From Actinocatenispora thailandica (lineage in GTDB: Bacteria; Actinomycetota; Actinomycetes; Mycobacteriales; Micromonosporaceae), in contig NZ_AP023355.1 in the NCBI RefSeq assembly GCF_016865425.1, positions 3,222,198 through 3,286,197 of the forward strand: a DNA stretch of 64,000 nucleotides. The letters are read 5' to 3'. The position numbers and the translations under genes were made by a program. Under the pieces are notes generated by a model. That model had not been told where the DNA came from and did no database searches. It was given only the letters and a program-made list of their open reading frames with translations. This document shows, in pieces, positions 1-64,000 of the stretch; within the stretch, counting starts at the first letter, position 1; every line of letters begins with the position of its first letter.

Positions 1-1259
1 CGACAGACCGGATCGACGTGGTGCGCCGGGACGGCTCCCGGGCCAGCCTGCCGCTGGACGAGTCGGGCATGATCCCGCAGAAGCTCGGGGTGCCCCGCGA
101 CGAGGTCGCCTACGTCGATGTCACGCTCACCTCCGACCGGCTCGAAGACCTCACCGTGGTCGACACGCCCGGCCTGTCGTCGACCAACTCGTCGATCTCC
201 GACGAGGCCCGCCGGTTCCTGTTCAACGAGGCGCCGATCGACGACGACATCGACGACGACTCCGCCGGCGCGCTGTCCGGCGCCGAGGCGATCGTGTACG
301 TGTTCACCCAGTCGGTGCGCGAGGACGACCTGCAGGCGCTGAAGTCGTTCCAGTCGATGTCCTCGAAGCTGTCGAGCAACCCGATCAACTCGCTCGGCCT
401 GTTCAACAAGGTCGACAAGCTCTCCGGTACCGGCGACCCGTGGCCGGTGGCCGAGCCGCTGGCCAACCAGCAGGGCCAGGTGCTGCGCCGGGTGGTGTCC
501 GACGTGGTACCGGTGATCGGGCTGCTCGCCGAGACCACCGAGGCCGGCCGGCTGACCGCCGCGGACTGCGAGGCGCTGCGCACCATCGCGTCGATGTCCG
601 ACACCGAGCGACAGGTGCTGCTCGCCTCCGTCGACCTGTTCATCGCCCGCGACTGCGCGGTGTCCAAGGCGCAGCGGGAGCGGCTGCTGCGGCTGCTGGA
701 CATCTACGGCGTGTCGTTCGCGGTGGCCCAGTTCGTCGCGAACCCGAGACTTGCCACCGGCGAGCTGGTCAAGCAGCTGTTCCTGGCATCGGGCTTCCCG
801 CGGGCCCGCTCCACCCTGGAGCGGGCGTTTCGCTGGCGCACCGACGCGATCAAGGCCGGCTGGGCGCTGACCAGCCTGGAGAAGATCGCCGGGCACGCCG
901 AGCGCCCCGCCGACCGTGAGCTGCTGCGCGACGCCGTCGAGCGGGTGCTGCAGCAGCCCGAGTACCACCGGCTGCGGATGCTGGACGTCGCGCAGCAGGT
1001 CACCACCGGCTCGGTGGCGCTGCCCGAAGACATGGAGAACGAGCTGACCCGGCTGGCACTGTCCGACGATCCGCACTGGATTCTCGGCATGTCCGGCGCC
1101 ACCGTCGAGCAGCTCGCCAAGGCGGCGCTGGAGGCGGCGACGCGGTGGCGGGCGTTCGCGGTCGCCGGTGCCAGCCCCGCCCAGGCGCGGATCGCCCATG
1201 TCGTCCACCGCGGCTTCTTCCTGCTCTCCCAGCAGGTTCGAAAGAGTCAGCCCGCCTGA
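1..1259 (+). CDS. Dynamin-like GTPase, N-terminus cut by window edge
   Basis: The open frame runs in from the left edge (first full codon at base 3), so the P-loop is outside the window. What remains has the G3 motif DTPG (about 168-179) and the G4 motif NKVD (about 406-417), spaced as in large dynamin/IniA-type GTPases, followed by a long helical, mostly hydrophilic stalk-like region. Family role: nucleotide-driven assembly on membranes for remodelling or repair. It is followed 34 bp later by a GrpE-like membrane protein and then a second dynamin-like GTPase, the usual tandem-pair arrangement of bacterial dynamins (DynA/DynB, IniA/IniC). The specific substrate is unknown. The methionine at 18 is internal, not the true start. 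Confidence 0.8.
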   Translation, partial: TDRIDVVRRDGSRASLPLDESGMIPQKLGVPRDEVAYVDVTLTSDRLEDLTVVDTPGLSSTNSSISDEARRFLFNEAPIDDDIDDDSAGALSGAEAIVYVFTQSVREDDLQALKSFQSMSSKLSSNPINSLGLFNKVDKLSGTGDPWPVAEPLANQQGQVLRRVVSDVVPVIGLLAETTEAGRLTAADCEALRTIASMSDTERQVLLASVDLFIARDCAVSKAQRERLLRLLDIYGVSFAVAQFVANPRLATGELVKQLFLASGFPRARSTLERAFRWRTDAIKAGWALTSLEKIAGHAERPADRELLRDAVERVLQQPEYHRLRMLDVAQQVTTGSVALPEDMENELTRLALSDDPHWILGMSGATVEQLAKAALEAATRWRAFAVAGASPAQARIAHVVHRGFFLLSQQVRKSQPA

Positions 1260-1293
1260 GTCGCGCGATGCGCTTCGGATAAAGGAGCCCCCC

Positions 1294-1959
1294 ATGTCCT
1301 CGAGCAACCTCCGCGTCGTCGCCGCCGGTGTCGCCGCGATAGTCGCCGTACTCACCGGCATCGTCGGCGGCTGGGTCGGCGCCAAGACCGGGACCTGCAC
1401 CCTGCAGGTGCAGACCACCCCGGCCGACGGTGCCGCACCGGGTAGCTCCGACGGCCGCGGCGTGATCAGCCGCAGCGCCGGCTGCGAGTCGAGCTTCTCG
1501 GTGCAGACCGCCGCGGTCGGATTCGTCGGCGCCGGGCTGGCCGGCGGCGTCGCCGTCGCGCTGCTGTTCGCCGCCCGCCGCGACAACGACAAAGAGTCGA
1601 CGGTCACCTCGGCGCCGCCCGCCGCCGGCGCCGACCCCGGCCTCGCCCAGCGCGCCGAGCAGGCCGAGACCGAGCGCGGCAGCCTGATCCAGACCTGCGT
1701 GTACGTGCGGGATCGCGCCACCAGCAAGGCGATCGCCGACGTGCTGGGCCGGTCGCTGCAGGAGGTGGGTGTGACGACCGTGGCGCCGGTCGGCGCCCGG
1801 TTCGACCCGGCGCACCATGAGGCCGGCGGGGCCACCCCCACCACCGATTCGGCCCTCGCCGGCACCATCGCCGCGGTCGAGGTACCCGGCTACGTCGACC
1901 GCGGTGTCGTGCTACGCGCCCCCGTGGTCACCGTGTACAAGGAAGAGGGACGGCAGTGA
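1294..1959 (+). CDS. Membrane-anchored GrpE-like protein
   Basis: 221 aa. The start ATG is preceded by an AAAGGAG ribosome site. An N-terminal membrane segment (about residues 7-30), a short loop with two cysteines and a second hydrophobic segment (about 70-92) precede a soluble tail. The last ~80 residues resemble the C-terminal beta domain of GrpE: GV at the end of a helix, then ARFDPAHHEA, then GTIAAVEVPGY and VVLRAPVVTVY, matching the GrpE pattern FDP-HEA, G-V, GY, R-LR-A-V-V. GrpE is the nucleotide-exchange factor of Hsp70. The long N-terminal coiled coil of classical GrpE is mostly missing. Its stop overlaps the next GTPase start (GTGA), so translation is coupled. An Hsp70-like protein lies 3 kb away. 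The GrpE assignment is from motif reading only. Confidence 0.68.
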   Translation: MSSSNLRVVAAGVAAIVAVLTGIVGGWVGAKTGTCTLQVQTTPADGAAPGSSDGRGVISRSAGCESSFSVQTAAVGFVGAGLAGGVAVALLFAARRDNDKESTVTSAPPAAGADPGLAQRAEQAETERGSLIQTCVYVRDRATSKAIADVLGRSLQEVGVTTVAPVGARFDPAHHEAGGATPTTDSALAGTIAAVEVPGYVDRGVVLRAPVVTVYKEEGRQ

Positions 1960-3833
1960 GCGCACCGGCCAAGACCAACCAGGCCTCGAACACCGCCGCT
2001 CTGGAGAAGCTGCTGCGCGGCGCGGTCGACGCGGGCCTCGCACACCTGCGCCGTATCGACCCGGACGCCGCGTCCGACCTCGACGTGCTCCGCCGTCGCG
2101 AGCAGACCGTGCCGAGCATCGTGGTGGTCGGCGAGACCAAGCGGGGCAAGAGTTCGCTGACCAACGCACTGATCGGGGTACCGAACCTGTCCCCGGTCGA
2201 CGCCGCCGTCGCCACCAGCTCGTACCTGGAGTTCGTGCACGGGCCGCAGCCGGCCGCGCAGGCGTACATCCCGGGGCGGGAGGACCCGATCCCGGTGCGC
2301 ATCGAGGACATCCGCGACTACGGCACCGTGCTCGGCCGGCTGCCCGAGGGGGTCCGGCCGCCACGCCGGCTGGAGATCTTCCACCCGGCGCCGATGCTGC
2401 AGTACGCCTCGCTGCTGGACACCCCCGGTGTCGGTGGGCTCGACTCGCTGCACGCCGAGGTCGCCCTCGACGCGGTGGAGCGGGCCACCGCGCTGCTGTT
2501 CGTGGTCGACGCGTCCGCGCCGTTCTCCCAGCCGGAACTGAACTTCCTGATCGAGGCCAGCAAGCGGGTCAACATGGTGCTGTTCGCGCTGACCAAGGTC
2601 GACGCGTACCCGGGGTGGCGGACCATCCTGGACGACGACCGGTCGCTGCTGCGCGCGCACGCGCCGCGGTTCGCCTCCGCGCCGTTCTTCCCGGTCTCGT
2701 CCCGGCTGGCCGAACTGGCGCTGCAGATGCCCGCCGACGCCGCCGCCGAGATCGTCAAGGAGTCGCGGGTCGCCGAACTGCAGCACGGGCTGATCGGGCT
2801 GGCCGCCAAGGGCACCGCGCTCAAGACGGCCAACACGCTGCGCGCGGTGCGTACCGAGTTCGTCCGGCTGGACCTGAGTGTCGGTGACCGGATGAAGTCG
2901 GCCGACCCGGACCCGGCGCTGCTGGAGCGGCTCAAGGAGGAACGCGGCAAGGTCAACTCGCGCAAGCGGTCGGAGACCAAGCAGTGGTCGCTGGCGCTCA
3001 ACACCGAGACCCAGCGGGCCCGGGTCGACGCCCAGTCCCGGCTGCGCAAGTACATCACCCAGCTGCAGGACGACTTCGGCAAGACCATCGAGAAGGGCTC
3101 CGGCGGCGACATCAAGAAGCTGCCGTACGAGGTGGACCGCGCGCTGTACGCGGTGTCGATCCGACTGTCGGCCGACCTGGAGCACCGGTTCCGGGTCATC
3201 GGGCAGCGCATCCTGGCCAGCGTGTTCAGCCCGCAGGAGCTCAACTACGTGCTGCGCCGGCTCAACGCCAAGCTGCGCACCGCGATGACCGCCAAGCCAC
3301 AGAAGGAGGGCTCCGGCGACCAGTCGCTCGTGGTGATGTCGGCCTTCAGCACCGGCCGCGGGCTGTACTCGCTGGCCAGCGCCGGCGGCGCGACTCTCGG
3401 CGCGTCCGCCCTGGCCGGCGGCATCGTGGTGCCGGTCGTCGGGGTCGGGATCGGCCTCGCCGCCGGCGCGTTCATGATGTGGCGGCGCAAGGTGCAGGCC
3501 AACCGGTCGCAGGCCAAGGTGTGGCTGCGGGAGGTGCTCGGCGAGTCCCGGGCGGCACTGTCCGACGAGATCGCGACCCGATTCACCGACTTGCAGTACG
3601 CCCTGACACTGGCGTTGGACGAGGCGATCGAGCGGCGGCTCAAGCAGCTCGACGGGCAGATCGCCGAGATCGACAAGACGATGGTCGAGGACAAGAACAG
3701 CCGGCAGAAGAAGCGTGCCGACCTGCAGAAGGAGCGCGAGCAGCTGCGGGCCCGGATCAAACAACTCGACGAGGTGCTGATCAAGGCGCGCGGCATCGCG
3801 CCGGCGGCCCCGTCGGACACGCAGGGGGGATAG
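1956..3833 (+). CDS. Dynamin-like GTPase with C-terminal membrane hairpin
   Basis: 625 aa, GTG start inside the stop of the preceding gene. G1 P-loop GETKRGKSS near residue 60, G3 DTPGVGG near 155, G4 TKVD near 210. A helical stalk follows, then a hydrophobic hairpin near residues 465-515 (two Gly/Ala/Val-rich stretches ending in MMWRRK), which fits a membrane paddle, then a charged coiled coil to the C-terminus rich in Lys, Glu and Arg. It is probably the membrane-binding partner of the upstream GTPase, forming a hetero-pair like DynA/DynB or IniA/IniC. The coupled start suggests fixed stoichiometry with the GrpE-like protein. Dynamin-like assignment is firm; cellular role unknown. Confidence 0.85.
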   Translation: MSAPAKTNQASNTAALEKLLRGAVDAGLAHLRRIDPDAASDLDVLRRREQTVPSIVVVGETKRGKSSLTNALIGVPNLSPVDAAVATSSYLEFVHGPQPAAQAYIPGREDPIPVRIEDIRDYGTVLGRLPEGVRPPRRLEIFHPAPMLQYASLLDTPGVGGLDSLHAEVALDAVERATALLFVVDASAPFSQPELNFLIEASKRVNMVLFALTKVDAYPGWRTILDDDRSLLRAHAPRFASAPFFPVSSRLAELALQMPADAAAEIVKESRVAELQHGLIGLAAKGTALKTANTLRAVRTEFVRLDLSVGDRMKSADPDPALLERLKEERGKVNSRKRSETKQWSLALNTETQRARVDAQSRLRKYITQLQDDFGKTIEKGSGGDIKKLPYEVDRALYAVSIRLSADLEHRFRVIGQRILASVFSPQELNYVLRRLNAKLRTAMTAKPQKEGSGDQSLVVMSAFSTGRGLYSLASAGGATLGASALAGGIVVPVVGVGIGLAAGAFMMWRRKVQANRSQAKVWLREVLGESRAALSDEIATRFTDLQYALTLALDEAIERRLKQLDGQIAEIDKTMVEDKNSRQKKRADLQKEREQLRARIKQLDEVLIKARGIAPAAPSDTQGG

Positions 3834-3839
3834 TCGGCC

Positions 3840-4529
3840 ATGGACGAGCACGGCGGGCCGATCTTCGGCGACCACGACAGCGGCGCCGACGACGGGTACG
3901 GGACCGACCACACCGACTCCGGTGACCCGGTCACCGGCGGGTTGGACGGCGACGAGCTGGCTGAGCACGGGCTGGGCGACCACGGGTACGGCGACGAGCA
4001 CCTCGACGTCGACCAGCACGACCAGGATCTCGATCCCGACACCGGGTCGCACGACGGGGCCGGCGACGGTCTCGGGCTGGAGTACGGCGAGCTGTCCGAC
4101 GACGACGGCCGCGGCGAGCCGACGGACGTGCCCGGCACCGACCCGTTCAGCGACGTGGACGAGGACGACCAGCAGGCGCCGGACCTCGACCCCGACCCGG
4201 TGCCCGGTACCGACCCGGACCTCGACCTGGTGGGCGACGATCCGGCCTGGGCGGCCGAGGACGTGTTCCCGCCGCAGCTGGAGATCGGTGAGCCGCCGGA
4301 GCCGGTGGACGGCTTCCCGTGGAGCGATCCCGCCGTGCTCGGCGAGCAGCACGACCTGTCGGTGCAGAGCCCGTCCGATCCGGGGGCGCAGCCGGCCGGC
4401 TCGGCCGCCGACCTGTTCGACTACGACGGTCGGTCGGTGCCCGACGGTGTCGACCCGTGGCAGGCACTGGCAGGCTCGGACGACCCCGCCACCAGCTCGC
4501 TCGCCCGCTTCTGGGCCCCGGGCGGCTGA
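3840..4529 (+). CDS. Highly acidic, disordered protein of the dynamin locus
   Basis: 229 aa, starting 6 bp after the GTPase stop and so almost certainly in the same operon. The composition is extreme: Asp, Gly, Glu and Pro dominate, lysine is essentially absent, and there is no predicted membrane segment. Irregular short repeats of the GDHGYGDEH and DLDPDP type fill the first 140 residues. Only the end (about 200-229, with DPWQAL and LARFWAPGG) looks ordered, like a short docking motif. I do not recognise a family. It could be a charged linker or adaptor for the GTPases or chaperone, or a polyanionic regulator; both are speculation. It is not a J-protein: no HPD motif is visible. Confidence 0.7.
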   Translation: MDEHGGPIFGDHDSGADDGYGTDHTDSGDPVTGGLDGDELAEHGLGDHGYGDEHLDVDQHDQDLDPDTGSHDGAGDGLGLEYGELSDDDGRGEPTDVPGTDPFSDVDEDDQQAPDLDPDPVPGTDPDLDLVGDDPAWAAEDVFPPQLEIGEPPEPVDGFPWSDPAVLGEQHDLSVQSPSDPGAQPAGSAADLFDYDGRSVPDGVDPWQALAGSDDPATSSLARFWAPGG

Positions 4530-4690
4530 CCCGCGGCGCCGGGCCACCGAGTCCGCCCCGCGCCGGGCCCCTGTTTCCGGTGCCGGACCATCCCATCCCT
4601 GGCCCGGCACCGAGCCACCGTGGCTGGCACCAGCGACGATCGCTGCTGCCAGGCACGGTCGGTTGCCGGTGCCGGCATGGTCGTTCAGCC

Positions 4691-4722
4691 CAGGTCGTTC
4701 ACGACCCGTCGCGAACGACCTG
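4691..4722. terminator. Hairpin between convergent genes
   Basis: A perfect 10-bp inverted repeat (CAGGTCGTTC / GAACGACCTG) with a 12-nt loop lies between the stop of the acidic-protein gene and the stop of the Hsp70-like gene that faces it. It is symmetrical and so could end transcription from both sides. No T-tract follows, as is common in GC-rich actinomycetes. The rest of 4530-4790 shows nothing else that I can interpret. Confidence 0.55.
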
Positions 4723-4790
4723 CGGCTGTCACTACTCCGCCTGGGCGCGGTCGACTGGCGTGGACCGCGCCGGTGTGCCGACCCGGCGGG

Positions 4791-6239
4791 TCAGCGAGCC
4801 ACCGCGTAGACCAGCAGGCCCACGAACGCCAGCACCAGCACGACCGCCACCACCAGGGTGCCGACCACTGCCGGCTCCTGGTACCAGTTGCGCCCCGAGC
4901 CGTCCTCGGCGGCTGCGGTGGCGGCGGGCGGCGCCGCGGCCATCGGCCGCTGCGGCGCCGCCATCGGGGCGGCGGTGGGCCGCATCGGCGCCTGCTGCAC
5001 CGGCGGGCGCGGGCCGGCCTGCTGTACCGGCGGGCGCGGCGCCGGGGTCGGCGCCGGACGCGGCGGGCTCGGGATCACCGGCCGGGCCGGGGGCCGGTTG
5101 CCGGCCGGGGCCGGCCGGACCGGCGGCCGGTGCTGCGGCTGTACCGGCCGCGGCGGGATCGCCGGACGCTGGTTGGGCGGCCCGCCCACCGCGAGCGAAC
5201 CCTCCACCACGACGGTCTCCGGCTGCTCCAGCGCGGTCGGCGCCACCCCGAGGGTGGTGTGCACGAGGTGCCCGGCCAGCGGGATCCGGCTGGACCCGCC
5301 GACCAGGAAGATGCCGACCAGGTCGCGGGGCGTCAGCCGGGCCTCGGAGATGGTGCGCTGCAGGCACTCCACCGTCCGCTCCAGGTGCGGGCGGATCAGC
5401 GACTCCAGCTCCTCGCGGGTGACGTGCGCGTCCACCTCCAGCGCCGGCAGGTGGATGTCCGAGCTGGAGGTACGCGACAGCATCTCCTTCGCGCCGCGCA
5501 CGTCCTCGTACAGCATGCGGCGGTAGCGGCGGTCACCGGACTCACGGGGGTTGATCAACCGCGCCCACAGCTCCGGGTGCGACTGCGAGTACGTCTTGCC
5601 GAGGTGCTCGATGATGGCGTGGTCGAAGTCGAGACCGCCGACGTCGGGCAGGCCTTCCTCGGCGAGCACCTCGAAACCCGACTGGGTGCGGCGCACCACG
5701 GTGGCGTCGAAGGTTCCGCCACCCAGGTCGTAGATGGCCAGCGATCGGCCCACCGGCACCGCGGTGCCCAGCACGGCGGTGAAGTAGGACGCGGCGCCGA
5801 CCGGCTCGGCGATCAGCTGCGGCCGGGGCAGCCCGGCCAGCCGGGCACCCTCCACCAGCAGGCTGCGCCGCCGCTCACCCCACCGGGCCGGGTGGGTCAT
5901 GCGCAACTGCTCGGGCATCCCACCGATCTGCCGGCGGGCCTCGGTGATCACCTGCTCCAGCACGTACGCGATCACCCGCGGCACCGGGATCTCCTGGTCG
6001 CCCAGGAACACGGTGCCGTCGTCGATGCGGCGCTTCGGGTTCGGTTCGAACCGGGTGGGGTCGACCCGGGCGTTACGCTCCGCGTCCCGCCCCACCAGCA
6101 TCCGGCCATCGGGGGCCAGATAGACCGAGGAAGGCAGCAGCGGTGACCCGTCGAACAACAGTGGCCGAACCCGCCCATCGGGCATTCGGAGCATGGCCAC
6201 TGTGTTCGACGTGCCGAAGTCGATTCCGAGCACGCGCAT
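4791..6239 (-). CDS. Hsp70-like ATPase with proline-rich linker and C-terminal membrane anchor
   Basis: 482 aa; ATG with an AGGAGG site just upstream. The N-terminal ~345 residues form an ASKHA ATPase domain: phosphate-1 motif GIDFGTSNT at residue 4, phosphate-2 motif DLGGGTFD near 170, adenosine motif VGGSSRIP near 308. In place of the Hsp70 substrate-binding domain there is a ~110-residue Pro/Ala/Arg-rich linker with PPVQQA-type repeats, then one hydrophobic segment (about 455-480) at the extreme C-terminus, so the ATPase should hang in the cytoplasm from the membrane. It lacks the beta-sandwich and lid of DnaK. It converges on the GrpE-like/dynamin operon, suggesting a dedicated membrane chaperone system. 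The ATPase fold is certain; client and partners are inference. Confidence 0.85.
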   Translation of the reverse strand: MRVLGIDFGTSNTVAMLRMPDGRVRPLLFDGSPLLPSSVYLAPDGRMLVGRDAERNARVDPTRFEPNPKRRIDDGTVFLGDQEIPVPRVIAYVLEQVITEARRQIGGMPEQLRMTHPARWGERRRSLLVEGARLAGLPRPQLIAEPVGAASYFTAVLGTAVPVGRSLAIYDLGGGTFDATVVRRTQSGFEVLAEEGLPDVGGLDFDHAIIEHLGKTYSQSHPELWARLINPRESGDRRYRRMLYEDVRGAKEMLSRTSSSDIHLPALEVDAHVTREELESLIRPHLERTVECLQRTISEARLTPRDLVGIFLVGGSSRIPLAGHLVHTTLGVAPTALEQPETVVVEGSLAVGGPPNQRPAIPPRPVQPQHRPPVRPAPAGNRPPARPVIPSPPRPAPTPAPRPPVQQAGPRPPVQQAPMRPTAAPMAAPQRPMAAAPPAATAAAEDGSGRNWYQEPAVVGTLVVAVVLVLAFVGLLVYAVAR

Positions 6240-6345
6240 ACAAGATCTCCCTCCTCGCCGGACACGATACTGCCCGGGTGCCCGTGCCCGGTGTGCCGGC
6301 GGGGCGGGTCGACAAACGAGGGTGTCGGGCAGGGATACTCGGCGG

Positions 6346-7143
6346 GTGAACAGCCAGCAGGAGCCCACCACCCACAGCGGCCGGTATCCGTACCTGGACG
6401 CACCGTTGCCGTTGGCGTTCGCGCACCGCGGCGGCGCGGCGGACGGTGACGAGAACACCGTCGCGGCGTTCCAGCGCTCCGCCGACCTCGGCTACCGGTA
6501 CGTCGAGACCGACGTGCGGGCCACCGCCGACGGCGTACCGGTGATCTTCCACGACGCCGACCTGACCCGCCTGGCCGGGCGCAACGTGGCGCTGGAGACG
6601 CTGCGGTTCGCCGACCTGGCGACGATCCGGGTCGGCGGCGAGCAGGCCGTACCGAAGCTGGTGGACGTGCTCGACGCGTGGCCGAAGCTGCGGTTCAACC
6701 TGGACGTGAAGTCGTGGCCGGCGGTGCGGCCGCTGGTCGAGGCGATCCGGGCGACCGGTGCGGTGGAGCGGGTGCTGGTCGCGTCGTTCTCCGACCGGCG
6801 GCTCGCCGCGGTGCGCCGCGAGCTGGGCCCACGGCTGGCGACCTCGCTCGGCCCGGCCGCCCTCGCCCGGCTGCGCGCGGTGTCGGTCGCCGGGCACAGC
6901 ATGCTGGGGCTCACCCCGGGGGTGCCGGCCGCGCAGGTGCCGGTACGGCTGGGACCGCTGCGGGTGGTCGACCGGCGCTTCGTGGCCTACGCGCACCGGC
7001 TGGGCGTGCAGGTGCACGTGTGGACCATCGACGAGCCGGCCGAGATGCACCGGCTGCTGGACCTCGGTGTGGACGGGATCATGACCGATCGGATCGACGT
7101 GCTGCGGGAAGTGTTACTCGCTCGTGGCCAATGGGACGCCTGA
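6346..7143 (+). CDS. Glycerophosphodiester phosphodiesterase
   Basis: 265 aa, about the normal length for the family. It has the TIM-barrel GDPD signature: AHRGG near residue 27, ENT with the metal-binding Glu near 38, ETDVRATADG and then the catalytic HDADLTR near 68, and the closing motif VWTID / GVDGIMTDR. It should hydrolyse glycerophosphodiesters to glycerol-3-phosphate and an alcohol. No signal peptide is seen, so it is probably cytoplasmic. The GTG start at 6346 lies only 5 nt after a GATACT box with no Shine-Dalgarno, consistent with a leaderless message. It diverges from the Hsp70-like gene across ~106 bp. Confidence 0.88.
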   Translation: MNSQQEPTTHSGRYPYLDAPLPLAFAHRGGAADGDENTVAAFQRSADLGYRYVETDVRATADGVPVIFHDADLTRLAGRNVALETLRFADLATIRVGGEQAVPKLVDVLDAWPKLRFNLDVKSWPAVRPLVEAIRATGAVERVLVASFSDRRLAAVRRELGPRLATSLGPAALARLRAVSVAGHSMLGLTPGVPAAQVPVRLGPLRVVDRRFVAYAHRLGVQVHVWTIDEPAEMHRLLDLGVDGIMTDRIDVLREVLLARGQWDA

Positions 7144-7270
7144 CGGCTTGACGGCACCCGCATGATCGTCTCGGAGGCTGTCGGGGCCCGGCACGACCGA
7201 TGATGTGATCCCGCACAGCCGCTCGGGTCCGCGAGCGACCGGAGCAGGCCGACGGCAGGAGACGGCGAGC

Positions 7271-8623
7271 ATGAGCACCACCGCACCGGCGGACGAGCTG
7301 ACCAGCAGCCGCCGCGAGCGCGTCGGCTGGTACTTCTACGACTGGGCCAACTCGGCGTTCGCCACCACGGTGATCACCGTGTTCCTCGGCCCGTTCCTGA
7401 CCCAGGTCGCGAAGCAGGCGGCCGGCTGCGGTTCGGGCAGTTGCACCGGCGTCCGGCTGCACCCGTTGGGCATCCCGGTCGCGCCCGGCGCTTTCTACGC
7501 CTACCTGGTGTCGCTGTCGGTGATCCTGACCGTGGTGGTGCTGCCGATCGTCGGTGCGGTCGCCGACCGGTCGGCACGCAAGAAGCGACTGCTCGCCGTG
7601 TTCGCCTACCTCGGTGCGGCGGCGACCGTCGGGATGGTGGCGGTCGGCGGCGGCCGGTACCTGCTGGGCGGGGCGCTGTTCCTGGTCGCGAACATCAGCC
7701 TGGGCGCCAGCGTGGTGGTGTACAACTCGTTCCTGCCGCAACTGGCCGGCGCCGACAAGCGGGACTCGATCTCGTCGATCGGGTGGGCGATCGGCTACCT
7801 GGGTGGCGGGCTGCTGCTGGCCGGCAACCTGGTGGCGGTGTTCGCCTTCGGTACCAACCTGACCGTGGCCCGCTGGTGCATCGTGTCGGCCGGGCTGTGG
7901 TGGGCGGCGTTCACCACGGTGCCGGTGCTGCTGCTGCGGGAGCGACCCGGTACCGCGCACACCGCACGCTCCGGCGGGCTGCTCGACGGGTTCCGGCAGC
8001 TGGGGCACACCCTGGCCGGGCTGCGGGCGTACCCGTTGACGTTGTTCTTCTGGGTGGCGTACCTGATCTACAACGACGGCATCCAGACGGTGCTGAGCCA
8101 GGCGAGTGTGTTCGCCACCGAGGAGCTGAAGCTCGGTACCGACACGCTGACCGCGACGATCCTGGTCATCCAGTTCCTCGCGTTCGGCGGAGCGCTGCTG
8201 CTGGGGTGGCTGGCCAAGCTGATCGGCGCCTGGAAGTCGGTGCTGCTGTCGCTGGTGCTGTGGGTGGTGGTGGTCGGCTGCGCCTACTTCGTCCCGGCGC
8301 ACAACGTGCTGCTGTTCGTGGCACTGGGTTCGGGAATCGGGCTGGTGATGGGCGGCAGCCAGGCGCTGTCTCGCTCGCTGTACTCGCAGCTGGTGCCCGC
8401 CGGGCGGGAGGCGGAGTACTTCGGGCTCTACGAGATCGGCGACAAGGGCACCAGCTGGCTGGGGCCGCTGCTGTTCGGACTGGTGTTCCAGCTGACCGGC
8501 AGCTACCGGCTGGGCGTGGTGTCGCTGCTGGTGTTCTTCGTGGCCGGGCTGATCGCGCTGGCGCTGGTGCCGATGCGCCGGGCCATCACCGCGGCCGGTA
8601 ACACCCCGCCCCGGCTGCTCTGA
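7271..8623 (+). CDS. UMF1/Atg22-family major facilitator transporter
   Basis: 450 aa from an ATG preceded by CAGGAG. The N-terminal motif WYFYDWANSAFATTV is typical of the UMF1 (Atg22-like) branch of the major facilitator superfamily. About twelve hydrophobic segments are visible, with the cytoplasmic loop motif DRSARKKRLL between segments 2 and 3 and a longer central loop after segment 6. Vacuolar Atg22 proteins export amino acids; bacterial members are mostly uncharacterised, so the substrate cannot be assigned. The GDPD gene upstream is in the same direction with a ~127-bp gap, so co-transcription is uncertain. Confidence 0.85.
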   Translation: MSTTAPADELTSSRRERVGWYFYDWANSAFATTVITVFLGPFLTQVAKQAAGCGSGSCTGVRLHPLGIPVAPGAFYAYLVSLSVILTVVVLPIVGAVADRSARKKRLLAVFAYLGAAATVGMVAVGGGRYLLGGALFLVANISLGASVVVYNSFLPQLAGADKRDSISSIGWAIGYLGGGLLLAGNLVAVFAFGTNLTVARWCIVSAGLWWAAFTTVPVLLLRERPGTAHTARSGGLLDGFRQLGHTLAGLRAYPLTLFFWVAYLIYNDGIQTVLSQASVFATEELKLGTDTLTATILVIQFLAFGGALLLGWLAKLIGAWKSVLLSLVLWVVVVGCAYFVPAHNVLLFVALGSGIGLVMGGSQALSRSLYSQLVPAGREAEYFGLYEIGDKGTSWLGPLLFGLVFQLTGSYRLGVVSLLVFFVAGLIALALVPMRRAITAAGNTPPRLL

Positions 8624-8672
8624 CCGACGGTCGCTCCGGCGCGCGGGAGCGGTCCCGCTAAGGTTGCGGCTC

Positions 8673-9368
8673 GTGACAGCCGACCTCGACGACCTCAGCG
8701 CGCTGGCCCGGCCGGTACCGCGGGGTGACACCTACCAGCCCGCCCGGTTGAAGTTCTTCCACGGTCCGATGGACTGCGGCAAGTCGACGCTGGCGCTGCA
8801 GATGGATCACAACCACGCCCGGCAGGGCCGCCGCGGCCTGCTGCTGACCCGGCTGGACCGGTCCGGCGCGGCGCGCATCTCCACCCGGATCGGGCTGGAT
8901 CGCCGGGCCATCGAGGTCACCGACGAGTTGGACCTGCGGGAGCTGGTGCGCGGCAAGTGGGCGCTGGGCGCCCGCATCGACTACCTGATCTGCGACGAGG
9001 TGCAGTTCTTCGCCGTCGACCAGGTCGAGCAGCTGGCCGATCTGGTCGACCACGCCGACATCGACGTGTACGCGTTCGGGCTGGCCACCGACTTCCGCAG
9101 CGAGCTGTTCCCGGCCACCAAGCGGCTGCTGGAGCTGGCCGACGGGGTGTACCAGCTGCAGGTGGAGGTGCTGTGCTGGTGCGGCCGGCGCGGCCGGCTC
9201 AACGCCCGCGTGGTGGGCAACCGGGTGGTACGCGAGGGTGAGCAGGTGTTGACCGGCGACACCGGCCGCGACGACCCGGTGCACTACCAGGTGCTGTGCC
9301 GGGCGCACTACCGGTCCGGCGATCTGGGGCCGGCGGCGCCGGCGGCCGGCCAACTGCCGCTGGGCTGA
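8673..9368 (+). CDS. tdk: Thymidine kinase
   Basis: 231 aa. P-loop GPMDCGKST at residues 31-39, the CDEVQFF segment (Glu as catalytic base) near 107, and a lasso-type C-terminal zinc region in which CWC and CRAH supply likely ligands. This matches type-II thymidine kinase (EC 2.7.1.21), which phosphorylates thymidine or deoxyuridine for nucleotide salvage. An upstream TTG at 8664 is possible, but the GTG at 8673 is preferred: a TAAGGT box ends 8 nt before it, fitting either an SD-like TAAGG or a leaderless start. The acidic N-terminal extension of ~25 residues before the usual start of the fold is somewhat longer than typical. Confidence 0.88.
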   Translation: MTADLDDLSALARPVPRGDTYQPARLKFFHGPMDCGKSTLALQMDHNHARQGRRGLLLTRLDRSGAARISTRIGLDRRAIEVTDELDLRELVRGKWALGARIDYLICDEVQFFAVDQVEQLADLVDHADIDVYAFGLATDFRSELFPATKRLLELADGVYQLQVEVLCWCGRRGRLNARVVGNRVVREGEQVLTGDTGRDDPVHYQVLCRAHYRSGDLGPAAPAAGQLPLG

Positions 9369-9433
9369 GCCGCCCGGCTCGCCGGTGCCGGGTTCGAGGC
9401 GCCCGGCTCGCTGGTCCGGGTTGGGCCGTCCGG

Positions 9434-10513
9434 TCAGCTGGCGCTGGGCGCAGCGGTCGTCCCGCTGGCCGGGTCGTCGGTGCCGGGAGCCGGACCGGTG
9501 TGCTCGGCCGGGGTGGCGCGGGAGGCCGGGGTGGCGCGGGAGGCCGGGATCGCGGCAGCGCGCCGGGACAGAAACTTGCGCGCCGCGGCGTGACCGGCCG
9601 CGTAGAGGGTGCGCTGGGTTTCCCGGTCGATGCCGAAGTCGAGGGTGGACACCCCGTGGGTGTCCACGAACAGGGTCCGCGCGGTGGTGTTCTCGTCGTC
9701 CAGGTGGTAGGCGTCGTGCGCGTCCAGCAGGGTGTGCAGCGCGGCGAAAGCGAGGTCGATCGGCCCGTCGATGGCGTGGCTGATCTGCCGGGCCGCCGGC
9801 CGGCCGGACAGCTTCACCCCGTAGGTCGGCCACCGGTTCGGCTTGCCGTCGGTGCGGTCGAACACGTCGATCGGGAAGTTCGACAGCATGCCGCCGTCGA
9901 CCAGGGTGCACTCCCCCAGCCCGTGCCCGGCGGTCAGCGTCACCGGCCGGAAGAAGAACGGGTACGACATCGACGCGCGCACCGCGAGCGCCACCGGCTG
10001 CTCGTCGGCGTCCAGGCCGTAGTGCTGGTAGTCCCAGGGCAGCCGGACCAGCTGGCCGCGGGACAGGTCGGAGGCGACGACGACCAGTCGGTAGCGCCGA
10101 TCGGGCGGCAGCGAGGTGCCGGGGTCGTCGTCGATGCGCAGGTCGCCCCAGGTGTGCACGCCGCGCTCGGCGAGTTGCCGTTCGATCCAGTGCAGCGCGA
10201 CGTCGCCCTTGTAGACGCCGTCGTGCAGCAGCAGCTCGATGCCCTTGCCGAGCAGCCCGAACCGGTCGAGCACGGTCGGGTCGGCGAACGAGCGGTAGTC
10301 GAGCGTCTCCATCAGCTCGACCAGTTCGCGCACCGGCCGGCCGGCCTGCTGGCAGGCGGCGCACAGCGCGCCGACGATCGCGCCGGCGGAGGCGCCGGCG
10401 ATGCGGGGGAAGCTCAGGCCCCGCTCGGCCAGCTCCTCGATCGCGCCGAGCAGCCCGATCCCCTTGACCCCGCCGCCCTCCAGCACCAGGTCGGCGTAGC
10501 GCGAGTTGTCCAT
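9434..10513 (-). CDS. Patatin-like phospholipase
   Basis: 359 aa. It has the full patatin set: oxyanion loop GGGVKG at 13-18, nucleophile GASAG with Ser42, and a DGG motif (VDGGML) near 205 supplying the catalytic Asp of the Ser-Asp dyad. Expected to be a lipid acyl hydrolase (phospholipase A-type). No signal peptide or membrane segment. The C-terminal ~40 residues contain direct repeats (two consecutive PASRAT copies) from a short DNA duplication near 9509-9545 and look disordered. It diverges from the acyl-CoA dehydrogenase at 10632. Physiological lipid substrate unknown. Confidence 0.87.
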   Translation of the reverse strand: MDNSRYADLVLEGGGVKGIGLLGAIEELAERGLSFPRIAGASAGAIVGALCAACQQAGRPVRELVELMETLDYRSFADPTVLDRFGLLGKGIELLLHDGVYKGDVALHWIERQLAERGVHTWGDLRIDDDPGTSLPPDRRYRLVVVASDLSRGQLVRLPWDYQHYGLDADEQPVALAVRASMSYPFFFRPVTLTAGHGLGECTLVDGGMLSNFPIDVFDRTDGKPNRWPTYGVKLSGRPAARQISHAIDGPIDLAFAALHTLLDAHDAYHLDDENTTARTLFVDTHGVSTLDFGIDRETQRTLYAAGHAAARKFLSRRAAAIPASRATPASRATPAEHTGPAPGTDDPASGTTAAPSAS

Positions 10514-10631
10514 GGCGGTGGCCCTTCCGGCGTTGCGGTCCTACCCGTTCGAGCCTAGCCGCCAGCACGACAAACCGGTCACCAGACCATCCGGTCTACT
10601 CGTCGGTAACCAAGCCTGGCAGACTGCACTC

Positions 10632-12362
<1,731 letters not shown>

Positions 12363-12370
12363 TGCCCCGG

Positions 12371-12399
12371 GTGCCGCGGCCCGCCGCCGGCCGCGGCAC
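12371..12399. terminator. Hairpin between convergent genes
   Basis: A perfect 11-bp inverted repeat (GTGCCGCGGCC / GGCCGCGGCAC) with a 7-nt loop starts 8 bp after the acyl-CoA dehydrogenase stop and ends just before the stop of the facing membrane-protein gene. The symmetrical GC-rich stem fits a bidirectional terminator without a U-tract. Confidence 0.7.
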
Positions 12400-12401
12400 G
12401 T

Positions 12402-12968
12402 TCAGCCGTCGGTGCCGTCGGTGCCGTCGGTACCGTCCGGGCTCGGCGGCGACTCCTCGGCGGCGGCGACCTCCAGGCGGAAGTGCCCGGCCGAGTGGAC
12501 CATCATCGCAACGACCCCGCTGGCCAGCACCGCGACCCCGGCGTACCAGCGGATGTGCCAGAAACCGGCGACCACGCCGACGAATCCGAGCAGCTGCGCG
12601 ACCGCGCGGCTGAGCCGGACCAGCCGCGAGTCGCTGGTCCGCCGCCGGAAGTCCTCCTGCCGGCTGACCAGTACCAGCGCGGCCAGCAGCGGGATCGCGA
12701 CCGAGAACGCGAGCACGCAGACGGTCGCCGACCGGTTCAGGCTGCTCGCGGTCAGGAACGGCTGCACCAGCACCAGGCCGACCGCGATCAGCCCGCCGTA
12801 GATCAGGTTGTTCTGCCGGACCCACTCCTGCTGCTGGTCGGGGGCGCGGCTGGCCTGCCGGAGGCGTTCGGCCTGCCGCTGGGCGCGCTCGCTGGTCCGC
12901 CGGGCCTGCTCCTTGGCCTCCCGCCGCTGCTCGCTGCGCCGTTCCGGATCGACTGCCACGATCGTCAT
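12402..12968 (-). CDS. Conserved-type membrane protein, unknown function
   Basis: 188 aa. A strongly charged N-terminal helix (Arg, Glu, Gln-rich, about residues 8-45) is followed by four hydrophobic segments (about 57-73, 82-104, 124-138 and 143-162) and a short acidic tail. The tail ends in DGT repeats encoded by 9-bp tandem repeats near 12407-12436. ATG 12968 directly abuts an AGGAGG, leaving no spacing; the in-frame GTG at 12959, 9 nt from that site, may be the real start. It lies 21 bp behind the tyrosine recombinase gene, so the two are probably co-transcribed. No family recognised. Confidence 0.65.
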   Translation of the reverse strand: MTIVAVDPERRSEQRREAKEQARRTSERAQRQAERLRQASRAPDQQQEWVRQNNLIYGGLIAVGLVLVQPFLTASSLNRSATVCVLAFSVAIPLLAALVLVSRQEDFRRRTSDSRLVRLSRAVAQLLGFVGVVAGFWHIRWYAGVAVLASGVVAMMVHSAGHFRLEVAAAEESPPSPDGTDGTDGTDG

Positions 12969-12989
12969 CCTCCTCGGGCCGACCGGCCG

Positions 12990-13940
12990 TCAGTGCGGCT
13001 CGGCGTCGGCGAGCAGCATGGCCAGGCGGTGCGACGGCGAGCGGTCCAGGTTGTGCCGGGCCCGGTCGTAGCGCCGGGTGGTCCGCGGGTCGGCATGCCC
13101 GAGCAGGTCCTGCACGTCGTGCAGGCTGGCGCCGGCGTCCAGTGCCAGCGTCGCGCAGGCGTGCCGCAGGTCGTGCGGGTGCAGCGAGTCCGCCAGGTGT
13201 GGCAGCGCGTCCGCGGCCAGGGTGCGCAGCAGCCGCCAGATCGCGTACCGGTCCAGGGCCCGGCCGGTGGCGGTCACCACCAGCGGCCCGCCGGTACGGC
13301 CGGCCAGGTAGTCGTCGAGGATCGCCGCGGCCCGCGGCGGCACCACCATGCGCTGGCTGCGGCCGCCCTTGCGGGTCACCGTCAGCACCCGGTGCCCCCG
13401 TTCGTACCCGAGGTCGGCGACGGTGGCGCCGACCAGTTCGGAGACCCGCAGCCCGCACAGCAGCAGCAGCGTGACGACCACCTCGGCGCGCGGCGAGTGC
13501 CGGTGCGCGGCGCCCAGCAGCAGCCCCGCCTCGGCCGCGGACAACCCGGTGGACTGCACGTTGTCGCCGACCTTGGGCCGCCGGACCCGCTGCACCGGGT
13601 TGCGGGCGATCAGCTCCTCGTCCTGCCCGTACGCGTAGAAGCCGGACAGCGCCGACAGCCGGCGGACCAGGGTGGCCGGTGCGACGCCGAGCTCGTCCAG
13701 GTGCGCGCGGTAGGCGTCCAGGTGCACCCGGCGGGCGGTCAGCACGTCGACGCCCTCGCTGCCGCACCAGTCGAAGAAGTGCGCGAGGTCGCGGGCGTAG
13801 GCCGCCCGGGTGTTGCCGTGATGCGACAGCAGGAACGCCGCGGCGAGCCGCTGTGCCGGGCTCGGTTCCCGGCGGGGCGCGGCGACCTGCGCCTCGACCC
13901 GGACCAGCTCCGCGGCGGGTACGGATGACGGTTCGCTCAC
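12990..13940 (-). CDS. Tyrosine recombinase, XerC/XerD type
   Basis: 316 aa from GTG 13940. An N-terminal SAM-like core-binding domain (about 30-125, with YARDLAHFFDWC) precedes the catalytic domain. Catalytic residues are visible in order: Arg in CGLRVSEL, Lys in TRKGGRSQ, HDLRH (His, Arg), GHADPRTT (His) and the nucleophile in RRYDRA. The reaction is site-specific strand exchange through a 3'-phosphotyrosine. No attachment sites, excisionase or phage genes are nearby, so this is an orphan, perhaps chromosome-dimer or unknown-target recombinase. The frame stays open to 14162, but a TAGGCT -10 box at 13948-13953 places transcription start at the GTG, which favours 13940 as the start. Confidence 0.82.
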   Translation of the reverse strand: MSEPSSVPAAELVRVEAQVAAPRREPSPAQRLAAAFLLSHHGNTRAAYARDLAHFFDWCGSEGVDVLTARRVHLDAYRAHLDELGVAPATLVRRLSALSGFYAYGQDEELIARNPVQRVRRPKVGDNVQSTGLSAAEAGLLLGAAHRHSPRAEVVVTLLLLCGLRVSELVGATVADLGYERGHRVLTVTRKGGRSQRMVVPPRAAAILDDYLAGRTGGPLVVTATGRALDRYAIWRLLRTLAADALPHLADSLHPHDLRHACATLALDAGASLHDVQDLLGHADPRTTRRYDRARHNLDRSPSHRLAMLLADAEPH

Positions 13941-13947
13941 CTCCGCG

Positions 13948-13953
13948 AGCCTA
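13948..13953 (-). promoter_or_regulatory. Putative -10 box of leaderless recombinase gene
   Basis: On the minus strand TAGGCT lies 7 nt before the GTG of the recombinase gene, which has no properly spaced ribosome site (GGAG directly abuts the codon). This fits transcription beginning at the start codon. No clear TTGACA-like -35 box is seen. Confidence 0.4.
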
Positions 13954-14112
13954 GCGGTGCACGTACCGTTGCTTGCTTCGGCTCGGTACGCGCGTCGCCG
14001 GCTGCTCGCGCTCGACCCGCCGGCTCGCGGGCCCGCCGGGTGCCGGCGGTGCCGGAGGTGGGTGCCGGGCCGCCGCGAGGTCGGCTGCAGGTTTCGAGGA
14101 CCGGCCATCTTG

Positions 14113-14142
14113 TTGACATGACATCGTTCTGCCGAGTACTTT
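14113..14142 (+). promoter_or_regulatory. Consensus promoter of leaderless F420 oxidoreductase gene
   Basis: A perfect -35 TTGACA (14113-14118), an 18-bp spacer and a -10 TACTTT (14137-14142) end 7 nt before the ATG at 14150. The transcript should therefore start at or next to the A of the start codon. No Shine-Dalgarno is present. GTTGACATG occurs twice, at 14112 and 14144, the second overlapping the start codon, and might be part of an operator. Confidence 0.7.
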
Positions 14143-14149
14143 CGTTGAC

Positions 14150-15037
14150 ATGTCCACAACAAGGATCCTGTTCGGCCTGAACGTCCCGGCCGCCGCCGGG
14201 CCCGGCGCCGACCCGGTGGCCACCGCGGTCGCCGCCGAGCAACTGGGCTACGACTTCGTGGCCACCTCCGACCACCCCTGCGGAGACTCCCCGACGTTCG
14301 AGACCTGGACGATGCTGACCTGGATGGCCGCGGCCACCAGCCGGATCAGGGTGGCCAGCCGGGTGCTCGGCGTGCCCTACCGCAATCCGGCGATGGTGGC
14401 GAAGATGGCCGAGACGCTGCAGCGCCTGTCCGGCGGGCGGCTGATCCTCGGGCTCGGCGGCGGCTACTCCGACGACGAGTTCCGGGCCTTCGGGCTGCCG
14501 GTTCCATCGGCGCGTGACAAGGTCGACGGGCTGGCCGACGCGATCCGCATCGCCCGCGGGCTGTGGTCGCAGCAGGCGTTCAGCCACACCGGCCGGGTCC
14601 ATCACACCGACGCCGCGCAGCTGTCCCCCAAACCGGACCGGCCGATCCCGATCTGGCTCGGTACGTTCGGGCCGCGGGCGCTGGCGGTGACCGGGCAACT
14701 GGCCGACGGGTGGATCCCGTCGCTCGGGTTCGCGCCGCCGGACGTGGCGGCACGGATGCGCCTGCGGATGCTCGACGCGGCGGCCGCGGCCGGCCGCGAC
14801 CCGGGCGAGATCACCTGCGCCTACCACCTGGCGGTCCGCGTGCAGGACACGGTGCGGAGCGCCGACCCGGCGGCGGAACCAGTCACCGGCCCGCCGGATG
14901 CCCTGGTCGAGCGGTTCCTGGGCTTCGCCGAGCGCGGCTTCACCGCGTTCAGCGTCGCGCTGCCCGGCCCCGACCCCGAGACGCAGCGCGAGCTGTTCGC
15001 CCGCACGGTGATCCCCGCGGTGCGGGCCGCCGCCTGA
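14150..15037 (+). CDS. LLM-class F420-dependent oxidoreductase
   Basis: 295 aa. Luciferase-like monooxygenase fold: an N-terminal beta strand, GYDFVATSDHP near 39, the characteristic LSGGRLILGLGGGYSDDEFRAFG near 93-115 and PIPIWLGTFGPRAL near 165. This pattern (GRL-LG-G-G with DEF) is typical of F420-dependent members of actinobacteria. It probably transfers hydride from F420H2 to an unidentified substrate in the cytoplasm. Expression is probably leaderless from a near-consensus promoter. It converges on the fxsA-like gene with only 7 bp between the stops. Confidence 0.82.
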   Translation: MSTTRILFGLNVPAAAGPGADPVATAVAAEQLGYDFVATSDHPCGDSPTFETWTMLTWMAAATSRIRVASRVLGVPYRNPAMVAKMAETLQRLSGGRLILGLGGGYSDDEFRAFGLPVPSARDKVDGLADAIRIARGLWSQQAFSHTGRVHHTDAAQLSPKPDRPIPIWLGTFGPRALAVTGQLADGWIPSLGFAPPDVAARMRLRMLDAAAAAGRDPGEITCAYHLAVRVQDTVRSADPAAEPVTGPPDALVERFLGFAERGFTAFSVALPGPDPETQRELFARTVIPAVRAAA

Positions 15038-15044
15038 CCGGCGG

Positions 15045-15527
15045 TCAGCGCGGTTCGACGATGTCGCCTTCCAGCGGCGCCTCGGCGTCGGCGGCCTCGT
15101 GCCGGTGCTGGCGGACCCGGACGGTGCGCGGGCCGAACACCTGCCCGGCGAGGTCGGGCGACAACCGCCGCACCGCCGCGGCCTGCACGCCCCGGGCAGC
15201 GAGCCGACGCAGCGCCGGGATCAGCAACAGCGCGCCGACCACGTCGCTCAGGTAGCCGGGGAACGCGATCAGCGCGGCGGCCGCGAGCGCCAGCAGCCCG
15301 TTGGTGGCCTCCGCGCCGGGCGGCCGGCCCTCGTTCAACGCGCCACGGAACCGGCGCCAGGCGCGGGGCCCGACCCGGCCGATGAGCACGGCACCGGCGA
15401 CGGAGGTGGCGAGCAGGATCAGCAGCGCCCAGCCGAGCCCGATGAAGTGGGCGACGGCCAGCAGCACGGCCAGCTCGGCGAGCGCGAGCAGCACCGGCGT
15501 CACGAGGGCGATGGCGGCGAGGCGCAC
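15045..15527 (-). CDS. fxsA: FxsA-family membrane protein
   Basis: 160 aa, GTG start with a GGAGGTG ribosome site. Three hydrophobic segments (about 5-25, 30-48 and 74-100) are arranged as in FxsA, including the typical loop GRVGPRAWRRFRGALNEGRPPG and the following FPGYLSDVVGALLLIP. The C-terminus is charged and cytoplasmic. E. coli FxsA suppresses F-plasmid exclusion of phage T7; its normal role is unknown. It starts 3 bp after the stop of lnt, so the two are translated in tandem and may share a membrane-biogenesis context. Confidence 0.82.
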   Translation of the reverse strand: MRLAAIALVTPVLLALAELAVLLAVAHFIGLGWALLILLATSVAGAVLIGRVGPRAWRRFRGALNEGRPPGAEATNGLLALAAAALIAFPGYLSDVVGALLLIPALRRLAARGVQAAAVRRLSPDLAGQVFGPRTVRVRQHRHEAADAEAPLEGDIVEPR

Positions 15528-15530
15528 GGG

Positions 15531-17144
15531 TCACCTCCGGGTTCGGGTTCGGCCACTCCACCGTAGCCCGGCGGCGGCGAGAAGGCCGGCCAGCGCCGCG
15601 GCCACCAGCACCATTTCGGGTATGGCGCCCAACCGGGTGGCAAGGGTGGTGCCCTCCCCCAGCCGGGTGGTGGTCTCGATGACCCGGCGGGTGTTGAACG
15701 TGGTGGCGTCGTGCACGCTGCCGTCGGCGCCGACGAACGCCGAGACCCCGACCGTGGAGGCCATCAGCGCCGGCCGCCCGTGCTCGACGGCCCGCTCCTG
15801 CACCATGGCGAGCTGTTGCCGGGACTCGGCGGTGTTGAAGTCGGCGTTGTTGGTCTGCACCGTGATCAGGTCCGCGCCGTGCGTGATCGTGTCCCGGACG
15901 AGGCCGTCGTAGCCGACCTCGAAACAGATCACGTCACCGACGGTGGCCGGCCCGAGCTTCAGCGCGCCGGTGCGGTGGCCGGGCACGAAGTCGGAGCGGA
16001 CCAGGTCGACCTTCTTGGTCACCTTGCGCGCGAGCGACCGCAGCGGGATGTACTCGGCGAACGGCACCGGATGCTGCTTGACGTAGATCGGCTGCTGCGG
16101 GCCGCCGCCGGGGGTCCACACGATGCCGGCGTTGCGCGCGTGGTCGCCCGGCCCCTCCAGTACCGCGCCGACCAGGATCGGGGCGCCGATCGCGGCGGCG
16201 GCCTGGTCGATGCGCTGGTAGGCATCCGGGTTCTGCAGCGGGTCGATGTCGGAGGAGTTCTCCGGCCACACCACCAGGTCGGGCCGCGGCTTGGTCCCGG
16301 CGTCGACCTGTCTGGCCAGGGCGAGGGTGGCATCGACGTGGTTGTCGAGCACCGCGCGGCGCTGGGCGTTGAACTCCAACCCGAGCCGCGGCACGTTGCC
16401 CTGCACGACCGCGATGCGCACCTTCCGGCCGTGCGGCACCGTCGCCGGTACGGCGAGGCCGGCCAGCGCGACCACGGCGGCCGCGGCGACCAGGGCCGCG
16501 GCGCGGGCGAGGGCGCCGGGCCGCGGGGCCCGCCAGCGCCGCCAGGCGGCGGCGGCGAGCAGGCCCCCGCAGGCGGCCACGGCGAAGGTGATCAGAGGTG
16601 CGCCGCCGAGCGCGGCCAGCCCGGCGAACGGACCGCCCTGCTGGCTGAACGCGACCCTGCCCCACGGGAAACCGCCCCAGGGCACCCGGCCGCGCAGCGC
16701 CTCCTGCGCGACCCACAGCGCGCCGGTCAGCAGCGGCCAGCTCCACCGGTACCGGTCGACCAGCCGGCTCGCGGCAGCCGCGGCGGCGCCCATCAGCGCC
16801 AGGTACAGCGCCTCGACCAGGGCCAACACGATCGGCCACGGCCAGTGCCCGATGACGATGCTGGTCCAGCTCAGCAGCGGGATGAACAGCGCGGCGCCGG
16901 CGACCAGGCCGGCCAGCGCCCCGCCGCGGGCGCGGCGGCGGTGGCAGGCGACCGCGAGCAGCGCCACCCCGATCGGCGCGGCCCACCACTGCCCGTACGG
17001 CGGGAAGGCGGCGAGCAGCGCGAACCCGGCGACCGCGGCGGCGGCGAGCGCGACCGGCAGCGGCAGCCGGCGGGGCGCGGCGGCGGCCGGCGGGGCGTCG
17101 GCAGGGTTGGTCGTCTCGCCGGTCAGCTGCTCGGAGGCGGTCAC
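15531..17144 (-). CDS. lnt: Apolipoprotein N-acyltransferase
   Basis: 537 aa from GTG 17144. An N-terminal membrane domain of about eight segments is followed by a nitrilase-fold domain with the expected triad: Glu in VVWPENSSDID, Lys in YVKQHPVPFAEYIPL and Cys in VICFEVGYDG, and a final membrane segment. Lnt N-acylates diacylglyceryl-cysteine at the N-terminus of lipoproteins on the outer face of the membrane; actinomycetes use it to make triacylated lipoproteins. The open frame continues upstream to 17468 through low-complexity Pro/His-rich codons translating a tandem repeat; I regard that part as non-coding. Confidence 0.88.
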   Translation of the reverse strand: MTASEQLTGETTNPADAPPAAAAPRRLPLPVALAAAAVAGFALLAAFPPYGQWWAAPIGVALLAVACHRRRARGGALAGLVAGAALFIPLLSWTSIVIGHWPWPIVLALVEALYLALMGAAAAAASRLVDRYRWSWPLLTGALWVAQEALRGRVPWGGFPWGRVAFSQQGGPFAGLAALGGAPLITFAVAACGGLLAAAAWRRWRAPRPGALARAAALVAAAAVVALAGLAVPATVPHGRKVRIAVVQGNVPRLGLEFNAQRRAVLDNHVDATLALARQVDAGTKPRPDLVVWPENSSDIDPLQNPDAYQRIDQAAAAIGAPILVGAVLEGPGDHARNAGIVWTPGGGPQQPIYVKQHPVPFAEYIPLRSLARKVTKKVDLVRSDFVPGHRTGALKLGPATVGDVICFEVGYDGLVRDTITHGADLITVQTNNADFNTAESRQQLAMVQERAVEHGRPALMASTVGVSAFVGADGSVHDATTFNTRRVIETTTRLGEGTTLATRLGAIPEMVLVAAALAGLLAAAGLRWSGRTRTRR

Positions 17145-17304
17145 GGGCTCGATTGTGCCGCACCAGCCCGGCCGGGCCCCCTGCGCGGCCGACGGCACGG
17201 CACCGGCCGCCGGCTTCGTACCGTTTGTGCTGCCCGGACGGGTGCGGCGGACGATGGCGGTGCGGCGAGCCGTGGCGGCCGGGGCGCGGGGCCCCGGGGC
17301 GCAC

Positions 17305-17405
17305 GGGGTGCAGGGTGGGCTCGGGGAGCACGCGGGTGCAGGGTGGGCTCGGGGAGCCGCGGGTGCAGGGTGGGCCCGAGGCCCACACGGGTGCAGGGTG
17401 GGCCG
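17305..17405. repeat. Four-copy 27-28 bp tandem repeat
   Basis: The core GGTGCAGGGTGGGC recurs at 17307, 17335, 17362 and 17390 (period 28, 27, 28 bp), with a variable linker of the CTCGGGGAGC type. There are no spacers of CRISPR length. It looks like an intergenic minisatellite upstream of lnt. Confidence 0.85.
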
Positions 17406-17709
17406 GGGACGGAAGAGGGGCGCGGCATCTGCCGCGCCCCGCGCTCCCAGGCCCTTCCCGGCCGGCACGTGCTCAGACGTTCCAACAGACCTTCGGACCG
17501 ACCCGGTGCGGACTGGATGCCCACCCGTTGCCGTTGTCTACTGGCCGGCTGTTTCCCCCTGGCCCGTGTCGGTGCGGCGACCGGTTCGCCCGCCCCGCCG
17601 ACCCCCGCCCACGTAACCTGGCCGCGTGGCGGCGCGACCTGCCGCCAACTTGCCCGTGGGTGGGGGGACGAAGTGAAGCCGAGCCGCCCCCCGAGGTAGG
17701 ACGTCAAGC

Positions 17710-17740
17710 ACGGTACGCACCCGCCCCCCGACGCTGTCAA
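17710..17740 (-). promoter_or_regulatory. Possible leftward promoter
   Basis: Minus-strand TTGACA (17735-17740) and TACCGT (17710-17715) are separated by 19 bp, longer than the usual 17-18. If used, it would transcribe toward lnt through the G6/C6 inverted repeat, giving a structured ~560-nt leader or a separate small RNA. Confidence 0.3.
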
Positions 17741-17865
17741 CCGGTACCGGTGAATCCGCCCGGACCCGACCCGGAAGTCCACCTTGCCTCGGCGTGTCGC
17801 CGCCCGGGTGTGTCGGGCCGTTCGGCGGATGGGACCGCCGGAACCGGCCCTGCCAGACTGCTGTC

Positions 17866-18240
17866 GTGACGGTGCGACGTGGTGTGGGTGGGCTGAACCT
17901 CGGCGTTCGGTTCCTGCTGGAGCTGGCGAGCCTCGCGGCCCTGGTGGCGTGGGGGCTGCGGCTGGACGCGGGCTGGCCGGTACGGCTGCTCGCCGGAATC
18001 CTGCTGCCGCTGGCTGCGGCGACGTGCTGGGGGCTGTTTGCCTCACCCAGGGGCCGGTTCCTGACCGCGCCGGGGCGGCTGGTGTGCGAGGTCGGCTTGT
18101 TCGGTGGTGCGACCGCGGCGCTGGTGGGCACCGGATGGCTCGCGCCGGGGGTGGTGTTCGGCGTGGTGGCGGCGGCGAGCCTGACCGTCACGTACGCGCT
18201 GGGGCAGCATCGGCAGGTCGAGCAGCAGGCCCGAGGGTAG
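17866..18240 (+). CDS. Small four-helix membrane protein (YrdB/DUF2568 type)
   Basis: 124 aa from GTG 17866. Four closely spaced hydrophobic segments with the early motif LNLGVRFLLELASLAALVAWG and a central GLFASPRGRF are typical of the YrdB/DUF2568 family of integral membrane proteins of unknown function. A CAGACT box ends 6 nt before the start codon and no Shine-Dalgarno is seen, so the message is probably leaderless. It converges on the MutL-like gene with 12 bp between stops. Confidence 0.75.
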   Translation: MTVRRGVGGLNLGVRFLLELASLAALVAWGLRLDAGWPVRLLAGILLPLAAATCWGLFASPRGRFLTAPGRLVCEVGLFGGATAALVGTGWLAPGVVFGVVAAASLTVTYALGQHRQVEQQARG

Positions 18241-18252
18241 CGGCCGGCGCGC

Positions 18253-19671
18253 TCAGCCGGCGGCGGCGAGGTCGGTGAGGTGCTGCGCGGCGAGCCGGGC
18301 GGCGGTACCCGGGTGCTCACCGGCGAGCAGCCCGACCGCGGCGAGCACGTAGCGGTGGTCGACGACGGTCGCCGCCCGGGTGGGCAGCGGGTAGCCGCCG
18401 GCGTGGTCGCCCAACGCCCCGGACAGCACCACCGGCGCGGAGCCGTCGTGCCGCAGCACCCCACCGGAACCCACCACCAGCCGCACCCGCCGCAGGTCGC
18501 GGCCGGGTCCGCGGCTGCCGTCGGCCCGGCGCTGCCCGCGCGCGTGCCGGCGCAGCGCGACGCGCAGCGCGAGGCCCGCGAGTCGCCGCTCGACGTCGCG
18601 GTCGGTGTCGCTGCCCGGCAGCAGGCCGGGGTCGCCGGCACGCCGGTCGGCGGCGGGCGCGAGCGCCGCCGCGTCGGCGTCCGACAGCAGCCGTTCGTCG
18701 CGGGCGGCGGCGAGGATGCCGGGCGCGTTCCAGCGCATCCCGAGATCACCCTCGACGGTGCGCGACCGCCACAGGGTGCCGGCGACCTCGCGGTGCGGCC
18801 CGTCGCGTTCGGCGTCGGGCACCAGCACCGAGTAGACGTCGGTGGTGGCGCCGCCGACGTCGACGGCGAGGATCTCCCCGGCGCCGGGGACCTCCCCGGC
18901 GCCGTCGGCGAGCAGTTCGACCCCGGCCAGTACCGCGTCGGGGGTGGCGGCCCGCACCAGCCGCGGGAACCGGGCGCCGGCGGACAGCTTCTTACCGCCG
19001 ATGACGTGCGACAGGAACACCCGCCGGATCGCGGCGCGGGCCGGCGCCGGGTTGAGCTGCCCGATGCGCGGCAGCACGTTGTCGGTGACGCTCACCGGTA
19101 CCCCGGCGTCGGCGAGGCGCTGCCGCACCGCGTCGGCGGCGTCGGCGTTGCCGGCGACCACCACCGGTACCCGCAGCCGGGTGCCGGCCAGCCGGGCCGC
19201 GTTGTGGGTCAGGACCTCCGCGTCGCCGCCGTCGGTGCCGCCGACCAGCAGCACCACGTCGGGTTTCGCGGCCCGCAGGGCACGTACGCCGGCGCCGTCG
19301 AGCGGCCCGGCGGCCACGTGCACGACGCGGGCACCGGCCGACAGGCCGACCCGGTGCCCGGCATCGGCGGTGACCAGGGGCTCGTAGCCGACCACGGCCA
19401 GCCGCAGCCCGCCGCCGGCCGAGGAGCACACGTACTGGGCGGACAGGTCGGCGCCGGGCAGCTGGTCGGCCAGCGCGGCCAGGCAGGCGTCGTAGCCGAC
19501 CAGCACGTCGGTGTCGACGGTGGTGCGGTGCTCGGCGGTCGCGGCCAGCGCGCCGGTGCCGAGCTCCACCGCCAGCAGCTTGGTGTAGGTGGAGCCGACA
19601 TCACCGCACACCGCGACGGCCCGGCCGGTGACGCCGGCCGCGGGCGGGTCGGGGCGGGCGGCCGGGCTCAC
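18253..19671 (-). CDS. MutL/GlmL-type ATPase linked to B12-dependent aminomutase
   Basis: 472 aa. Motif CGDVGSTYTKLLAVE at the N-terminus is the ASKHA phosphate-1 loop of the MutL/GlmL family, proteins encoded beside glutamate mutase and ornithine/lysine aminomutases. A second ATPase motif AVDVGGATTDVYSV is near residue 275, and VVLLVGGTDGGD near 145 matches the family. These proteins are thought to act as chaperones or reactivases for adenosylcobalamin mutases. The GTG start overlaps the stop of kal (GTGA), and the gene is last in the kdd-amidohydrolase-kamD-kamE-kal operon, supporting service of KamDE. Not to be confused with the mismatch-repair MutL. Confidence 0.82.
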   Translation of the reverse strand: MSPAARPDPPAAGVTGRAVAVCGDVGSTYTKLLAVELGTGALAATAEHRTTVDTDVLVGYDACLAALADQLPGADLSAQYVCSSAGGGLRLAVVGYEPLVTADAGHRVGLSAGARVVHVAAGPLDGAGVRALRAAKPDVVLLVGGTDGGDAEVLTHNAARLAGTRLRVPVVVAGNADAADAVRQRLADAGVPVSVTDNVLPRIGQLNPAPARAAIRRVFLSHVIGGKKLSAGARFPRLVRAATPDAVLAGVELLADGAGEVPGAGEILAVDVGGATTDVYSVLVPDAERDGPHREVAGTLWRSRTVEGDLGMRWNAPGILAAARDERLLSDADAAALAPAADRRAGDPGLLPGSDTDRDVERRLAGLALRVALRRHARGQRRADGSRGPGRDLRRVRLVVGSGGVLRHDGSAPVVLSGALGDHAGGYPLPTRAATVVDHRYVLAAVGLLAGEHPGTAARLAAQHLTDLAAAG

Positions 19672-20060
19672 GGGACGACGACGGTGCCGGTGGCGGTGAC
19701 CGCCACGACCGGTTCGGCCAGCGCCTCGGCGGCGGAGGCGCCCCGGTCGGGGCGGCCCCGGCACACCACCCGCGACTCGAACCGGATGCGCCGCGAGCGC
19801 CGCCCGCGGGCCACCAGGGTCGCGGTGACCTCCAGCACGTCACCGGCCCGTACCGGGGCGCGGAACTGCACGTCGTCGTAGGAGGCGAACAGCCCCTCGT
19901 CGCCGTCGGTGCGGATGCACAGCTCGGTGGCGGCGTCGCCGAACAGGCCCAGCGAGTACGCGCCGTCGACCAGGTTGCCGGCGTAGTGGGCGTGGCTGGC
20001 CGGCACGTACCGGCGGTGGGTGACGGTGACCTGGTCGGCGGGTGCCAGCGGCTCAGGCAC
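19668..20060 (-). CDS. kal: 3-aminobutyryl-CoA ammonia-lyase (hotdog fold)
   Basis: 130 aa, matching the short length of Kal. Single hotdog domain with HAHYAGNLVDGAYSLGLFGDAATEL near 23-47 (central helix of the hotdog) and DVQFRAPVRAGDVLEV near 67-82. In lysine fermentation Kal removes ammonia from 3-aminobutyryl-CoA to give crotonyl-CoA. GTG start with AAGGAGG; it overlaps the end of kamE by 8 bp and is itself overlapped by the MutL-like gene, so all three are translationally coupled. A generic thioesterase-like role cannot be excluded from sequence alone; the operon makes Kal the best reading. Confidence 0.78.
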   Translation of the reverse strand: MPEPLAPADQVTVTHRRYVPASHAHYAGNLVDGAYSLGLFGDAATELCIRTDGDEGLFASYDDVQFRAPVRAGDVLEVTATLVARGRRSRRIRFESRVVCRGRPDRGASAAEALAEPVVAVTATGTVVVP

Positions 20061-20853
20061 GGACGGCCTCCTTCGCGCGTTCGCGCCGGGTGATCAGGGC
20101 GTCGACGAGGTAGGACGCGACCTCGCCGGGGGTGGTGCTGCGGCCGAAGATGCGGTCGACGCCGAGTTCGTCGGACATCAGCTCGTCGAACCGCGGGCCG
20201 CCGGCGACCAGCAGCGGCCGTTTGCCGGCACCGAACGCCTCCCGGAACGCCGCGGACGCCTCCCGGGTGTTGTGCAGGTGCGCGTCGCGTTGGGTGACGA
20301 CCTGGGAGATCAGTACCGCGTCGGCGCGCTCGGCGCGGGCCGCCTCGACCAGGTCGGGCACGGCCACCTGGGCGCCGAGGTTGACCACCCGCATCTCCCG
20401 GTAGTACTCCAGGCCCTTGTGTCCGGCGGTGCCCTTGATGTTGAGGATGGCGTCGATGCCGACGGTGTGCGCGTCGGTACCGATGCAGGCACCCACGACC
20501 ACCAGCTTGCGGCGCAGCTTCTTGCGGATGGTCTGGTTGACCGCCGCCGCGCTCAGCTCCGGGAAGTCACGTTCGACCACCCGCACCGTCGACACGTCGA
20601 CCAGGTGGTTGACCTGGCCGTACACGACGAAGAAGGTGAAGTCGGGGCCCATCGCCTTGGCGTGCACCAGCATCGCCGGGTCCATCCCCATCTTGCCGGC
20701 GAGTTGCAGCGCGGCGCCCTCGGCGCGCTTGTCGTGCGGGATCGGCAGCGTGAACGACAGCTGCACCATCCCGTCGCCGGTGGTGTCGCCGTAGGGCCGG
20801 ACGATCTGGTGCTGCCCGGCGGCGTCCGGGCCGGCGTCGGTGCTGGCGCTCAT
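20053..20853 (-). CDS. kamE: Lysine 5,6-aminomutase beta subunit (B12/PLP)
   Basis: 266 aa, like the clostridial subunit. The cobalamin-binding signature DAHTVG has the base-off ligand His129, and Lys140 lies exactly 11 residues later, the same spacing as the His/PLP-lysine pair (H133/K144) known in Clostridium sticklandii. A Rossmann-type B12 domain follows (VVVGACIG, VPDLVEAA, LLVAGGPRF). With KamD it moves the terminal amino group of beta-lysine (or D-lysine) from C6 to C5 using adenosylcobalamin and PLP. The start overlaps the kamD stop (ATGA). The conserved residues argue for an active enzyme. Confidence 0.92.
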   Translation of the reverse strand: MSASTDAGPDAAGQHQIVRPYGDTTGDGMVQLSFTLPIPHDKRAEGAALQLAGKMGMDPAMLVHAKAMGPDFTFFVVYGQVNHLVDVSTVRVVERDFPELSAAAVNQTIRKKLRRKLVVVGACIGTDAHTVGIDAILNIKGTAGHKGLEYYREMRVVNLGAQVAVPDLVEAARAERADAVLISQVVTQRDAHLHNTREASAAFREAFGAGKRPLLVAGGPRFDELMSDELGVDRIFGRSTTPGEVASYLVDALITRRERAKEAVRA

Positions 20854-22457
20854 GCGTCCGCCTCCAGGATGTCGGTGGCCGGGTTGTAGTAGGCGGCGTC
20901 CTTGCGGGCCACCCCGGCCAGGCCCTTCCCGCCGTCCGGCGGGCGCTTCATGATGCCGAAGGTGCCGGCGCCGATCGCATCCAGCAGCCCCTGCTCGCCG
21001 ATGCGTTCCAGCAGCTCCAGCGCTTCGGACAGGACCTGGTTGGCGCGCTGCTGGATGAACCCGCCGGGTGCGGGGACGAAGTCCTCGTGCAGGTTGCCGG
21101 CGGCGCCGAGCACGTACCGCACGTTCTGCAGGGCGATGTCGCGGTCCGACAGCCACGGCGTGACGACCGCCTCGGTCATCATCCCCACGAGCAGGATCGA
21201 CTGGCCGGTCATGGTGCCGGCGAGGTTGAAGAACCCGTCGAGCAGGTTGCCGCGGAACACGTCGCCGGTCATGTGCTTGGTCGGCGGCATCCACTTCAGC
21301 GGCGCGTTCGGGAACAGCTCGCGGGCCAGCAGCGCGTGCGCGAGTTCCAGCCGGAACGAGTCGGGCAGGTCCGGGTTGATCTCGAACGCGTGCCCGAGGC
21401 CCAGCTGCGCGTCGGACAGGCCGGCCTCCTTGCCGAAGTACTCGTTGAGCAGCTGGGAGACGGTGACGGTGTGCGCCTCGTCGACCGCGTCGGCGGTGGT
21501 GAGGTAGTTGTCCTCGCCGGTGTTGATGATGATCCCGGCGCGGGCGTGCACCTGCCGGGAGAACCGCTGGTCGACGAACGTGCGGATCGGGTTGATGTCG
21601 CGGAACAGGATGCCGTACATCGAGTCGTTGAGCATCATGTCCAGCCGTTCCATCCCGGCCAGCGCCGCGATCTCCGGCATGCACAGCCCGGACGCGTAGT
21701 TGGTCAGCCGGATGTAGCGGCCCACTTCCTTCGACGTCTCGTCGAGGGCGGCCCGCATCAGCCGGAAGTTCTCCTGCGTGGCGTAGGTACCGGCGAACCC
21801 CTCCCGGGTGGCGCCCTCGGGCACGTAGTCCAGCAGCGACTGGCCGGTGGAGCGGATCACCGCGATGATGTCGGCGCCCTCCCGGGCCGCGGCCTGCGCC
21901 TGCGGGATGTCCTCGTAGATGTCGCCGGTGGCCACGATCAGGTACACCCACGGCCGCTGCGGCGGGTCACCGAGCCGGCGCACCAGCCGGTCGCGGGCGG
22001 TGCGGGCGGCGTCCATCCGCCGCACCCCGGCCGCGGCGGCGCGGCGCGCCGCCCGCCGGGCGGCGGTGGCGTGCTTGCCCTCGGGTACCTCGAAACGCAC
22101 CGAACCGGCGCCGGCCTTCTGCGCCAGCGCCACCAGCGCGTCGGCGACCGGTACGTCCCGGCCGGCCAGCCCCTGCTCGGCGAGGGCGTGGAACACCGGC
22201 AGCGCGGCGCCGGCGGTCAGCCCGACGTCGGCGGCCACCGCGTCGACCAGCCGGTTGACCCACGGGATGCCGTCCGGGTCGGCGCCGTGCATGCCGGCCA
22301 GGCGCAGCACGGCGCGCTCCACCGACACCGTCGTGTGCTCGCGGGCCAGTTTCACCACCGGCCGGCCGGCCCTCCTGGCCAGCGACCTGGCGCGGCGTAC
22401 CAGCGCCGGATCCAGGTCCAGCTTGCGACCGCGTCGGGGCCGCGCCGTTGCTGCCAC
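20850..22457 (-). CDS. kamD: Lysine 5,6-aminomutase alpha subunit
   Basis: 535 aa, the expected length for the large catalytic subunit with a TIM-barrel fold. GTG start after GGAGGTCATCGAG. Recognisable stretches include VYLIVATGDIYEDIPQAQAAA, GADIIAVIRSTGQSLLDYVPEG, TYATQENFRLMR and IINTGEDNYLTTADA, strongly typical of D-lysine/beta-lysine 5,6-aminomutase alpha. It is preceded by a 120-bp gap that holds three hairpin repeats and by an amidohydrolase gene. Such radical B12 enzymes are oxygen- and substrate-sensitive, so the co-encoded ATPase is likely to matter. Adenosylcobalamin riboswitch: none recognised upstream. Confidence 0.93.
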   Translation of the reverse strand: MAATARPRRGRKLDLDPALVRRARSLARRAGRPVVKLAREHTTVSVERAVLRLAGMHGADPDGIPWVNRLVDAVAADVGLTAGAALPVFHALAEQGLAGRDVPVADALVALAQKAGAGSVRFEVPEGKHATAARRAARRAAAAGVRRMDAARTARDRLVRRLGDPPQRPWVYLIVATGDIYEDIPQAQAAAREGADIIAVIRSTGQSLLDYVPEGATREGFAGTYATQENFRLMRAALDETSKEVGRYIRLTNYASGLCMPEIAALAGMERLDMMLNDSMYGILFRDINPIRTFVDQRFSRQVHARAGIIINTGEDNYLTTADAVDEAHTVTVSQLLNEYFGKEAGLSDAQLGLGHAFEINPDLPDSFRLELAHALLARELFPNAPLKWMPPTKHMTGDVFRGNLLDGFFNLAGTMTGQSILLVGMMTEAVVTPWLSDRDIALQNVRYVLGAAGNLHEDFVPAPGGFIQQRANQVLSEALELLERIGEQGLLDAIGAGTFGIMKRPPDGGKGLAGVARKDAAYYNPATDILEADA

Positions 22458-22483
22458 CTCGATGACCTCCTGCTCGTTGCCTG

Positions 22484-22563
22484 CCGCCCGCCGGGCGGTG
22501 GTGCTGGTCTCCCGCCCGGCGGGCGGTGGTGCTGCGTGCCGCCCGTCCGGGCGGTGGTGCCGG
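22484..22563. repeat. Three tandem hairpin repeats between amidohydrolase and kamD
   Basis: Three ~27-bp units start at about 22484, 22511 and 22539. Each is a CCGCCCG/CGGGCGG palindrome followed by TGGTGCYG. In the leftward operon they lie just before kamD, ending 26 bp upstream of its start. They could form three successive RNA stem-loops (processing, attenuation or stability) or be a simple minisatellite. Confidence 0.75.
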
Positions 22564-22577
22564 GCCGCGCCGTGCGG

Positions 22578-24104
22578 TCAGGCGGTGAAGATGGTGACCC
22601 CGTCGCGTACCGTGCGCAGGCAGCGCGGCGTCTGGTCGGGTTCGTCGAGCAGCGGCAGGCCGTGCTCGTCCAGCCCGGCCGGGCAGTCCCACACCGCGAG
22701 GGTGGCCGGGGCGCCCGGGGCGAGGAACCCGGTCTCGTCGTAGCGGGCCGCCCGCCAGCCGCCGCGGGTGTGCGCGGCGAACGCGGTGCGCACGCTGATC
22801 CGCTGCGCCGGGTTGTGGTGCTGCGCGGCGGCACGCACCCCGCCCCACGGGTCGAGCGGGGTGACCGGCGAGTCGGACCCGAACGCCAACGGCACCCCGA
22901 CACCCGACAGCGACCCGAACGGGTTGGACGCCAGCGACCGATCCAGCCCGAGCCGCTGCTGGTACATCTGGCCGGCGCCGCCCCACAGCCGGTCGAACGC
23001 CGGCTGCACACTCGCCGTCAACCCGAACTCGACCAGCCCGGCGATCAGCGTCTTGTCCAGGATCTCGGCATGCTCGACGCGGTGCCGGGCGGCCCGCAGC
23101 CGCTCGATGCCCACCACCTCGGCCGCGGCGGCGAACCCGGCCAGCACGGTGGCGACCGCGGCGTCGCCGATGGCGTGCATGCCGCCCTGCATGCCGTGCC
23201 CGGTGCAGTCGACGATGTGCGCGGCGACCTCCTCGGCCGACAGCAGCGCGTGCCCGCAGCCGCTGCCGTCGGCGTACGGGACGCTCAGGTGGGCGTCGAC
23301 CGAGCCGAGCGCGCCGTCGGCGTAAAGGTCGCCGGCGGCACCGGCGGCGCCCAGCTCCCGCGCCTTGCTGGCCGCACCGAGCTCCCCCCAGTACCCGACG
23401 ACCTGCGGTACCGGCTGGTCCGACGAGGCGGCGAGCAGTTCGGTGAAGTCGGTTTCGGAGCTGGTGGTGGGTCCACCGCACTCGTGCACGCAGCCGATGC
23501 CCAGCGCGGCGGCGGCGCCCAGCGCCACCTGCTGCGCCCGGTGCCGGGTGGGTGCGTCGAGCTGGGTGATCGCCGCCGCGTACAGCGCGTCGACCGCTTC
23601 CAGGGTGTGTCGCCCGTCGGCACCGTAGCCGGGCATACCGGTCACCCCGGGGACCGCAGCGACCAGCGCACCGGTGGTCAGCGCGGCGTGCCCGCTGATG
23701 TGCGAGACGTAGCAGGGTCGCCCGTCGACCGCGTTCTCCAGCTCGGTGCGGTGCGGCAGGCTCGGATCCGGCCAGGTCGACTCGTCGTAGCCGCGGGCGT
23801 AGACCAGCGACCCGGCGGGCAGCGTGGCGGCGTGCGCGGCGACCGCGTCGAGCAGCTGCGCGGCCGACCGTACCGGCGAGACGTCCAGCAGCGTCATGGT
23901 CAGGCCGGTGTTGGTCAGGTGGGCGTGCGCGTCGACGAACGCGGGCGCCAGCAGCGCCCCGTCCAACTCGATGATGGTGTCGGCGGTGGGGGCGTCGTCG
24001 TCGGCGCCGACCCAGCTGATCCGGTCGTCGTCGACGGCAAGGGCTGTGGCGTGCGGGTCGGCCGGGCTGTACACCCGACCCCCGCGATACAGGGTTCGCA
24101 CCAT
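22578..24104 (-). CDS. Amidohydrolase (YtcJ-like) in lysine-degradation operon
   Basis: 508 aa from ATG 24104. Amidohydrolase-3/YtcJ features: N-terminal beta-sandwich with YRGGRVYSP, metal ligands FVDAHAHL near 55, the carboxy-lysine-region motif HAIGDAAV with His near 315, RVEHAEIL near 343 and SDSPVTPLDPWGG near 415. These enzymes hydrolyse N-acyl or formyl bonds; substrates are mostly unknown. It sits between kdd (38-bp gap) and kamD in the same direction, a place where clostridial clusters do not have it. It may deacylate a lysine-derived intermediate or feed acylated beta-lysine into the pathway; that is inference. Confidence 0.8.
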   Translation of the reverse strand: MVRTLYRGGRVYSPADPHATALAVDDDRISWVGADDDAPTADTIIELDGALLAPAFVDAHAHLTNTGLTMTLLDVSPVRSAAQLLDAVAAHAATLPAGSLVYARGYDESTWPDPSLPHRTELENAVDGRPCYVSHISGHAALTTGALVAAVPGVTGMPGYGADGRHTLEAVDALYAAAITQLDAPTRHRAQQVALGAAAALGIGCVHECGGPTTSSETDFTELLAASSDQPVPQVVGYWGELGAASKARELGAAGAAGDLYADGALGSVDAHLSVPYADGSGCGHALLSAEEVAAHIVDCTGHGMQGGMHAIGDAAVATVLAGFAAAAEVVGIERLRAARHRVEHAEILDKTLIAGLVEFGLTASVQPAFDRLWGGAGQMYQQRLGLDRSLASNPFGSLSGVGVPLAFGSDSPVTPLDPWGGVRAAAQHHNPAQRISVRTAFAAHTRGGWRAARYDETGFLAPGAPATLAVWDCPAGLDEHGLPLLDEPDQTPRCLRTVRDGVTIFTA

Positions 24105-24142
24105 GCCCTCCAGTCTTCCCCGCCTGCCCGCCGGCGCGCCGG

Positions 24143-25207
24143 TCAGCCCGCGAGCCGGGCGCCGAACAGCTCCCGCACCCCGGGTTCGGTGCGCAGCAGC
24201 TCCAGCGCGCGTTCGGCGTGGCCCGGCACGTAGCCGTTGCCGACCAGCATCGTGACGTCGGCGGCCAGGCCTTCGGCGCCGAGCGCGGCGGCGGCGAACG
24301 AGGTGGCCATCGAGAAGAAGATCACCGTGCCGCCCTCGGCGGTGGCGAGGATCGCGCCGTGCTCGCAGCCGGGTACGTCGACGCACACGACGGTCACGTC
24401 GGCGCCCCGGCCGACCGCGGCCGACAGGGCGACCGGGTCGGTGGCGTCGGCGATCACGACCTGGTCGGCGAGACCGGCGGCGCGCAGCCGGTCGGCCTCG
24501 GCCTCGGTGGGTACCACGCCGACGGTGCCGGCGCCGGCCCGGCGGGCGGCGGCGAGCGACAGGCTGCCCGACTTGCCGGCACCGCCGAGCACCGCGACCC
24601 GCGGCGCGGCACCGAGCCGGGCCGCGGCGGCCTCGACCACCCGGGCGGTCAGCGCCGGCGCACCGCACACGTCGAGTACCGCAAGAGACAGTTCGGGGTC
24701 CTCGTCGTCGGGCAGCACCGCGGCGATCGAGCGTGCAAACAGGATGGCGTGGCCGGCGGCGGGCACCTGCTCGCCGCGGCCGTCCCAGCCGGCGAGCGCG
24801 TCGGTGATCGCCAGCGGGGTCAGCGTCAGCGACACGAGCGTGGCGACGCGCTGGCCGACCTGCAGGCCCAGCGGCGACTGGTCGCCGACCGCGTCGACCG
24901 TGCCGATCAGCATGCCGCCGGAGCCGGTGACCGGATTGTGCATCTTGCCGCGGCTGGTGATGATGTCGAGCACCTCGGCGCGGATCGCGTCGCCGTCGCC
25001 GTGATGCTTGCCCGACAGCTGCCGGTAGCTCGCCGCGTCCAGGTTGAGACGTTCCAGGCTGATGCGTACCTCACCGGGCCGGATGTCGGGGTTGGTGTCC
25101 AGGCGCTGCGCGGCCTGCGGCAGCACCCCGGCAGGCGCCAGCACCCGATGCAGGCCGACCGGCGACTCGGTCGCCGTCACCCCGGTACGTTCCGCAACCC
25201 CGCTCAT
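24143..25207 (-). CDS. kdd: L-erythro-3,5-diaminohexanoate dehydrogenase
   Basis: 354 aa. ATG start with GGAGG upstream. N-terminal substrate domain (LNLDAASYRQL, HNPVTGSGGMLIGTV) then a Rossmann domain with VAVLGGAGKSG near 205 and VVCVDVPGCEHG near 280, and the typical ending GNGYVPGHAERALELLR. Kdd oxidatively deaminates 3,5-diaminohexanoate to 5-amino-3-oxohexanoate with NAD+, the step after KamDE. It is the first gene of the leftward operon and diverges from kamA across 125 bp that contains an inverted repeat. Family match is strong; cofactor preference is not visible. Confidence 0.9.
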   Translation of the reverse strand: MSGVAERTGVTATESPVGLHRVLAPAGVLPQAAQRLDTNPDIRPGEVRISLERLNLDAASYRQLSGKHHGDGDAIRAEVLDIITSRGKMHNPVTGSGGMLIGTVDAVGDQSPLGLQVGQRVATLVSLTLTPLAITDALAGWDGRGEQVPAAGHAILFARSIAAVLPDDEDPELSLAVLDVCGAPALTARVVEAAAARLGAAPRVAVLGGAGKSGSLSLAAARRAGAGTVGVVPTEAEADRLRAAGLADQVVIADATDPVALSAAVGRGADVTVVCVDVPGCEHGAILATAEGGTVIFFSMATSFAAAALGAEGLAADVTMLVGNGYVPGHAERALELLRTEPGVRELFGARLAG

Positions 25208-25262
25208 GCGCCCTCCGCTCCGCGCCACCACCGGAAATCCTTCGGCAGGATAATTACTCACC

Positions 25263-25286
25263 CGCAAGAATTCCACTATCCTTGCG
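25263..25286. promoter_or_regulatory. Inverted repeat between kdd and kamA
   Basis: CGCAAG (25263-25268) and CTTGCG (25281-25286) form perfect 6-bp arms around a 12-bp AT-richer centre. The right half overlaps a -10-like TATCCT (25277-25282) for kamA. It is well placed to control both divergent operons. An Lrp-type regulator encoded at 30914-31375 is a candidate, without direct evidence. A small ATCCT/AGGAT hairpin also lies in the kdd leader near 25234-25252. Confidence 0.45.
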
Positions 25287-25332
25287 CTAAGGTACCGGAG
25301 CACGCGGCACCGGCAAGCGAGGAGGCAGCACC

Positions 25333-26787
25333 GTGGCGGAACAGGTCGAGAGCACCGTGGGTCAGGGCGACGACGCCGGCGGCCAGCCGTACGAATACCG
25401 CCGGGTCGAGCTGGTCGAACCCGACTGGACCCGGCTGCCCGGTTTCGCCGACGTCACCGCCGCCCAGTGGCGTTCCGCGCAGTGGCAGCGCGCGCACTGC
25501 GTCAAGAACATCAAGCAACTGCGGCAGCTGATGGGCGACCTGCTCGACGAGAAGTTCTACGACGACCTCGCCGCCGACCAGGAACAGCACGCGACGATGT
25601 CGATGCTGCTGCCGCCGCAGATGCTCAACACCATGGTGCCGCACGAGGTGCCCGACACCGACGCGTTCTACACCGACCCGGTCCGCCGGTACATGCTGCC
25701 GGTCGCCTCCGACCGCCGCGCCGACTGGCCCAGCCACCCGCACGCCACCCGCGACTCGCTGCACGAGCACGACATGTGGGTCGCCGAGGGCCTCACCCAC
25801 CGGTACCCGACGAAGGTGCTGGCCGAGCTGCTGTCGACCTGCCCGCAGTACTGCGGGCACTGCACCCGGATGGACCTGGTCGGCAACTCCACCCCGACCA
25901 TCGACAAGCTGCGGCTGACCGGCAAGCCGGTCGACCGGTACGACGCGATCATCAACTACCTGCAGCAGCACCCCGAGGTGCGCGACGTGGTCGTCTCCGG
26001 CGGCGACGTGGCCAACGTGCCGTGGAAGAACCTCGAAGCGTTCCTGATGCGGCTGCTGGCCATCGACACCATCCGCGACATCCGGCTGGCCACCAAGGCA
26101 CTGATGGGCATGCCGCAGCACTGGCTGGCCCCCGACGTGGTCGAAGGGCTCGAACGAGTCGCCCGCACCGCCCACCGCCGCGGCGTCAACCTCGCCATCC
26201 ACACCCACGTCAACCACGTCAACTCGCTGACCCCGCTGGTCGCCGAGGCCGCCCGCACCGCATTGGACGTCGGCGTACGCGACGTGCGCAACCAGGGCGT
26301 GCTGATGCGCGGCGTCAACGCCACCGACACCGACCTGCTCGACCTGTGCTTCGGGCTGCAGGGCGAGGCGAACATCCTGCCGTACTACTTCTACATGTGC
26401 GACATGATCCCCAACGCCGAACACTGGCGCGTCTCGGTCGCCGAAGCCCAGCACCTGCAACACGCCATCATGGGCTACCTGCCCGGCTACGCCACCCCGC
26501 GGATCGTGTGCGACGTGCCGTTCGTCGGCAAACGGTGGGTGCACATGCTCGCCGACTACGACCGCGAACGCGGCATCTCGTACTGGACGAAGAACTACCG
26601 CACCGGCATCGAACTCGACGACCCCGACGCGCTCCAGCGCCGGTACCCGTTCTACGACCCGATCTACACCCTCCCCGAGTCCGGCCAGCAGTGGTGGCGG
26701 GACAACTTCCCGCCGGACACCGCGGCCGCCGCCGACGCCGCCGCGGCGTCCCGGCAGGCCGCCGAACGCGACGCCGTGCACGCCTGA
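25333..26787 (+). CDS. kamA: Lysine 2,3-aminomutase (radical SAM), divergent clade
   Basis: 484 aa, GTG with GAGGAGG upstream. The radical-SAM cluster motif is CPQYCGHC (Cys170, 174, 177). The PLP-lysine appears as Lys400 in DVPFVGKRW, replacing the usual PGGGGK, and the two substrate-binding aspartates are present (Asp357 in MCDMI, Asp394 in CDVPF). It interconverts L-lysine and L-beta-lysine, the first step before KamDE and Kdd. The zinc-site cysteines of the clostridial enzyme are missing: the position after GVN is Ala-Thr rather than Asp-Cys, and there is no C-terminal Cys cluster. Followed by a strong terminator hairpin, so monocistronic. Confidence 0.88.
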   Translation: MAEQVESTVGQGDDAGGQPYEYRRVELVEPDWTRLPGFADVTAAQWRSAQWQRAHCVKNIKQLRQLMGDLLDEKFYDDLAADQEQHATMSMLLPPQMLNTMVPHEVPDTDAFYTDPVRRYMLPVASDRRADWPSHPHATRDSLHEHDMWVAEGLTHRYPTKVLAELLSTCPQYCGHCTRMDLVGNSTPTIDKLRLTGKPVDRYDAIINYLQQHPEVRDVVVSGGDVANVPWKNLEAFLMRLLAIDTIRDIRLATKALMGMPQHWLAPDVVEGLERVARTAHRRGVNLAIHTHVNHVNSLTPLVAEAARTALDVGVRDVRNQGVLMRGVNATDTDLLDLCFGLQGEANILPYYFYMCDMIPNAEHWRVSVAEAQHLQHAIMGYLPGYATPRIVCDVPFVGKRWVHMLADYDRERGISYWTKNYRTGIELDDPDALQRRYPFYDPIYTLPESGQQWWRDNFPPDTAAAADAAAASRQAAERDAVHA

Positions 26788-26833
26788 CCAGCCGTCCCCG
26801 CCCCGGACCGTCCCCGCTCCGGACGCCGCGGCC

Positions 26834-26867
26834 CCGCCGCACCCGACAACGGCGTCGGGTGCGGCGG
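26834..26867. terminator. Strong hairpin after kamA
   Basis: A perfect 14-bp inverted repeat (CCGCCGCACCCGAC / GTCGGGTGCGGCGG) with a 6-nt loop lies 47 bp after the kamA stop. It is among the longest perfect stems in the window and very likely ends kamA transcription. Confidence 0.8.
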
Positions 26868-26955
26868 CACCCTCACCGGCCGGCGGCGGGTGGCGCGTTC
26901 GACACCACGCCGGGAACGCCCGGTGCTCGCCGAGACCATCGGGAACACTGGGCGC

Positions 26956-27534
26956 ATGGCAGAGATCGTCCTGATCCGGCACGGCGAAACCGCCTGGTCG
27001 GCAAGCGGCCAGCACACCTCCGTCACCGACCTGCCGCTCACCGAGCGCGGTGAACGGCAAGCGGCCGACCTGGCACCCGCCCTCGCCCGGCGCCAGTTCA
27101 CCGCCGTGTACAGCTCGCCGCGAACCCGCGCCCGACGCACCGCGCAGCTCGCCGGCCTGACCGTCACCGCGGTCGACGACGACCTGGCCGAATGGAACTA
27201 CGGCGACTACGAGGGCCGCACCACCGCCGACATCCACACCGAGGTGCCTGACTGGGACCTGTGGACCGACGGCGCACCCGGCGGGGAGAAACCCGCCGCG
27301 GTCGGCGCCCGCCTCGACCGGGTCCTGCAACGCGCCCGCGAACAGCTCTGCGACGGCGACGTCGCGCTCGTCGCGCACGGCCACGCGCTACGGGTCGCCG
27401 GCGCCCGCTGGATCGGCCTGGCCGCCGCCTGCGGCGGGCTGCTCAAGCTCGACACCGGCACCCTGTCCACCCTCGGCTTCGAACACGGCCGCCCCGTCGT
27501 CACCAGCTGGAACGCCGCCGTCACCAGCTCCTGA
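26956..27534 (+). CDS. Histidine phosphatase family protein
   Basis: 192 aa. It begins with the catalytic VLIRHGETAWSASGQH (His of RHG near residue 10), followed by LPLTERGERQA, the SSPRTRARRTA arginine region near 55, the acid Glu in LAEWNYGDYEG near 80 and the second His in VAHGHALRV near 145. This is the phosphoglycerate-mutase-like superfamily; the short length and lack of a mutase insertion suggest a broad phosphatase (sugar or nucleotide phosphate). Cytoplasmic. An AACACT box 6 nt before the ATG with no ribosome site suggests a leaderless message. Confidence 0.85.
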   Translation: MAEIVLIRHGETAWSASGQHTSVTDLPLTERGERQAADLAPALARRQFTAVYSSPRTRARRTAQLAGLTVTAVDDDLAEWNYGDYEGRTTADIHTEVPDWDLWTDGAPGGEKPAAVGARLDRVLQRAREQLCDGDVALVAHGHALRVAGARWIGLAAACGGLLKLDTGTLSTLGFEHGRPVVTSWNAAVTSS

Positions 27535-27734
27535 CCGCCGGAGCCGTACCCGCCCCGCCCGGGTGCGCGCGAGCCGCGTACCGCACACCCGGGCGGCGAC
27601 GACACCGCCACCCGCTCGGTCACCGGCAGGTCCGCGCACCGCTCGACCGGCGTCCCGCACGTCGGCGCCACCGCCACTGCGGACCACCACCGACAGCCGC
27701 GACCAGGTACCGACCCGCCGACCGGCATGCGCAA

Positions 27735-27766
27735 ACTTGTCGCCCAACTGCACTTGTCGACCAACT
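27735..27766 (+). promoter_or_regulatory. Direct-repeat operator candidate before GH89 gene
   Basis: Two copies of ACTTGTCGnCCAACT (27735-27749 and 27752-27766; 14 of 15 bases equal) are spaced 17 bp start to start. The second covers the -35 box of the promoter below. The half-site loosely recalls the GlcNAc-responsive DasR element of Streptomyces (TGGTCTAGACCA), but is one base short and not a clear match. Confidence 0.5.
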
Positions 27767-27782
27767 TCGCGCACCATAGGCT
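27754..27782 (+). promoter_or_regulatory. Promoter of GH89 gene
   Basis: -35 TTGTCG (27754-27759), 17-bp spacer, -10 TAGGCT (27777-27782). Transcription would start near 27789, leaving a ~28-nt leader with a CCGGAGG ribosome site before ATG 27817. Confidence 0.6.
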
Positions 27783-27816
27783 GCCTGCGACCCGATCGCC
27801 CCGGCCGGAGGTCCCC

Positions 27817-30800
27817 ATGACGCGACGCAGAACAGTCCTGGCCGCCAGCGCCGCCGGACTGGCCGCCACCGGAATCGCCCACCCAGCCGCCGCCCACGAC
27901 GCCGTCGAACCCGCCCGCGCCGCGCTACGCCGCCTCATCGGCCGCCGAGCCGACCAACTCACCCTCAGCCTCACCGCCCGCACCGACACCGACACCTACC
28001 GGGTGTCCGACCATCACGGACGGCCACACATCGAGGCCACCACCCCGGCGACGATCCTCACCGGCTTCCACCGCTACCTCGGCGAAACGCTGCACGCCGG
28101 GATCTGGTGGGCCGGCACCAACCTCGACCACCTGCCCGCCCGGCTCCCCGCACCCGCCACCCCGATCACCGGCCGCGCCGACGTACCGCACCGGTTCGCG
28201 CTCAACGACACCAACGACGGCTACACCGGCCCCTACCGGGACCTCGACCGGTGGCGCCACGAGGTCGACATCCTCGCCCTACACGGCTTCAACGAGATCC
28301 TCGTCTACCTCGGCGCCGACGCCGTCTACCGCGACACCCTGCGCGAGTTCGGCTACACCGACGACGAGGTCCGCGCCTGGATCCCGGCACCCGCCCACCA
28401 ACCCTGGTGGCTGCTGCAGAACATGTCCGGCTTCGGCGGGCCGGTCGCCGCCGCGGAGATCGAGCACCGCGCCGACACCGCCGCCGCCCTGATCGACCAC
28501 ATCCGCGCCCTCGGCATGACCCCCGTACTGCCCGGCTACTTCGGCACCGTGCCACCCGACTTCGCCGACCGCAACACCGGCGCCCACGTCGTACCCCAGG
28601 GCAGCTGGTGCGGCTTCACCCGCCCCGGCTGGCTCGACCCCCGCGACGACCACTTCACCCGCGTCGCCGCCGCCTTCTACCGCCACTCGGCCGCCCGCTA
28701 CGGCGACACCACCATGTACAAAATGGACCTGCTGCACGAAGGTGGCACCGCCGGCGACGTCCCCGTCGGAGACGCCTCCCGAGCGGTCGAAACCGCGCTG
28801 CGCACCGCGCACCCCGACGCCACCTGGGTCATCCTCGGCTGGCAGGACAACCCCAAGAAAGACACCATCGCCGCCGTCGACACCAGCCGGATGCTCATCG
28901 TCGACGGGCTGTCCGAACACGCCGACAAGACCGACCGCGACACCGACTGGTCTGGCACCCCGTACGCGTTCGGCACCATCTTCAACTATGGCGGCAAGTC
29001 CACCCTCGGCGCCTGCACCCCGGTCTGGATCGACAAATACCGGCAGTGGCGCGACAAGCAAGACAGCGCCCTGACCGGCATCGCCCTGATGCCCGAAGCC
29101 GGCGACAACAACGCAGCCGCCCTCGACCTGTTCGCCTCGCTCGCCTGGACCGACCACGCCATCGACGCACGCGACTGGTACGCCGACTACGCCGCCCGCC
29201 GCTACGGCCACCCCGACCGGCACGCCACCGCCGCCTGGCAGACCCTGCGCGCCACCGCCTACGCCCTCGACGGCACCGTCAAGGGCGAACCACAAGACAG
29301 CCTGTTCGCCGCCCAGCCCAGCCTCTCCGCCACCTCCGGCGCCGGCTGGTCACCCGACACCATGCAGTACGACGGGGCGACCTTCGACCGGGCGCTGCCC
29401 CTGCTGCTCGCCGCCCACCCCACCCTGCGCCACACCGACGCCTACCGGTACGACCTGGTCGACATCGCCCGGCAGACCCTCACCAACCGCAGCCGCATCC
29501 TGCTGCCCCAGATCGCCGCCGCCTACCACACCGGCGACACCGCCGCCTTCGACGAACTCACCGCGGTATGGCTGAGCTGGATGCAGCTGCTGGAACGTCT
29601 CGTCGCCAGCCGAGGCGAATTCCTGCTCGGCCCCGCACTCGCCGCCGCCCGCCGCGCCGCCGGCGCCCCCGGCGAGTTCGACCAACGCACCATCCTCACC
29701 GTCTGGGGCGACCGCCACGCCAGCCAGGTCGGCGGCCTGCACGACTACGCCAACCGCGAATGGCACGGCCTGATCGGCGACGTCTACCACGACCGCTGGC
29801 GCCGCTACTTCGACAGCCTGCGCACCGCCCTGACCAGCGGCCGGGCGCCCGCCCCGATCGACTGGTACGCACTGACCGACGCCTGGGCCCGCCGCACCAA
29901 CAGCTACCGCAGTCACCCCACCGGCGACGAACACGCCCTGGCCACCGCGATACACCGAACGCTCGCCGCCGACACCCACCAGGTACCGGTCACCGTCACC
30001 GCCGAGCCCGCCATCCTCGTCGCCGGCTCCACCACCACCCTGACCGCCCACATCACCAACGCCAGCGGCCTGTCCGACGTGCACGCCGCGACCCTCACCC
30101 CAGCCGTACCCGACGGCGCCACCGCCACCCCACTCGACCCCACCGGCATCGACACCCTCCGCGGCGGAACCGGCGCCGCCGTCCGCTGGCAGCTCACCGC
30201 ACCCACCGGCTGGCACACCGACCAACCCGCCACCACCCTCACCGTGCGAGCGAACTACCGCGTGGGCCGAGCCAGCGGCCACGCCACCGGCGCTACCCGG
30301 GTACTCGCCGGCGCCCCGATCACCGACCCCTACCGAACCGTCGACTTCAACGACGCCACCTTCGCCGCCGCCGGTACCGGCTTCGGCATCTTCGGCGGCG
30401 GCCGGGACATGTGGGGAGGCACCAACCAGTTCGCCGCCATCGTGCTGCCCGGCGGGCTCCCCGACGGCGCCACCGCCACCGTCCGCGTCGTACTCCAGGA
30501 TCCGACCGGTCCCTGGGCACGCGCCGGCCTGGTCGTGCGCAACTCGCTGGCCAAGAACGGGGCCCTGGGCTACGCCAACCTCGCGGTCACACCGGCACAC
30601 GGCTGCGCGCTGTCGGTCGACGACAACGGCGACGGCCGGCTCAACAAGGTCACCGCCACCGCCGGCCCCGTCGCACCGGTCACCCTGCGGCTGACCCGAA
30701 CCGGCGCCACCGTCACCGCCGCCTACCGCACCGACGGCACCGACTGGACATCCCTCGGCACCGCGCGCCCCAGCGGACTCGCCGCCACCCCGGAGGTCGG

Positions 30801-30876
30801 GATCTTCATGACCGCCGCCAACGGCGGCTCCGGCGCCACCGGCATCGCCACCTTCGACACCGTCAGCGTGCACTGA
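27817..30876 (+). CDS. Secreted GH89 alpha-N-acetylglucosaminidase with C-terminal accessory domains
   Basis: 1019 aa. A Tat-like signal (TRRRTVLAAS, hydrophobic stretch, cut after AHPAAA) opens the protein. Residues ~30-680 match NAGLU/GH89: an N-terminal domain, then a TIM barrel with WWLLQNMSGFGGP, catalytic Glu308 in MDLLHEGG and Glu427 in MPEAGDN, equivalent to the human pair E316/E446, then an all-helical domain. Residues ~720-830 form a NEW3/Ig-like beta domain, and ~845-1019 a jelly-roll-like domain (DFNDATF...FDTVSVH) probably for carbohydrate binding. It should release terminal alpha-GlcNAc from glycans outside the cell. It converges on an Lrp gene behind a terminator. Confidence 0.88.
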   Translation: MTRRRTVLAASAAGLAATGIAHPAAAHDAVEPARAALRRLIGRRADQLTLSLTARTDTDTYRVSDHHGRPHIEATTPATILTGFHRYLGETLHAGIWWAGTNLDHLPARLPAPATPITGRADVPHRFALNDTNDGYTGPYRDLDRWRHEVDILALHGFNEILVYLGADAVYRDTLREFGYTDDEVRAWIPAPAHQPWWLLQNMSGFGGPVAAAEIEHRADTAAALIDHIRALGMTPVLPGYFGTVPPDFADRNTGAHVVPQGSWCGFTRPGWLDPRDDHFTRVAAAFYRHSAARYGDTTMYKMDLLHEGGTAGDVPVGDASRAVETALRTAHPDATWVILGWQDNPKKDTIAAVDTSRMLIVDGLSEHADKTDRDTDWSGTPYAFGTIFNYGGKSTLGACTPVWIDKYRQWRDKQDSALTGIALMPEAGDNNAAALDLFASLAWTDHAIDARDWYADYAARRYGHPDRHATAAWQTLRATAYALDGTVKGEPQDSLFAAQPSLSATSGAGWSPDTMQYDGATFDRALPLLLAAHPTLRHTDAYRYDLVDIARQTLTNRSRILLPQIAAAYHTGDTAAFDELTAVWLSWMQLLERLVASRGEFLLGPALAAARRAAGAPGEFDQRTILTVWGDRHASQVGGLHDYANREWHGLIGDVYHDRWRRYFDSLRTALTSGRAPAPIDWYALTDAWARRTNSYRSHPTGDEHALATAIHRTLAADTHQVPVTVTAEPAILVAGSTTTLTAHITNASGLSDVHAATLTPAVPDGATATPLDPTGIDTLRGGTGAAVRWQLTAPTGWHTDQPATTLTVRANYRVGRASGHATGATRVLAGAPITDPYRTVDFNDATFAAAGTGFGIFGGGRDMWGGTNQFAAIVLPGGLPDGATATVRVVLQDPTGPWARAGLVVRNSLAKNGALGYANLAVTPAHGCALSVDDNGDGRLNKVTATAGPVAPVTLRLTRTGATVTAAYRTDGTDWTSLGTARPSGLAATPEVGIFMTAANGGSGATGIATFDTVSVH

Positions 30877-30880
30877 AACC

Positions 30881-30912
30881 ACGGTCCGGGGCCCCGCGGG
30901 GCCCGGGACCGT
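30881..30912. terminator. Hairpin between GH89 and Lrp genes
   Basis: Arms of 15 bp with one mismatch (30881-30895 and 30898-30912) and a 2-nt loop form an almost continuous GC stem directly between the two convergent stop codons. Likely bidirectional. Confidence 0.7.
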
Positions 30913-30913
30913 C

Positions 30914-31375
30914 TCAATCGCCGCTGGGCGGCGACGGCGCCCGCGCCGGCCGTCCCTCGTACGGCGTGGACAGCACGATCGTGGTGCGATGGGTGACCCC
31001 GGCGATCGACCGGATCCGCTGCAACAGACCCTCCAGGTCCACCGGCGAGGCCACCCGCACCTTCAACAGGTAGAAATCCTCGCCGGCCACCGAGTAGCAC
31101 GACTCGATCTCCGGCAGGTGCGCCAACCGCTCGGGAGCGTCGTCCGGCGCCGCCGGGTCGGTCGGCCGGATCGCCACGAACGCCGTCAACGGCAGACCCA
31201 GCGCCTCGTAGTCGACCACCGCCGCGTACCCGCGGATCACGCCGCGCTGCTCCAACCGCCGCACCCGCTGGTGCACCGCCGACACCGACAACCCCACCCG
31301 CTCGGCGAGATCGGTGAACGACAACCGGCCGTCGGCCGACAACGCGGCCACGATGGCCCGATCGATCTGTTCCAC
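30914..31375 (-). CDS. Lrp/AsnC-family transcriptional regulator
   Basis: 153 aa. N-terminal winged helix-turn-helix (DRAIVAALSADGRLSFTDLAERVGLSVSAVHQRVRRLE, about 5-45) then the RAM ligand domain (YEALGLPLTAFVAI, CYSVAGEDFYLLKVR). Lrp/AsnC proteins sense amino acids and form octamers on DNA. The GTG start follows a TAGCGT -10 box by 6 nt, so it is probably leaderless and perhaps autoregulated. It is the only Lrp-type regulator in the window and lies 4 kb from the lysine-degradation cluster; control of that cluster by lysine or beta-lysine is a reasonable guess. Confidence 0.88.
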   Translation of the reverse strand: MEQIDRAIVAALSADGRLSFTDLAERVGLSVSAVHQRVRRLEQRGVIRGYAAVVDYEALGLPLTAFVAIRPTDPAAPDDAPERLAHLPEIESCYSVAGEDFYLLKVRVASPVDLEGLLQRIRSIAGVTHRTTIVLSTPYEGRPARAPSPPSGD

Positions 31376-31381
31376 GCGGAA

Positions 31382-31387
31382 ACGCTA
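31382..31387 (-). promoter_or_regulatory. Putative -10 box of leaderless Lrp gene
   Basis: Minus-strand TAGCGT lies 6 nt before the GTG of the Lrp gene; no Shine-Dalgarno is present between them. Confidence 0.4.
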
Positions 31388-31407
31388 CACCGCCGGTCGC
31401 GGCCCGC

Positions 31408-32577
31408 TCACGACGTCAGCGCACGAGAGATCACCAACCGCTGGATCTGGTTGGTGCCCTCCACGATCTGCAGCACCTTCGCCTCCCGGAAGTACCGCTC
31501 CACCGGGTGATCGGCCACGTACCCGTACCCGCCGAGCACCTGCACCATGTCGGTGGTCACCCGCATCGCGGTGTCGGTCGCGAACAGTTTCGCCTCCGCG
31601 GCCGCCACCGAGAACGGCCGGCCGGCGTCCTTCAGCCGGGCCGCGGTCAACAGCAACGCCCGCGCCGCCGCCACCTGCGTCGCCGCGTCCGCCAGCATGA
31701 ACCCGACACCCTGGAACTGCGCGATCGGACGACCGAACTGCTCCCGTTCGACGGCGTAGGAGCACGCGTAGTCCAGCGCCGACTGCGCCAACCCGATCGC
31801 GCACGCCGCGATCCCCAGCCGGCCGGAGTCCAACGCCTGCATCGCGATGCGAAACCCGACGCCCTCGCCGCCTATCAGCCGCTCGGCGGGCACCACGGCG
31901 TCGTCGAACACGATCTGCGCGGTCGGGCCGGCACTCAGCCCCATCTTGTGCTCCGGCCGCTGCGGCACCATCCCCTCGGTACCCGGGTCGACCAGCAGGC
32001 ACGAGACACCCTTCGGCCCCGGCCCGCCGGTACGGGCGAACACGTTGTAGAAGTCGGCCACCCCGCCGTGCGACACCCACGCCTTCGTCCCGGTCACCCG
32101 GTACGACTCGCCGTCGCGCTGCGCGCGGGTGGTCAACGCCGCCGCGTCCGAACCGCCCGCCGGCTCCGACAGGCAGTACGCGCCGAGCTGGTCACCGCCG
32201 AGCATGTCCGGCAGGAACCGCTTGCGCTGCTGCTCGCTGCCGAACTCCGCCATCGGGAAGCAGGCCAGGGTGTGCACGCTGACCCCGAGCGCCACCGACA
32301 GCCAGCGCCGCGCCAGCTCCTCCACCACCTGCAGGTACACCTCGTACGGCTGGGCTCCACCGCCGTACTCCTCCGGGTACGGCAGGCTCAGCAGCCCGGC
32401 CCGCCCCAGCGTGACGAACGCCGCGCGCGGGAACTCGCCCCGCGCCTCGAAGTCGGCCGCCCGCGGAGCCAGCTCCCGGTCGGCGATGTCGGCTGTCAAC
32501 TCCAGCAGCGCCTCGGCCTCGTCGGTGGGCAGCAACCGCTGCACCGTAGGGACCGGGCCGGCGCCGGACTCGCCCAT
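31408..32577 (-). CDS. Acyl-CoA dehydrogenase
   Basis: 389 aa from ATG 32577, chosen because GGGAGGA lies 5 nt upstream; an in-frame ATG at 32595 would bury that site. Standard three-domain enzyme: YCLSEPAGGSDAAAL near 126 and GTKAWVSHGG near 155 for FAD and substrate, ACSYAVEREQFGRPIAQFQ near 270, and the catalytic Glu in VEGTNQIQ near 375. It introduces an alpha-beta double bond into a short- or medium-chain acyl-CoA, passing electrons to ETF. Chain length cannot be told. It is adjacent to the Lrp gene (32-bp gap, same direction), and may take part in amino-acid-derived acyl-CoA oxidation. Confidence 0.87.
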   Translation of the reverse strand: MGESGAGPVPTVQRLLPTDEAEALLELTADIADRELAPRAADFEARGEFPRAAFVTLGRAGLLSLPYPEEYGGGAQPYEVYLQVVEELARRWLSVALGVSVHTLACFPMAEFGSEQQRKRFLPDMLGGDQLGAYCLSEPAGGSDAAALTTRAQRDGESYRVTGTKAWVSHGGVADFYNVFARTGGPGPKGVSCLLVDPGTEGMVPQRPEHKMGLSAGPTAQIVFDDAVVPAERLIGGEGVGFRIAMQALDSGRLGIAACAIGLAQSALDYACSYAVEREQFGRPIAQFQGVGFMLADAATQVAAARALLLTAARLKDAGRPFSVAAAEAKLFATDTAMRVTTDMVQVLGGYGYVADHPVERYFREAKVLQIVEGTNQIQRLVISRALTS

Positions 32578-32694
32578 GATTTCCTCCCACATCATGCCGC
32601 CACTGCAAGCGGCAGCTTAACGCTCGTTTGGGTCCGGCGGGGAGTTGGCGGAGCTCCGACTTGTTTCGGGTGGCGACGGTTACGTCGCTTGAGC

Positions 32695-32706
32695 CTTCCT
32701 AGGAAG
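32695..32706. promoter_or_regulatory. CTTCCTAGGAAG palindrome before rlmA-type gene
   Basis: A perfect 12-bp palindrome lies 8 nt before ATG 32715; its right half (AGGAAG) can also serve as ribosome site. Similar CTAGG(T/A)A-CTGG elements occur at 41271-41287 and 53329-53343, each upstream of a rightward gene. Confidence 0.4.
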
Positions 32707-32714
32707 CTGGAATT

Positions 32715-33566
32715 ATGGGGATCGGGGATGATCGGAGGGTGCTCAGCGATGCCATCGACCACCTGCGCTGCCCGAACTGCGCCGGACCACTCACCATCGA
32801 CGCCACCCGGGTGCGCTGCCCTCGCGGGCACAGCTTCGACATCTCCCGGCACGGGTACCTGACGCTGCGGGCCGGCGCCGCCGGCCCCGGTACCGGGGAC
32901 ACCGCCGAGATGGTGGCGGCCCGGCAGCGCTTCCTCGACGCCGGGCACTACTCCCCCATCAGCGACGCCATCCGCGCCGCCGCGCCGGACGGCACCGACC
33001 CGGTGCTCGACCTGGGTGCCGGCACCGGGCACTACCTGGCGCGGCTGCTCGGCGCCCAACCCCACCGGCTCGGCCTCGCCGTCGACCTGTCCGGGTACGC
33101 GCTGCGCCGGGCCGCCCGCGCCCACCCGCACATCGCCGCCATCGGCGCCGACGTCTGGCAGCCGCTGCCGATCCGTTCCGGACGCATCGGGCTGGTCCTC
33201 AACGTCTTCGCGCCGCGCAACGCCGCCGAGATCGCCCGGGTGCTGACCGCCGACGGGTCGTTGCTGGTCGTCACCCCCGCCGCCGACCACCTCGGCGAAC
33301 TGGTCGCCGCGCTCGGGCTGGTCGGCGTCGACGCGGCCAAGCCGGACCGGCTCGCCGCCACCCTGGCCGACTTCGACCCGGTCGGTTCCGACACCGTGCG
33401 CTTCGGTCTGCGGCTGGACCACGATCAGGTCGCCGCCGTCGTCGGGATGGGCCCCAGCGCCCGCCACCTGCCGGCCGGTCGGCTCGCCGAGCGCATCGCC
33501 GACCTGCCCACGGCGACCGAGACCACCGCGGCGGTCACCGTCGCCAGCTACCGGCTACGCCGCTGA
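32715..33566 (+). CDS. RlmA-type 23S rRNA (guanine-N1) methyltransferase
   Basis: 283 aa. An N-terminal zinc ribbon CPNC...CPRGH (Cys near 17, 20, 33, His 37) followed by SFDISRHGYLTLR and a class-I SAM domain with VLDLGAGTGHYLARLLG near 96 are hallmarks of RlmA(I/II), the G745/G748 methyltransferases of 23S rRNA hairpin 35; the RlmA(II)/TlrB branch can give resistance to tylosin-type macrolides. Whether this copy is housekeeping or protective cannot be told; no macrolide cluster is nearby. A GTG at 32739 after GGAGG is an alternative start; ATG 32715 keeps all conserved parts too. Confidence 0.85.
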   Translation: MGIGDDRRVLSDAIDHLRCPNCAGPLTIDATRVRCPRGHSFDISRHGYLTLRAGAAGPGTGDTAEMVAARQRFLDAGHYSPISDAIRAAAPDGTDPVLDLGAGTGHYLARLLGAQPHRLGLAVDLSGYALRRAARAHPHIAAIGADVWQPLPIRSGRIGLVLNVFAPRNAAEIARVLTADGSLLVVTPAADHLGELVAALGLVGVDAAKPDRLAATLADFDPVGSDTVRFGLRLDHDQVAAVVGMGPSARHLPAGRLAERIADLPTATETTAAVTVASYRLRR

Positions 33567-33657
33567 GCCGGACCGGCCCCGGCGTTCCGGAACAGCCACC
33601 CCGGCCGGACGCGTACGGTCGCAGCTGGCCCGACCGTACGATCACGAGGAGACGCTG

Positions 33658-34578
33658 GTGCGTGCCGCCTACTACGAGTCCTTCGCCGCCGACAACTCGA
33701 CGCTGCGGACGGGCGAGCTGCCCGACCCGAAGGTCGGCCCCGGCCAGGTGCTGATCGAGGTCCGGGCCGCGGGCGTCAACCCGGTCGACTGGAAGGTCAT
33801 GGCCGGCGGCCTGGACCCGATGCTGGACACCGTCTTCCCGGTCGTCCCGGGCTGGGACGTGGCCGGGGTGGTGCGCGGTCGCGGCCCGGACACCCCCGAG
33901 TTCGCACCCGGCGACGAGGTGCTGGCCTACGCCCGCAAGGACGTCGTCGGCGCCGGCACGTTCGCCCAGTACGTCGCGGTCTCCGCGGCCGTGGTGGCGG
34001 GCAAGCCGGCCGCGCTCGACTGGGCCCAGGCCGGTGGCCTGCCGCTCGCCGGGCTGACCGCGAAACGCTGCGTGGAACGGACCGAGATCGGCGCCGGTGA
34101 CGTCGTCCTGGTGTACGGGGCGGCCGGCGGCGTCGGCACCCTCGCCGTCCAGCTCGCCGTCGACCGCGGCGCCCGGGTGCTCGGGACCGCCTCGGCGGCC
34201 AGCCACGACGCCGTCCGCGCCCTCGGCGCCACCCCGGTCGAGTACGGCGACGGGCTCGCCGAACGCATCCGCGAGCTGGCCCCGGACGGAGTCGACGCGG
34301 CCCTGGACCTCGTCGGTGGACAGCAGCCGACCACCAGCGCGGTGCTCTCCCCCGGCGGGCGGCACGTGTCGATCGCCGACCCCGGCGTCGAGCAACACGG
34401 CGGGGCCTGGATCTGGGTCCGCCCGGACGGCGCCGGGCTGGCCGAACTCGCCCGGCTGGCCGACGAGGGCCGGCTCACCGTACCGGTGCAGGCGAGCTAC
34501 CCGCTGACCGAGGTCGGGGCGGCGTTCGACGCCAGCCGCGGCGGCCACACGCACGGCAAGCTGGTCATCGTGCCCTGA
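33658..34578 (+). CDS. Zinc-independent quinone oxidoreductase-type MDR protein
   Basis: 306 aa, GTG with GAGGAG upstream. Medium-chain dehydrogenase/reductase without the zinc cysteines: GVNPVDWKVMAG near 37, PVVPGWDVAGVV near 60, and the NADPH Rossmann motif VYGAAGGVGTLAVQLA near 145. It probably reduces quinones or enones with NADPH in the cytoplasm. Gene neighbours are unrelated in function. The substrate is not predictable. Confidence 0.85.
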   Translation: MRAAYYESFAADNSTLRTGELPDPKVGPGQVLIEVRAAGVNPVDWKVMAGGLDPMLDTVFPVVPGWDVAGVVRGRGPDTPEFAPGDEVLAYARKDVVGAGTFAQYVAVSAAVVAGKPAALDWAQAGGLPLAGLTAKRCVERTEIGAGDVVLVYGAAGGVGTLAVQLAVDRGARVLGTASAASHDAVRALGATPVEYGDGLAERIRELAPDGVDAALDLVGGQQPTTSAVLSPGGRHVSIADPGVEQHGGAWIWVRPDGAGLAELARLADEGRLTVPVQASYPLTEVGAAFDASRGGHTHGKLVIVP

Positions 34579-34685
34579 GCACCGGCGGGCACCGGCGGGC
34601 ACCGGCGCCGAGCGTCGGCTCGCTCGCGGCCACGACAGCCGCCGAGGCGCCGCGGTTGTCGTACCGGCATGGCAGGCTGGCACGG

Positions 34686-35600
34686 GTGAGCCGACCGCTG
34701 CTGCTCGTCGACGCCGCGAGCCTGTACTTCCGCGCCTTCCACGGCATCCCCGCCTCGATCACCGCCCCCGACGGCACCCCCGTCAACGCGGTCCGCGGCT
34801 TTCTCGACATGCTCGCCCAGCTGATCCGCGCCCGCCGGCCGGACCGGATGGTCTGCTGCCTGGACGCCGACTGGCGGCCGGACTGGCGGGTGGCGCTGAT
34901 CGGGTCGTACAAGGCGCACCGGGTCGCCGCCGACGGTGGCGAGGCGGTGCCGGAGGCGCTGAGCCCGCAGGTGCCGATCATCCTGGACGCGCTGCGCGCC
35001 GTCGGCATCGGCACCCTCGGCGCGCCGGGCTGCGAGGCCGACGACATCATCGGCGCCCTGGCCGCCCGCGAGCCGGGCCCGGTGGAGGTCGCCACCGGCG
35101 ACCGCGACCTGTTCCAGGTCATCGACGACGACCGGCAGGTGCGGGTGCTCTACTGCGGTCGCGGGGTGGCCAAGCTGGAGGTCTACGACGACACCACGCT
35201 GCACGCCCGCTACGGCGTGCACGCCCGGCAGTACGTCGACTTCGCGGTGCTGCGCGGCGACCCGTCCGACGGGTTGCCCGGCGTCGCCGGCATCGGCGAC
35301 AAGACCGCCGCCGGCCTGCTCGGCCGGTACCAGACGCTCGACGCGCTGCTCGCCGCGGTCGACGCCGCCGACCCGGCGGTCCGGCCGGCGCAGGGCCGCA
35401 AGCTCGCCGCCGCCCGCGACTACCTCGCGGTGGCACCCCGGGTGGTCACCGCCGGCGCCGAGGCACCGGTGCCGGCCGTCGACACGGCGCTGCCGGCCGC
35501 CCCGGTCGACGAGCAGCAGCTGCTGGCGCTGGCCGAGCGGTGGAACCTGGCGAGCCCGCTGACCCGGCTCACCGACGCGCTGGCCGAGACCGCCGGCTAG
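34686..35600 (+). CDS. 5'-3' exonuclease (FEN-like)
   Basis: 304 aa from GTG 34686. Single-domain homologue of the Pol I 5'-nuclease: VDAASLYFRAFHGIP with the first metal Asp, GCEADDIIGALA and VATGDRDLFQV with further metal ligands near 116-145, and the helix-hairpin-helix GVAGIGDKTAAGLLGRY near 200-217. It should cleave 5' flaps or nick-ends during repair and Okazaki processing. Pol I itself is elsewhere. Its TAG stop overlaps the TAG stop of the facing gene in a shared CTAG. Confidence 0.9.
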   Translation: MSRPLLLVDAASLYFRAFHGIPASITAPDGTPVNAVRGFLDMLAQLIRARRPDRMVCCLDADWRPDWRVALIGSYKAHRVAADGGEAVPEALSPQVPIILDALRAVGIGTLGAPGCEADDIIGALAAREPGPVEVATGDRDLFQVIDDDRQVRVLYCGRGVAKLEVYDDTTLHARYGVHARQYVDFAVLRGDPSDGLPGVAGIGDKTAAGLLGRYQTLDALLAAVDAADPAVRPAQGRKLAAARDYLAVAPRVVTAGAEAPVPAVDTALPAAPVDEQQLLALAERWNLASPLTRLTDALAETAG

Positions 35601-36529
35601 ACACCGCCTCGGTCGGCGCACAGCACCAGCGGACCGGTGCGGGCCCGGTAGTCGTCGATGTCGAGGCTGGTCTGGGCGGCACAGCCGAGCCGGGTGCACT
35701 CGCACGCGAACGGGCCGCGCAGCGGCGTCGTCGTGCCGGTCCAGGCGCGGTGTGCGGTGAGGTTCGCCAGCACCGCGGCGTTCTCGGCCCGCCGCAACCG
35801 CTGCCGGGCGGCACCGTCGGCCGCGCCGGCCCGAGACACACCGTCGGGCGCGCCGACCCGAGACACACCGCCGGCAGCACCGGCCCGAGGCACACCGTCG
35901 GCGTTCCGATCCGGTGGGGGCGGGGTGGCGCGCAGGCCGAGTCGCCCGGCGACCACGTCGGCGAGCCGGTCCCAGTCGGTGTCGACGTCCACGTCGACGA
36001 GGTACCCGCCGATCGCCCCGACCTGCCGGCGCAGGTGTTCGGCGAGCAGCACGTCCCGGTCGATCAGCGTGCCGAGTACCCGGTCCAGCGTCGCCTGGTC
36101 GGCCAGGCCGGCGAAGCGACGCTGCCGCCGGGACCGGTGCACCTGCCGGGGCGTCGGGAGCAGCCACATCGCGGCGCCGCCGGACGCGGCGACCTGCGCC
36201 GGCAGCAACTGCGGCCCCTCGACCAGGGTCAGCGTCCGGTCCGGCAACGCGGCGAGGTCGTCGGCGACCATCGTGAACTGCTCGGCGGCGTAGCCGAGGA
36301 AGCGCACCAGCTGGTCGTCGACCGAGCCGGACAGCCAGCGCGCGGCGAAGTCCAGGCCGGCGGCGGCGCGCATCACCGGCCAACCAGGCTCGGTCGTGGC
36401 TCGCCGCTGGTGCGCGTAGCTGTACGCGTCGACCGGCCACAACCGCAGGTCGTACCGGTACGCCAGGCGCCTTGCCAGGGTGCTCTTGCCCGCCCCGCAG
36501 CCGCCGCCCAGCCACACCACGTCCGCCAT
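35597..36529 (-). CDS. P-loop kinase-like NTPase, unknown substrate
   Basis: 310 aa from ATG 36529 (GAGGGGGAT 7 nt upstream). The Walker A GGGCGAGKSTLARRLA is at residue 7-22; VDAYSYAHQRR and LVEGPQLLP follow as in small-molecule kinases. A helical middle part holds EHLRRQVGAIGGYLVDVDVDTDWDRL, then a low-complexity insert of three 9-residue repeats (GVSRAGA-type) and a C-terminal module with ECTRLGCAAQTSLDIDDYRAR, where two Cys could bind metal. The substrate is unknown. The mid-gene repeats keep the frame. The gene lies alone, convergent with the exonuclease. Confidence 0.7.
   Translation of the reverse strand: MADVVWLGGGCGAGKSTLARRLAYRYDLRLWPVDAYSYAHQRRATTEPGWPVMRAAAGLDFAARWLSGSVDDQLVRFLGYAAEQFTMVADDLAALPDRTLTLVEGPQLLPAQVAASGGAAMWLLPTPRQVHRSRRQRRFAGLADQATLDRVLGTLIDRDVLLAEHLRRQVGAIGGYLVDVDVDTDWDRLADVVAGRLGLRATPPPPDRNADGVPRAGAAGGVSRVGAPDGVSRAGAADGAARQRLRRAENAAVLANLTAHRAWTGTTTPLRGPFACECTRLGCAAQTSLDIDDYRARTGPLVLCADRGGV
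35813..35901. repeat. In-frame 27-bp repeats inside P-loop gene
   Basis: CCGAGRCACACCG recurs at 35831, 35858 and 35885 (period exactly 27 bp), with a degenerate fourth unit to the left. It encodes nine-residue Gly-Val-Ser-Arg-Ala-Gly-type repeats, so copy-number change would lengthen the linker without frameshift. Confidence 0.8.
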
Positions 36530-36732
36530 CGCATCCCCCTCGCGCATCGGTACGGCCAGTGTGGCGGGGCCGGCGGGCGCAAAGATCGGCCGCGCCGGCG
36601 ATGCGCTCGGCGGTGTGCCGCACGTACGCTTCGGGAAGAAGGTCCGGCGCGGCACGGGCCGCCACGCGGCGGTTGCTGTCGCGTCCCGGTCCGGGCGGTG
36701 ACGGGACCGGCGTGAACAGGGGTCGGCACCGG

Positions 36733-37668
36733 TCACGGACTCGACCGGTGCCCCGCTCGCCGGTAGTGCTCCCGCCAGATCAGCCGGTACACCGGAATCC
36801 AGCGCGGGATCGAGCGGAGCCCGGGGATGAACGGCACCAGCAGCAGCGCCAGGGTCAGCACCGCCATCAGCGCCCAGACCCACGCGTCGGCGTTGTCCGA
36901 GCTGGAGAACGGCGGAATCTGGTACCAGAACGTGTACAGCCACAGCCAGGCCTGGCCGGGATAGTCGCCGGTCTCGTTCATCATCCCCCACTGGTCGCCC
37001 GACAGGTGTTCGCGGTCGGCACGGTCGGCCAGGTAGGAGCCGTCGGACAGGAACAGCAACGGTTTCGTGTAATCGGTCTGGTAGAAGCGGGCACCGCCCT
37101 CGCTGAGCAGCGCGCCGTCCAGCCCGCCGTTGCGGGCCAGCATCAGCAGCCGGGACAACAACACCGGGACCGGGCCGTACGGCCCGGGTGCGACTCGGCG
37201 GGGTGCGCCGCCGGGAGCCTTCGCCAGCGCCGCCGCATACCGGGTGGCCCATGCCTGCCGTTGGCTCAGCGGCGCGGCCCGGTACCGGGCAAGTGCCACC
37301 CGCAGGCCTGGGTCACCAGAGGTCGCGGACTGCAGCGGGGTGAGTACGAAGTCGGTGGCGGTGTCGATCGGATGCCGCACCCCGGCCCAGCGTTGCAGCG
37401 CGAGTGGCCCGATGGTCTGCCCCGCTCCGGGGGAATCCGTGTAGGGCGGGCCGTAGGTGGCGGTCGCGCTGGTGCCGTCCAGTTCGGCGACCGCGGTCGC
37501 GACGAAGTCGGCGGGGTCGGCCCGTGCCCAGCCCGACAACGTGATCGGTTTCTCGTCGGGTGAGGAGAGCACCGCCGACAGCGCCAGCGTGAGCACCACG
37601 ACCACGGCGAACGCGACCACGAACTCCTTGACCAGATCGTAGCGTCGGTATCGGGTGGGCTCAGTCAT
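36733..37668 (-). CDS. Membrane subunit of cytochrome b-type complex (subunit IV-like position)
   Basis: 311 aa. One N-terminal membrane segment (about 12-35), a large extracytoplasmic domain of ~210 residues (with GPYGPVPVLLSRLL and FLSDGSYLADRADREHLSGDQWGMMNETGDYPG), and a second segment near 265-290 followed by a basic tail RWIPVYRLIWREHYRR. I do not recognise the extracytoplasmic domain; it lacks the PEWY motif of ordinary cytochrome b C-terminal halves and any CxxCH heme site. Its ATG overlaps the end of the cytochrome b gene by 8 bp, so it is a coupled subunit of the same complex. Confidence 0.7.
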   Translation of the reverse strand: MTEPTRYRRYDLVKEFVVAFAVVVVLTLALSAVLSSPDEKPITLSGWARADPADFVATAVAELDGTSATATYGPPYTDSPGAGQTIGPLALQRWAGVRHPIDTATDFVLTPLQSATSGDPGLRVALARYRAAPLSQRQAWATRYAAALAKAPGGAPRRVAPGPYGPVPVLLSRLLMLARNGGLDGALLSEGGARFYQTDYTKPLLFLSDGSYLADRADREHLSGDQWGMMNETGDYPGQAWLWLYTFWYQIPPFSSSDNADAWVWALMAVLTLALLLVPFIPGLRSIPRWIPVYRLIWREHYRRAGHRSSP

Positions 37669-38368
37669 CGTCGCTCCCGTTCGGGGAGCGATCGGCGTCG
37701 GCGGGACGAGGCGTGCTCGGCCGGCGACCGCGCGCGTCGGGCAGCGGCTCGACGACGCCACGGATCCGCACCAGCAGGATGTGCAGGGCCGCCAGTACCG
37801 CGAGGATCGCGGGCAGCAGCACGATGTGCCACATCAGCATCTGGCCGAAGTCCGTGACGTTGAAGAAGGCTCCGACCCCGACCGAGTTCAACCCGTCCTT
37901 GGCCTGGGTGGATATCCATTGCGAGTCGAAGTTCTGCTGGGTCAGGTAACCGGTGAACGCGGTCCCGATCGAGCCGACGAACGCCAACACACCGGTGATC
38001 CAGGTCAGGGCGCGCCGGCCCCGCCAAGCGGCCATGAAGAACTTGCCCCACAGGTGGATCACCATGAACGCGAAGAACAGCTCCACGCTCCACAGATGCG
38101 TGCTGTTGACGAAGTGCCCGGTCGCCGAGTAGTGCCACCATGCCGGTCCCTTGAGCGCCAGCACGCCACCGGACAGCAGAGCCACGATCAGCGCAGACAG
38201 CGTCAACACGCCGAACACGTAGATCCACGAGGTCACGTACGCCGGCTGCTTGTCCGGCAGCAGCCGGTCGGGTGGCAGCAGCCGCGTCAACCCGCGGCGT
38301 AGCGTGCCGGTCCAGCCCGGCCGGGAGCCAACCGGCGCCGCCGGGCCCCGGTCACTCGCCTCGCTCAT
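37661..38368 (-). CDS. Cytochrome b N-terminal-domain protein (b6-like, two hemes)
   Basis: 235 aa with four hydrophobic segments. Four histidines are placed as heme ligands: His91 and His105 in one helix, His181 and His196 in another; the 14-residue gap of the second pair is as in cytochrome b6. GYLTQQNFDSQWISTQ between them is in the quinone-site region. It should carry two b-type hemes across the membrane. It is part of a three-gene operon (small membrane protein, this, large-domain subunit) with overlapping genes. No Rieske protein or cytochrome c is encoded nearby, so the electron donor and acceptor are unknown. Confidence 0.85.
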   Translation of the reverse strand: MSEASDRGPAAPVGSRPGWTGTLRRGLTRLLPPDRLLPDKQPAYVTSWIYVFGVLTLSALIVALLSGGVLALKGPAWWHYSATGHFVNSTHLWSVELFFAFMVIHLWGKFFMAAWRGRRALTWITGVLAFVGSIGTAFTGYLTQQNFDSQWISTQAKDGLNSVGVGAFFNVTDFGQMLMWHIVLLPAILAVLAALHILLVRIRGVVEPLPDARGRRPSTPRPADADRSPNGSDDD

Positions 38369-38528
38369 CGTCCCGGCCCTTCGGGAACGGAAGTAGCAAC
38401 GCCGCGACGAACAGCGCCACCATCAGCAGAATCACGATGAGGTTCGCCCAGGAGATCTGGATGACACCCCAGTGCACGTAGTGGCCGAGGTGGTTCAGGT
38501 CGATGGGCGCGGCGTCGATCGATGCCAT
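38352..38528 (-). CDS. Small single-span membrane subunit of cytochrome b operon
   Basis: 58 aa from ATG 38528 (a GTG two codons earlier is possible). After a short polar start with LNHLGHYVHWGVIQIS, one hydrophobic helix (about 25-47, LIVILLMVALFVAALLLPF) and a charged end. It overlaps the start of the cytochrome b gene by 17 bp. Probably a structural subunit comparable to the small Pet subunits of b6f complexes. Its two histidines (His16, His19) lie at the membrane edge. Confidence 0.65.
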   Translation of the reverse strand: MASIDAAPIDLNHLGHYVHWGVIQISWANLIVILLMVALFVAALLLPFPKGRDDERGE

Positions 38529-38755
38529 GACCACTGCCCCCGCAGCTGGTCCCTGCGCATGTCGGCCGTCACGTTACGCGGCGTTGGTGGTCGACGCAGG
38601 GGCTTCGTCGGAAACATCGACAAGATCCGGACCGTCGGCCACCTGGCCGGTCGGGTCCGCAGCGTGCCCGGCGGTAATGCCCAGTTGCCGCGGTCGTACG
38701 GTACGTGGCGTCCCGGCGCCATGATGGCGCTGCCAGCGCACCCGAGGAGTGACCC

Positions 38756-39940
38756 ATGTCGGATCCCACGGCCGACCGGCAACATCCATTGGCGCTGTTC
38801 GGCGTGGAGGAGCTGATCACCGACGAGGAACGACGCATCCGGGACACCGTCCGCGCGTTCGTCGCCGACCGGATCCGGCCGCACCTCGCCGACTGGTACG
38901 AGGCGGGTCACGTGCCGGCCCGTGAGCTCGCCGCCGAACTGGGCAGGCTCGGGGTGCTTGGCATGCATCTGACCGGGTACGGCTGTGCCGGCACCGGCGC
39001 CGTCAGCTACGGCCTGGCGTGCGCCGAGCTGGAGGCGGCCGACTCGGGCCTGCGCAGCCTGGTGTCGGTGCAGGGGTCGCTCGCCATGTACGCGATCCAC
39101 GCGTTCGGTTCGGAGGCGCAGAAGCAGCGCTGGCTGCCGGAGCTGGCGGCCGGCCGGGCGCTCGGCTGCTTCGGGCTCACCGAGCCCGACTTCGGCTCCA
39201 ACCCCGCCGGGATGCGTACCCGCGCCCGCCGGGACGGCACCGACTGGGTGCTGTCCGGCAGCAAGATGTGGATCACCAACGGTACGGTCGCCGACGTCGC
39301 GGTGGTCTGGGCCCGCACCGACGACGGGGTGCGCGGGTTCCTCGTCGAGGCCGGCACGCCCGGGTTCACCAGTACCGAGATCACCCGCAAGCTGTCGCTG
39401 CGCGCCTCGGTGACCGCCGAGCTGGCCTTCGACGAGGTACGGCTGCCGGCCGAGGCGATGCTGCCGGACGCGCGCGGCCTGCGCGCCCCGCTCAGCTGCC
39501 TGGACGAGGCGCGGTTCGGCATCGTCTTCGGCGCCACCGGCGCCGCCCGCGACTGCCTGGAGACCACCATCGAGTGGGCGATCGACCGGCAGGCCTTCGA
39601 CCGGCCGGTCGCTGGTTTCCAGCTCACCCAGCAGAAGCTGGTGGACATGACGCTGGAGCTCGGCAAGGCGACGCTGCTGGCACTGCACCTGGGCCGGCGC
39701 AAGGACGCCGGCACGCTGCGCAGCGAGCAGATCAGCCTGGGCAAGCTGAACAACGTGCGGGAGGCGATCGGGATCGCCCGGGAGTGCCGCACGATCCTCG
39801 CCGCGGCCGGCATCACGCTGGACTTCGCACCGCTGCGACACGCCAACAACCTGGAGTCGGTGCTGACCTACGAGGGCACCAGCGAGGTGCACACGCTGGT
39901 GCTCGGCCAGGCGCTCACCGGCGTGCCCGCGTTCCGCTGA
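38756..39940 (+). CDS. Glutaryl-CoA dehydrogenase-like acyl-CoA dehydrogenase
   Basis: 394 aa. FGLTEPDFGSNPAGM near 142, SGSKMWITNG near 165, RFGIVFGATGAARDCLE near 258 and the catalytic Glu in TYEGTSEVHTLVLG near 370 resemble glutaryl-CoA dehydrogenase, which has the YEGT-x-x-H ending. That enzyme oxidises and decarboxylates glutaryl-CoA to crotonyl-CoA, the last acyl-CoA of alternative lysine/tryptophan degradation; crotonyl-CoA would also be the product of Kal in the lysine cluster. The GAGGAGTGACCC ribosome site precedes ATG 38756. It diverges from the cytochrome b operon over 227 bp in which I found no clear promoter. Confidence 0.83.
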   Translation: MSDPTADRQHPLALFGVEELITDEERRIRDTVRAFVADRIRPHLADWYEAGHVPARELAAELGRLGVLGMHLTGYGCAGTGAVSYGLACAELEAADSGLRSLVSVQGSLAMYAIHAFGSEAQKQRWLPELAAGRALGCFGLTEPDFGSNPAGMRTRARRDGTDWVLSGSKMWITNGTVADVAVVWARTDDGVRGFLVEAGTPGFTSTEITRKLSLRASVTAELAFDEVRLPAEAMLPDARGLRAPLSCLDEARFGIVFGATGAARDCLETTIEWAIDRQAFDRPVAGFQLTQQKLVDMTLELGKATLLALHLGRRKDAGTLRSEQISLGKLNNVREAIGIARECRTILAAAGITLDFAPLRHANNLESVLTYEGTSEVHTLVLGQALTGVPAFR

Positions 39941-39992
39941 CCGGCTGCCGCCGGGGCGCTGCCGGCAGGTCGGTGCGAGGCGCTGCCGGCGG

Positions 39993-40490
39993 TCAGTGCC
40001 CGCGGGCGGCCCGCCAGGCTGCGCTGTCGGCGAACCAGGTGTCGAACCGCTCCTGCGCGTCGAGCAGTTCCTGCCGGTCGGCCTGCCCGGTCGCGACCCG
40101 CGCCAGCAGCCGGAAGTACTCGAAGCGTTCGACGCCGGGCGCGATCACGATCAGCAGGTCGGCCGGCTCGCCCGGGGCGGCGGCGAACGCGTGCAGCTGG
40201 CCGGCCGGTACGAGCGCGACGTCGCCCTCGCTTGCGGTCAGCACCTGGTCGCCGGCGAGCAGTTGGGCGGTGCCGGACAGCACGTAGAACAGTTCGACCG
40301 AGCCGCGGTGGTGGTGCGGGGCGGCCCCGTCCGCGCCACGGCCCAGCGTGACCCGCTGGGTGCTCAGCGCCCCGTCCGCGGCGTGCGCGTCGACGAGGAG
40401 CCGGACCATGGTCGGTGGTGCGCCGACCGCCTCGGCCTCCGCGGCCCGCACCAGCACGGCACCGTTCTCCCCCGGTGGCAACAACGACAT
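39993..40490 (-). CDS. Cupin-domain protein
   Basis: 165 aa; ATG with GGGAGG upstream. The single beta-barrel cupin domain holds motif 1 HHHRGSVELFYVLSGTAQLL (near 53-72) with metal-binding His and Glu, and motif 2 LVPAGQLHAFAA near 93. A helical tail follows. Small cupins of this kind may be metal-dependent dioxygenases, isomerases or ligand binders; no function is assigned. It diverges from a MarR regulator with 73 bp between the starts that contains evenly spaced half-sites, so it is probably the target gene of that regulator. Confidence 0.8.
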   Translation of the reverse strand: MSLLPPGENGAVLVRAAEAEAVGAPPTMVRLLVDAHAADGALSTQRVTLGRGADGAAPHHHRGSVELFYVLSGTAQLLAGDQVLTASEGDVALVPAGQLHAFAAAPGEPADLLIVIAPGVERFEYFRLLARVATGQADRQELLDAQERFDTWFADSAAWRAARGH

Positions 40491-40519
40491 GGCGACCTCC
40501 CAAGAATGTTCGCCACCGG

Positions 40520-40553
40520 ATAGTACGGCCTCAAACTATCTTGCGTCGAATAG
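40520..40553. promoter_or_regulatory. MarR-type operator array between cupin and marR
   Basis: Half-sites ATAGT (40520-40524), ACTAT (40535-40539) and ATAG (40550-40553) alternate in orientation at 15-bp steps. This gives two overlapping inverted repeats centred in the short divergent promoter region, as expected for an autoregulating MarR dimer. Confidence 0.5.
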
Positions 40554-40563
40554 ACTCGGCCAC

Positions 40564-41163
40564 GTGAACGCCACCCCCGACATGCCCCGGCCCGGCAGGA
40601 ACGAGGGTGCCGGAACCGGGCCTGCCGGAACCGGGCCTGCCAGGAACGAGGGTGACGGCGCGGACGAGGTGGATCGCATCGTCGACCAGTGGCGCCGCGA
40701 GCGGCCGGATCTGGACGTGCGCGCGATGGGGACGCTGAGCCGGTTCGCCCGGCTGTGGCTGCTCGGCAGCCGAGCGGTCGAGGACGTGCTCGCCCGGTAC
40801 GGCCTGCGCCAGGGCGAGTTCGACGTGCTCGCGGCGCTGCGCCGGTCCGGCGGACCCTGCGCGCTGTCGCCGTCCGCGCTGTCGGACACGCTGATGCTCT
40901 CCCGGGCCGGAATGACCAACCGCATCGACCGGCTGGCGGCCGCCGGGCTGGTCCGGCGCGAGCCGGATCCGGCCGACCGGCGCAGCTTCCGGGTCGCCCT
41001 GACCGGGGCCGGCCGCGACACGATCGACGCGGCGGTCACCGAACACACCGCCAACGAGTCCCGCCTGCTCGCGCCGCTCTCCCGGTCCGAGCAGGACACC
41101 CTGGACCTCCTGTTACGGCGGCTGCTCGCGTCGTTCGCCACCGGCGGGCACCGCCGGACGTAG
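40564..41163 (+). CDS. MarR-family transcriptional regulator
   Basis: 199 aa from GTG 40564. The first ~35 residues are low-complexity (GTGPA and RNEG repeats). The MarR winged helix follows: YGLRQGEFDVLAALRRSGGPCALSPSALSDTLMLSRAGMTNRIDRLAAAGLVRREPDPADRRSFRVALT (about 78-148), with the wing DRRS. It probably represses the divergent cupin gene and itself. The ligand is unknown, often a phenolic or oxidising compound in this family. Confidence 0.87.
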   Translation: MNATPDMPRPGRNEGAGTGPAGTGPARNEGDGADEVDRIVDQWRRERPDLDVRAMGTLSRFARLWLLGSRAVEDVLARYGLRQGEFDVLAALRRSGGPCALSPSALSDTLMLSRAGMTNRIDRLAAAGLVRREPDPADRRSFRVALTGAGRDTIDAAVTEHTANESRLLAPLSRSEQDTLDLLLRRLLASFATGGHRRT

Positions 41164-41466
41164 CGGGGCGCTAGCCGTCGCGAGTTCGTGACGGTGGGCA
41201 TTCGTCGCCGGGAATGCGTTATTGGGGTTGCTTCGTCCCTCATCAGTGACCTGCGCCACGCTCCGCCATGTTTCCTAGGTAACTGGGCCGAGATCGTCAC
41301 GGCGCGCAAGATCGTCCCCGGTGCAGGTCGAGCGACCGCGCACCGCCCCGGCGCGGTCGGCGCCGACGCCCGGCCGAACCGCCGGCTAGATCACGGTGAG
41401 GCCACGGCGCACGGCACGCCGCGCCACAGCGTTCCAATCCCCCTGTTCGCCATTACTATCGGTGCC
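41164..41466. other. Intergenic region with CTAGG element and leaderless promoter
   Basis: No gene is seen in this 303-bp gap. It holds TTTCCTAGGTAACTGGG (41271-41287), shared in part with 32695 and 53329, and a TACTAT -10 box at 41454-41459 ending 7 nt before the GTG of the HAD gene, with only a weak TTCCAA -35 (41432-41437). Confidence 0.45.
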
Positions 41467-42240
41467 GTGTTGGGGCTTCCGAACGGCGTGCGCGCCTGTC
41501 TGTTCGATCTTGACGGTGTGCTCACCCGTACCGCTGTCGTGCACGCCGAGGCGTGGCGGCGGATGTTCGACGGGTACCTCGCGGAGCGTGCCCGCCGGGA
41601 GCACGCCACCGCGCAGCCCTTCACTCAGAGCGACTACGACCGGTACGTCGACGGGAAGCCACGGCAGGACGGGACCCGTTCGTTCCTGGCTTCTCGCGGC
41701 ATCACGCTGCCGGAAGGGTCGCCGGACGACCCGCCCACCGCCGAGACCGTGCGCGGCCTGGGAAACCGCAAGAACGAACTGGTGCTGCGGCTGATCCACG
41801 ACGAGGGCGTGGACGCCTACCCGGGCTCGGTGCGGTACGTGCACGCCGCGCGCCGGGCCGGCCTGCGCCGCGCCGTGGTGTCCTCCAGCGCGAACTGCCG
41901 GCAGGTGCTGGCGGCGGCCGGCATCCAGGACCTGTTCGAGGAGATCGTGGACGGGGTCGTCGCCGCGCGCGACGGCCTGGCCGGCAAGCCGGCCCCGGAC
42001 ACCTTCCTCGCCGCGGCCCGCACGCTGGGTGTCACGCCCGGCGAGGCGGCCGTGTTCGAGGACGCGCTGTCCGGTGTCGCGGCCGGCCACGCCGGCCACT
42101 TCGGGCTGGTGGTCGGGGTCGACCGGGTCGGCCAGGCGGACGCGTTGCGCGAGCACGGCGCCGACGTGGTCGTCGACGATCTCGCCGAGCTGATCGATGC
42201 CGACATTCCCGAGGCAGAGCCGCATACCGCGCGGCACTGA
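41467..42240 (+). CDS. HAD hydrolase, beta-phosphoglucomutase type
   Basis: 257 aa. The nucleophile motif FDLDGVL is near residue 12, the cap domain follows ([17 protein letters not shown]), then motif [12 protein letters not shown] near 138, motif III Lys in AGKPAPDTF near 176 and motif [11 protein letters not shown] near 197. Beta-phosphoglucomutases convert beta-glucose 1-phosphate to glucose 6-phosphate. A GH65 phosphorylase, which would produce beta-glucose 1-phosphate, lies 155 bp downstream in the same direction, strongly supporting this role. Start GTG 41467 is probably leaderless; the open frame goes on upstream but has no conserved content. Confidence 0.85.
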
Positions 42241-42395
42241 CCCGGACCGCAGCAGCCGGGCGCCGTCGGCGAACCGGTGACACCGGGCCGGCTCGGCCAC
42301 CGGACAACCACACCATCACCCATGCTTGCCCCAACGGCGTCAGTCGAATGGCGCCGGTGCCGGCGTACAGCACAAGCAATGAAGATCGGGGAACC

Positions 42396-44750
42396 ATGAC
42401 TACTGGCCGGGCGTTCACCGTGGAGCCCTGGTGCCTGCGCGAACTCAGCCTCGACCTGGACCGGATAGCGCAGTCGGAGTCGGTGTTCGCGCTGTCCAAC
42501 GGGCACATCGGACTGCGGGCCAACCTGGACGAGGGAGAGCCGCACGGGTTGCCGGGCACCTACCTCAACGGCGTGTTCGAGCTTCGCCCGCTGCCGTACG
42601 CGGAGGCCGGGTACGGCTACCCGGAGTCCGGGCAGACGGTCATCAACGTCACCAACGGCAAGCTGATCCGGCTGATGGTCGACGACGAACCGTTCGACCT
42701 GCGGTACGGCACCCTGCGCGCGCACGAGCGCAACCTGGACTTCCGGGACGGCGTGTTGCGCCGCGACGTCACCTGGACCTCGCCGGCCGGCCGGACCGTG
42801 CAGGTCACCTCGACCCGGCTGGTGTCGTTCACCCAGCGGGCGGTCGCGGCGATCTGCTACGAGGTGGAGCCGGTCGACGGCCCGGCCCGGGTGGTGCTGC
42901 AGTCCGAGCTGGTGGCCAACGAGCAGTTGCCGGAGCAGTCCGGTGACCCACGCGCCGCCGCGGTACTGGAGGCGCCGCTGCGCGCCGAACACAACGGCGT
43001 GTCCGGCGAGCGGGGTGCGATCCTGATCCACCAGACGGCGCGCTCCGGGCTGCGGGTGGCGGCTGGCATGGACCACCGGATCACGGTGCCCGAAGAGGTC
43101 AACCTGCACGTGGCCACCGAGTCGTTCGACGATCTGGCCCGGACCACCGTCGCCACCGTGCTGCGACCCGGGCAGAAGCTGCGCCTGGTCAAGTTCCTCG
43201 CCTACGGTTGGTCGTCGTACCGGTCCGTGCCGGCGGTGCGCGACCAGGTCGCCGCGGCGCTGTCCGCGGCCCGGTTCACCGGCTGGAACGGGCTGCTCGC
43301 CGAGCAGCGCCGCTACCTCGACGAGTTCTGGCAGGGCGCGTCGGTGGAGGTCGACGGCGACACCGAGATCGAACAGGCGATCCGGTTCGCGCTGTTCCAC
43401 GTGTTGCAGGCAAGTGCCCGGGCCGAGCAGCGGGCGATCCCGGCGAAGGGGTTGACCGGGCCCGGCTACGACGGGCACTCGTTCTGGGACACCGAGATCT
43501 TCGTGCTGCCGGTGTTGACCTACAGCGTGCCGCAGGCGGTCGAACAGGCGTTGCGCTGGCGGTACAACACGTTGCCGATGGCGCGGGACCGGGCTCAACA
43601 GCTCGGGTTGGCCGGCGCCGTGTTCCCCTGGCGCACCATCCGCGGCGAGGAGTGTTCCGGCTACTGGCCGGCCGGTACCGCCGCGTTCCACCTCGGCGCC
43701 GGCATCGCGCACGCGGTGGTGCGCTACGTGCAGGCCACCGACGATCGCGACTTCGAGCGCGAGGTGGGCCTGGAGCTGCTGGTCGAGACGGCCCGGATGT
43801 GGCGCTCGCTGGGCCACCACGACACGCACGGCCAGTTCCGCATCGACGGGGTGACCGGTCCGGACGAGTACTCGGCGATCGCCGACAACAACGTCTACAC
43901 CAACCTGATGGCGCGGCGGAACCTGATCGCGGCGGCCGACGTGGCCGAGAAGTACCCGGGTGAGGCCGGCGCGCTGGACGTCAGCGTCGAGGAGATGGCG
44001 TCCTGGCGGGACGCGGCGAAGGCGATGACCATCCCGTACGACGAGACGCTCGGGGTGCACCCGCAGTCGGAGGGGTTCACCAGCCACGAGCACTGGGACT
44101 TCGCCGCGACCGGCAGCCGGTACCCGCTGCTGCTGCACTTCCCGTACTTCGACATCTACCGCAAGCAGGTGGTCAAGCAGGCCGACCTGGTGCTGGCGAT
44201 GCAGACCTGCGGGGAGGCGTTCACACCGGAGCAGAAGGCCCGCAACTTCGCCTACTACGAGCCGATCACGGTGCGCGACTCGTCCCTGTCGGCGTGCACC
44301 CAGGCGGTGGTCGCCGCCGAGTGCGGACATCTGGATCTCGCCCTGGACTACCTGGCCGAGGCGGTCCTGACCGACCTGGACGACCTGCACGCCAACACCA
44401 AGGACGGGCTGCACATGGCCTCGCTGGGTGGGGCGTGCCTGGCGCTGGTGGCCGGGTTCGGCGGGTTGCGCGACTCCGACGAGGGGCTGGCGTTCGCGCC
44501 GCGGCTGCCCCGGGGGCTGTCCCGGATCGCGTTCCGGATGCTGATCCGCGGTCATCACCTGCGGGTGGAGATGACCGCCGAGACCGCGACCTACTCCCTC
44601 GCCGACGGGCCGGCGATCCCGATCAGCCACCACGGTGAGATGTTGATGCTCGCCCCTGGCGAGCCGGTGACCCGGTCGATCCCGCCCGCGCCGAACTGGC
44701 CGACGCCGCTGCAGCCGCCGGGCCGGGCTCCGCGCCGCCGGGAGGCCTGA
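42396..44750 (+). CDS. GH65 disaccharide phosphorylase
   Basis: 784 aa, typical for GH65. An N-terminal beta-sandwich (LSNGHIGLRANLDEGEP, TYLNGVFE) leads into an (alpha/alpha)6 barrel. The general acid Glu491 is in GVTGPDEYS, and WDTEIFVLP and the phosphate-site region near 590-640 follow the family. Such enzymes cleave alpha-linked disaccharides (trehalose, maltose, kojibiose, nigerose) with phosphate to beta-glucose 1-phosphate plus glucose, inverting the anomer. The linkage cannot be told. It pairs with the upstream beta-phosphoglucomutase. Start ATG 42396 after GGGGA. Confidence 0.9.
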   Translation: MTTGRAFTVEPWCLRELSLDLDRIAQSESVFALSNGHIGLRANLDEGEPHGLPGTYLNGVFELRPLPYAEAGYGYPESGQTVINVTNGKLIRLMVDDEPFDLRYGTLRAHERNLDFRDGVLRRDVTWTSPAGRTVQVTSTRLVSFTQRAVAAICYEVEPVDGPARVVLQSELVANEQLPEQSGDPRAAAVLEAPLRAEHNGVSGERGAILIHQTARSGLRVAAGMDHRITVPEEVNLHVATESFDDLARTTVATVLRPGQKLRLVKFLAYGWSSYRSVPAVRDQVAAALSAARFTGWNGLLAEQRRYLDEFWQGASVEVDGDTEIEQAIRFALFHVLQASARAEQRAIPAKGLTGPGYDGHSFWDTEIFVLPVLTYSVPQAVEQALRWRYNTLPMARDRAQQLGLAGAVFPWRTIRGEECSGYWPAGTAAFHLGAGIAHAVVRYVQATDDRDFEREVGLELLVETARMWRSLGHHDTHGQFRIDGVTGPDEYSAIADNNVYTNLMARRNLIAAADVAEKYPGEAGALDVSVEEMASWRDAAKAMTIPYDETLGVHPQSEGFTSHEHWDFAATGSRYPLLLHFPYFDIYRKQVVKQADLVLAMQTCGEAFTPEQKARNFAYYEPITVRDSSLSACTQAVVAAECGHLDLALDYLAEAVLTDLDDLHANTKDGLHMASLGGACLALVAGFGGLRDSDEGLAFAPRLPRGLSRIAFRMLIRGHHLRVEMTAETATYSLADGPAIPISHHGEMLMLAPGEPVTRSIPPAPNWPTPLQPPGRAPRRREA

Positions 44751-44755
44751 GGCGG

Positions 44756-45547
44756 ATGCCGGACCGCGCCGCGCTGTTCGCCGCGGTGGCCGAGCAGTAC
44801 GACCAGATCGTGCCGTACTTCGCCGAGTTCGGTCGCCGCACCGTCGAGCTGGCCGCCCCGGCGGCCGGTGCGCGGGTCCTCGACGTGGCCTGCGGGCGCG
44901 GCGCGACCGTACTGCCGGCGGCGCGGCGGGTGGGGCCGTCCGGTCGGGTGCTGGGCGTGGACCGGGCGGCACCGATGGTGGCCGCGCTGCGCCGCGACCT
45001 CGCCGTACGGCAGGTGGCGAACGTGGCGGTGGCCACCGCCGATGCGGCCGCGCTGCCGGCACCGGCCGGCGGGTTCGACCTGGCGCTGTGCGGTTCGGCG
45101 CTGTTCCTGCTGCCGGATCCGGCCGCGGCGGCCGGCGAACTGCACCGGGTGCTGCGGCCCGGCGGGCGGGTCGCGGTGTCGGTGCCGCGGGAGACCGACG
45201 GCGGCTGGCCGTTCCTGCGGCCGGCGTTCCTGCGGCACTGGCAGGCGGCCGGGCTGCCCGGCACGCCGTGGCCGACCGGCCGGTTCGACGCGGCGGCGGT
45301 ACTGTCCGGCGCCGGCTTCGTCGAGACCACCGCGACGGTGGTCGCGGCGAGTATCCGGTTCGGTGACCCGGACACCTGGTGGCGCTGGATCCACACGATG
45401 GGCTGGCGGGCCGCGCTGGACCGGCTGCCACCGGCGGCACGCTCGGCGCTGTGGGCGGACCTGGCCGGTCCGCTCGCCGCGCAGGCCGGCCCGGACGGGC
45501 TGACCGGCAGGTACGAGATGACCGTGGTGCTCGGCCGCCGGGGCTGA
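44756..45547 (+). CDS. Class-I SAM-dependent methyltransferase
   Basis: 263 aa, 5 bp after the GH65 stop with GGGAGG overlapping the end of that gene, so co-translated. Motif I VLDVACGRGATVL near residue 39, motif II GVDRAAPMVAALR, and the UbiE/Methyltransf_11-like segment FDLALCGSALFLLPDPAAAAGELHRVLRPGGRVAVSVP near 107-143. The substrate is unknown. The operon position with disaccharide phosphorolysis genes does not explain it; a sugar or small-molecule target is possible. Confidence 0.82.
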   Translation: MPDRAALFAAVAEQYDQIVPYFAEFGRRTVELAAPAAGARVLDVACGRGATVLPAARRVGPSGRVLGVDRAAPMVAALRRDLAVRQVANVAVATADAAALPAPAGGFDLALCGSALFLLPDPAAAAGELHRVLRPGGRVAVSVPRETDGGWPFLRPAFLRHWQAAGLPGTPWPTGRFDAAAVLSGAGFVETTATVVAASIRFGDPDTWWRWIHTMGWRAALDRLPPAARSALWADLAGPLAAQAGPDGLTGRYEMTVVLGRRG

Positions 45548-45657
45548 GGCGCGAATCCGGGCGGCACCGCGACCTGGCGGTCTAGCCTGGCGCAACGGGC
45601 TGCCAGGCGCCGGCCCGACGGCGCGGGCGGGCGGTACGGGGGAAGCGAGGACCGATC

Positions 45658-46761
45658 GTGGCGTTCGATCCACTGGCGACGATGCGCACCGAGCACGGCG
45701 CGCGGTTCGATCTGTTCGTCTACGGCACGGTGTTCCTGGACATCGTGTTCACCGGGCTGGCGCAGCCGCCGGGCAGCGGTACCGAGGTGTGGGCCGAGGG
45801 CATGGGTTCCTGTCCCGGCGGCATCGCGAACCTCGCCATCGCGGCGTCCCGGCTCGGGCTGCGCACCTCCCTCGCCGCCGCGTTCAGCTCCGACGACTAC
45901 GGCGACTTCTGCTGGCGCACCCTGGCCGAGCAGGAGGGTGTCGACCTGTCACGGTCCCGCCGGTTCGAGGGCTGGCACTCCCCGGTGACGGTGTCGATGG
46001 CCTGCCACGGCGACCGGTCCATGGTCACCCACGGCCACGACGCGCCCGTCCCGGCGGCCGAGATCGTCGGCACGCCGCCGCGGTGCGCGGCGATCTTCGT
46101 CGACCTGTCCAACGAGGACGGCTTCGGCGACGCCGGTGCGACCGGCTGGGCGGATCAGATGGCGGACGCCGGTGCGCTGGTGTTCGCCGACGTCGGCTGG
46201 GACGCGAGCGGCAGCTGGGACCGGCAGGTGCTCGACCGGCTGGCGCGCTGCCACGCGTTCGTGCCCAACGCGACCGAGGCGATGGCCTACACCCGCACCG
46301 ACAGCGCCCAGGACGCGCTGTGGGCGCTGGCCGACCTGGTACCGCTCGCGGTGGTCACCGACGGTGCGAACGGGGCGCTCGGCATCGACTCCACCACCGG
46401 CGAGGAGGCGCGGGTACCGGCGCCCCGGGTGGACGCGCTGGACGCGACCGGTGCCGGCGACGTGTTCGGCGCCGGCATGGTCCTCGGTACGCTGGCGGGC
46501 TGGCCGCTGGCCGACCGGCTGGCGTTCGCGGGTGCCTGCTCGGCGCTGTCGGTGCAGCAGTTCGGCGGGTCGCTCGCCGCGCCGGGCTGGGGCGACCTCG
46601 CGGACTGGTGGCACGCGGTCCGCGACTGCGGCAGCACGGACGCCTACCACGCGTCGTTGCGCCGGCGGTACGCGTTCTTGGACGGTGTGGTTCCCTCGGC
46701 TCCGCCCGGCGCGGTACGCCGCGCCGCCGCCACCATCGCCCGCCAGTCCGACCTGCACTGA
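45658..46761 (+). CDS. PfkB-family carbohydrate kinase
   Basis: 367 aa, GTG with GCGAGG upstream. Ribokinase fold with GGIANLAIAASRLGLRTSLAAAFSSDDYG near 44-70 and the C-terminal signature DALDATGAGDVFGAGMVLG near 258-276 with the catalytic Asp and anion hole. It should phosphorylate a sugar or nucleoside with ATP. Lacks a clear lid sequence that would tell the substrate. It follows the GH65 operon in the same direction with a 110-bp gap. Converges on the alpha/beta hydrolase with stops 5 bp apart. Confidence 0.87.
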   Translation: MAFDPLATMRTEHGARFDLFVYGTVFLDIVFTGLAQPPGSGTEVWAEGMGSCPGGIANLAIAASRLGLRTSLAAAFSSDDYGDFCWRTLAEQEGVDLSRSRRFEGWHSPVTVSMACHGDRSMVTHGHDAPVPAAEIVGTPPRCAAIFVDLSNEDGFGDAGATGWADQMADAGALVFADVGWDASGSWDRQVLDRLARCHAFVPNATEAMAYTRTDSAQDALWALADLVPLAVVTDGANGALGIDSTTGEEARVPAPRVDALDATGAGDVFGAGMVLGTLAGWPLADRLAFAGACSALSVQQFGGSLAAPGWGDLADWWHAVRDCGSTDAYHASLRRRYAFLDGVVPSAPPGAVRRAAATIARQSDLH

Positions 46762-46766
46762 CGCCG

Positions 46767-47435
46767 TCAGGCGGCGGCGTCCAGCAGGATCTTGAGTACC
46801 TGGTCCGGCGCGTCGCGCAGCAGGTCGTGTTCGCTGTCCAGCTCGTGCACCGTCCAGTCCGGATCGGTACGCAGCCGCCGCCAGGTCGGCTCGAACGGCG
46901 ACGAGGTGGGCCAGCGTCGCGCGTACGCGTAGTCGCGACGGCGAAACGCGGACAGGTCGCGGGTGAGCCGGATGCGTTGCAGCAGCGAGGCGAGCGGGTG
47001 CGGGGTGGCCCGCCGGTCGAAGAACGGCAACGGCGGGACCGCGTAGCCGGTGTCGCCGGCGTCGAGGTACCAGGCGCGCTGCTCGTCGTTGGTCAGCCGC
47101 CAGCACGAGTCGCCGTCGTCGGGGACGAACGCGTCCAGGTAGACCAGCGCGTCCACGCACTCCGGCGCCCGGTCCGCGACGCCGCCGACGACCATGCCGC
47201 CGTAGCCGTGCCCGACGAGGATCGTCTCGCGCAACTGCTCGGCCGACAGCACCGCCAGCACGTCCTCGACGTGGGTGTCGAGGTTGACGCCGCCGGCCAG
47301 CAGGTGCGCCCGCTCCCCCAACCCGGTCAGGGTCGGCGCGAACACCTGATGACCGTACTCGCGCAGCCGGCGGGCCAGCGGGGTGTACCACCAGCCGCCG
47401 TGGCAGGCACCGGCGATCAGGACGAACGTCGCCAT
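46767..47435 (-). CDS. Alpha/beta-hydrolase-fold protein lacking the nucleophile serine
   Basis: 222 aa; ATG after AGGGAGGGG. The fold resembles plant-type esterases and EstC proteins: FVLIAGACHGGWWYTPLARRL at the start, TGLGERAHLL near 39, and the C-terminal DWTVHELDSEHDLL with His near 206. The nucleophile elbow normally GHSYGG reads VGHGYGGM (Gly in place of Ser near residue 75), confirmed from the bases at 47199-47219. Without Ser this protein may be inactive as an esterase, or may be a lyase or binding protein. Not linked to neighbours by operon. Confidence 0.78.
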   Translation of the reverse strand: MATFVLIAGACHGGWWYTPLARRLREYGHQVFAPTLTGLGERAHLLAGGVNLDTHVEDVLAVLSAEQLRETILVGHGYGGMVVGGVADRAPECVDALVYLDAFVPDDGDSCWRLTNDEQRAWYLDAGDTGYAVPPLPFFDRRATPHPLASLLQRIRLTRDLSAFRRRDYAYARRWPTSSPFEPTWRRLRTDPDWTVHELDSEHDLLRDAPDQVLKILLDAAA

Positions 47436-47525
47436 CGGTCCCCTCCCTAGCCGCTTCCCGAGCCCATCATCGCCCCGCGCCGGGCCGAGCGGGGCCGGGC
47501 CGGCGAGCCGTCGCCGTTCGGGTGG

Positions 47526-48431
47526 TCATGCCGCCCGCGACGGCGACCTCCGCGCCGGTTCCGGCCGGCGGTTCGTCGCGGCCGTCGACCGCCCCGCCGC
47601 CGCCCGCGACGGCGTTCTCGGCGCCGGCCCGGGCGGGTGGATCCGGGCCCGGCACACCTCGACCCGCGAGGCATCGCCGTTGATCCAGTCGCGCAGGCCG
47701 ACCAGGGTCCGCGCGAGCAGCCGGGAGACGTGCATCTGGGACAGCCCGATCGCGGCGCCGATCTCGGCCTGGGTGCGCTGCTCGACGAACCGCATCGCAA
47801 GCACCCGGCGTTCCCGTTCCGGCAGGCGCCGCAGCGCCGGCCGCAGCGACACCCGGTCGGGTACCAGCTCGACGCGTTCGTCCGGGCCGCCGAGCAGTTC
47901 GGCGAGCTCGACACCGTCGCCCCGGCGGGGTGCGCTCAACGACACCGGGGCGTACGCGCTCGCCGCGGCCAGCGCGCCGGACAGCTCCCGGACCGGTACG
48001 CCCAGCTCGGCGGCCAGCGCGGCGGTGCCCGGCTCCCGGCCGGTACGTTGCGCCAGCCGCTCGGCGAGCGTGACCGCCGAGCGCCGCAGCTCCTGCAACC
48101 GGCGTGGCACCCGCACGTCCCGGCACTGGTCCCGGAAGTACCGCTTGAGCTCGCCGGAGACGGTGGGCACCGCGTAGCCGAGGAACGGCCCGAGCGCCGG
48201 GTCGAACCCGTCCACCGCCTTGATCAGTCCGAGCCGGGCCACCTGGGTCAGGTCGTCGAGCCGCTCGCCGCGGCCGGCGTAGCGCCGGGCGATCCGGTCG
48301 GCGACGGGCAGGTAGCCGAGGATCGCCGCGGAGCGGGCCGCGACCCGTCCCGGGTCACCCGCCGGCCGCGACAGCATCGCCCGCAGCTGCGCGTCGGCCT
48401 GCCGGAACGACCGGTCGTTCTGGTACGGCAC
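47526..48431 (-). CDS. SigB/SigF-type RNA polymerase sigma factor
   Basis: 301 aa, GTG start after a GGGGGTGG. Region 2 (VADRIARRYAGRGERLDDLTQVARLGLIKAVDGFDP, about 44-80, then GELKRYFRD), region 3 (AERLAQRTGREPGTAALAAELG) and region 4 (LPERERRVLAMRFVEQRTQAEIGAAIGLSQMHVSRLL, about 208-245) are all present, as in the stress/development SigB/F/G group. A basic, disordered tail of ~50 residues after region 4 is unusual, and its DNA carries an imperfect duplication near 47521-47620. No anti-sigma or anti-anti-sigma gene is adjacent, unlike typical sigF loci. Confidence 0.87.
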   Translation of the reverse strand: MPYQNDRSFRQADAQLRAMLSRPAGDPGRVAARSAAILGYLPVADRIARRYAGRGERLDDLTQVARLGLIKAVDGFDPALGPFLGYAVPTVSGELKRYFRDQCRDVRVPRRLQELRRSAVTLAERLAQRTGREPGTAALAAELGVPVRELSGALAAASAYAPVSLSAPRRGDGVELAELLGGPDERVELVPDRVSLRPALRRLPERERRVLAMRFVEQRTQAEIGAAIGLSQMHVSRLLARTLVGLRDWINGDASRVEVCRARIHPPGPAPRTPSRAAAGRSTAATNRRPEPARRSPSRAA

Positions 48432-48687
48432 CAGCCATCCACCCCCGGATGTCGTCGGCCATCCGCTGCGGCTGGCGCGGCGCCGCCCGTACCCCGGGAT
48501 GGCCCCGCAGCCACCGGAGCGGTGGGTGTTTTGTCCCTACCCGGTGTCCTCGGCGCCGAAACGACCCGGTGTCGGGCCGCACCGCGGGTCACCCACCCCG
48601 GTTCCGGCGGTCGGATCGCCTCGACGTGGCCCACGCGGTGGCGCAGACTGGGACCGAACGGGTACTGATCCGCCCGAGGGGGCAACG

Positions 48688-49386
48688 ATGTCCATGACCC
48701 GTACACCCGACCTGGTCCCCGTGCTGTCCCGCGGCAAGCACCGCAACCCGCGGCGCGGCGCGTGCTTCATGGAGATGGCGTCCTACCTGGCCGGCGAGCG
48801 CTGGAGCGATCACCCGGCCTGCACCCACCCGCTGCTCGCGGCCACCGCCCGCCAGGTCAACGACCGGATCAGCGATGCCGGCCGGGCCCGGCTCGCTTCG
48901 TTGATCCCCTCGGTGATCGGGCTGACCGGTGAGGACATCCGCATCGACCTGGGCATCGCGCTGCACTGCGCGATCACGGCGCTGCCGGTGGTGGCCGCCG
49001 AGCGACAGCGTGGCCTGGCCGTCGCCGTCCTGTCCGCCAACCGGCTCGGCAACGTGCTCGACGACCGCCCCGAGAACCAGCTCGACGAGGCGAGCCGGGC
49101 GGTACTGGCCGGGGTGCCGCACGCGTGGCGGTGGGCGCGAAAGTTCAGCCCCGGTTTCTCCCCGTCGACGAAGGCGTTCCGCCGGTACGCCGCGCCGGCG
49201 ACGGTGACCGGCGCGGTGGACGGCGTGGCCGCCGCCTGCATCGCCGACCCGGACCCGTTGCTCTACCAGCTGCTCGCCGGATCGATCGAGATCACCACCG
49301 CGTTCGCCGGCCCGGCACCGGGTCGCCGTCAACGGGTGCCGGCCCGCCGCGCGGTGCGGTTGCCCGGCGCCGGGAGCCGTCGCTGA
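48688..49386 (+). CDS. Conserved-looking protein of unknown function
   Basis: 232 aa, ATG with GAGGGGGCAACG upstream. The N-terminal region RNPRRGACFMEMASYLAGERWSDHP followed by ACTHPLLAATARQVND (about 22-62) has a strikingly ordered Cys/His pattern that could bind metal. The rest is helical with GEDIRIDLGIALHCAITALPVVAAERQR and a basic C-terminus. No family name is recognised. It diverges from the sigma factor gene across ~255 bp containing a CAGACT box at 48644-48649. Confidence 0.75.
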   Translation: MSMTRTPDLVPVLSRGKHRNPRRGACFMEMASYLAGERWSDHPACTHPLLAATARQVNDRISDAGRARLASLIPSVIGLTGEDIRIDLGIALHCAITALPVVAAERQRGLAVAVLSANRLGNVLDDRPENQLDEASRAVLAGVPHAWRWARKFSPGFSPSTKAFRRYAAPATVTGAVDGVAAACIADPDPLLYQLLAGSIEITTAFAGPAPGRRQRVPARRAVRLPGAGSRR

Positions 49387-49563
49387 AGTCCACGCCGGGT
49401 GCCGGCCCGCCGCCCGGTGGCCCGTCGGGTGCCGGGACTGCCGCCGACCGGTGCCGGCGTGCTGCCGACCACCGCCGCCTGCCGGGTGCCCGCCGGGGCG
49501 GCTGCCCACCCGCCGGGCCGACCGGCGCGGCCGGGCACCTGCCGGTGCGACGGTGGACCGCGG

Positions 49564-49941
49564 TCAGCCGTTCCAGTCGACCAGCTGGACGATGACGCCG
49601 TTGGGGTCGCGCACCTGGAAGGCTCGCTCGCCCCACTCCTCCACCGTCAGCGGCATGGTGATCGGCACGCCTTCGGCGCGCAGCCGGGCGAGTTCGCCGT
49701 CCAGGTCGTCGACGGTGAGGGCGAGGATCAGACCGCCCGCGTGCTCGTCGCGCTGATCGGCGGGCAGCGTCGGCAGCCCGCGGCGCAGGAAGATCACGTT
49801 CATTCCGACGTCGGACCGGGCCAGCGAGGCGAACCCGTCGGCGGCTTGCTGCTCGGCGAACCCGAAGTGACGGCACAGAAACGCACTGGAAGCGGCGACG
49901 TCGTCCACCGTCAACGACACCGCCGATGCGGTCACCTGCAT
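49564..49941 (-). CDS. VOC-superfamily glyoxalase/bleomycin-resistance protein
   Basis: 125 aa from ATG 49941 (GAGAGGAG 5 nt upstream). Two beta-alpha-beta-beta-beta modules: SLTVDDVAASSAFLCRHFGF at the start and LTVDDLDGELARLRAEGV, ending in FQVRDPNGVIVQLVDW with the C-terminal metal Glu/Gln position occupied by Gln. Members detoxify or bind small molecules. It diverges from a TetR gene and shares an 18-bp palindrome with it, so it is probably the regulated target. Confidence 0.83.
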   Translation of the reverse strand: MQVTASAVSLTVDDVAASSAFLCRHFGFAEQQAADGFASLARSDVGMNVIFLRRGLPTLPADQRDEHAGGLILALTVDDLDGELARLRAEGVPITMPLTVEEWGERAFQVRDPNGVIVQLVDWNG

Positions 49942-49964
49942 GAACACTCCTCTCGGAAAACTAT

Positions 49965-49982
49965 TTACGTTGTACAGTGTAA
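49965..49982. promoter_or_regulatory. TetR operator palindrome
   Basis: TTACGTTGT|ACAGTGTAA: two 9-bp half-sites equal at 7 of 9 positions, centred between the divergent VOC and TetR starts. Its size and TTAC-TGTACA-GTAA form match TetR-family operators. Confidence 0.6.
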
Positions 49983-50014
49983 CCGCCCGGGCGGCACTCT
50001 GCGAAGATCGGGCG

Positions 50015-50779
50015 GTGGCGGAACTCACCGGCGGCGGCGACACGGCGAAGACCCTGCGACTGCTGTGGGGCGAGGTGGCACCGCCACGCCGCGGGCCGCG
50101 CCCCGGCCTCGCCGTCGCCGACGTGGTCGCCGCCGCCACCGCGGTCGCCGACTCCGACGGTCTCGCCGCACTCACCATCCGGCGGGTCGCTGAACGCCTC
50201 GGCGTCTCCGCGATGACCGTCTACACCTACGTGCCCGGCAAGGCCGAGCTGCTCGACCTGATGGCCGACGCCGCCTACCAGGCGATGGAACGCGCCGACA
50301 CCGCCGGGCTCGACTGGCGGGAACGGCTCACCGCGGTCGCCACGGAGAACCGGCAGCTGTGCCGCGACCACCCGTGGATGGCGGAGCTGTACACCGCGCG
50401 ACCGACGCTGGGCCCGGGCCTGATGGCCAAGTACGAGCACGAACTGGCCGCCTTCGACGGGCTCGACCTGCCCGACGTGACCCGCGACGACGCGCTGACC
50501 TACCTGCTCGGCTTCGTGTACGCCAACGCCCGCGACGAGCGCGCCGCCACCGCGGCGACCGGTACCGACCAGCAGTGGTGGGAGCAGGCCGGTCCGCTGC
50601 TGGCCCGCATCTTCGACCCGACCGCCTACCCGCGCGCGGTACGGGTCGGCGCGGCGGCCGGCGCCGAACGGGGCAGCGCCTACGACCCGGCGCAGGCGTA
50701 CGAGTTCGGGCTGGCCCGGGTGCTCGACGGGCTCGGTGAGCTGATCGGTCAGGCAGCCGCGTCGCGGCGCCGCCAGTAG
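50015..50779 (+). CDS. TetR-family transcriptional regulator
   Basis: 254 aa from GTG 50015; the frame stays open back to 49940, but that would start inside the operator. N-terminal HTH ALTIRRVAERLGVSAMTVYTYVPGKAELLDLMAD (about 55-90) preceded by VVAAATAVADSDG. The C-terminal ligand domain is of the TetR_C tetracycline-repressor-like class (YLLGFVYANARDE). It probably represses the divergent VOC gene and itself. Its 3' end overlaps the facing membrane gene by 31 bp. Confidence 0.85.
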   Translation: MAELTGGGDTAKTLRLLWGEVAPPRRGPRPGLAVADVVAAATAVADSDGLAALTIRRVAERLGVSAMTVYTYVPGKAELLDLMADAAYQAMERADTAGLDWRERLTAVATENRQLCRDHPWMAELYTARPTLGPGLMAKYEHELAAFDGLDLPDVTRDDALTYLLGFVYANARDERAATAATGTDQQWWEQAGPLLARIFDPTAYPRAVRVGAAAGAERGSAYDPAQAYEFGLARVLDGLGELIGQAAASRRRQ

Positions 50780-51801
50780 GTCAACAATCCGAGCATCACC
50801 AGCACGCTGGGTAGATCGGCGAGCGCACCGAACTGGCTGTCGGTGAAGTTGAACAGCTGGGTGACGAACAGGTTCAGGTACAGCGCGGCGAGCAGCAGGC
50901 GGTAGGCGGCGGTCCGGTTCCGGCGCCAGCGCAGCGCACCGAGCACGCTCAGGACCGCCTCCGCGGTGCGGGTCAGCGCGCTCGCGAACACGGCTCCGTA
51001 CTCCTGGCCCAGCAGCGACCGCTCGTCGGCGGCCAGCGCCACGATCGTCTGGACCACGAACACCACGGCCACGATCAGCCGGGTCACGCTCAGCACCCCG
51101 ATCAGGATCGGCGGCAGGAACCGCCAGTCCGCGATCCGGCGCACCCGCCGCCGCAGCGCGCCGAAGCGGCCCGCGCCGGGGCGCAGCTCGGACCGGGACG
51201 GCGCGGCCGCGATCAGGTACCGCACCCCGACCGCCGCCGCATCCTCCCGGCCGGCCACCAGCTGCATCGCTTCGCTGCGCTGCCGGCCGGTCAGCCCGCC
51301 GGTCAGCCCGCCGGCGGCGAGCACCGCGGCGGCCGCGGCGTCGGCGGCAGGCCCGCCCCGACGCCGGATGCGTACCTGCATCACCAGCAGCACCAGCGCG
51401 GCGAACAGCAGGTACATCACGCCGGCAGCCGGGGCGAAGAAGTAGTCGTTGGTGCGGGTGATGAACTTGCCGACCTCGTCGACGAACAGGCCGAGCCCGA
51501 CACCGCCCGCGATCGCGGTGACCAACCGGGCGGCCCGGTCGGCGAACAGCAGCGCCACCACCAGCCCGATCAGCATCAGCAGCCCGCCCCACAGGGCGTG
51601 TGCGATGTGCAGGCTGCCGCCGCCGACCTGCGGGTAGCCGGTCGCCGCCAGGTAGGCACGGGTCACCAGCACGGTGACGATCCCGGCGAGCACCATCAGC
51701 TGCATGTTGCGACCGCCGTCCAGCGCCCGGACCAGGCCGAGCGACCGCAGCGGCCCCTCGTGCCCAGCCAACCGGTCCGCGACGTGCTGTCGGACATCCA
51801 C
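50749..51801 (-). CDS. Multi-span membrane protein, unknown function
   Basis: 350 aa from GTG 51801. About six hydrophobic segments: near 35-55, 70-92, 98-120, 128-145, then after a long cytoplasmic loop with a repeated GGLTGGLTG stretch two or three more near 230-340. HIAHALWGGLLMLIGLVVALLFAD and GVGLGLFVDEVGKFITRTNDYFF are distinctive (His and Asp/Glu within membrane segments). No transporter signature is recognised. Convergent with and overlapping the TetR gene by 31 bp. Confidence 0.7.
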   Translation of the reverse strand: MDVRQHVADRLAGHEGPLRSLGLVRALDGGRNMQLMVLAGIVTVLVTRAYLAATGYPQVGGGSLHIAHALWGGLLMLIGLVVALLFADRAARLVTAIAGGVGLGLFVDEVGKFITRTNDYFFAPAAGVMYLLFAALVLLVMQVRIRRRGGPAADAAAAAVLAAGGLTGGLTGRQRSEAMQLVAGREDAAAVGVRYLIAAAPSRSELRPGAGRFGALRRRVRRIADWRFLPPILIGVLSVTRLIVAVVFVVQTIVALAADERSLLGQEYGAVFASALTRTAEAVLSVLGALRWRRNRTAAYRLLLAALYLNLFVTQLFNFTDSQFGALADLPSVLVMLGLLTYWRRRDAAA

Positions 51802-51882
51802 TCCCCCTCGGTCACCGATCCCGCCGTACAGGCTATGGGTGGGTGTCCCGTCGGCCGCCGGGCGGTCCGTCCGGGCGAGTCG

Positions 51883-51981
51883 GTGCCGCCTGGCCGGTGG
51901 GCGGAACCGAGCGCCGTGCAGCCCGGACGGTGGGTGGAACCGAGCGCGGTGCCGCCCGGACGGTGGGTGGAACCGGGGTGG
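51883..51981. repeat. Three-copy 33-bp minisatellite
   Basis: Three consecutive 33-bp units at 51883-51915, 51916-51948 and 51949-51981, of the type GTGCCGCCCGGACGGTGG..., lie between the nickel permease stop and the start of the leftward membrane-protein gene. Copies 2 and 3 are nearly identical over the first 27 bases. Confidence 0.85.
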
Positions 51982-52014
51982 CGCCACCCGGGACCCGGGC
52001 GCGGCGCCGCCCGG

Positions 52015-53130
52015 TCAGTCGTCCGCGGGCTCGGTGCGCAGCCGGGTGTTCCAGCGCTGTTCGATGCGGCCGAACCGCCAGGTCAGCAGCGCGACCCCCC
52101 AGACGACGACGAACAGCCCGACGATCACGAACCCGACGTAGTTGAGATCCAGGCCGGCGATCCAGGCCAGCGGACCGGACGAGATCGACAGCTTCTCGGC
52201 CAGCACCGACAGCAGTTCGATGACACCGATGATCAGCGCGACCGCCACCGACAGCGCGGTGATCGTCAGGTTGTAGTAGACCTTGCGTACCGGCTTGGCG
52301 AACGCCCAGCCGTAGGCGAAGTTCATGAACGAGCCGTCGATCGAGTCCAGCAGCGACATGCCGGCCGCGAACAGGATCGGCAGCGTCAGGATCGCGTACC
52401 AGGGCAGCGCGAACGCCGCCGCGCCGCCGGCGAGCACCAGCAGCGACACCTCGGTGGCGGTGTCGAAGCCCAGCCCGAACAGCAGGCCGATCGGGTACAT
52501 GTGCCACGGCTTGCGGACCGCCCGGGTGGCGCCGCCGAGGATCCGGTTGACGAAACCGCGCTTGTCGAGCTGCTCCTCCAGCTCCGCCTCGTCGAAGTGG
52601 CCGGAGCGCATCCGGCGGAACACCCTCGCGATGCGGCGCAGGACGGCGAGGTTGAGGACCGCGATGATCACCAGGAACACGCCGGAGACCAGGGTGCCGA
52701 TCAGGCCGGTGACGGTCTGCAGCGTGGACGAGTCGTTCTCGACCTGGCCGGCGAGGGTGCGCACACCGAAGCCGAGCAGCGCGCACAGCCCGAAGACCAC
52801 CGAGGAGTGGCCGAGCGAGAACCAGAACCCGACGGACACCGGCCGCTGCCCGTCGCCCATCAGCTTGCGGGTGGTGTTGTCGATGGCGGCGATGTGGTCG
52901 GCGTCGAACGCGTGCCGCATGCCCAGCGTGTAGGCGGTGACGCCGAGGCCGATGCCGAAGACCTGGCCGCCGACGCGGTACTGCGCCGGGGCGACCAGGG
53001 CAACGAGCAGCCCCCACCCCACCACGTGCAGGGCCAGCACGAACAGTCCCATGCCGAGCAGCCGGCGCCGCTCGCCGGCGGACAGCCGGCGGCGGGCACG
53101 GGTCGGCGCTGCGGAAGACAAACCGGTCAT
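52015..53130 (-). CDS. High-affinity nickel/cobalt permease (NiCoT family)
   Basis: 371 aa, ATG 53130. The signature HAFDADHIAAIDNTTRKLM near 75-93 contains the metal-selecting H-x4-D-H arrangement in the second membrane segment; VGFWFSLGHSSVVF near 103, GLLFGLGFDTATEV near 210 and the later LFAAGMSLLDSIDGSFM near 250 complete the NiCoT motifs. About eight membrane segments. It should import Ni2+ (or Co2+) for urease, hydrogenase, Ni-SOD or, if cobalt, B12 synthesis. A Nur-like box overlaps its promoter, favouring nickel-responsive control. Confidence 0.92.
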   Translation of the reverse strand: MTGLSSAAPTRARRRLSAGERRRLLGMGLFVLALHVVGWGLLVALVAPAQYRVGGQVFGIGLGVTAYTLGMRHAFDADHIAAIDNTTRKLMGDGQRPVSVGFWFSLGHSSVVFGLCALLGFGVRTLAGQVENDSSTLQTVTGLIGTLVSGVFLVIIAVLNLAVLRRIARVFRRMRSGHFDEAELEEQLDKRGFVNRILGGATRAVRKPWHMYPIGLLFGLGFDTATEVSLLVLAGGAAAFALPWYAILTLPILFAAGMSLLDSIDGSFMNFAYGWAFAKPVRKVYYNLTITALSVAVALIIGVIELLSVLAEKLSISSGPLAWIAGLDLNYVGFVIVGLFVVVWGVALLTWRFGRIEQRWNTRLRTEPADD

Positions 53131-53194
53131 GACGCCCTCCGGCCGGTAGCCGGTGCGTCGCGATGAAGTGTCGGCACGTCCAGACCCTAAAGCC

Positions 53195-53224
53195 ACAGTA
53201 TTGGTTCCTGCAAGACATGTGCAA
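53195..53224 (-). promoter_or_regulatory. Promoter of nickel permease gene
   Basis: Minus-strand -35 TTGCAC (53219-53224), 18-bp spacer and -10 TACTGT (53195-53200). The leader before ATG 53130 would be about 58 nt. Confidence 0.55.
53208..53224. promoter_or_regulatory. Nur-like box (nickel-responsive operator)
   Basis: CTGCAA-GACAT-GTGCAA matches the Streptomyces Nur-box consensus tTGCaa-N5-ttGCAA in 5 of 6 bases in each half. Nur is a Fur-family repressor that binds with nickel. The site overlaps the -35 region of the nickel permease, the position expected for nickel repression. The consensus is recalled from the literature on S. coelicolor and was not searched. Confidence 0.6.
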
Positions 53225-53413
53225 TTAGCCACGCTGGGCAGCCCCCGGCCCGGCGCCCGCGATCCGGCGATCCCGCCGGCGCGACCGCCATCACCGTCGC
53301 GTGCCGGACACGTCACCGCCCGCGCTGCTTTCTAGGTAGCTGGGCTTCAGTGTGATGCCGGTTCGGCCGCGAACGGCGCCACGTCCCGGCGACGGCTTCT
53401 ACGATCGGCAGGC

Positions 53414-54466
53414 ATGAGCCGGACCATGGACGGATGGCGCGTCGAGACACCCGGGCCGATGGCCGACCGGCCGCTGCGACGGGCCGCCCTGGCCGTGCCG
53501 ACACCGGCCCCCGGTGAGCTGCTCGTCGAGGTGTCGGCGTGCGGGGTGTGCCGGACCGACCTGCACGTGGCGGAGGGCGCCCTGCCGGTGCACCGGCAGG
53601 GCGTGGTGCCCGGGCACGAGGTGGTCGGGCGCGTCGTCGCGCTCGGCACCGACGTGACCGGGTGGGCGGTCGGCGACCGGGCCGGCATCGCGTGGCTGCG
53701 GCACACCTGCGGCCACTGCCGGTACTGCCTCGCCGGCGCCGAGAACCTCTGCCTGGCGTCGCGGTACACCGGGTGGGACGCCGACGGCGGGTACGCGCAG
53801 TACGCCACCGTGCCGGCCGACTACGCCTACCGGCTGCCGGACGGGTACTCCGACGTCGAACTGGCGCCGCTGCTGTGCGCCGGGATCATCGGGTACCGGG
53901 CGCTGCTGCGCGCCCAGCTGCCGACCGGCGGCCGGCTCGGCATCTACGGGTTCGGCGCCTCGGCGCACCTGACCGCGCAGCTCGCGATCGCGCAGGGCGC
54001 CCGGGTGCACGTACTGACCCGAGCGGCCGCGGCCCGCCAGCTGGCGCTGGAACTCGGTGCCGCGTCCGCCGGGCCGGCCGACGCGGCGCCGCCCGAGCCG
54101 CTGGACGCGGCGATCCTGTTCGCGCCGGTCGGCACGCTGGTGCCGGTGGCGCTGGAGGCCCTGGACGCCGGCGGCACGCTGTCGGTGGCCGGCATCCACC
54201 TCACCGACGTCCCGCCGCTGAACTACCAGCGGCACCTGTTCCGGGAGCGCACCCTGCGCAGCGTCACCGCCAACACCAGGCAGGACGGCCGCCGGTTCCT
54301 CGACCTCGCCGGCCGGCACCACCTGCACGTGACCACCACGCCGTACCCGCTGGCGCAGGCCGACCGCGCGCTCGCGGACCTGGCCGCCGACCGGGTCGAG
54401 GGCGCGGCGGTGCTGGTACCCGACGAGCCGCGCCGGGCCGACCCGACCTCCGGGCAGACGCGGTGA
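53414..54466 (+). CDS. Zinc-dependent alcohol dehydrogenase
   Basis: 350 aa. Catalytic zinc ligands Cys46 (CGVCRTDLH) and His68-Glu69 (PGHEVVG), structural zinc cysteines in [15 protein letters not shown] near 98-112, and the coenzyme loop [11 protein letters not shown] near 176. It resembles the AdhP/AdhA-like class of zinc-binding dehydrogenases. It should oxidise primary alcohols or reduce aldehydes with NAD(P). A TACGAT box ends 8 nt before the ATG, so it may be leaderless; a CTAGG-type element sits at 53329-53343. Confidence 0.87.
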
Positions 54467-54706
54467 GCGCACCGTGGACCGCCCCGTCGAACGGCTGACC
54501 GCCGGGCGGCGCACGAGCGCGTACCGATCCGCCACGGCCCGGCGCCGCCTCGCGCACGTCGCCGACCGGCCGGACGGCGGTGAGGCGGACCCCGCCGGCC
54601 GCAGCGTGGCGGGCGACACAGGCTCAGCACAGCATCGGCCGGTACTCCCCGCAAGCTCCCAGTCACTCGTCAGCCGGGCCGCAGTGCGCCGACGCACGAT
54701 CGACCC

Positions 54707-55840
54707 ATGAGTACCGATCCGCGAACCCACCTCGACCCCGAGCCGGACGAGCCGCGGCCGACCGGCACCCAGCACGTCGCCTCCGCGGCGGCCGACCGCA
54801 AGCCGGCCGCGCCGCCCACGGCTCCGGCCCCGGCGGCGGGCCCGGTCGCGGCGCCGGCGTCGGCCGCTGGGGCGGCGGGTCCGGCCAGCGGCCAGCATCC
54901 GGCGCCGGCCGAGCCGCTCGCCCCCGACCACCGGCCGGTACTGACCGGCACCCCGCTGTGGCCGGCCCGGTACGGCGCCCCCGGCTCGGTGCCACCGCCC
55001 GGCTCGGTACCACCGCCGGGCGCGATGCCACCGCTCGGCGGTTGGGGGCCGACGGCGCCGCCGCCTCGGCCGCCCCGGCGGTGGCGGCGCGGCGCGGCGG
55101 CCGGCGTCGCGGCGCTGGTGTTGGTGGTGGGCGGCGGCGCGGGCGGCGCGTACGCGGTGCGGGCGCTCACCGGTCCCGAGCCGGCGTCGAGCAGCGTCGC
55201 GGCGAGTACCGCGTCCAGCCAGACCTCGGTCGCCGACCTGGTCTCGAACGTGCAGCGCACCGTGGTCGACATCCAGGTCAGCGGCGCGGGCGGCGGCAGC
55301 AGCGAGGGCTCCGGGGTGGTGATCCGCTCGGACGGGATGATCCTCACCAACGCGCACGTCCTCGGCACCAGCGGCGGCACGGTGACGGTCACGTTCGCCG
55401 ACGGCAGTCGGCACAGCGCGACCGTGATCGGCACCGACACCACCCACGACCTCGCGGTCGTGCAGGTCTCCACCGGCTCCGCGCTACCGGTGGCCACGTT
55501 CGCCAACTCGTCGTCGGTGCAGGTCGGCGACACCGTGTATGCGCTGGGCAGCCCGCTGGGGCTCGCCGGCACCGTGACCGAGGGCATCGTCAGCGCGCTG
55601 CACCGGTCCATCTCGGCCGGCGAGGGCAACGGCAGCCAGACCACCAGGTACACGAACATGATCCAGACCGACGCGGCCCTCAACTCCGGCAACTCGGGGG
55701 GCCCGCTGGTCGACACGACCGGCCGCGTCGTCGGGATCAACACCGCCAACGCCGGCTCGTCCGGCAGCATCGGGGTGGGCTTCGCGATCCCGGCCAGTAC
55801 CGCCCACGCGGTGGCGAACCAGTTGATCGCGGGGCACTGA
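54707..55840 (+). CDS. Membrane-anchored HtrA-like serine protease without PDZ domain
   Basis: 377 aa. A disordered Pro/Ala-rich cytoplasmic part (1-120), one membrane segment (about 128-150), then a trypsin-like domain: His in LTNAHVLG, Asp in THDLAVVQV and Ser in LNSGNSGGPLV. It ends at residue 377 right after the protease domain, so the PDZ domain of typical HtrA/DegP is missing. It would act outside the membrane in envelope protein quality control. No good ribosome site is seen before the ATG. The 240-bp gap upstream shows nothing clear. Confidence 0.87.
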   Translation: MSTDPRTHLDPEPDEPRPTGTQHVASAAADRKPAAPPTAPAPAAGPVAAPASAAGAAGPASGQHPAPAEPLAPDHRPVLTGTPLWPARYGAPGSVPPPGSVPPPGAMPPLGGWGPTAPPPRPPRRWRRGAAAGVAALVLVVGGGAGGAYAVRALTGPEPASSSVAASTASSQTSVADLVSNVQRTVVDIQVSGAGGGSSEGSGVVIRSDGMILTNAHVLGTSGGTVTVTFADGSRHSATVIGTDTTHDLAVVQVSTGSALPVATFANSSSVQVGDTVYALGSPLGLAGTVTEGIVSALHRSISAGEGNGSQTTRYTNMIQTDAALNSGNSGGPLVDTTGRVVGINTANAGSSGSIGVGFAIPASTAHAVANQLIAGH

Positions 55841-55964
55841 GCACCGCCCCGGCAGACCGGTCCCACCCGTACCGGTGCCGTGCGGCACTTTCCGGCGCCG
55901 GTACGGGGCAGGATTGAACCATCGACCGCCGCGCATCCGTGCCGTCGGGCGGGAGGTGGTCACG

Positions 55965-56471
55965 ATGGCCGACCGGACCGGCAGGCAGGCCACGACGCGC
56001 ACCGTCGCCGCGGCGGCGCTGCGCGCGGTGACAGCGGCGGCGGTGCTGCTGTCGGCGGACATCCACCTGCAGATGTGGGCCACCGGCTTCCGCAACGTTC
56101 CGGTGATCGGCCCGCTGTTCCTGCTCAACGCGGCCGGCGGACTGGTGCTGGGCATCGCGTTGCTGGTCGGCCGGTATCGGCTGGTCGCCCTCGCCGCCGC
56201 CGGGTTCGGCGCGGCGACCCTGGCCGCGTTCACCGTCTCGGCGACGGTCGGGCTGTTCGGCGTACAGGAGAGCCTGGCCGGCGTGCCGCAGCGGTTGTCG
56301 GTGGCCGCCGAGGCGGTCGCGGTCGTCGGCGGGCTGGCACTGGCCGCGCTGCCGGCCCGGGCCACCCGGACCGAGGCCGACGGCGGTCGGTCCGGCTCGA
56401 CGAGCCCGCCGGCCAGGCACCGCGGATGGACCGGGCACGGCTGGAGGAACGGTGCCCGCCTCGGCCGATGA
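55965..56471 (+). CDS. Four-span membrane protein upstream of ECF sigma gene
   Basis: 168 aa, ATG with GGGAGGTGG upstream. Four hydrophobic segments (about 14-32, 45-65, 70-95 and 105-128) with DIHLQMWATGFRNVPVIGPLFLLNAAGGLVLGIALL, then a polar Arg/Gly/Ser tail. No family is certain. Its last 20 bp overlap the start of the ECF sigma gene, so the two are translated together and it may belong to the regulated or sensing part of that system. Confidence 0.7.
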   Translation: MADRTGRQATTRTVAAAALRAVTAAAVLLSADIHLQMWATGFRNVPVIGPLFLLNAAGGLVLGIALLVGRYRLVALAAAGFGAATLAAFTVSATVGLFGVQESLAGVPQRLSVAAEAVAVVGGLALAALPARATRTEADGGRSGSTSPPARHRGWTGHGWRNGARLGR

Positions 56472-56952
56472 CGAGTTGCTGCGGTCGCTGTACGACGAGC
56501 ACGCCGGCCCGCTGTACGGGTACGTGCTGAGCCTGACCGGCGACCGGGGCTGGGCGCAGGACATCGTCCAGGAGGTCCTGTTGCGGGCCTGGCAGCACCC
56601 GCCCGCCGCGGACGGCCGCCCAGTGCGGGGCTGGCTGTACACCGTCGCCCGGCACCTGGTGATCGACCAGTGGCGGGCCCGGAAGGTGCGTCCCGAGGTG
56701 TCGTTCGCCGAGCCGCCGGAGCGCGGCGTGGCCGACGGTACCGACGAGGCGATGCAGTCCTGGCTGGTCGCGGAGGCGCTGCAGCGGTTGTCCCCGGCGC
56801 ACCGGGAGGTGCTGGTGGAGTGCTACTACCAGGGGCGGTCGGTGCCGGACGCGGCGCAGCGCATCGGGGTGCCGGCCGGCACGGTCAAGTCCCGGCTGCA
56901 CTACGCGCTGCGGGCGCTGCGGCTCGCGCTGCAGGAGATGGGGGTGGTCTGA
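56452..56952 (+). CDS. ECF-type RNA polymerase sigma factor
   Basis: 166 aa, GTG with CTGGAGG upstream. Region 2 (LYDEHAGPLYGYVLSLTGDRGWAQDIVQEVLLRAW, about 13-47, then WLYTVARHLVIDQWRA) and region 4 (LQRLSPAHREVLVECYYQGRSVPDAAQRIGVPAGTVKSRLHYALRAL, about 110-156). It resembles the SigK/SigL group. The next gene, 1 bp after its stop, encodes a zinc anti-sigma factor that should hold it inactive. Target genes probably include this operon and the lipoprotein gene downstream. Confidence 0.92.
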   Translation: MPASADDELLRSLYDEHAGPLYGYVLSLTGDRGWAQDIVQEVLLRAWQHPPAADGRPVRGWLYTVARHLVIDQWRARKVRPEVSFAEPPERGVADGTDEAMQSWLVAEALQRLSPAHREVLVECYYQGRSVPDAAQRIGVPAGTVKSRLHYALRALRLALQEMGVV

Positions 56953-56953
56953 G

Positions 56954-57667
56954 ATGACGGGTCCGTTCGACAGCGGGCCGTTCGACGGTGGCCTCCGCGG
57001 CGACGACGCGGACGCCGACATCCACCACGACGATGCCGCCTACGTGCTCGGGGCGCTCTCCCCCGCCGATCGGCACCGGTACGAGCAGCACCTTGCCGGC
57101 TGTGCCCGGTGCCGGGAGTCGGTGCAGGCGTTCGCCGGCCTGCCCGGCCTGCTGTCCCGGGTACCGGTGGAGCAGGTCGGCGCCGAACCGGCGGCACCGC
57201 CGCCGGAGTTGTCCGGCGACCTGTTCACCGCCGCCCGCCGGGCCCGCTGGCGGCGCCGGGTCATGGTGGTCGCCGGTGGCGCGGTCGCCGCCGCGGTCTG
57301 CCTGGTGCTCGCGCTGCTGCTGGCCTTCGGCCCCGGCCGCGGGCCCACCGGTGGTCAGGCGCCGCCGGCCCGGGCGATGACCGCGGTGGCACCGGCCCCG
57401 GTCACCGCGACCGCGGCGCTGGCCACCCGGCCCTGGGGTACCGACGTGACCGTGCGCTGCCGCTACCACGGCGCGGCGAGCTACCCGGTCGGCTACACGC
57501 TGGTGGTGGTCGACACCGGCGGGCACAGCGAGCGGATCTCCAGCTGGTCGGCGGTGCCGGACAAGACGATGGTGCTGACCGGGACCACCGCCACCCGGCC
57601 GGACCGGATCCGCGCGATCCAGGTCCGCGCCAGCGACGGCACCCCGGTACTGTCGCTCACCCCCTGA
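56954..57667 (+). CDS. Zinc-binding anti-sigma factor, membrane anchored
   Basis: 237 aa. The ZAS motif is visible as His (HDD) ... HLAGCARC near 44-51 (H-x3-C-x2-C), followed by a short linker, one membrane segment (about 96-118) and an extracytoplasmic beta-rich domain of ~110 residues. It should bind the co-transcribed ECF sigma on the cytoplasmic side and release it on a redox or envelope signal. The outer domain (TDVTVRCRYHG...) is not one I recognise. Confidence 0.88.
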   Translation: MTGPFDSGPFDGGLRGDDADADIHHDDAAYVLGALSPADRHRYEQHLAGCARCRESVQAFAGLPGLLSRVPVEQVGAEPAAPPPELSGDLFTAARRARWRRRVMVVAGGAVAAAVCLVLALLLAFGPGRGPTGGQAPPARAMTAVAPAPVTATAALATRPWGTDVTVRCRYHGAASYPVGYTLVVVDTGGHSERISSWSAVPDKTMVLTGTTATRPDRIRAIQVRASDGTPVLSLTP

Positions 57668-57729
57668 ACGATCCGCGGCCCCCGGCCGTGTCCGACAGCG
57701 AGTATCCAAGACCGACAGGGGGTAGCACG

Positions 57730-58281
57730 ATGTCCTGGCTTTCGTTGTCCCAGCACCGATCCCGCCGACTCTGGTGGCTGGCACCGGCCGCCGCGGCGCC
57801 GCTGATCGCCGCCGGCTGCGGCACCGGGTCCTCGCCCAGCGGTACCTCCTCGACCCCCTCGGCGGGCTCGTCCGCGCCGGTCAGCGCGCGCAGCACTGGG
57901 CACGGCACGGTACTGGTCGACTCGTCCGGGCGCGCGCTGTACAGCCCGGCCGGCGAGACCACGAAGCATCTGCAGTGCGCCTCGGCGGCCTGCACCGCGG
58001 TGTGGCCGGTGGCCACCGCCGCCGGCTCGGTACCGAGTTCGGTGCCCGGCGCGAGCGGCACCCTGGGCACCGTGCACCGGTCCGACGGCAGCACCCAGCT
58101 GACCTACGACGGGCATCCGCTGTACCGGTTCGCGGCCGACCACGGCGCCGGTTCGGTGACCGGCGACGGCGCCCAGGACAGCTTCGGTGGCGCGAAGCTG
58201 ACCTGGCACGTGATCCGGCTGTCCGGCACCCCCGCCAGCCCGTCACCGAGCAGCGGCGGCGGCAACCCGTACCACTACTGA
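57730..58281 (+). CDS. Lipoprotein with two secreted-repeat domains (COG4315 type)
   Basis: 183 aa. Signal peptide ending in a lipobox LIAAGC (Cys near 33), a Ser/Thr/Pro spacer, then two repeats of the lipoprotein secreted-repeat family: VLVDSSGRALYSPAGETTKHLQCASAACTAVWPV and the degenerate LTYDGHPLYRFAADHGAGSVTGDG. Members are extracytoplasmic lipoproteins of unknown function, often next to ECF sigma/anti-sigma pairs. Two cysteines in the first repeat could form a disulfide or be a redox sensor. Lies 62 bp after the anti-sigma gene. Confidence 0.83.
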   Translation: MSWLSLSQHRSRRLWWLAPAAAAPLIAAGCGTGSSPSGTSSTPSAGSSAPVSARSTGHGTVLVDSSGRALYSPAGETTKHLQCASAACTAVWPVATAAGSVPSSVPGASGTLGTVHRSDGSTQLTYDGHPLYRFAADHGAGSVTGDGAQDSFGGAKLTWHVIRLSGTPASPSPSSGGGNPYHY

Positions 58282-58295
58282 CCCCCGGCGAGGCC

Positions 58296-58333
58296 CCGGC
58301 AGGGTGGGGTGCACGCGCACGCCGCCCTGCCGG
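58296..58333. terminator. Hairpin between lipoprotein and molybdate genes
   Basis: Perfect 9-bp arms CCGGCAGGG / CCCTGCCGG enclose 20 bp that contain a smaller GTGC/GCAC hairpin. It lies between the convergent stops. Confidence 0.6.
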
Positions 58334-58340
58334 CTTCGGC

Positions 58341-60155
58341 TCACCGGCTCGGCCACAGGGTGACCGCGTCGGGCGGGATCGCCAGGCGTACCGGCGTGGC
58401 CGGCTCCGGCGCCGGCCCGGTGCGGGTCGCGGTCAACCGGTCCCCGGTGGGCAGCTCGATCACCGTTTCGGTGAACGCGGCGAGCCGCACCACGTCGACC
58501 ACCCGGCCGGCCAGGCCGCCCGCCGCGCCAGCACCGTCCATGGTGGACAGCGTGATCTGGTCCGGCCGGACGCACCAGGTGACGTCGGTACCGGCGGGCA
58601 GATCGGTGTCGCACACCGCCGCCGCGCCGCAACGCAGCACCCCGCCGGGCCCGACGGTACCGGCGGTCAGGTTGCGGATGCCCAGCAGCCGGGCCGCCCG
58701 CGGGTCGCACGGATGCGCGTAGACCTCTTCCTGGCGGCCCTGCTGGCGCACCGTTCCGGCGGACAGCAGCAGCACCTCGTCGGCCAGCAGCGCCGCCTCG
58801 TCCGGGTCGTGGGTGACCAGCACGGTGGCCATCCCGGTGTCGCGCTGCAGGGCGCGCAGCTCGTGCCGCAGCTCGTCGCGTACCGGGGTGTCCAGGCCGG
58901 CGAACGGCTCGTCGAGCAGCAGCAACCGGGGCCGGCGGGTCAGCGCGCGGGCCAGCGCCACCCGGCGGCGCTGGCCACCGGACAGCTGGTCCGGCCGCCG
59001 GTCGGCGAGATCGGCCAGGCCGAGCCGATCCAGCCAGTACGCGGCGACCGCCGGATCGGCACCGACCCCGAACAGCACCTGGCGCCACACCGTCAGCTGC
59101 GGCAGCAGCGCCGGATCCTGCGGCAGGTACCCGATCTCGCGGTGTTCCGGGTCCAGACCGGCGAGCCGTTCCGGGCCACCGTCGCCGGTCAGGGTGACCC
59201 GGCCGGCCGCCGGGAGCAGCCCGGCCAACGCCCGCAGCGTCATCGACTTGCCGGCGCCGGACGGACCGAGGATCGCCAGGGTGCGGGCGCCGGGCGGGTG
59301 CGCGACCGCCAGCCCGAAACCACCCACGGTCGCGGTGAGGTCGAAGCCGATCAGCGGCCCGGGCCGGCCGTTGGGCCGTACCGGTGCGGGCAGCACGGCC
59401 TGCCGGCGGCGCCGGGGCAGCCGCAGGTGGTCGGCGGCGACGAGCACCGTCAACGCGGCGAGCAGCGCCACCGCGACCGGCAGGACCGTCGCCGGCAGCC
59501 CGGTCGAGCCGAACTGCACGTAGGTGAACACCGGCAGGGTGTACGGGTGGTAGGCAAGGATGACCGTGGCGCCGAACTCGCCGAACGCGCGCAGCCAGGC
59601 CAGCAGCAGCCCGGCCCGGATCCCGCCACCGGCCACCGGCAGCGCCACCCGGACGAACCGGGACAGCCGGCCGTGCCCGAGGGTGGCAGCCACGTCGGTC
59701 AGCGCCGGATCGACCGCGGCGAACGCCGAGCGCGCCGCCACCACCAGGAACGGCGCGGCGACGAACACCTGCGCGAGCACGATGCCGATCCGGGTGTCGG
59801 TGAGCCGGCCACCGGTCAGCGCACCGAGCGGTGCGTACGGCCCGACCAGGTAGACCAGCAGCACCCCGGAGATCAGCGGCGGCAACGCCAGCGGTAGCTG
59901 CACCAGTACGCCCAGGGCGGCGGCCACCCGGCCCCGGCGCCGGGCGAGCAGGTAGCCGAGCGGGACGCCCAGGACGCCGATCACCACGGTGGCGATCGTG
60001 GCGGTGACCAGCGAGGTGACGAGCGCGGCGCCGACGCCCGGCGCCGCGGCCGCACCGCCCGAGCCGGCCAGCCGCACCGCGAACGCCACGATCGGTACCA
60101 GCAGGTACGCCAGCAGCAGGCCGGCCAGCACCGGCAGTACGGGTATCCGGTTCAT
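58341..60155 (-). CDS. modBC: Fused molybdate ABC transporter permease-ATPase (ModB-ModC)
   Basis: 604 aa. Residues ~1-245 are a ModB-type permease with about six membrane segments and the EAA-like loop LTDVAATLGHGRLSRFVRVALP near 130-152. Residues ~265-604 are the ATPase: Walker A GPSGAGKS near 298, signature LSGGQRRRVALARALTRRPR near 390, Walker B LLLLDEP, H-loop THDPDEAALL near 450, and a C-terminal TOBE-type domain. ModB and ModC are usually separate proteins; here they are a single chain with a basic linker. Together with ModA 27 bp upstream it imports molybdate for molybdenum cofactor. Tungstate is possible. Confidence 0.88.
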   Translation of the reverse strand: MNRIPVLPVLAGLLLAYLLVPIVAFAVRLAGSGGAAAAPGVGAALVTSLVTATIATVVIGVLGVPLGYLLARRRGRVAAALGVLVQLPLALPPLISGVLLVYLVGPYAPLGALTGGRLTDTRIGIVLAQVFVAAPFLVVAARSAFAAVDPALTDVAATLGHGRLSRFVRVALPVAGGGIRAGLLLAWLRAFGEFGATVILAYHPYTLPVFTYVQFGSTGLPATVLPVAVALLAALTVLVAADHLRLPRRRRQAVLPAPVRPNGRPGPLIGFDLTATVGGFGLAVAHPPGARTLAILGPSGAGKSMTLRALAGLLPAAGRVTLTGDGGPERLAGLDPEHREIGYLPQDPALLPQLTVWRQVLFGVGADPAVAAYWLDRLGLADLADRRPDQLSGGQRRRVALARALTRRPRLLLLDEPFAGLDTPVRDELRHELRALQRDTGMATVLVTHDPDEAALLADEVLLLSAGTVRQQGRQEEVYAHPCDPRAARLLGIRNLTAGTVGPGGVLRCGAAAVCDTDLPAGTDVTWCVRPDQITLSTMDGAGAAGGLAGRVVDVVRLAAFTETVIELPTGDRLTATRTGPAPEPATPVRLAIPPDAVTLWPSR

Positions 60156-60182
60156 GCGTCACCGTCCCGCGGCGCGGGGCCG

Positions 60183-61088
60183 CTAGGAACCTCCCACCGT
60201 CGAGCGCAGCGTCGCCGGCACCGCGGACCTGTCGCCGGTCAGCCGCACCCGGTCGGTCGGCCGCAGGCCGTGCTTGCGCAGCAGCGCGACGCCCCGGGCA
60301 CCCAGCAGGTACTTGACGAACGCCGCCGCGGCGGCCGGCTGCGGCGCCCGGTTGAGCACGGTCACGGTGTACGTCGCGGCCAGCGCCACCGGCGCGAGCG
60401 ACACCGTCGGCACCTTCGCCTCGGTCGCCTCGGAGCTGTAGAAGAAGCCCGCGTCGAGCTGGCCGGCCTGCAACCGCCCCAGCAGCGTCTCCTCCGGGTA
60501 CACGCCCGAGTCGCTGCCGGCGAGCTTGCTCAGCCCGACCTTGGCCAGCGCCTGCGCGGTCAGCCGGCCCTTCGGGTCGAGCTTCGGGTCGGTGCGGCCC
60601 AGCCGGAACCCGGGCTGGTCGATCACCTGCTGCCACGGCTTGCTCTTCAGCTGCGCGGCGAACCTGCTCTTCGGGTTGTAGCCGAGCACCAGCGGGGCGG
60701 TGGCGAACGTGGCGTACCACGACTCCCAGTCGCCGTTCGCGCCGCCGCGCAGCTTGTCGTTGGTGGCGGTGCTCGCGGACACGAACACGTCGCCCCTGGT
60801 CACCTTGCCCTTGATCTCGTTGACCAGCGCGTCGGACCCCTTGCCCTGACCCTGGAAGGTGTCCGCGCCGGCGGCCTCGAACCCCGGCTTGACGTCGTGT
60901 TCCATCAGGTTGACCAGCGACCCCGCGTACAGCACGGTGACCGTGGCGCCGGAGCCCGGGGCGTCGCTCGTTCCCGACGAGCCACCCGCCCCGGCACCGG
61001 AACCGGCCGAGCCACAGCCGGCCAGCAGCGCGACGAGGGCCAGCACCGACGCCGCCAGCGTGACCCGAGTGCGCACCCGACGTGCCAT
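60183..61088 (-). CDS. modA: Molybdate ABC transporter substrate-binding lipoprotein
   Basis: 301 aa from ATG 61088 (GGGAGGACAGGG just before). Lipobox LLAGCGS near residue 22-25, Gly/Ser spacer, then the type-II periplasmic-binding fold: VTVLYAGSLVNLMEHDV near 50, VSASTATNDKLRG, FATAPLVLGYNP and DAGFFYSSEA typical of ModA/WtpA. The WtpA-like opening (AGSL) suggests tungstate may also bind. A coupled upstream ATG at 61112, overlapping the regulator stop (ATGA), would give an 8-residue longer form. Confidence 0.87.
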   Translation of the reverse strand: MARRVRTRVTLAASVLALVALLAGCGSAGSGAGAGGSSGTSDAPGSGATVTVLYAGSLVNLMEHDVKPGFEAAGADTFQGQGKGSDALVNEIKGKVTRGDVFVSASTATNDKLRGGANGDWESWYATFATAPLVLGYNPKSRFAAQLKSKPWQQVIDQPGFRLGRTDPKLDPKGRLTAQALAKVGLSKLAGSDSGVYPEETLLGRLQAGQLDAGFFYSSEATEAKVPTVSLAPVALAATYTVTVLNRAPQPAAAAAFVKYLLGARGVALLRKHGLRPTDRVRLTGDRSAVPATLRSTVGGS

Positions 61089-61108
61089 CCCTGTCCTCCC
61101 GTCACCCG

Positions 61109-61516
61109 TCATGCCGTGGCCCGGGCCGGCACCGGCAGTTCGACCACGACCTGGGTGGACTTGACCGACGCGGTGGCGACCGCGCCGACGACCAGGCCCA
61201 GCTCGTCGACCGAGTCCCGGGTCATCAGCGACACCACCCGGTGCGGCCCGGCCTGGATCTCCACCTGGGCCATCACCTGGTCGACCCGGACCGCGGTGAC
61301 GATGCCGGTGAACCGGTTCCGCGCCGACGACCAGGTGCCGCCGGGCTCGTCGGTGGCCAGCGCGCGGGCGAAGCGGGCCAGCTCCACGCCCTCGACCACC
61401 CGGTGCCCCTGCTGGTCTCGCCCGGCCGGCAGCCGGCCCGCATCGATCCACCGGCGCAGCGTGTCGGTGCTGACCCCGAGCAGTTGCGCGGCTCGACCCA
61501 TCCGATAGTTCGCCAC
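61109..61516 (-). CDS. Molybdate-responsive regulator: MerR-type HTH plus TOBE
   Basis: 135 aa, GTG start. An excisionase/MerR-like helix-turn-helix (MGRAAQLLGVSTDTLRRWIDAGRLPAGRD, about 6-34) is fused to one TOBE/Mop domain (NRFTGIVTAVRVDQVMAQVEIQAG..., about 67-130). Mop domains bind molybdate; the protein is therefore a simple one-component sensor, in the manner of ModE but with a different DNA-binding part. It is the first gene of the modA-modBC operon, fitting autoregulation. Confidence 0.85.
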   Translation of the reverse strand: MANYRMGRAAQLLGVSTDTLRRWIDAGRLPAGRDQQGHRVVEGVELARFARALATDEPGGTWSSARNRFTGIVTAVRVDQVMAQVEIQAGPHRVVSLMTRDSVDELGLVVGAVATASVKSTQVVVELPVPARATA

Positions 61517-61675
61517 GGATCCACCCTACGGGCCGCACGCACGAACGCAAGCCGGTCATCCGGCTGGCAACTGCGACCTGTTCGTCCACATCACGACGCA
61601 GCTGCGGTTGCCGGCGCCGCCCCCGGGTTGGCCTCATAGGGTGGAGCCCAGCTGCCCACCCCCTGGAGGTGCCCG

Positions 61676-63094
61676 ATGTCCCAGCCGGCCGGCCGGATCC
61701 TCGCCCTGGATCTCGGGTCCAGTTCGGTGCGTGCGGTCGTGCTCGCCGCCGACGGCGACCGGCTGACCCCGCTGCCCGGTGCGGCGGTCCGGGAGCAGGC
61801 GCGCATCCATCAGGGCGCGGACGGCGCGGCCGAACTCGACCTGACCGCATACCTCGGCGCCACCGTGTCCTGCCTGGACGAATTGTCCGCCGCCGGGCAC
61901 CTGCGCGGCGTGCACACGGTCGGCATCTCCACCCAGTGGCACTCGCTGCTCGGGCTGGACGAACACGACGAACCGGTCGGGCCGTGCCTGTCCTGGATGG
62001 ACCTGCGCCCGAGCCTGCCGGCGCACCTGGCGCCGGTCGACCCGGACGCCTACCACGCCCGTACCGGCGCGTGGTGGCACCCGTTCTACTGGCCGGTACG
62101 GATCGGCTGGCTGCGGGCCCGGACCGGACCGGCGCGCCGCTACGTCGGGCTGCCGGAGTATCTCGGCCTGGTGCTGTGGGGCGAGCCGACCGCCTCGGTG
62201 TCCTCGGCGTCGGGCACCGGCGCGCTGGACACCCGCACCTGTCGATGGGACGACGAGGCGCTGGCGCTCGCCGGCGTGACGGCCGGGCAGGTGCCGCAGC
62301 TCGCCGACGACGACTGGCGCGGCCGGTTCACCCGGGAGTACCGGAAACGCTGGCCGGACCTCGCCGACGCGGTGATCGCACCGCCGCTGGGCGACGGCGC
62401 GGCGAGTGCGCTGGGCTCCGGCTGCTTCGACGCCGACCACCTGTCCGTGACCGTCGGCACCTCCGCCGCGGTACGGCTGGTCAGCACCGGCGGCGCCGAT
62501 CCGGCACCGACGGTGTGGCGGTACCGGGTCGACCACCGGCGCGCGGTCCACGGCGTCGCGTACTCCGGCGGCGGCGTGCTGGACGAGTGGGTCCTCGGGT
62601 TGCTCGACATCGATCCCGCCGCGCAGGGCCCGGCGCTCGCCGGACTCACGCCGGGCGAGCACGGGCTGGTCTGCCTGCCGTTCCACGCCGGGCACCGGCC
62701 ACCGGCCACCGATCCGGCGGGGGCCGGCGGCACCCTGTACGGCCTGCGGCTGACGACCACCGGCACCGACGTGCTCGCCGCGACCCTGGAAGGGCTGTGC
62801 CACGAGATCACCGACGGGGCCCGTGCGGTCGACCCGGCAGGTACCGCGGTGCCGATGCTCGGCGGCGGTGCGGTCGCCGCGTCGAGCTGGCTGACCGGAC
62901 GGCTCACCGCGGCGCTCGGCGGTCGCGGGCAGCGGGTCACCGACCCGGAGGTCGGCGCGCTCGGCGCGGCTGCCGGTGCGCTCGGCATCGACCTGCGACC
63001 GGCGACCGAGGAGGTCACCGCGAGCGACACCGACGTCGCCGCGATGGCCACCGCGGCCGATCGGCACCGCGCCCTGCGGAGCCGGCTGGCCTGA
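61676..63094 (+). CDS. FGGY-family carbohydrate kinase
   Basis: 472 aa; ATG with TGGAGG upstream. FGGY ATPase fold: LALDLGSSSVRAVVL near 10-24, STQWHSLLGLD near 85, VTVGTSAAVRLV near 257 and the C-terminal LGGGAVAASSWLTGRL near 400. The Trp-His (in place of the Gln-Met/His of glycerol kinase) hints at gluconokinase or xylulokinase-like specificity; not resolvable. It diverges from the molybdate operon across ~160 bp and converges on the glycosyltransferase behind a terminator. Confidence 0.85.
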   Translation: MSQPAGRILALDLGSSSVRAVVLAADGDRLTPLPGAAVREQARIHQGADGAAELDLTAYLGATVSCLDELSAAGHLRGVHTVGISTQWHSLLGLDEHDEPVGPCLSWMDLRPSLPAHLAPVDPDAYHARTGAWWHPFYWPVRIGWLRARTGPARRYVGLPEYLGLVLWGEPTASVSSASGTGALDTRTCRWDDEALALAGVTAGQVPQLADDDWRGRFTREYRKRWPDLADAVIAPPLGDGAASALGSGCFDADHLSVTVGTSAAVRLVSTGGADPAPTVWRYRVDHRRAVHGVAYSGGGVLDEWVLGLLDIDPAAQGPALAGLTPGEHGLVCLPFHAGHRPPATDPAGAGGTLYGLRLTTTGTDVLAATLEGLCHEITDGARAVDPAGTAVPMLGGGAVAASSWLTGRLTAALGGRGQRVTDPEVGALGAAAGALGIDLRPATEEVTASDTDVAAMATAADRHRALRSRLA

Positions 63095-63108
63095 CCCGGC
63101 GAGACCCG

Positions 63109-63135
63109 GCGGGCGACCCGGTGCGGGTCGCCCGC
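63109..63135. terminator. Hairpin between kinase and glycosyltransferase genes
   Basis: Perfect 11-bp arms GCGGGCGACCC / GGGTCGCCCGC with a 5-nt loop, 14 bp after the kinase stop and before the stop of the facing gene. Likely bidirectional terminator. Confidence 0.75.
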
Positions 63136-63156
63136 GGTGGCCGACCCGCCGGGTGG

Positions 63157-64000
63157 CTACGACAGGTCGTAGAGGGTGACCCCGGCGACCGTACGGGCCT
63201 GGTAGTGCTTCGTCACCCAGGTCTGGATCTGTTGCGGCGCCTGGCTCCCGCTGCCGGATCCGGCCAGCGAACCGGCGATGAACCAGTGGATGCGGCCGGC
63301 CGCCACCAGCTTCTCGAACGCCGCCAGGGTCGGGTAGGCGTCGGTGCCGTTGAAGCCGCCGATCGCCATCACCGGGCACCCCGACGCGAGCTGGTAGCTC
63401 GCCGCGTTGTTGGAACCGATCGTCGCCGCCGCCCAGGTGTACCGGGCATGCCCGGCGCGCAGCAGCGCCACCACCCGGGCCGCCGGGGTACCGGCGTCGA
63501 GCAGCCCACCCAGGCCCCGGCCACCGGCTCCCGGCCCGCCCCCGGTACCGCCCGGGCCGCCGGTTCGGCCGGTGCCGCCCGGACCCGAGTTGCCGCCCGG
63601 ACCGGAGTTACCGCCCGGACCCGAGTTACCGCCCGGACCCGAGTTGCCGCCCAGGCCGGGCCACCCGGTACCACCGGGGCCGGTCTGGTTGGTGTTCTGG
63701 CCGGTCAGGCCACCGCCGCCGCCCGGGCCGGCACCCTTGCCGGCGCCGCCCGGCCGGCCACCGCCAGGCATTCCCCTGCCGCCACTCGGGCCGGCGGACG
63801 GGAGCGCGCCGCGGTGTGCGCTCGCCGCGGTGGACAGGGAGAACGCGAACGGCCCCGCAAGGGCGCCGGCCAGCGCCACCGCCGCGACCACGGCCACCGG
63901 CCGCCGCGCCAGCCGGTGCGCCGCCGCCAGCAGCACCGCCATGACCAGGCCGGCGCCGACGATCGTCCAGCGCAGCCACGGTTGCCAGCCGGGCACCCGG
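63157..64000 (-). CDS. C-terminal part of a GT39-like membrane glycosyltransferase
   Basis: The frame runs off the right edge; ~280 residues are visible. Two hydrophobic segments (about 10-28 and 33-52 of the visible part) precede a Gly/Pro/Ser/Asn-rich region with four exact GGNSGP units and then a soluble domain: AALLRAGHARYTWAAATIGSNNAASYQLASGCPVMAIGGFNGTDAYPTLAAFEKLVAAGRIHWFIAG, typical of the C-terminal domain of actinobacterial ArnT/PMT-like (mannosyl)transferases. Those enzymes use polyprenyl-phosphate sugars on the outer membrane face. Active-site N-terminus is outside the window. Confidence 0.75.
   Translation of the reverse strand, partial: RVPGWQPWLRWTIVGAGLVMAVLLAAAHRLARRPVAVVAAVALAGALAGPFAFSLSTAASAHRGALPSAGPSGGRGMPGGGRPGGAGKGAGPGGGGGLTGQNTNQTGPGGTGWPGLGGNSGPGGNSGPGGNSGPGGNSGPGGTGRTGGPGGTGGGPGAGGRGLGGLLDAGTPAARVVALLRAGHARYTWAAATIGSNNAASYQLASGCPVMAIGGFNGTDAYPTLAAFEKLVAAGRIHWFIAGSLAGSGSGSQAPQQIQTWVTKHYQARTVAGVTLYDLS
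63581..63652. repeat. Four 18-bp repeats inside the glycosyltransferase gene
   Basis: Units at 63581, 63599, 63617 and 63635 (GGACCCGAGTTGCCGCCC with one or two changes) encode consecutive GGNSGP hexapeptides. The whole-codon period allows length change without frameshift. Confidence 0.9.

Follow-up and report, generated by a model that had tools for sequence, protein, structure and literature searches.

Two dynamin-like GTPases, a GrpE-domain protein (GrpL), and a membrane-anchored Hsp70 ATPase without a substrate-binding domain (SBD) are encoded together in Actinocatenispora thailandica (Micromonosporaceae), and the same set recurs in other genomes. The chances appear roughly even that GrpL serves the anchored Hsp70 ATPase as its dedicated exchange factor and that the two form an ATP-driven switch acting on the dynamins. 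A fuller proposal is advanced somewhat more tentatively: in actinobacteria, a membrane-bound Hsp70 ATPase cycle that has its own exchange factor and, in one clade, its own J-protein, but from which substrate binding is removed on both sides, would drive the dynamin pair as a nucleotide switch, an engine without chaperoning. The window, a 64,000-nucleotide stretch of the A. thailandica genome, holds an IniA/LeoA-like dynamin pair together with the GrpL and Hsp70 genes, as follows:

1..1259, plus strand: dyn1, 3′ part of the gene for the first dynamin-like GTPase of the pair (PF00350, full gene)
1294..1959, plus strand: grpL, two-transmembrane-segment (TM) membrane protein with a GrpE-type C-terminal domain (PF01025)
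1956..3833, plus strand: dyn2, second dynamin-like GTPase, IniA/LeoA-like (PF00350, IniA 6j72, PADLOC LeoA)
3840..4529, plus strand: orf4, acidic protein directly 3′ of dyn2 (tblastn to relatives)
4791..6239, minus strand: hsp70, Hsp70 ATPase domain, Pro-rich linker and C-terminal TM (PF00012)

The grpL gene sits between dyn1 and dyn2, and hsp70 is convergent with this operon. An earlier note, made from the letters of the DNA, had described most of this layout, and its description agrees with the results obtained here: the two-segment membrane protein at 1294–1959 matches PF01025 and contains the motifs FDPAHHEA, GTIAAVEVPGY, and VLRAPVVTV; its proposed translational coupling to a dynamin corresponds to four bases, GTGA, shared by the GTG start of dyn2 (1956) and the stop of grpL (1957–1959); the gene that it follows, ending at 1259, is indeed a dynamin (Dynamin_N, PF00350; the full gene scores 53.7 bits); and the convergent gene specifies an Hsp70 ATPase domain (PF00012, 119.6 bits) with a C-terminal anchor at residues 461–479 of the translation minus its first Met, as located by hydropathy. 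The ATG and P-loop of dyn1 lie upstream of the window, with the ATG ~247 bases before base 1, and the in-window part alone misses the cut-off at 13 bits. Upstream of dyn1, likewise outside the window, an ATPase/LuxR regulator gene is transcribed divergently. The note made no mention of this regulator, of orf4, or of the absence of an SBD.

In an alignment of 14 relatives, the P-loop and DTPG motifs of dyn1 are invariant, while dyn2 matches Dynamin_N at 51.7 bits and IniA (6j72) at E 6.6e-21. Hydropathy assigns one hydrophobic segment to dyn2 (residues 490–508) and none to dyn1. Two adjacent dynamin GTPase genes are present in 80 of 80 named loci, which were picked via dyn1. The mycobacterial IniA/IniC genes (iniBAC) are likewise paired actinobacterial dynamin-like genes, with dyn2 related to IniA, and PMC6715688 describes the operon as iniB-iniA-iniC; the words DnaK and chaperone are absent from the main text of that account, whereas an Hsp70 is present at the window locus. 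LeoABC and Campylobacter DLP1/2 also place two dynamins in one operon, according to PMC6104087, in which GrpE is absent from the main text and Hsp70 occurs in the reference list only. These likenesses raise the alternative of a LeoABC/IniBAC-type envelope-stress or anti-phage membrane system with Hsp70 and GrpL as accessory sensors, which is consistent with the PADLOC scores of dyn2 (LeoA, E 5.2e-22; LeoBC, 7.2e-20; LeoB, weak), its similarity to IniA, and the divergent regulator adjoining dyn1. This alternative is considered improbable, given that grpL, orf4, and hsp70 have no PADLOC match at E<=0.001, that dyn1 matches LeoA weakly and the regulator matches CARF models weakly and at its HTH end, and that the presence of grpL fits vertical inheritance with one loss and grpL has no plasmid match.

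The case for an exchange factor begins with GrpL itself, residues 146–216 of which match PF01025 positions 96–165 of 165 (E 1.4e-7; 31.8 bits against a gathering cut-off of 25.8), the outcome of an HMM search that the earlier note had proposed as a check. A profile of 32 GrpL domains compared with solved structures retrieved seven distinct GrpE sequences (E 3.2e-9 to 5.4e-6; next match, 0.33), and hhalign of the GrpL family with six canonical GrpEs covered 77 columns (98.1%, E 1.3e-13), from which GrpL appears, at the sequence level, to share the beta-wing and short helix of GrpE. A chance motif match is ruled out by these three results. The beta-wing motifs are strongly conserved. GrpL nonetheless misses the NCBIfam GrpE equivalog cut-off, its best score being 26.2 bits against at least 137 for the 19 GrpE models listed. 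Moreover, the GrpE contact residue R183 corresponds to V in the window GrpL, though to R in many relatives. GrpL also lacks the long N-terminal coiled coil, with PF01025 positions 1–95 unmatched and two TM segments instead (residues 6–24 and 70–88 by hydropathy), separated by a loop of ~45 residues with two cysteines (35 and 64); the C-terminal domain is probably cytosolic.

The Hsp70 protein is truncated as well. Its PF00012 match is confined to residues 83–347, stopping at position 368 of the 599-position model, its best solved-structure alignment (DnaK 2v7y) spans residues 1–352 only, and the ATPase domain (residues 1 to ~350) is followed by a Pro-rich linker and then the TM, such that no SBD is present; relatives' Hsp70 proteins have a similar architecture. 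K251 and S255 align with K316 and S320 of mortalin, given as nucleotide-binding residues in PMC11685456, and are invariant in 28 of 28 grpL-associated sequences examined. Counting against the exchange-factor reading, alignment to DnaK indicates a shorter IIB hairpin in the window Hsp70, a trait of Hsp70s that work without GrpE.

The truncations of the two proteins are complementary: the Hsp70 has no SBD, and GrpL is missing the stalk and tail, the parts of a GrpE that engage one. In mortalin–GrpEL1, the beta-wing and short helices touch the ATPase domain, and contacts to the linker and SBD come from the long stalk (PMC11685456); the N-terminal tails of E. coli GrpE bind the SBD. The window locus shares with DnaK–GrpE and mortalin–GrpEL1 a GrpE beta-wing and preceding helix beside an Hsp70 ATPase domain but differs in that the Hsp70 lacks an SBD, GrpL lacks the long coiled coil, and both carry TMs in the window clade. 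The earlier note's membrane-tethered Hsp70 with its own tethered exchange factor is upheld in part: the GrpE profile match is significant and the genes co-occur, so that neither a missing profile match nor a lack of co-occurrence, which the note had named as refuting it, was observed, whereas its usual chaperone sense is not retained, since an Hsp70 without an SBD leaves folding or uncoating unsupported and fits a nucleotide-driven switch better. We infer that GrpL interacts with the Hsp70 and that the output falls on the dynamins. GrpL would span the membrane as a hairpin, present its short helix and beta-wing to the cytosol, dock onto the IB/IIB lobes of the anchored ATPase domain, and free ADP, as GrpE does on DnaK; the Hsp70 domain would alternate between ATP and ADP states at the membrane, as a switch rather than a folding chaperone, and could thereby time the assembly of the dynamin pair on the membrane or its departure from it. 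In one clade, hydrolysis might be stimulated by a membrane J-domain protein encoded at the locus (23 of the 80 named loci, all in this clade), and outside that clade the task would fall to a J-protein that is general or encoded at another site, if to any; no J-domain gene was found at the window locus. The output proposed in the earlier note, assembly or disassembly of a dynamin coat, does not hold as written either, being drawn solely from gene order, and at 38 of the 80 named loci the two dynamins occur with no GrpL.

The neighborhood survey in actinobacteria that the same note had suggested showed that the genes co-occur across many genomes. With hand counting and cut-offs of E<1e-13 (grpL), E<1e-50 (hsp70 family), and E<1e-80 (dyn2), grpL was present in 43 of 150 genomes of the order, and the hsp70 family in 41 of these 43 versus 17 of the 107 without grpL; grpL was found in 41 of the 43 genomes of the order with dyn2. 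Both dynamins are present at 41 of 42 order-level grpL loci, and hsp70 lies within the fetched stretch at 20 of the 42 and is absent there in 22, a linkage ~20x chance (expected per locus, 0.013–0.024). Among non-canonical class-level grpL loci that were fetched, both dynamins occur at 8/8 and hsp70 at 5/8. Retention of the set in many related bacteria suggests that an Hsp70-type motor controls bacterial dynamins. Inherited synteny of neighbors that do not work together is strongly disfavored; gene order is largely inherited within Micromonosporaceae, but arrangements differ across families, with hsp70 lying downstream in convergent orientation, upstream in colinear orientation, or next to genes in the order grpL-dyn1-dyn2, and the linkage exceeds chance as stated.

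The unequal tightness of these associations also bears on a doubtful, though more substantial, alternative, in which GrpL is a structural adaptor that reuses the GrpE fold to tether or organize the dynamins without exchange activity, and the Hsp70 is a separate neighbor. In its favor, grpL is tied far more tightly to the dynamins than it is to an hsp70 nearby, hydropathy shows no TM in the GrpL of several families, and a linked hsp70, with K69, K251, and S255 intact, occurs at 6 of the 38 named loci without grpL, so hsp70 can persist without GrpL. Against it, all parts occur again in divergent clusters, the GrpL beta-wing motifs are strongly conserved, and in the clade lacking grpL, hsp70 evolves faster and, in part of that clade, appears lost, with no change in the dynamin rate.

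The exchange-factor reading draws on this last pattern. A tree of 71 loci indicates one grpL loss, in Micromonosporaceae, and otherwise fits vertical inheritance; this tree, together with the lack of any match to grpL among plasmids, rules out a plasmid cassette origin. That GrpL was merely overlooked is ruled out by a genome-wide profile search of 30 genomes: in 22 of 25 grpL-lacking genomes the best GrpL-profile match scores 31–41 bits, the range given by canonical GrpE, and the remaining three encode a divergent GrpL (57–80 bits) in a second, divergent cluster of dynamins, GrpL, and hsp70, found in three species without grpL at the main locus. In the hsp70 tree, a quick tree with long-branch warnings, 23 grpL-containing rows (11 with hsp70 outside the fetched stretch) fall on one side of a branch with SH-aLRT 90. 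The best hsp70 match falls among paralogs in 15 of 21 grpL-lacking genomes examined, and the hsp70 ortholog thus appears, judging from this tree, to have been lost in part of the grpL-lacking clade; Asanoa, which likewise groups with the paralogs, was left unassigned. The hsp70/dynamin distance ratio is 0.55–0.78 in 22 grpL-containing versus 0.88–1.03 in seven grpL-lacking genomes, ranges that overlap or touch with some single reference genomes, whereas two neighboring genes have median ratios of 1.02 versus 1.08 and 1.48 versus 1.48. Therefore, hsp70 evolves faster in the grpL-lacking clade, with no such shift in the dynamins or two flanking genes, and this acceleration and the apparent ortholog loss further support the GrpL–Hsp70 link; grpL was lost only once, which gives the rate test a single primary replicate. 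Hsp70 sites conserved with grpL and changed without it are more frequent in lobe IIB (changes per conserved site, 1.1 versus 0.52–0.69 elsewhere, with approximate borders), a weak, post hoc test on seven grpL-lacking sequences of one shared ancestry. R241, changed in 7/7 of these Hsp70s, was rejected as a GrpL-specific site, being also conserved in most paralogs.

The genome contains nine hsp70 matches, counting the window gene, so another paralog could be the GrpL partner. It also encodes a full-length housekeeping-type GrpE with an adjoining DnaJ-domain gene, and DnaK, unlike the local Hsp70, carries an SBD, features compatible with GrpL recruiting housekeeping DnaK to the membrane, along with DnaJ and GrpE from the cytosol, for ordinary chaperone activity on the dynamins. 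This is nevertheless unlikely, as GrpL is without the stalk and tail that contact the linker and SBD, and both the linkage of hsp70 and its shift in rate favor the local Hsp70.

The earlier note's statement that no system of this composition has been described requires qualification. Section 7 of PMC5827413 describes a cyanobacterial dynamin 'chaperone clade' with a DnaK-domain gene downstream of a bacterial dynamin, listing it apart from tandem-dynamin clades and naming no GrpE-like partner; the window Hsp70 has a C-terminal TM and no SBD. Besides this precedent, no Hsp70/GrpE-dynamin locus appeared in titles or abstract starts among the matches listed from open-licence PubMed Central. The scission activity of IniA has been called relatively low, with partner help suggested (PMC6715688), and heterotypic dynamin partners are thought necessary (PMC6104087). 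An Hsp70 ATPase that is genetically attached to the dynamins and comes with an exchange factor offers a concrete, testable candidate for timing bacterial dynamin assembly and release and, if confirmed, would represent an Hsp70–GrpE pair cut to its ATPase/exchange half, in which nucleotide cycling is uncoupled from the handling of substrates.

No Pfam family matches the product of orf4 at E<=1; its tblastn matches, the weaker of which may be inflated by acidic composition, exceed 35 bits in 59 and 45 bits in 52 of the 80 named loci.

The association of an IniA/LeoA-like dynamin pair (dyn1, dyn2) with grpL, encoding a two-TM membrane protein with a GrpE-type C-terminal domain, and hsp70, encoding an Hsp70 ATPase domain, is very probably both real and old. 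The genes are arranged as follows, with grpL and dyn2 overlapping by four bases.

Genes of the locus (window coordinates, except for the regulator)
dyn1: ends at 1259, start ~247 bases before window base 1; + strand; dynamin gene, first of the operon
grpL: 1294-1959; + strand; second operon gene
dyn2: 1956-3833; + strand; third operon gene
Acidic ORF (orf4): 3840-4529; + strand; directly after dyn2
hsp70: 6239-4791; - strand; convergent to the operon
LuxR-type regulator, 848 residues: L004:8996-11542 (fetched stretch, outside the window); - strand; directly upstream of dyn1, divergent

The window corresponds to positions 3222198-3286197 of its contig. Over the best segment, its dyn1 shares 98% identity with the Actinocatenispora comari gene, which makes the host an Actinocatenispora-like bacterium of the Micromonosporaceae. 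In Pfam, the regulator has a LuxR-type GerE domain (61.1 bits) and a below-cut-off AAA_16 match (20.7 bits). At 74 of the 123 loci entering the gene comparison, a divergent gene of the regulator's single-linkage family is found no more than ~1.5 kb from dyn1, five genomes being present twice (L026/L108, L044/L157, L047/L148, L052/L152, and L058/L137). The acidic ORF has a match of >35 bits in 59 of the 80 named loci (the best 80 of 353 confirmed dyn1 loci), and a family whose one checked member has DUF6802 (e.g., L051:12097-13209) occurs at 21 order-level loci, usually ~4-7 kb downstream of dyn1.

The GrpE-type domain and two membrane segments that the earlier note had ascribed to GrpL were borne out: PF01025 scored above cut-off on the C-terminal 71 residues, a profile of 32 relatives retrieved seven different GrpEs with solved structures (next match, E = 0.33), and GrpL proteins of the window clade carry a membrane hairpin. 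Aligned to six canonical GrpEs from actinobacteria, the GrpL profile reached 98.1% across 77 columns, which cover the last helix and beta-wing. NCBIfam GrpE models scored far under their equivalog cut-offs, so GrpL is a GrpE-domain protein, not an ordinary GrpE. By hydropathy, with start codons chosen by hand, GrpL lacks TM segments in many relatives within the order; 17 of 36 proteins in alignment A3, those with longer loops, carry a loop cysteine pair. Of R183 and V192, contact residues in E. coli GrpE, V192 has an equivalent that is invariant in alignment A1, and the window GrpL carries V in place of R183. The names of GrpE helices and Hsp70 lobes within these sequences are tentative; a short IIB hairpin is a feature of Hsp70s that are not known to use GrpE. 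The window genome has two further GrpE-domain genes, namely, the housekeeping one and one adjoining another Hsp70. At L005:6749-9007 in this genome, a DnaK-like protein (PF00012, 281 bits) adjoins a GrpE-domain protein (36.9 bits) as another accessory pair, hydropathy indicating TM segments in neither.

The window Hsp70 consists solely of an ATPase domain, a proline-rich linker and a TM segment, in agreement with the C-terminal membrane anchor proposed earlier; relatives in some other families have ~200 further residues beyond the TM. In human mortalin-GrpEL1, the ATPase domain is touched by the beta-wing and short helices, and the linker and substrate-binding domain (SBD) by the stalk (PMC11685456), whereas here Hsp70 lacks an SBD and GrpL a stalk. 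Likewise, the SBD is bound by the tails of E. coli GrpE (PMC12915176), in contrast to the tailless GrpL and SBD-less Hsp70 of this locus. Judging from this anatomy, the truncations would match each other on both sides. It is likely that GrpL acts as an exchange factor for the local Hsp70, and control of the dynamins would be a plausible output. The hsp70 family has at least nine matches at E<1e-50 in the window genome, the window's own included (e.g., L188-L195), a lower bound with 13 of 28 candidates scored. In a single related genome, as many as 17 matches occur. This multi-copy family has variable C-terminal halves, several with TM segments, and looks like a set of ATPase-domain receptors or switches.

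Co-occurrence in other genomes, as the earlier note had anticipated, was found at several levels. With grpL presence set at E<1e-13 (the gap between 3.3e-14 and 9.9e-9), grpL occurs in 43 of 150 genomes of the order and in 41 of the 43 with dyn2 at E<1e-80, and the hsp70 family (E<1e-50) occurs in 41/43 grpL+ versus 17/107 grpL- genomes; these counts were made by hand with part of the first-look candidates scored, absences being less certain than presences. From 52 order-level stretches, ten with weak grpL matches and neither dynamin were dropped before counting (nine canonical GrpE/DnaK/DnaJ loci and L071, without a match). Both dynamins are present at 41 of the remaining 42 grpL loci (exception, L033), and hsp70 (>60 bits) lies within the fetched stretch at 20, against a chance expectation of 0.013-0.024 per locus (five genomes). 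Among the best 80 of 353 dyn1 loci, dyn2 is present in all 80 and grpL in 42, with hsp70 in the fetched stretch at 14/42 grpL+ versus 6/38 grpL- loci. In a class sample, the GrpL profile (E<=1e-12) matched 12 of 296 genomes, including the window genome and one order member; of the ten others, which were fetched, two are canonical dnaK-grpE loci and eight have both dynamins, five of these with the hsp70 family (one cut at the stretch edge).

In the dyn1+dyn2 tree (71 loci), the distribution of grpL takes a single change to explain, namely, one loss within Micromonosporaceae. A quick ATPase-domain tree, with long-branch warnings, placed 23 grpL+ rows (Micromonosporaceae and Glycomycetaceae) on one side of a branch (SH-aLRT 90), including 11 with hsp70 outside the fetched stretch (~17 kb away in Longispora, and at least 60 kb away or on another contig in the others where positions were compared). 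For 15 of 21 grpL- genomes (Micromonospora sp. HM5-17 plus 14 from the Actinoplanes group), the best hsp70 match fell among paralogs, suggesting loss of the ortholog; three Asanoa rows, also among paralogs on long branches, were counted neither as loss nor as retention. Relative to three outgroup genomes, and leaving out Asanoa and paralog cases, the hsp70/dynamin distance ratio was 0.55-0.78 in 22 grpL+ versus 0.88-1.03 in 7 grpL- species, a comparison whose p-values overstate the evidence because the grpL loss is one event. Median ratios were 1.02 (n=9) versus 1.08 (n=6) for a neighboring gene, transporter-like by eye, and 1.48 (n=19) versus 1.48 (n=5) for the LuxR-type regulator. With single reference genomes, the order of medians was unchanged in 6/6 trials, the ranges overlapping with L031 and L082 and touching with L162.

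A membrane J-domain protein is encoded downstream of dyn2 in 23 of the 80 named loci (best 80 of 353; e.g., L101:15088-16323 and L157:16234-17502); it has a DnaJ domain at its N terminus (Pfam, 57-64 bits in the three checked) and at least three hydrophobic segments (five checked). These loci form one clade of Glycomycetaceae, Phytomonospora, Actinorhabdospora and one related MAG. With one clade behind it, the protein could be a coincidental neighbor. hsp70 was in the fetched stretch of 0/23 of these loci, and the window genome yielded no ortholog but one match (39.5 bits) adjoining the housekeeping grpE.

The novelty claimed earlier held in part. Among the titles and abstract starts of the matches listed, the open-licence literature does not describe this composition, and passages of the papers on IniA (PMC6715688) and the Campylobacter dynamin pair (PMC6104087) mention no Hsp70/GrpE-type partner; however, one clade of dynamins in cyanobacteria is followed by a gene with a DnaK domain (PMC5827413), and this is the nearest precedent.

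A second, divergent four-part cluster of dynamins, hsp70 and a divergent GrpL occurs in Phytohabitans flavus, Actinoplanes regularis and Spirilliplanes (L208, L209 and L210), three species whose main locus has no grpL. In two of them, a stop codon lies within the GrpL match; the Hsp70 frame of this cluster spans ~800-900 residues, with a TM segment not detected in two of three. In Fodinicola feengrottensis (L148, the same as L047), dyn1, grpL, dyn2 and hsp70 each appear broken by frame changes or a stop, reflecting either assembly errors or decay.
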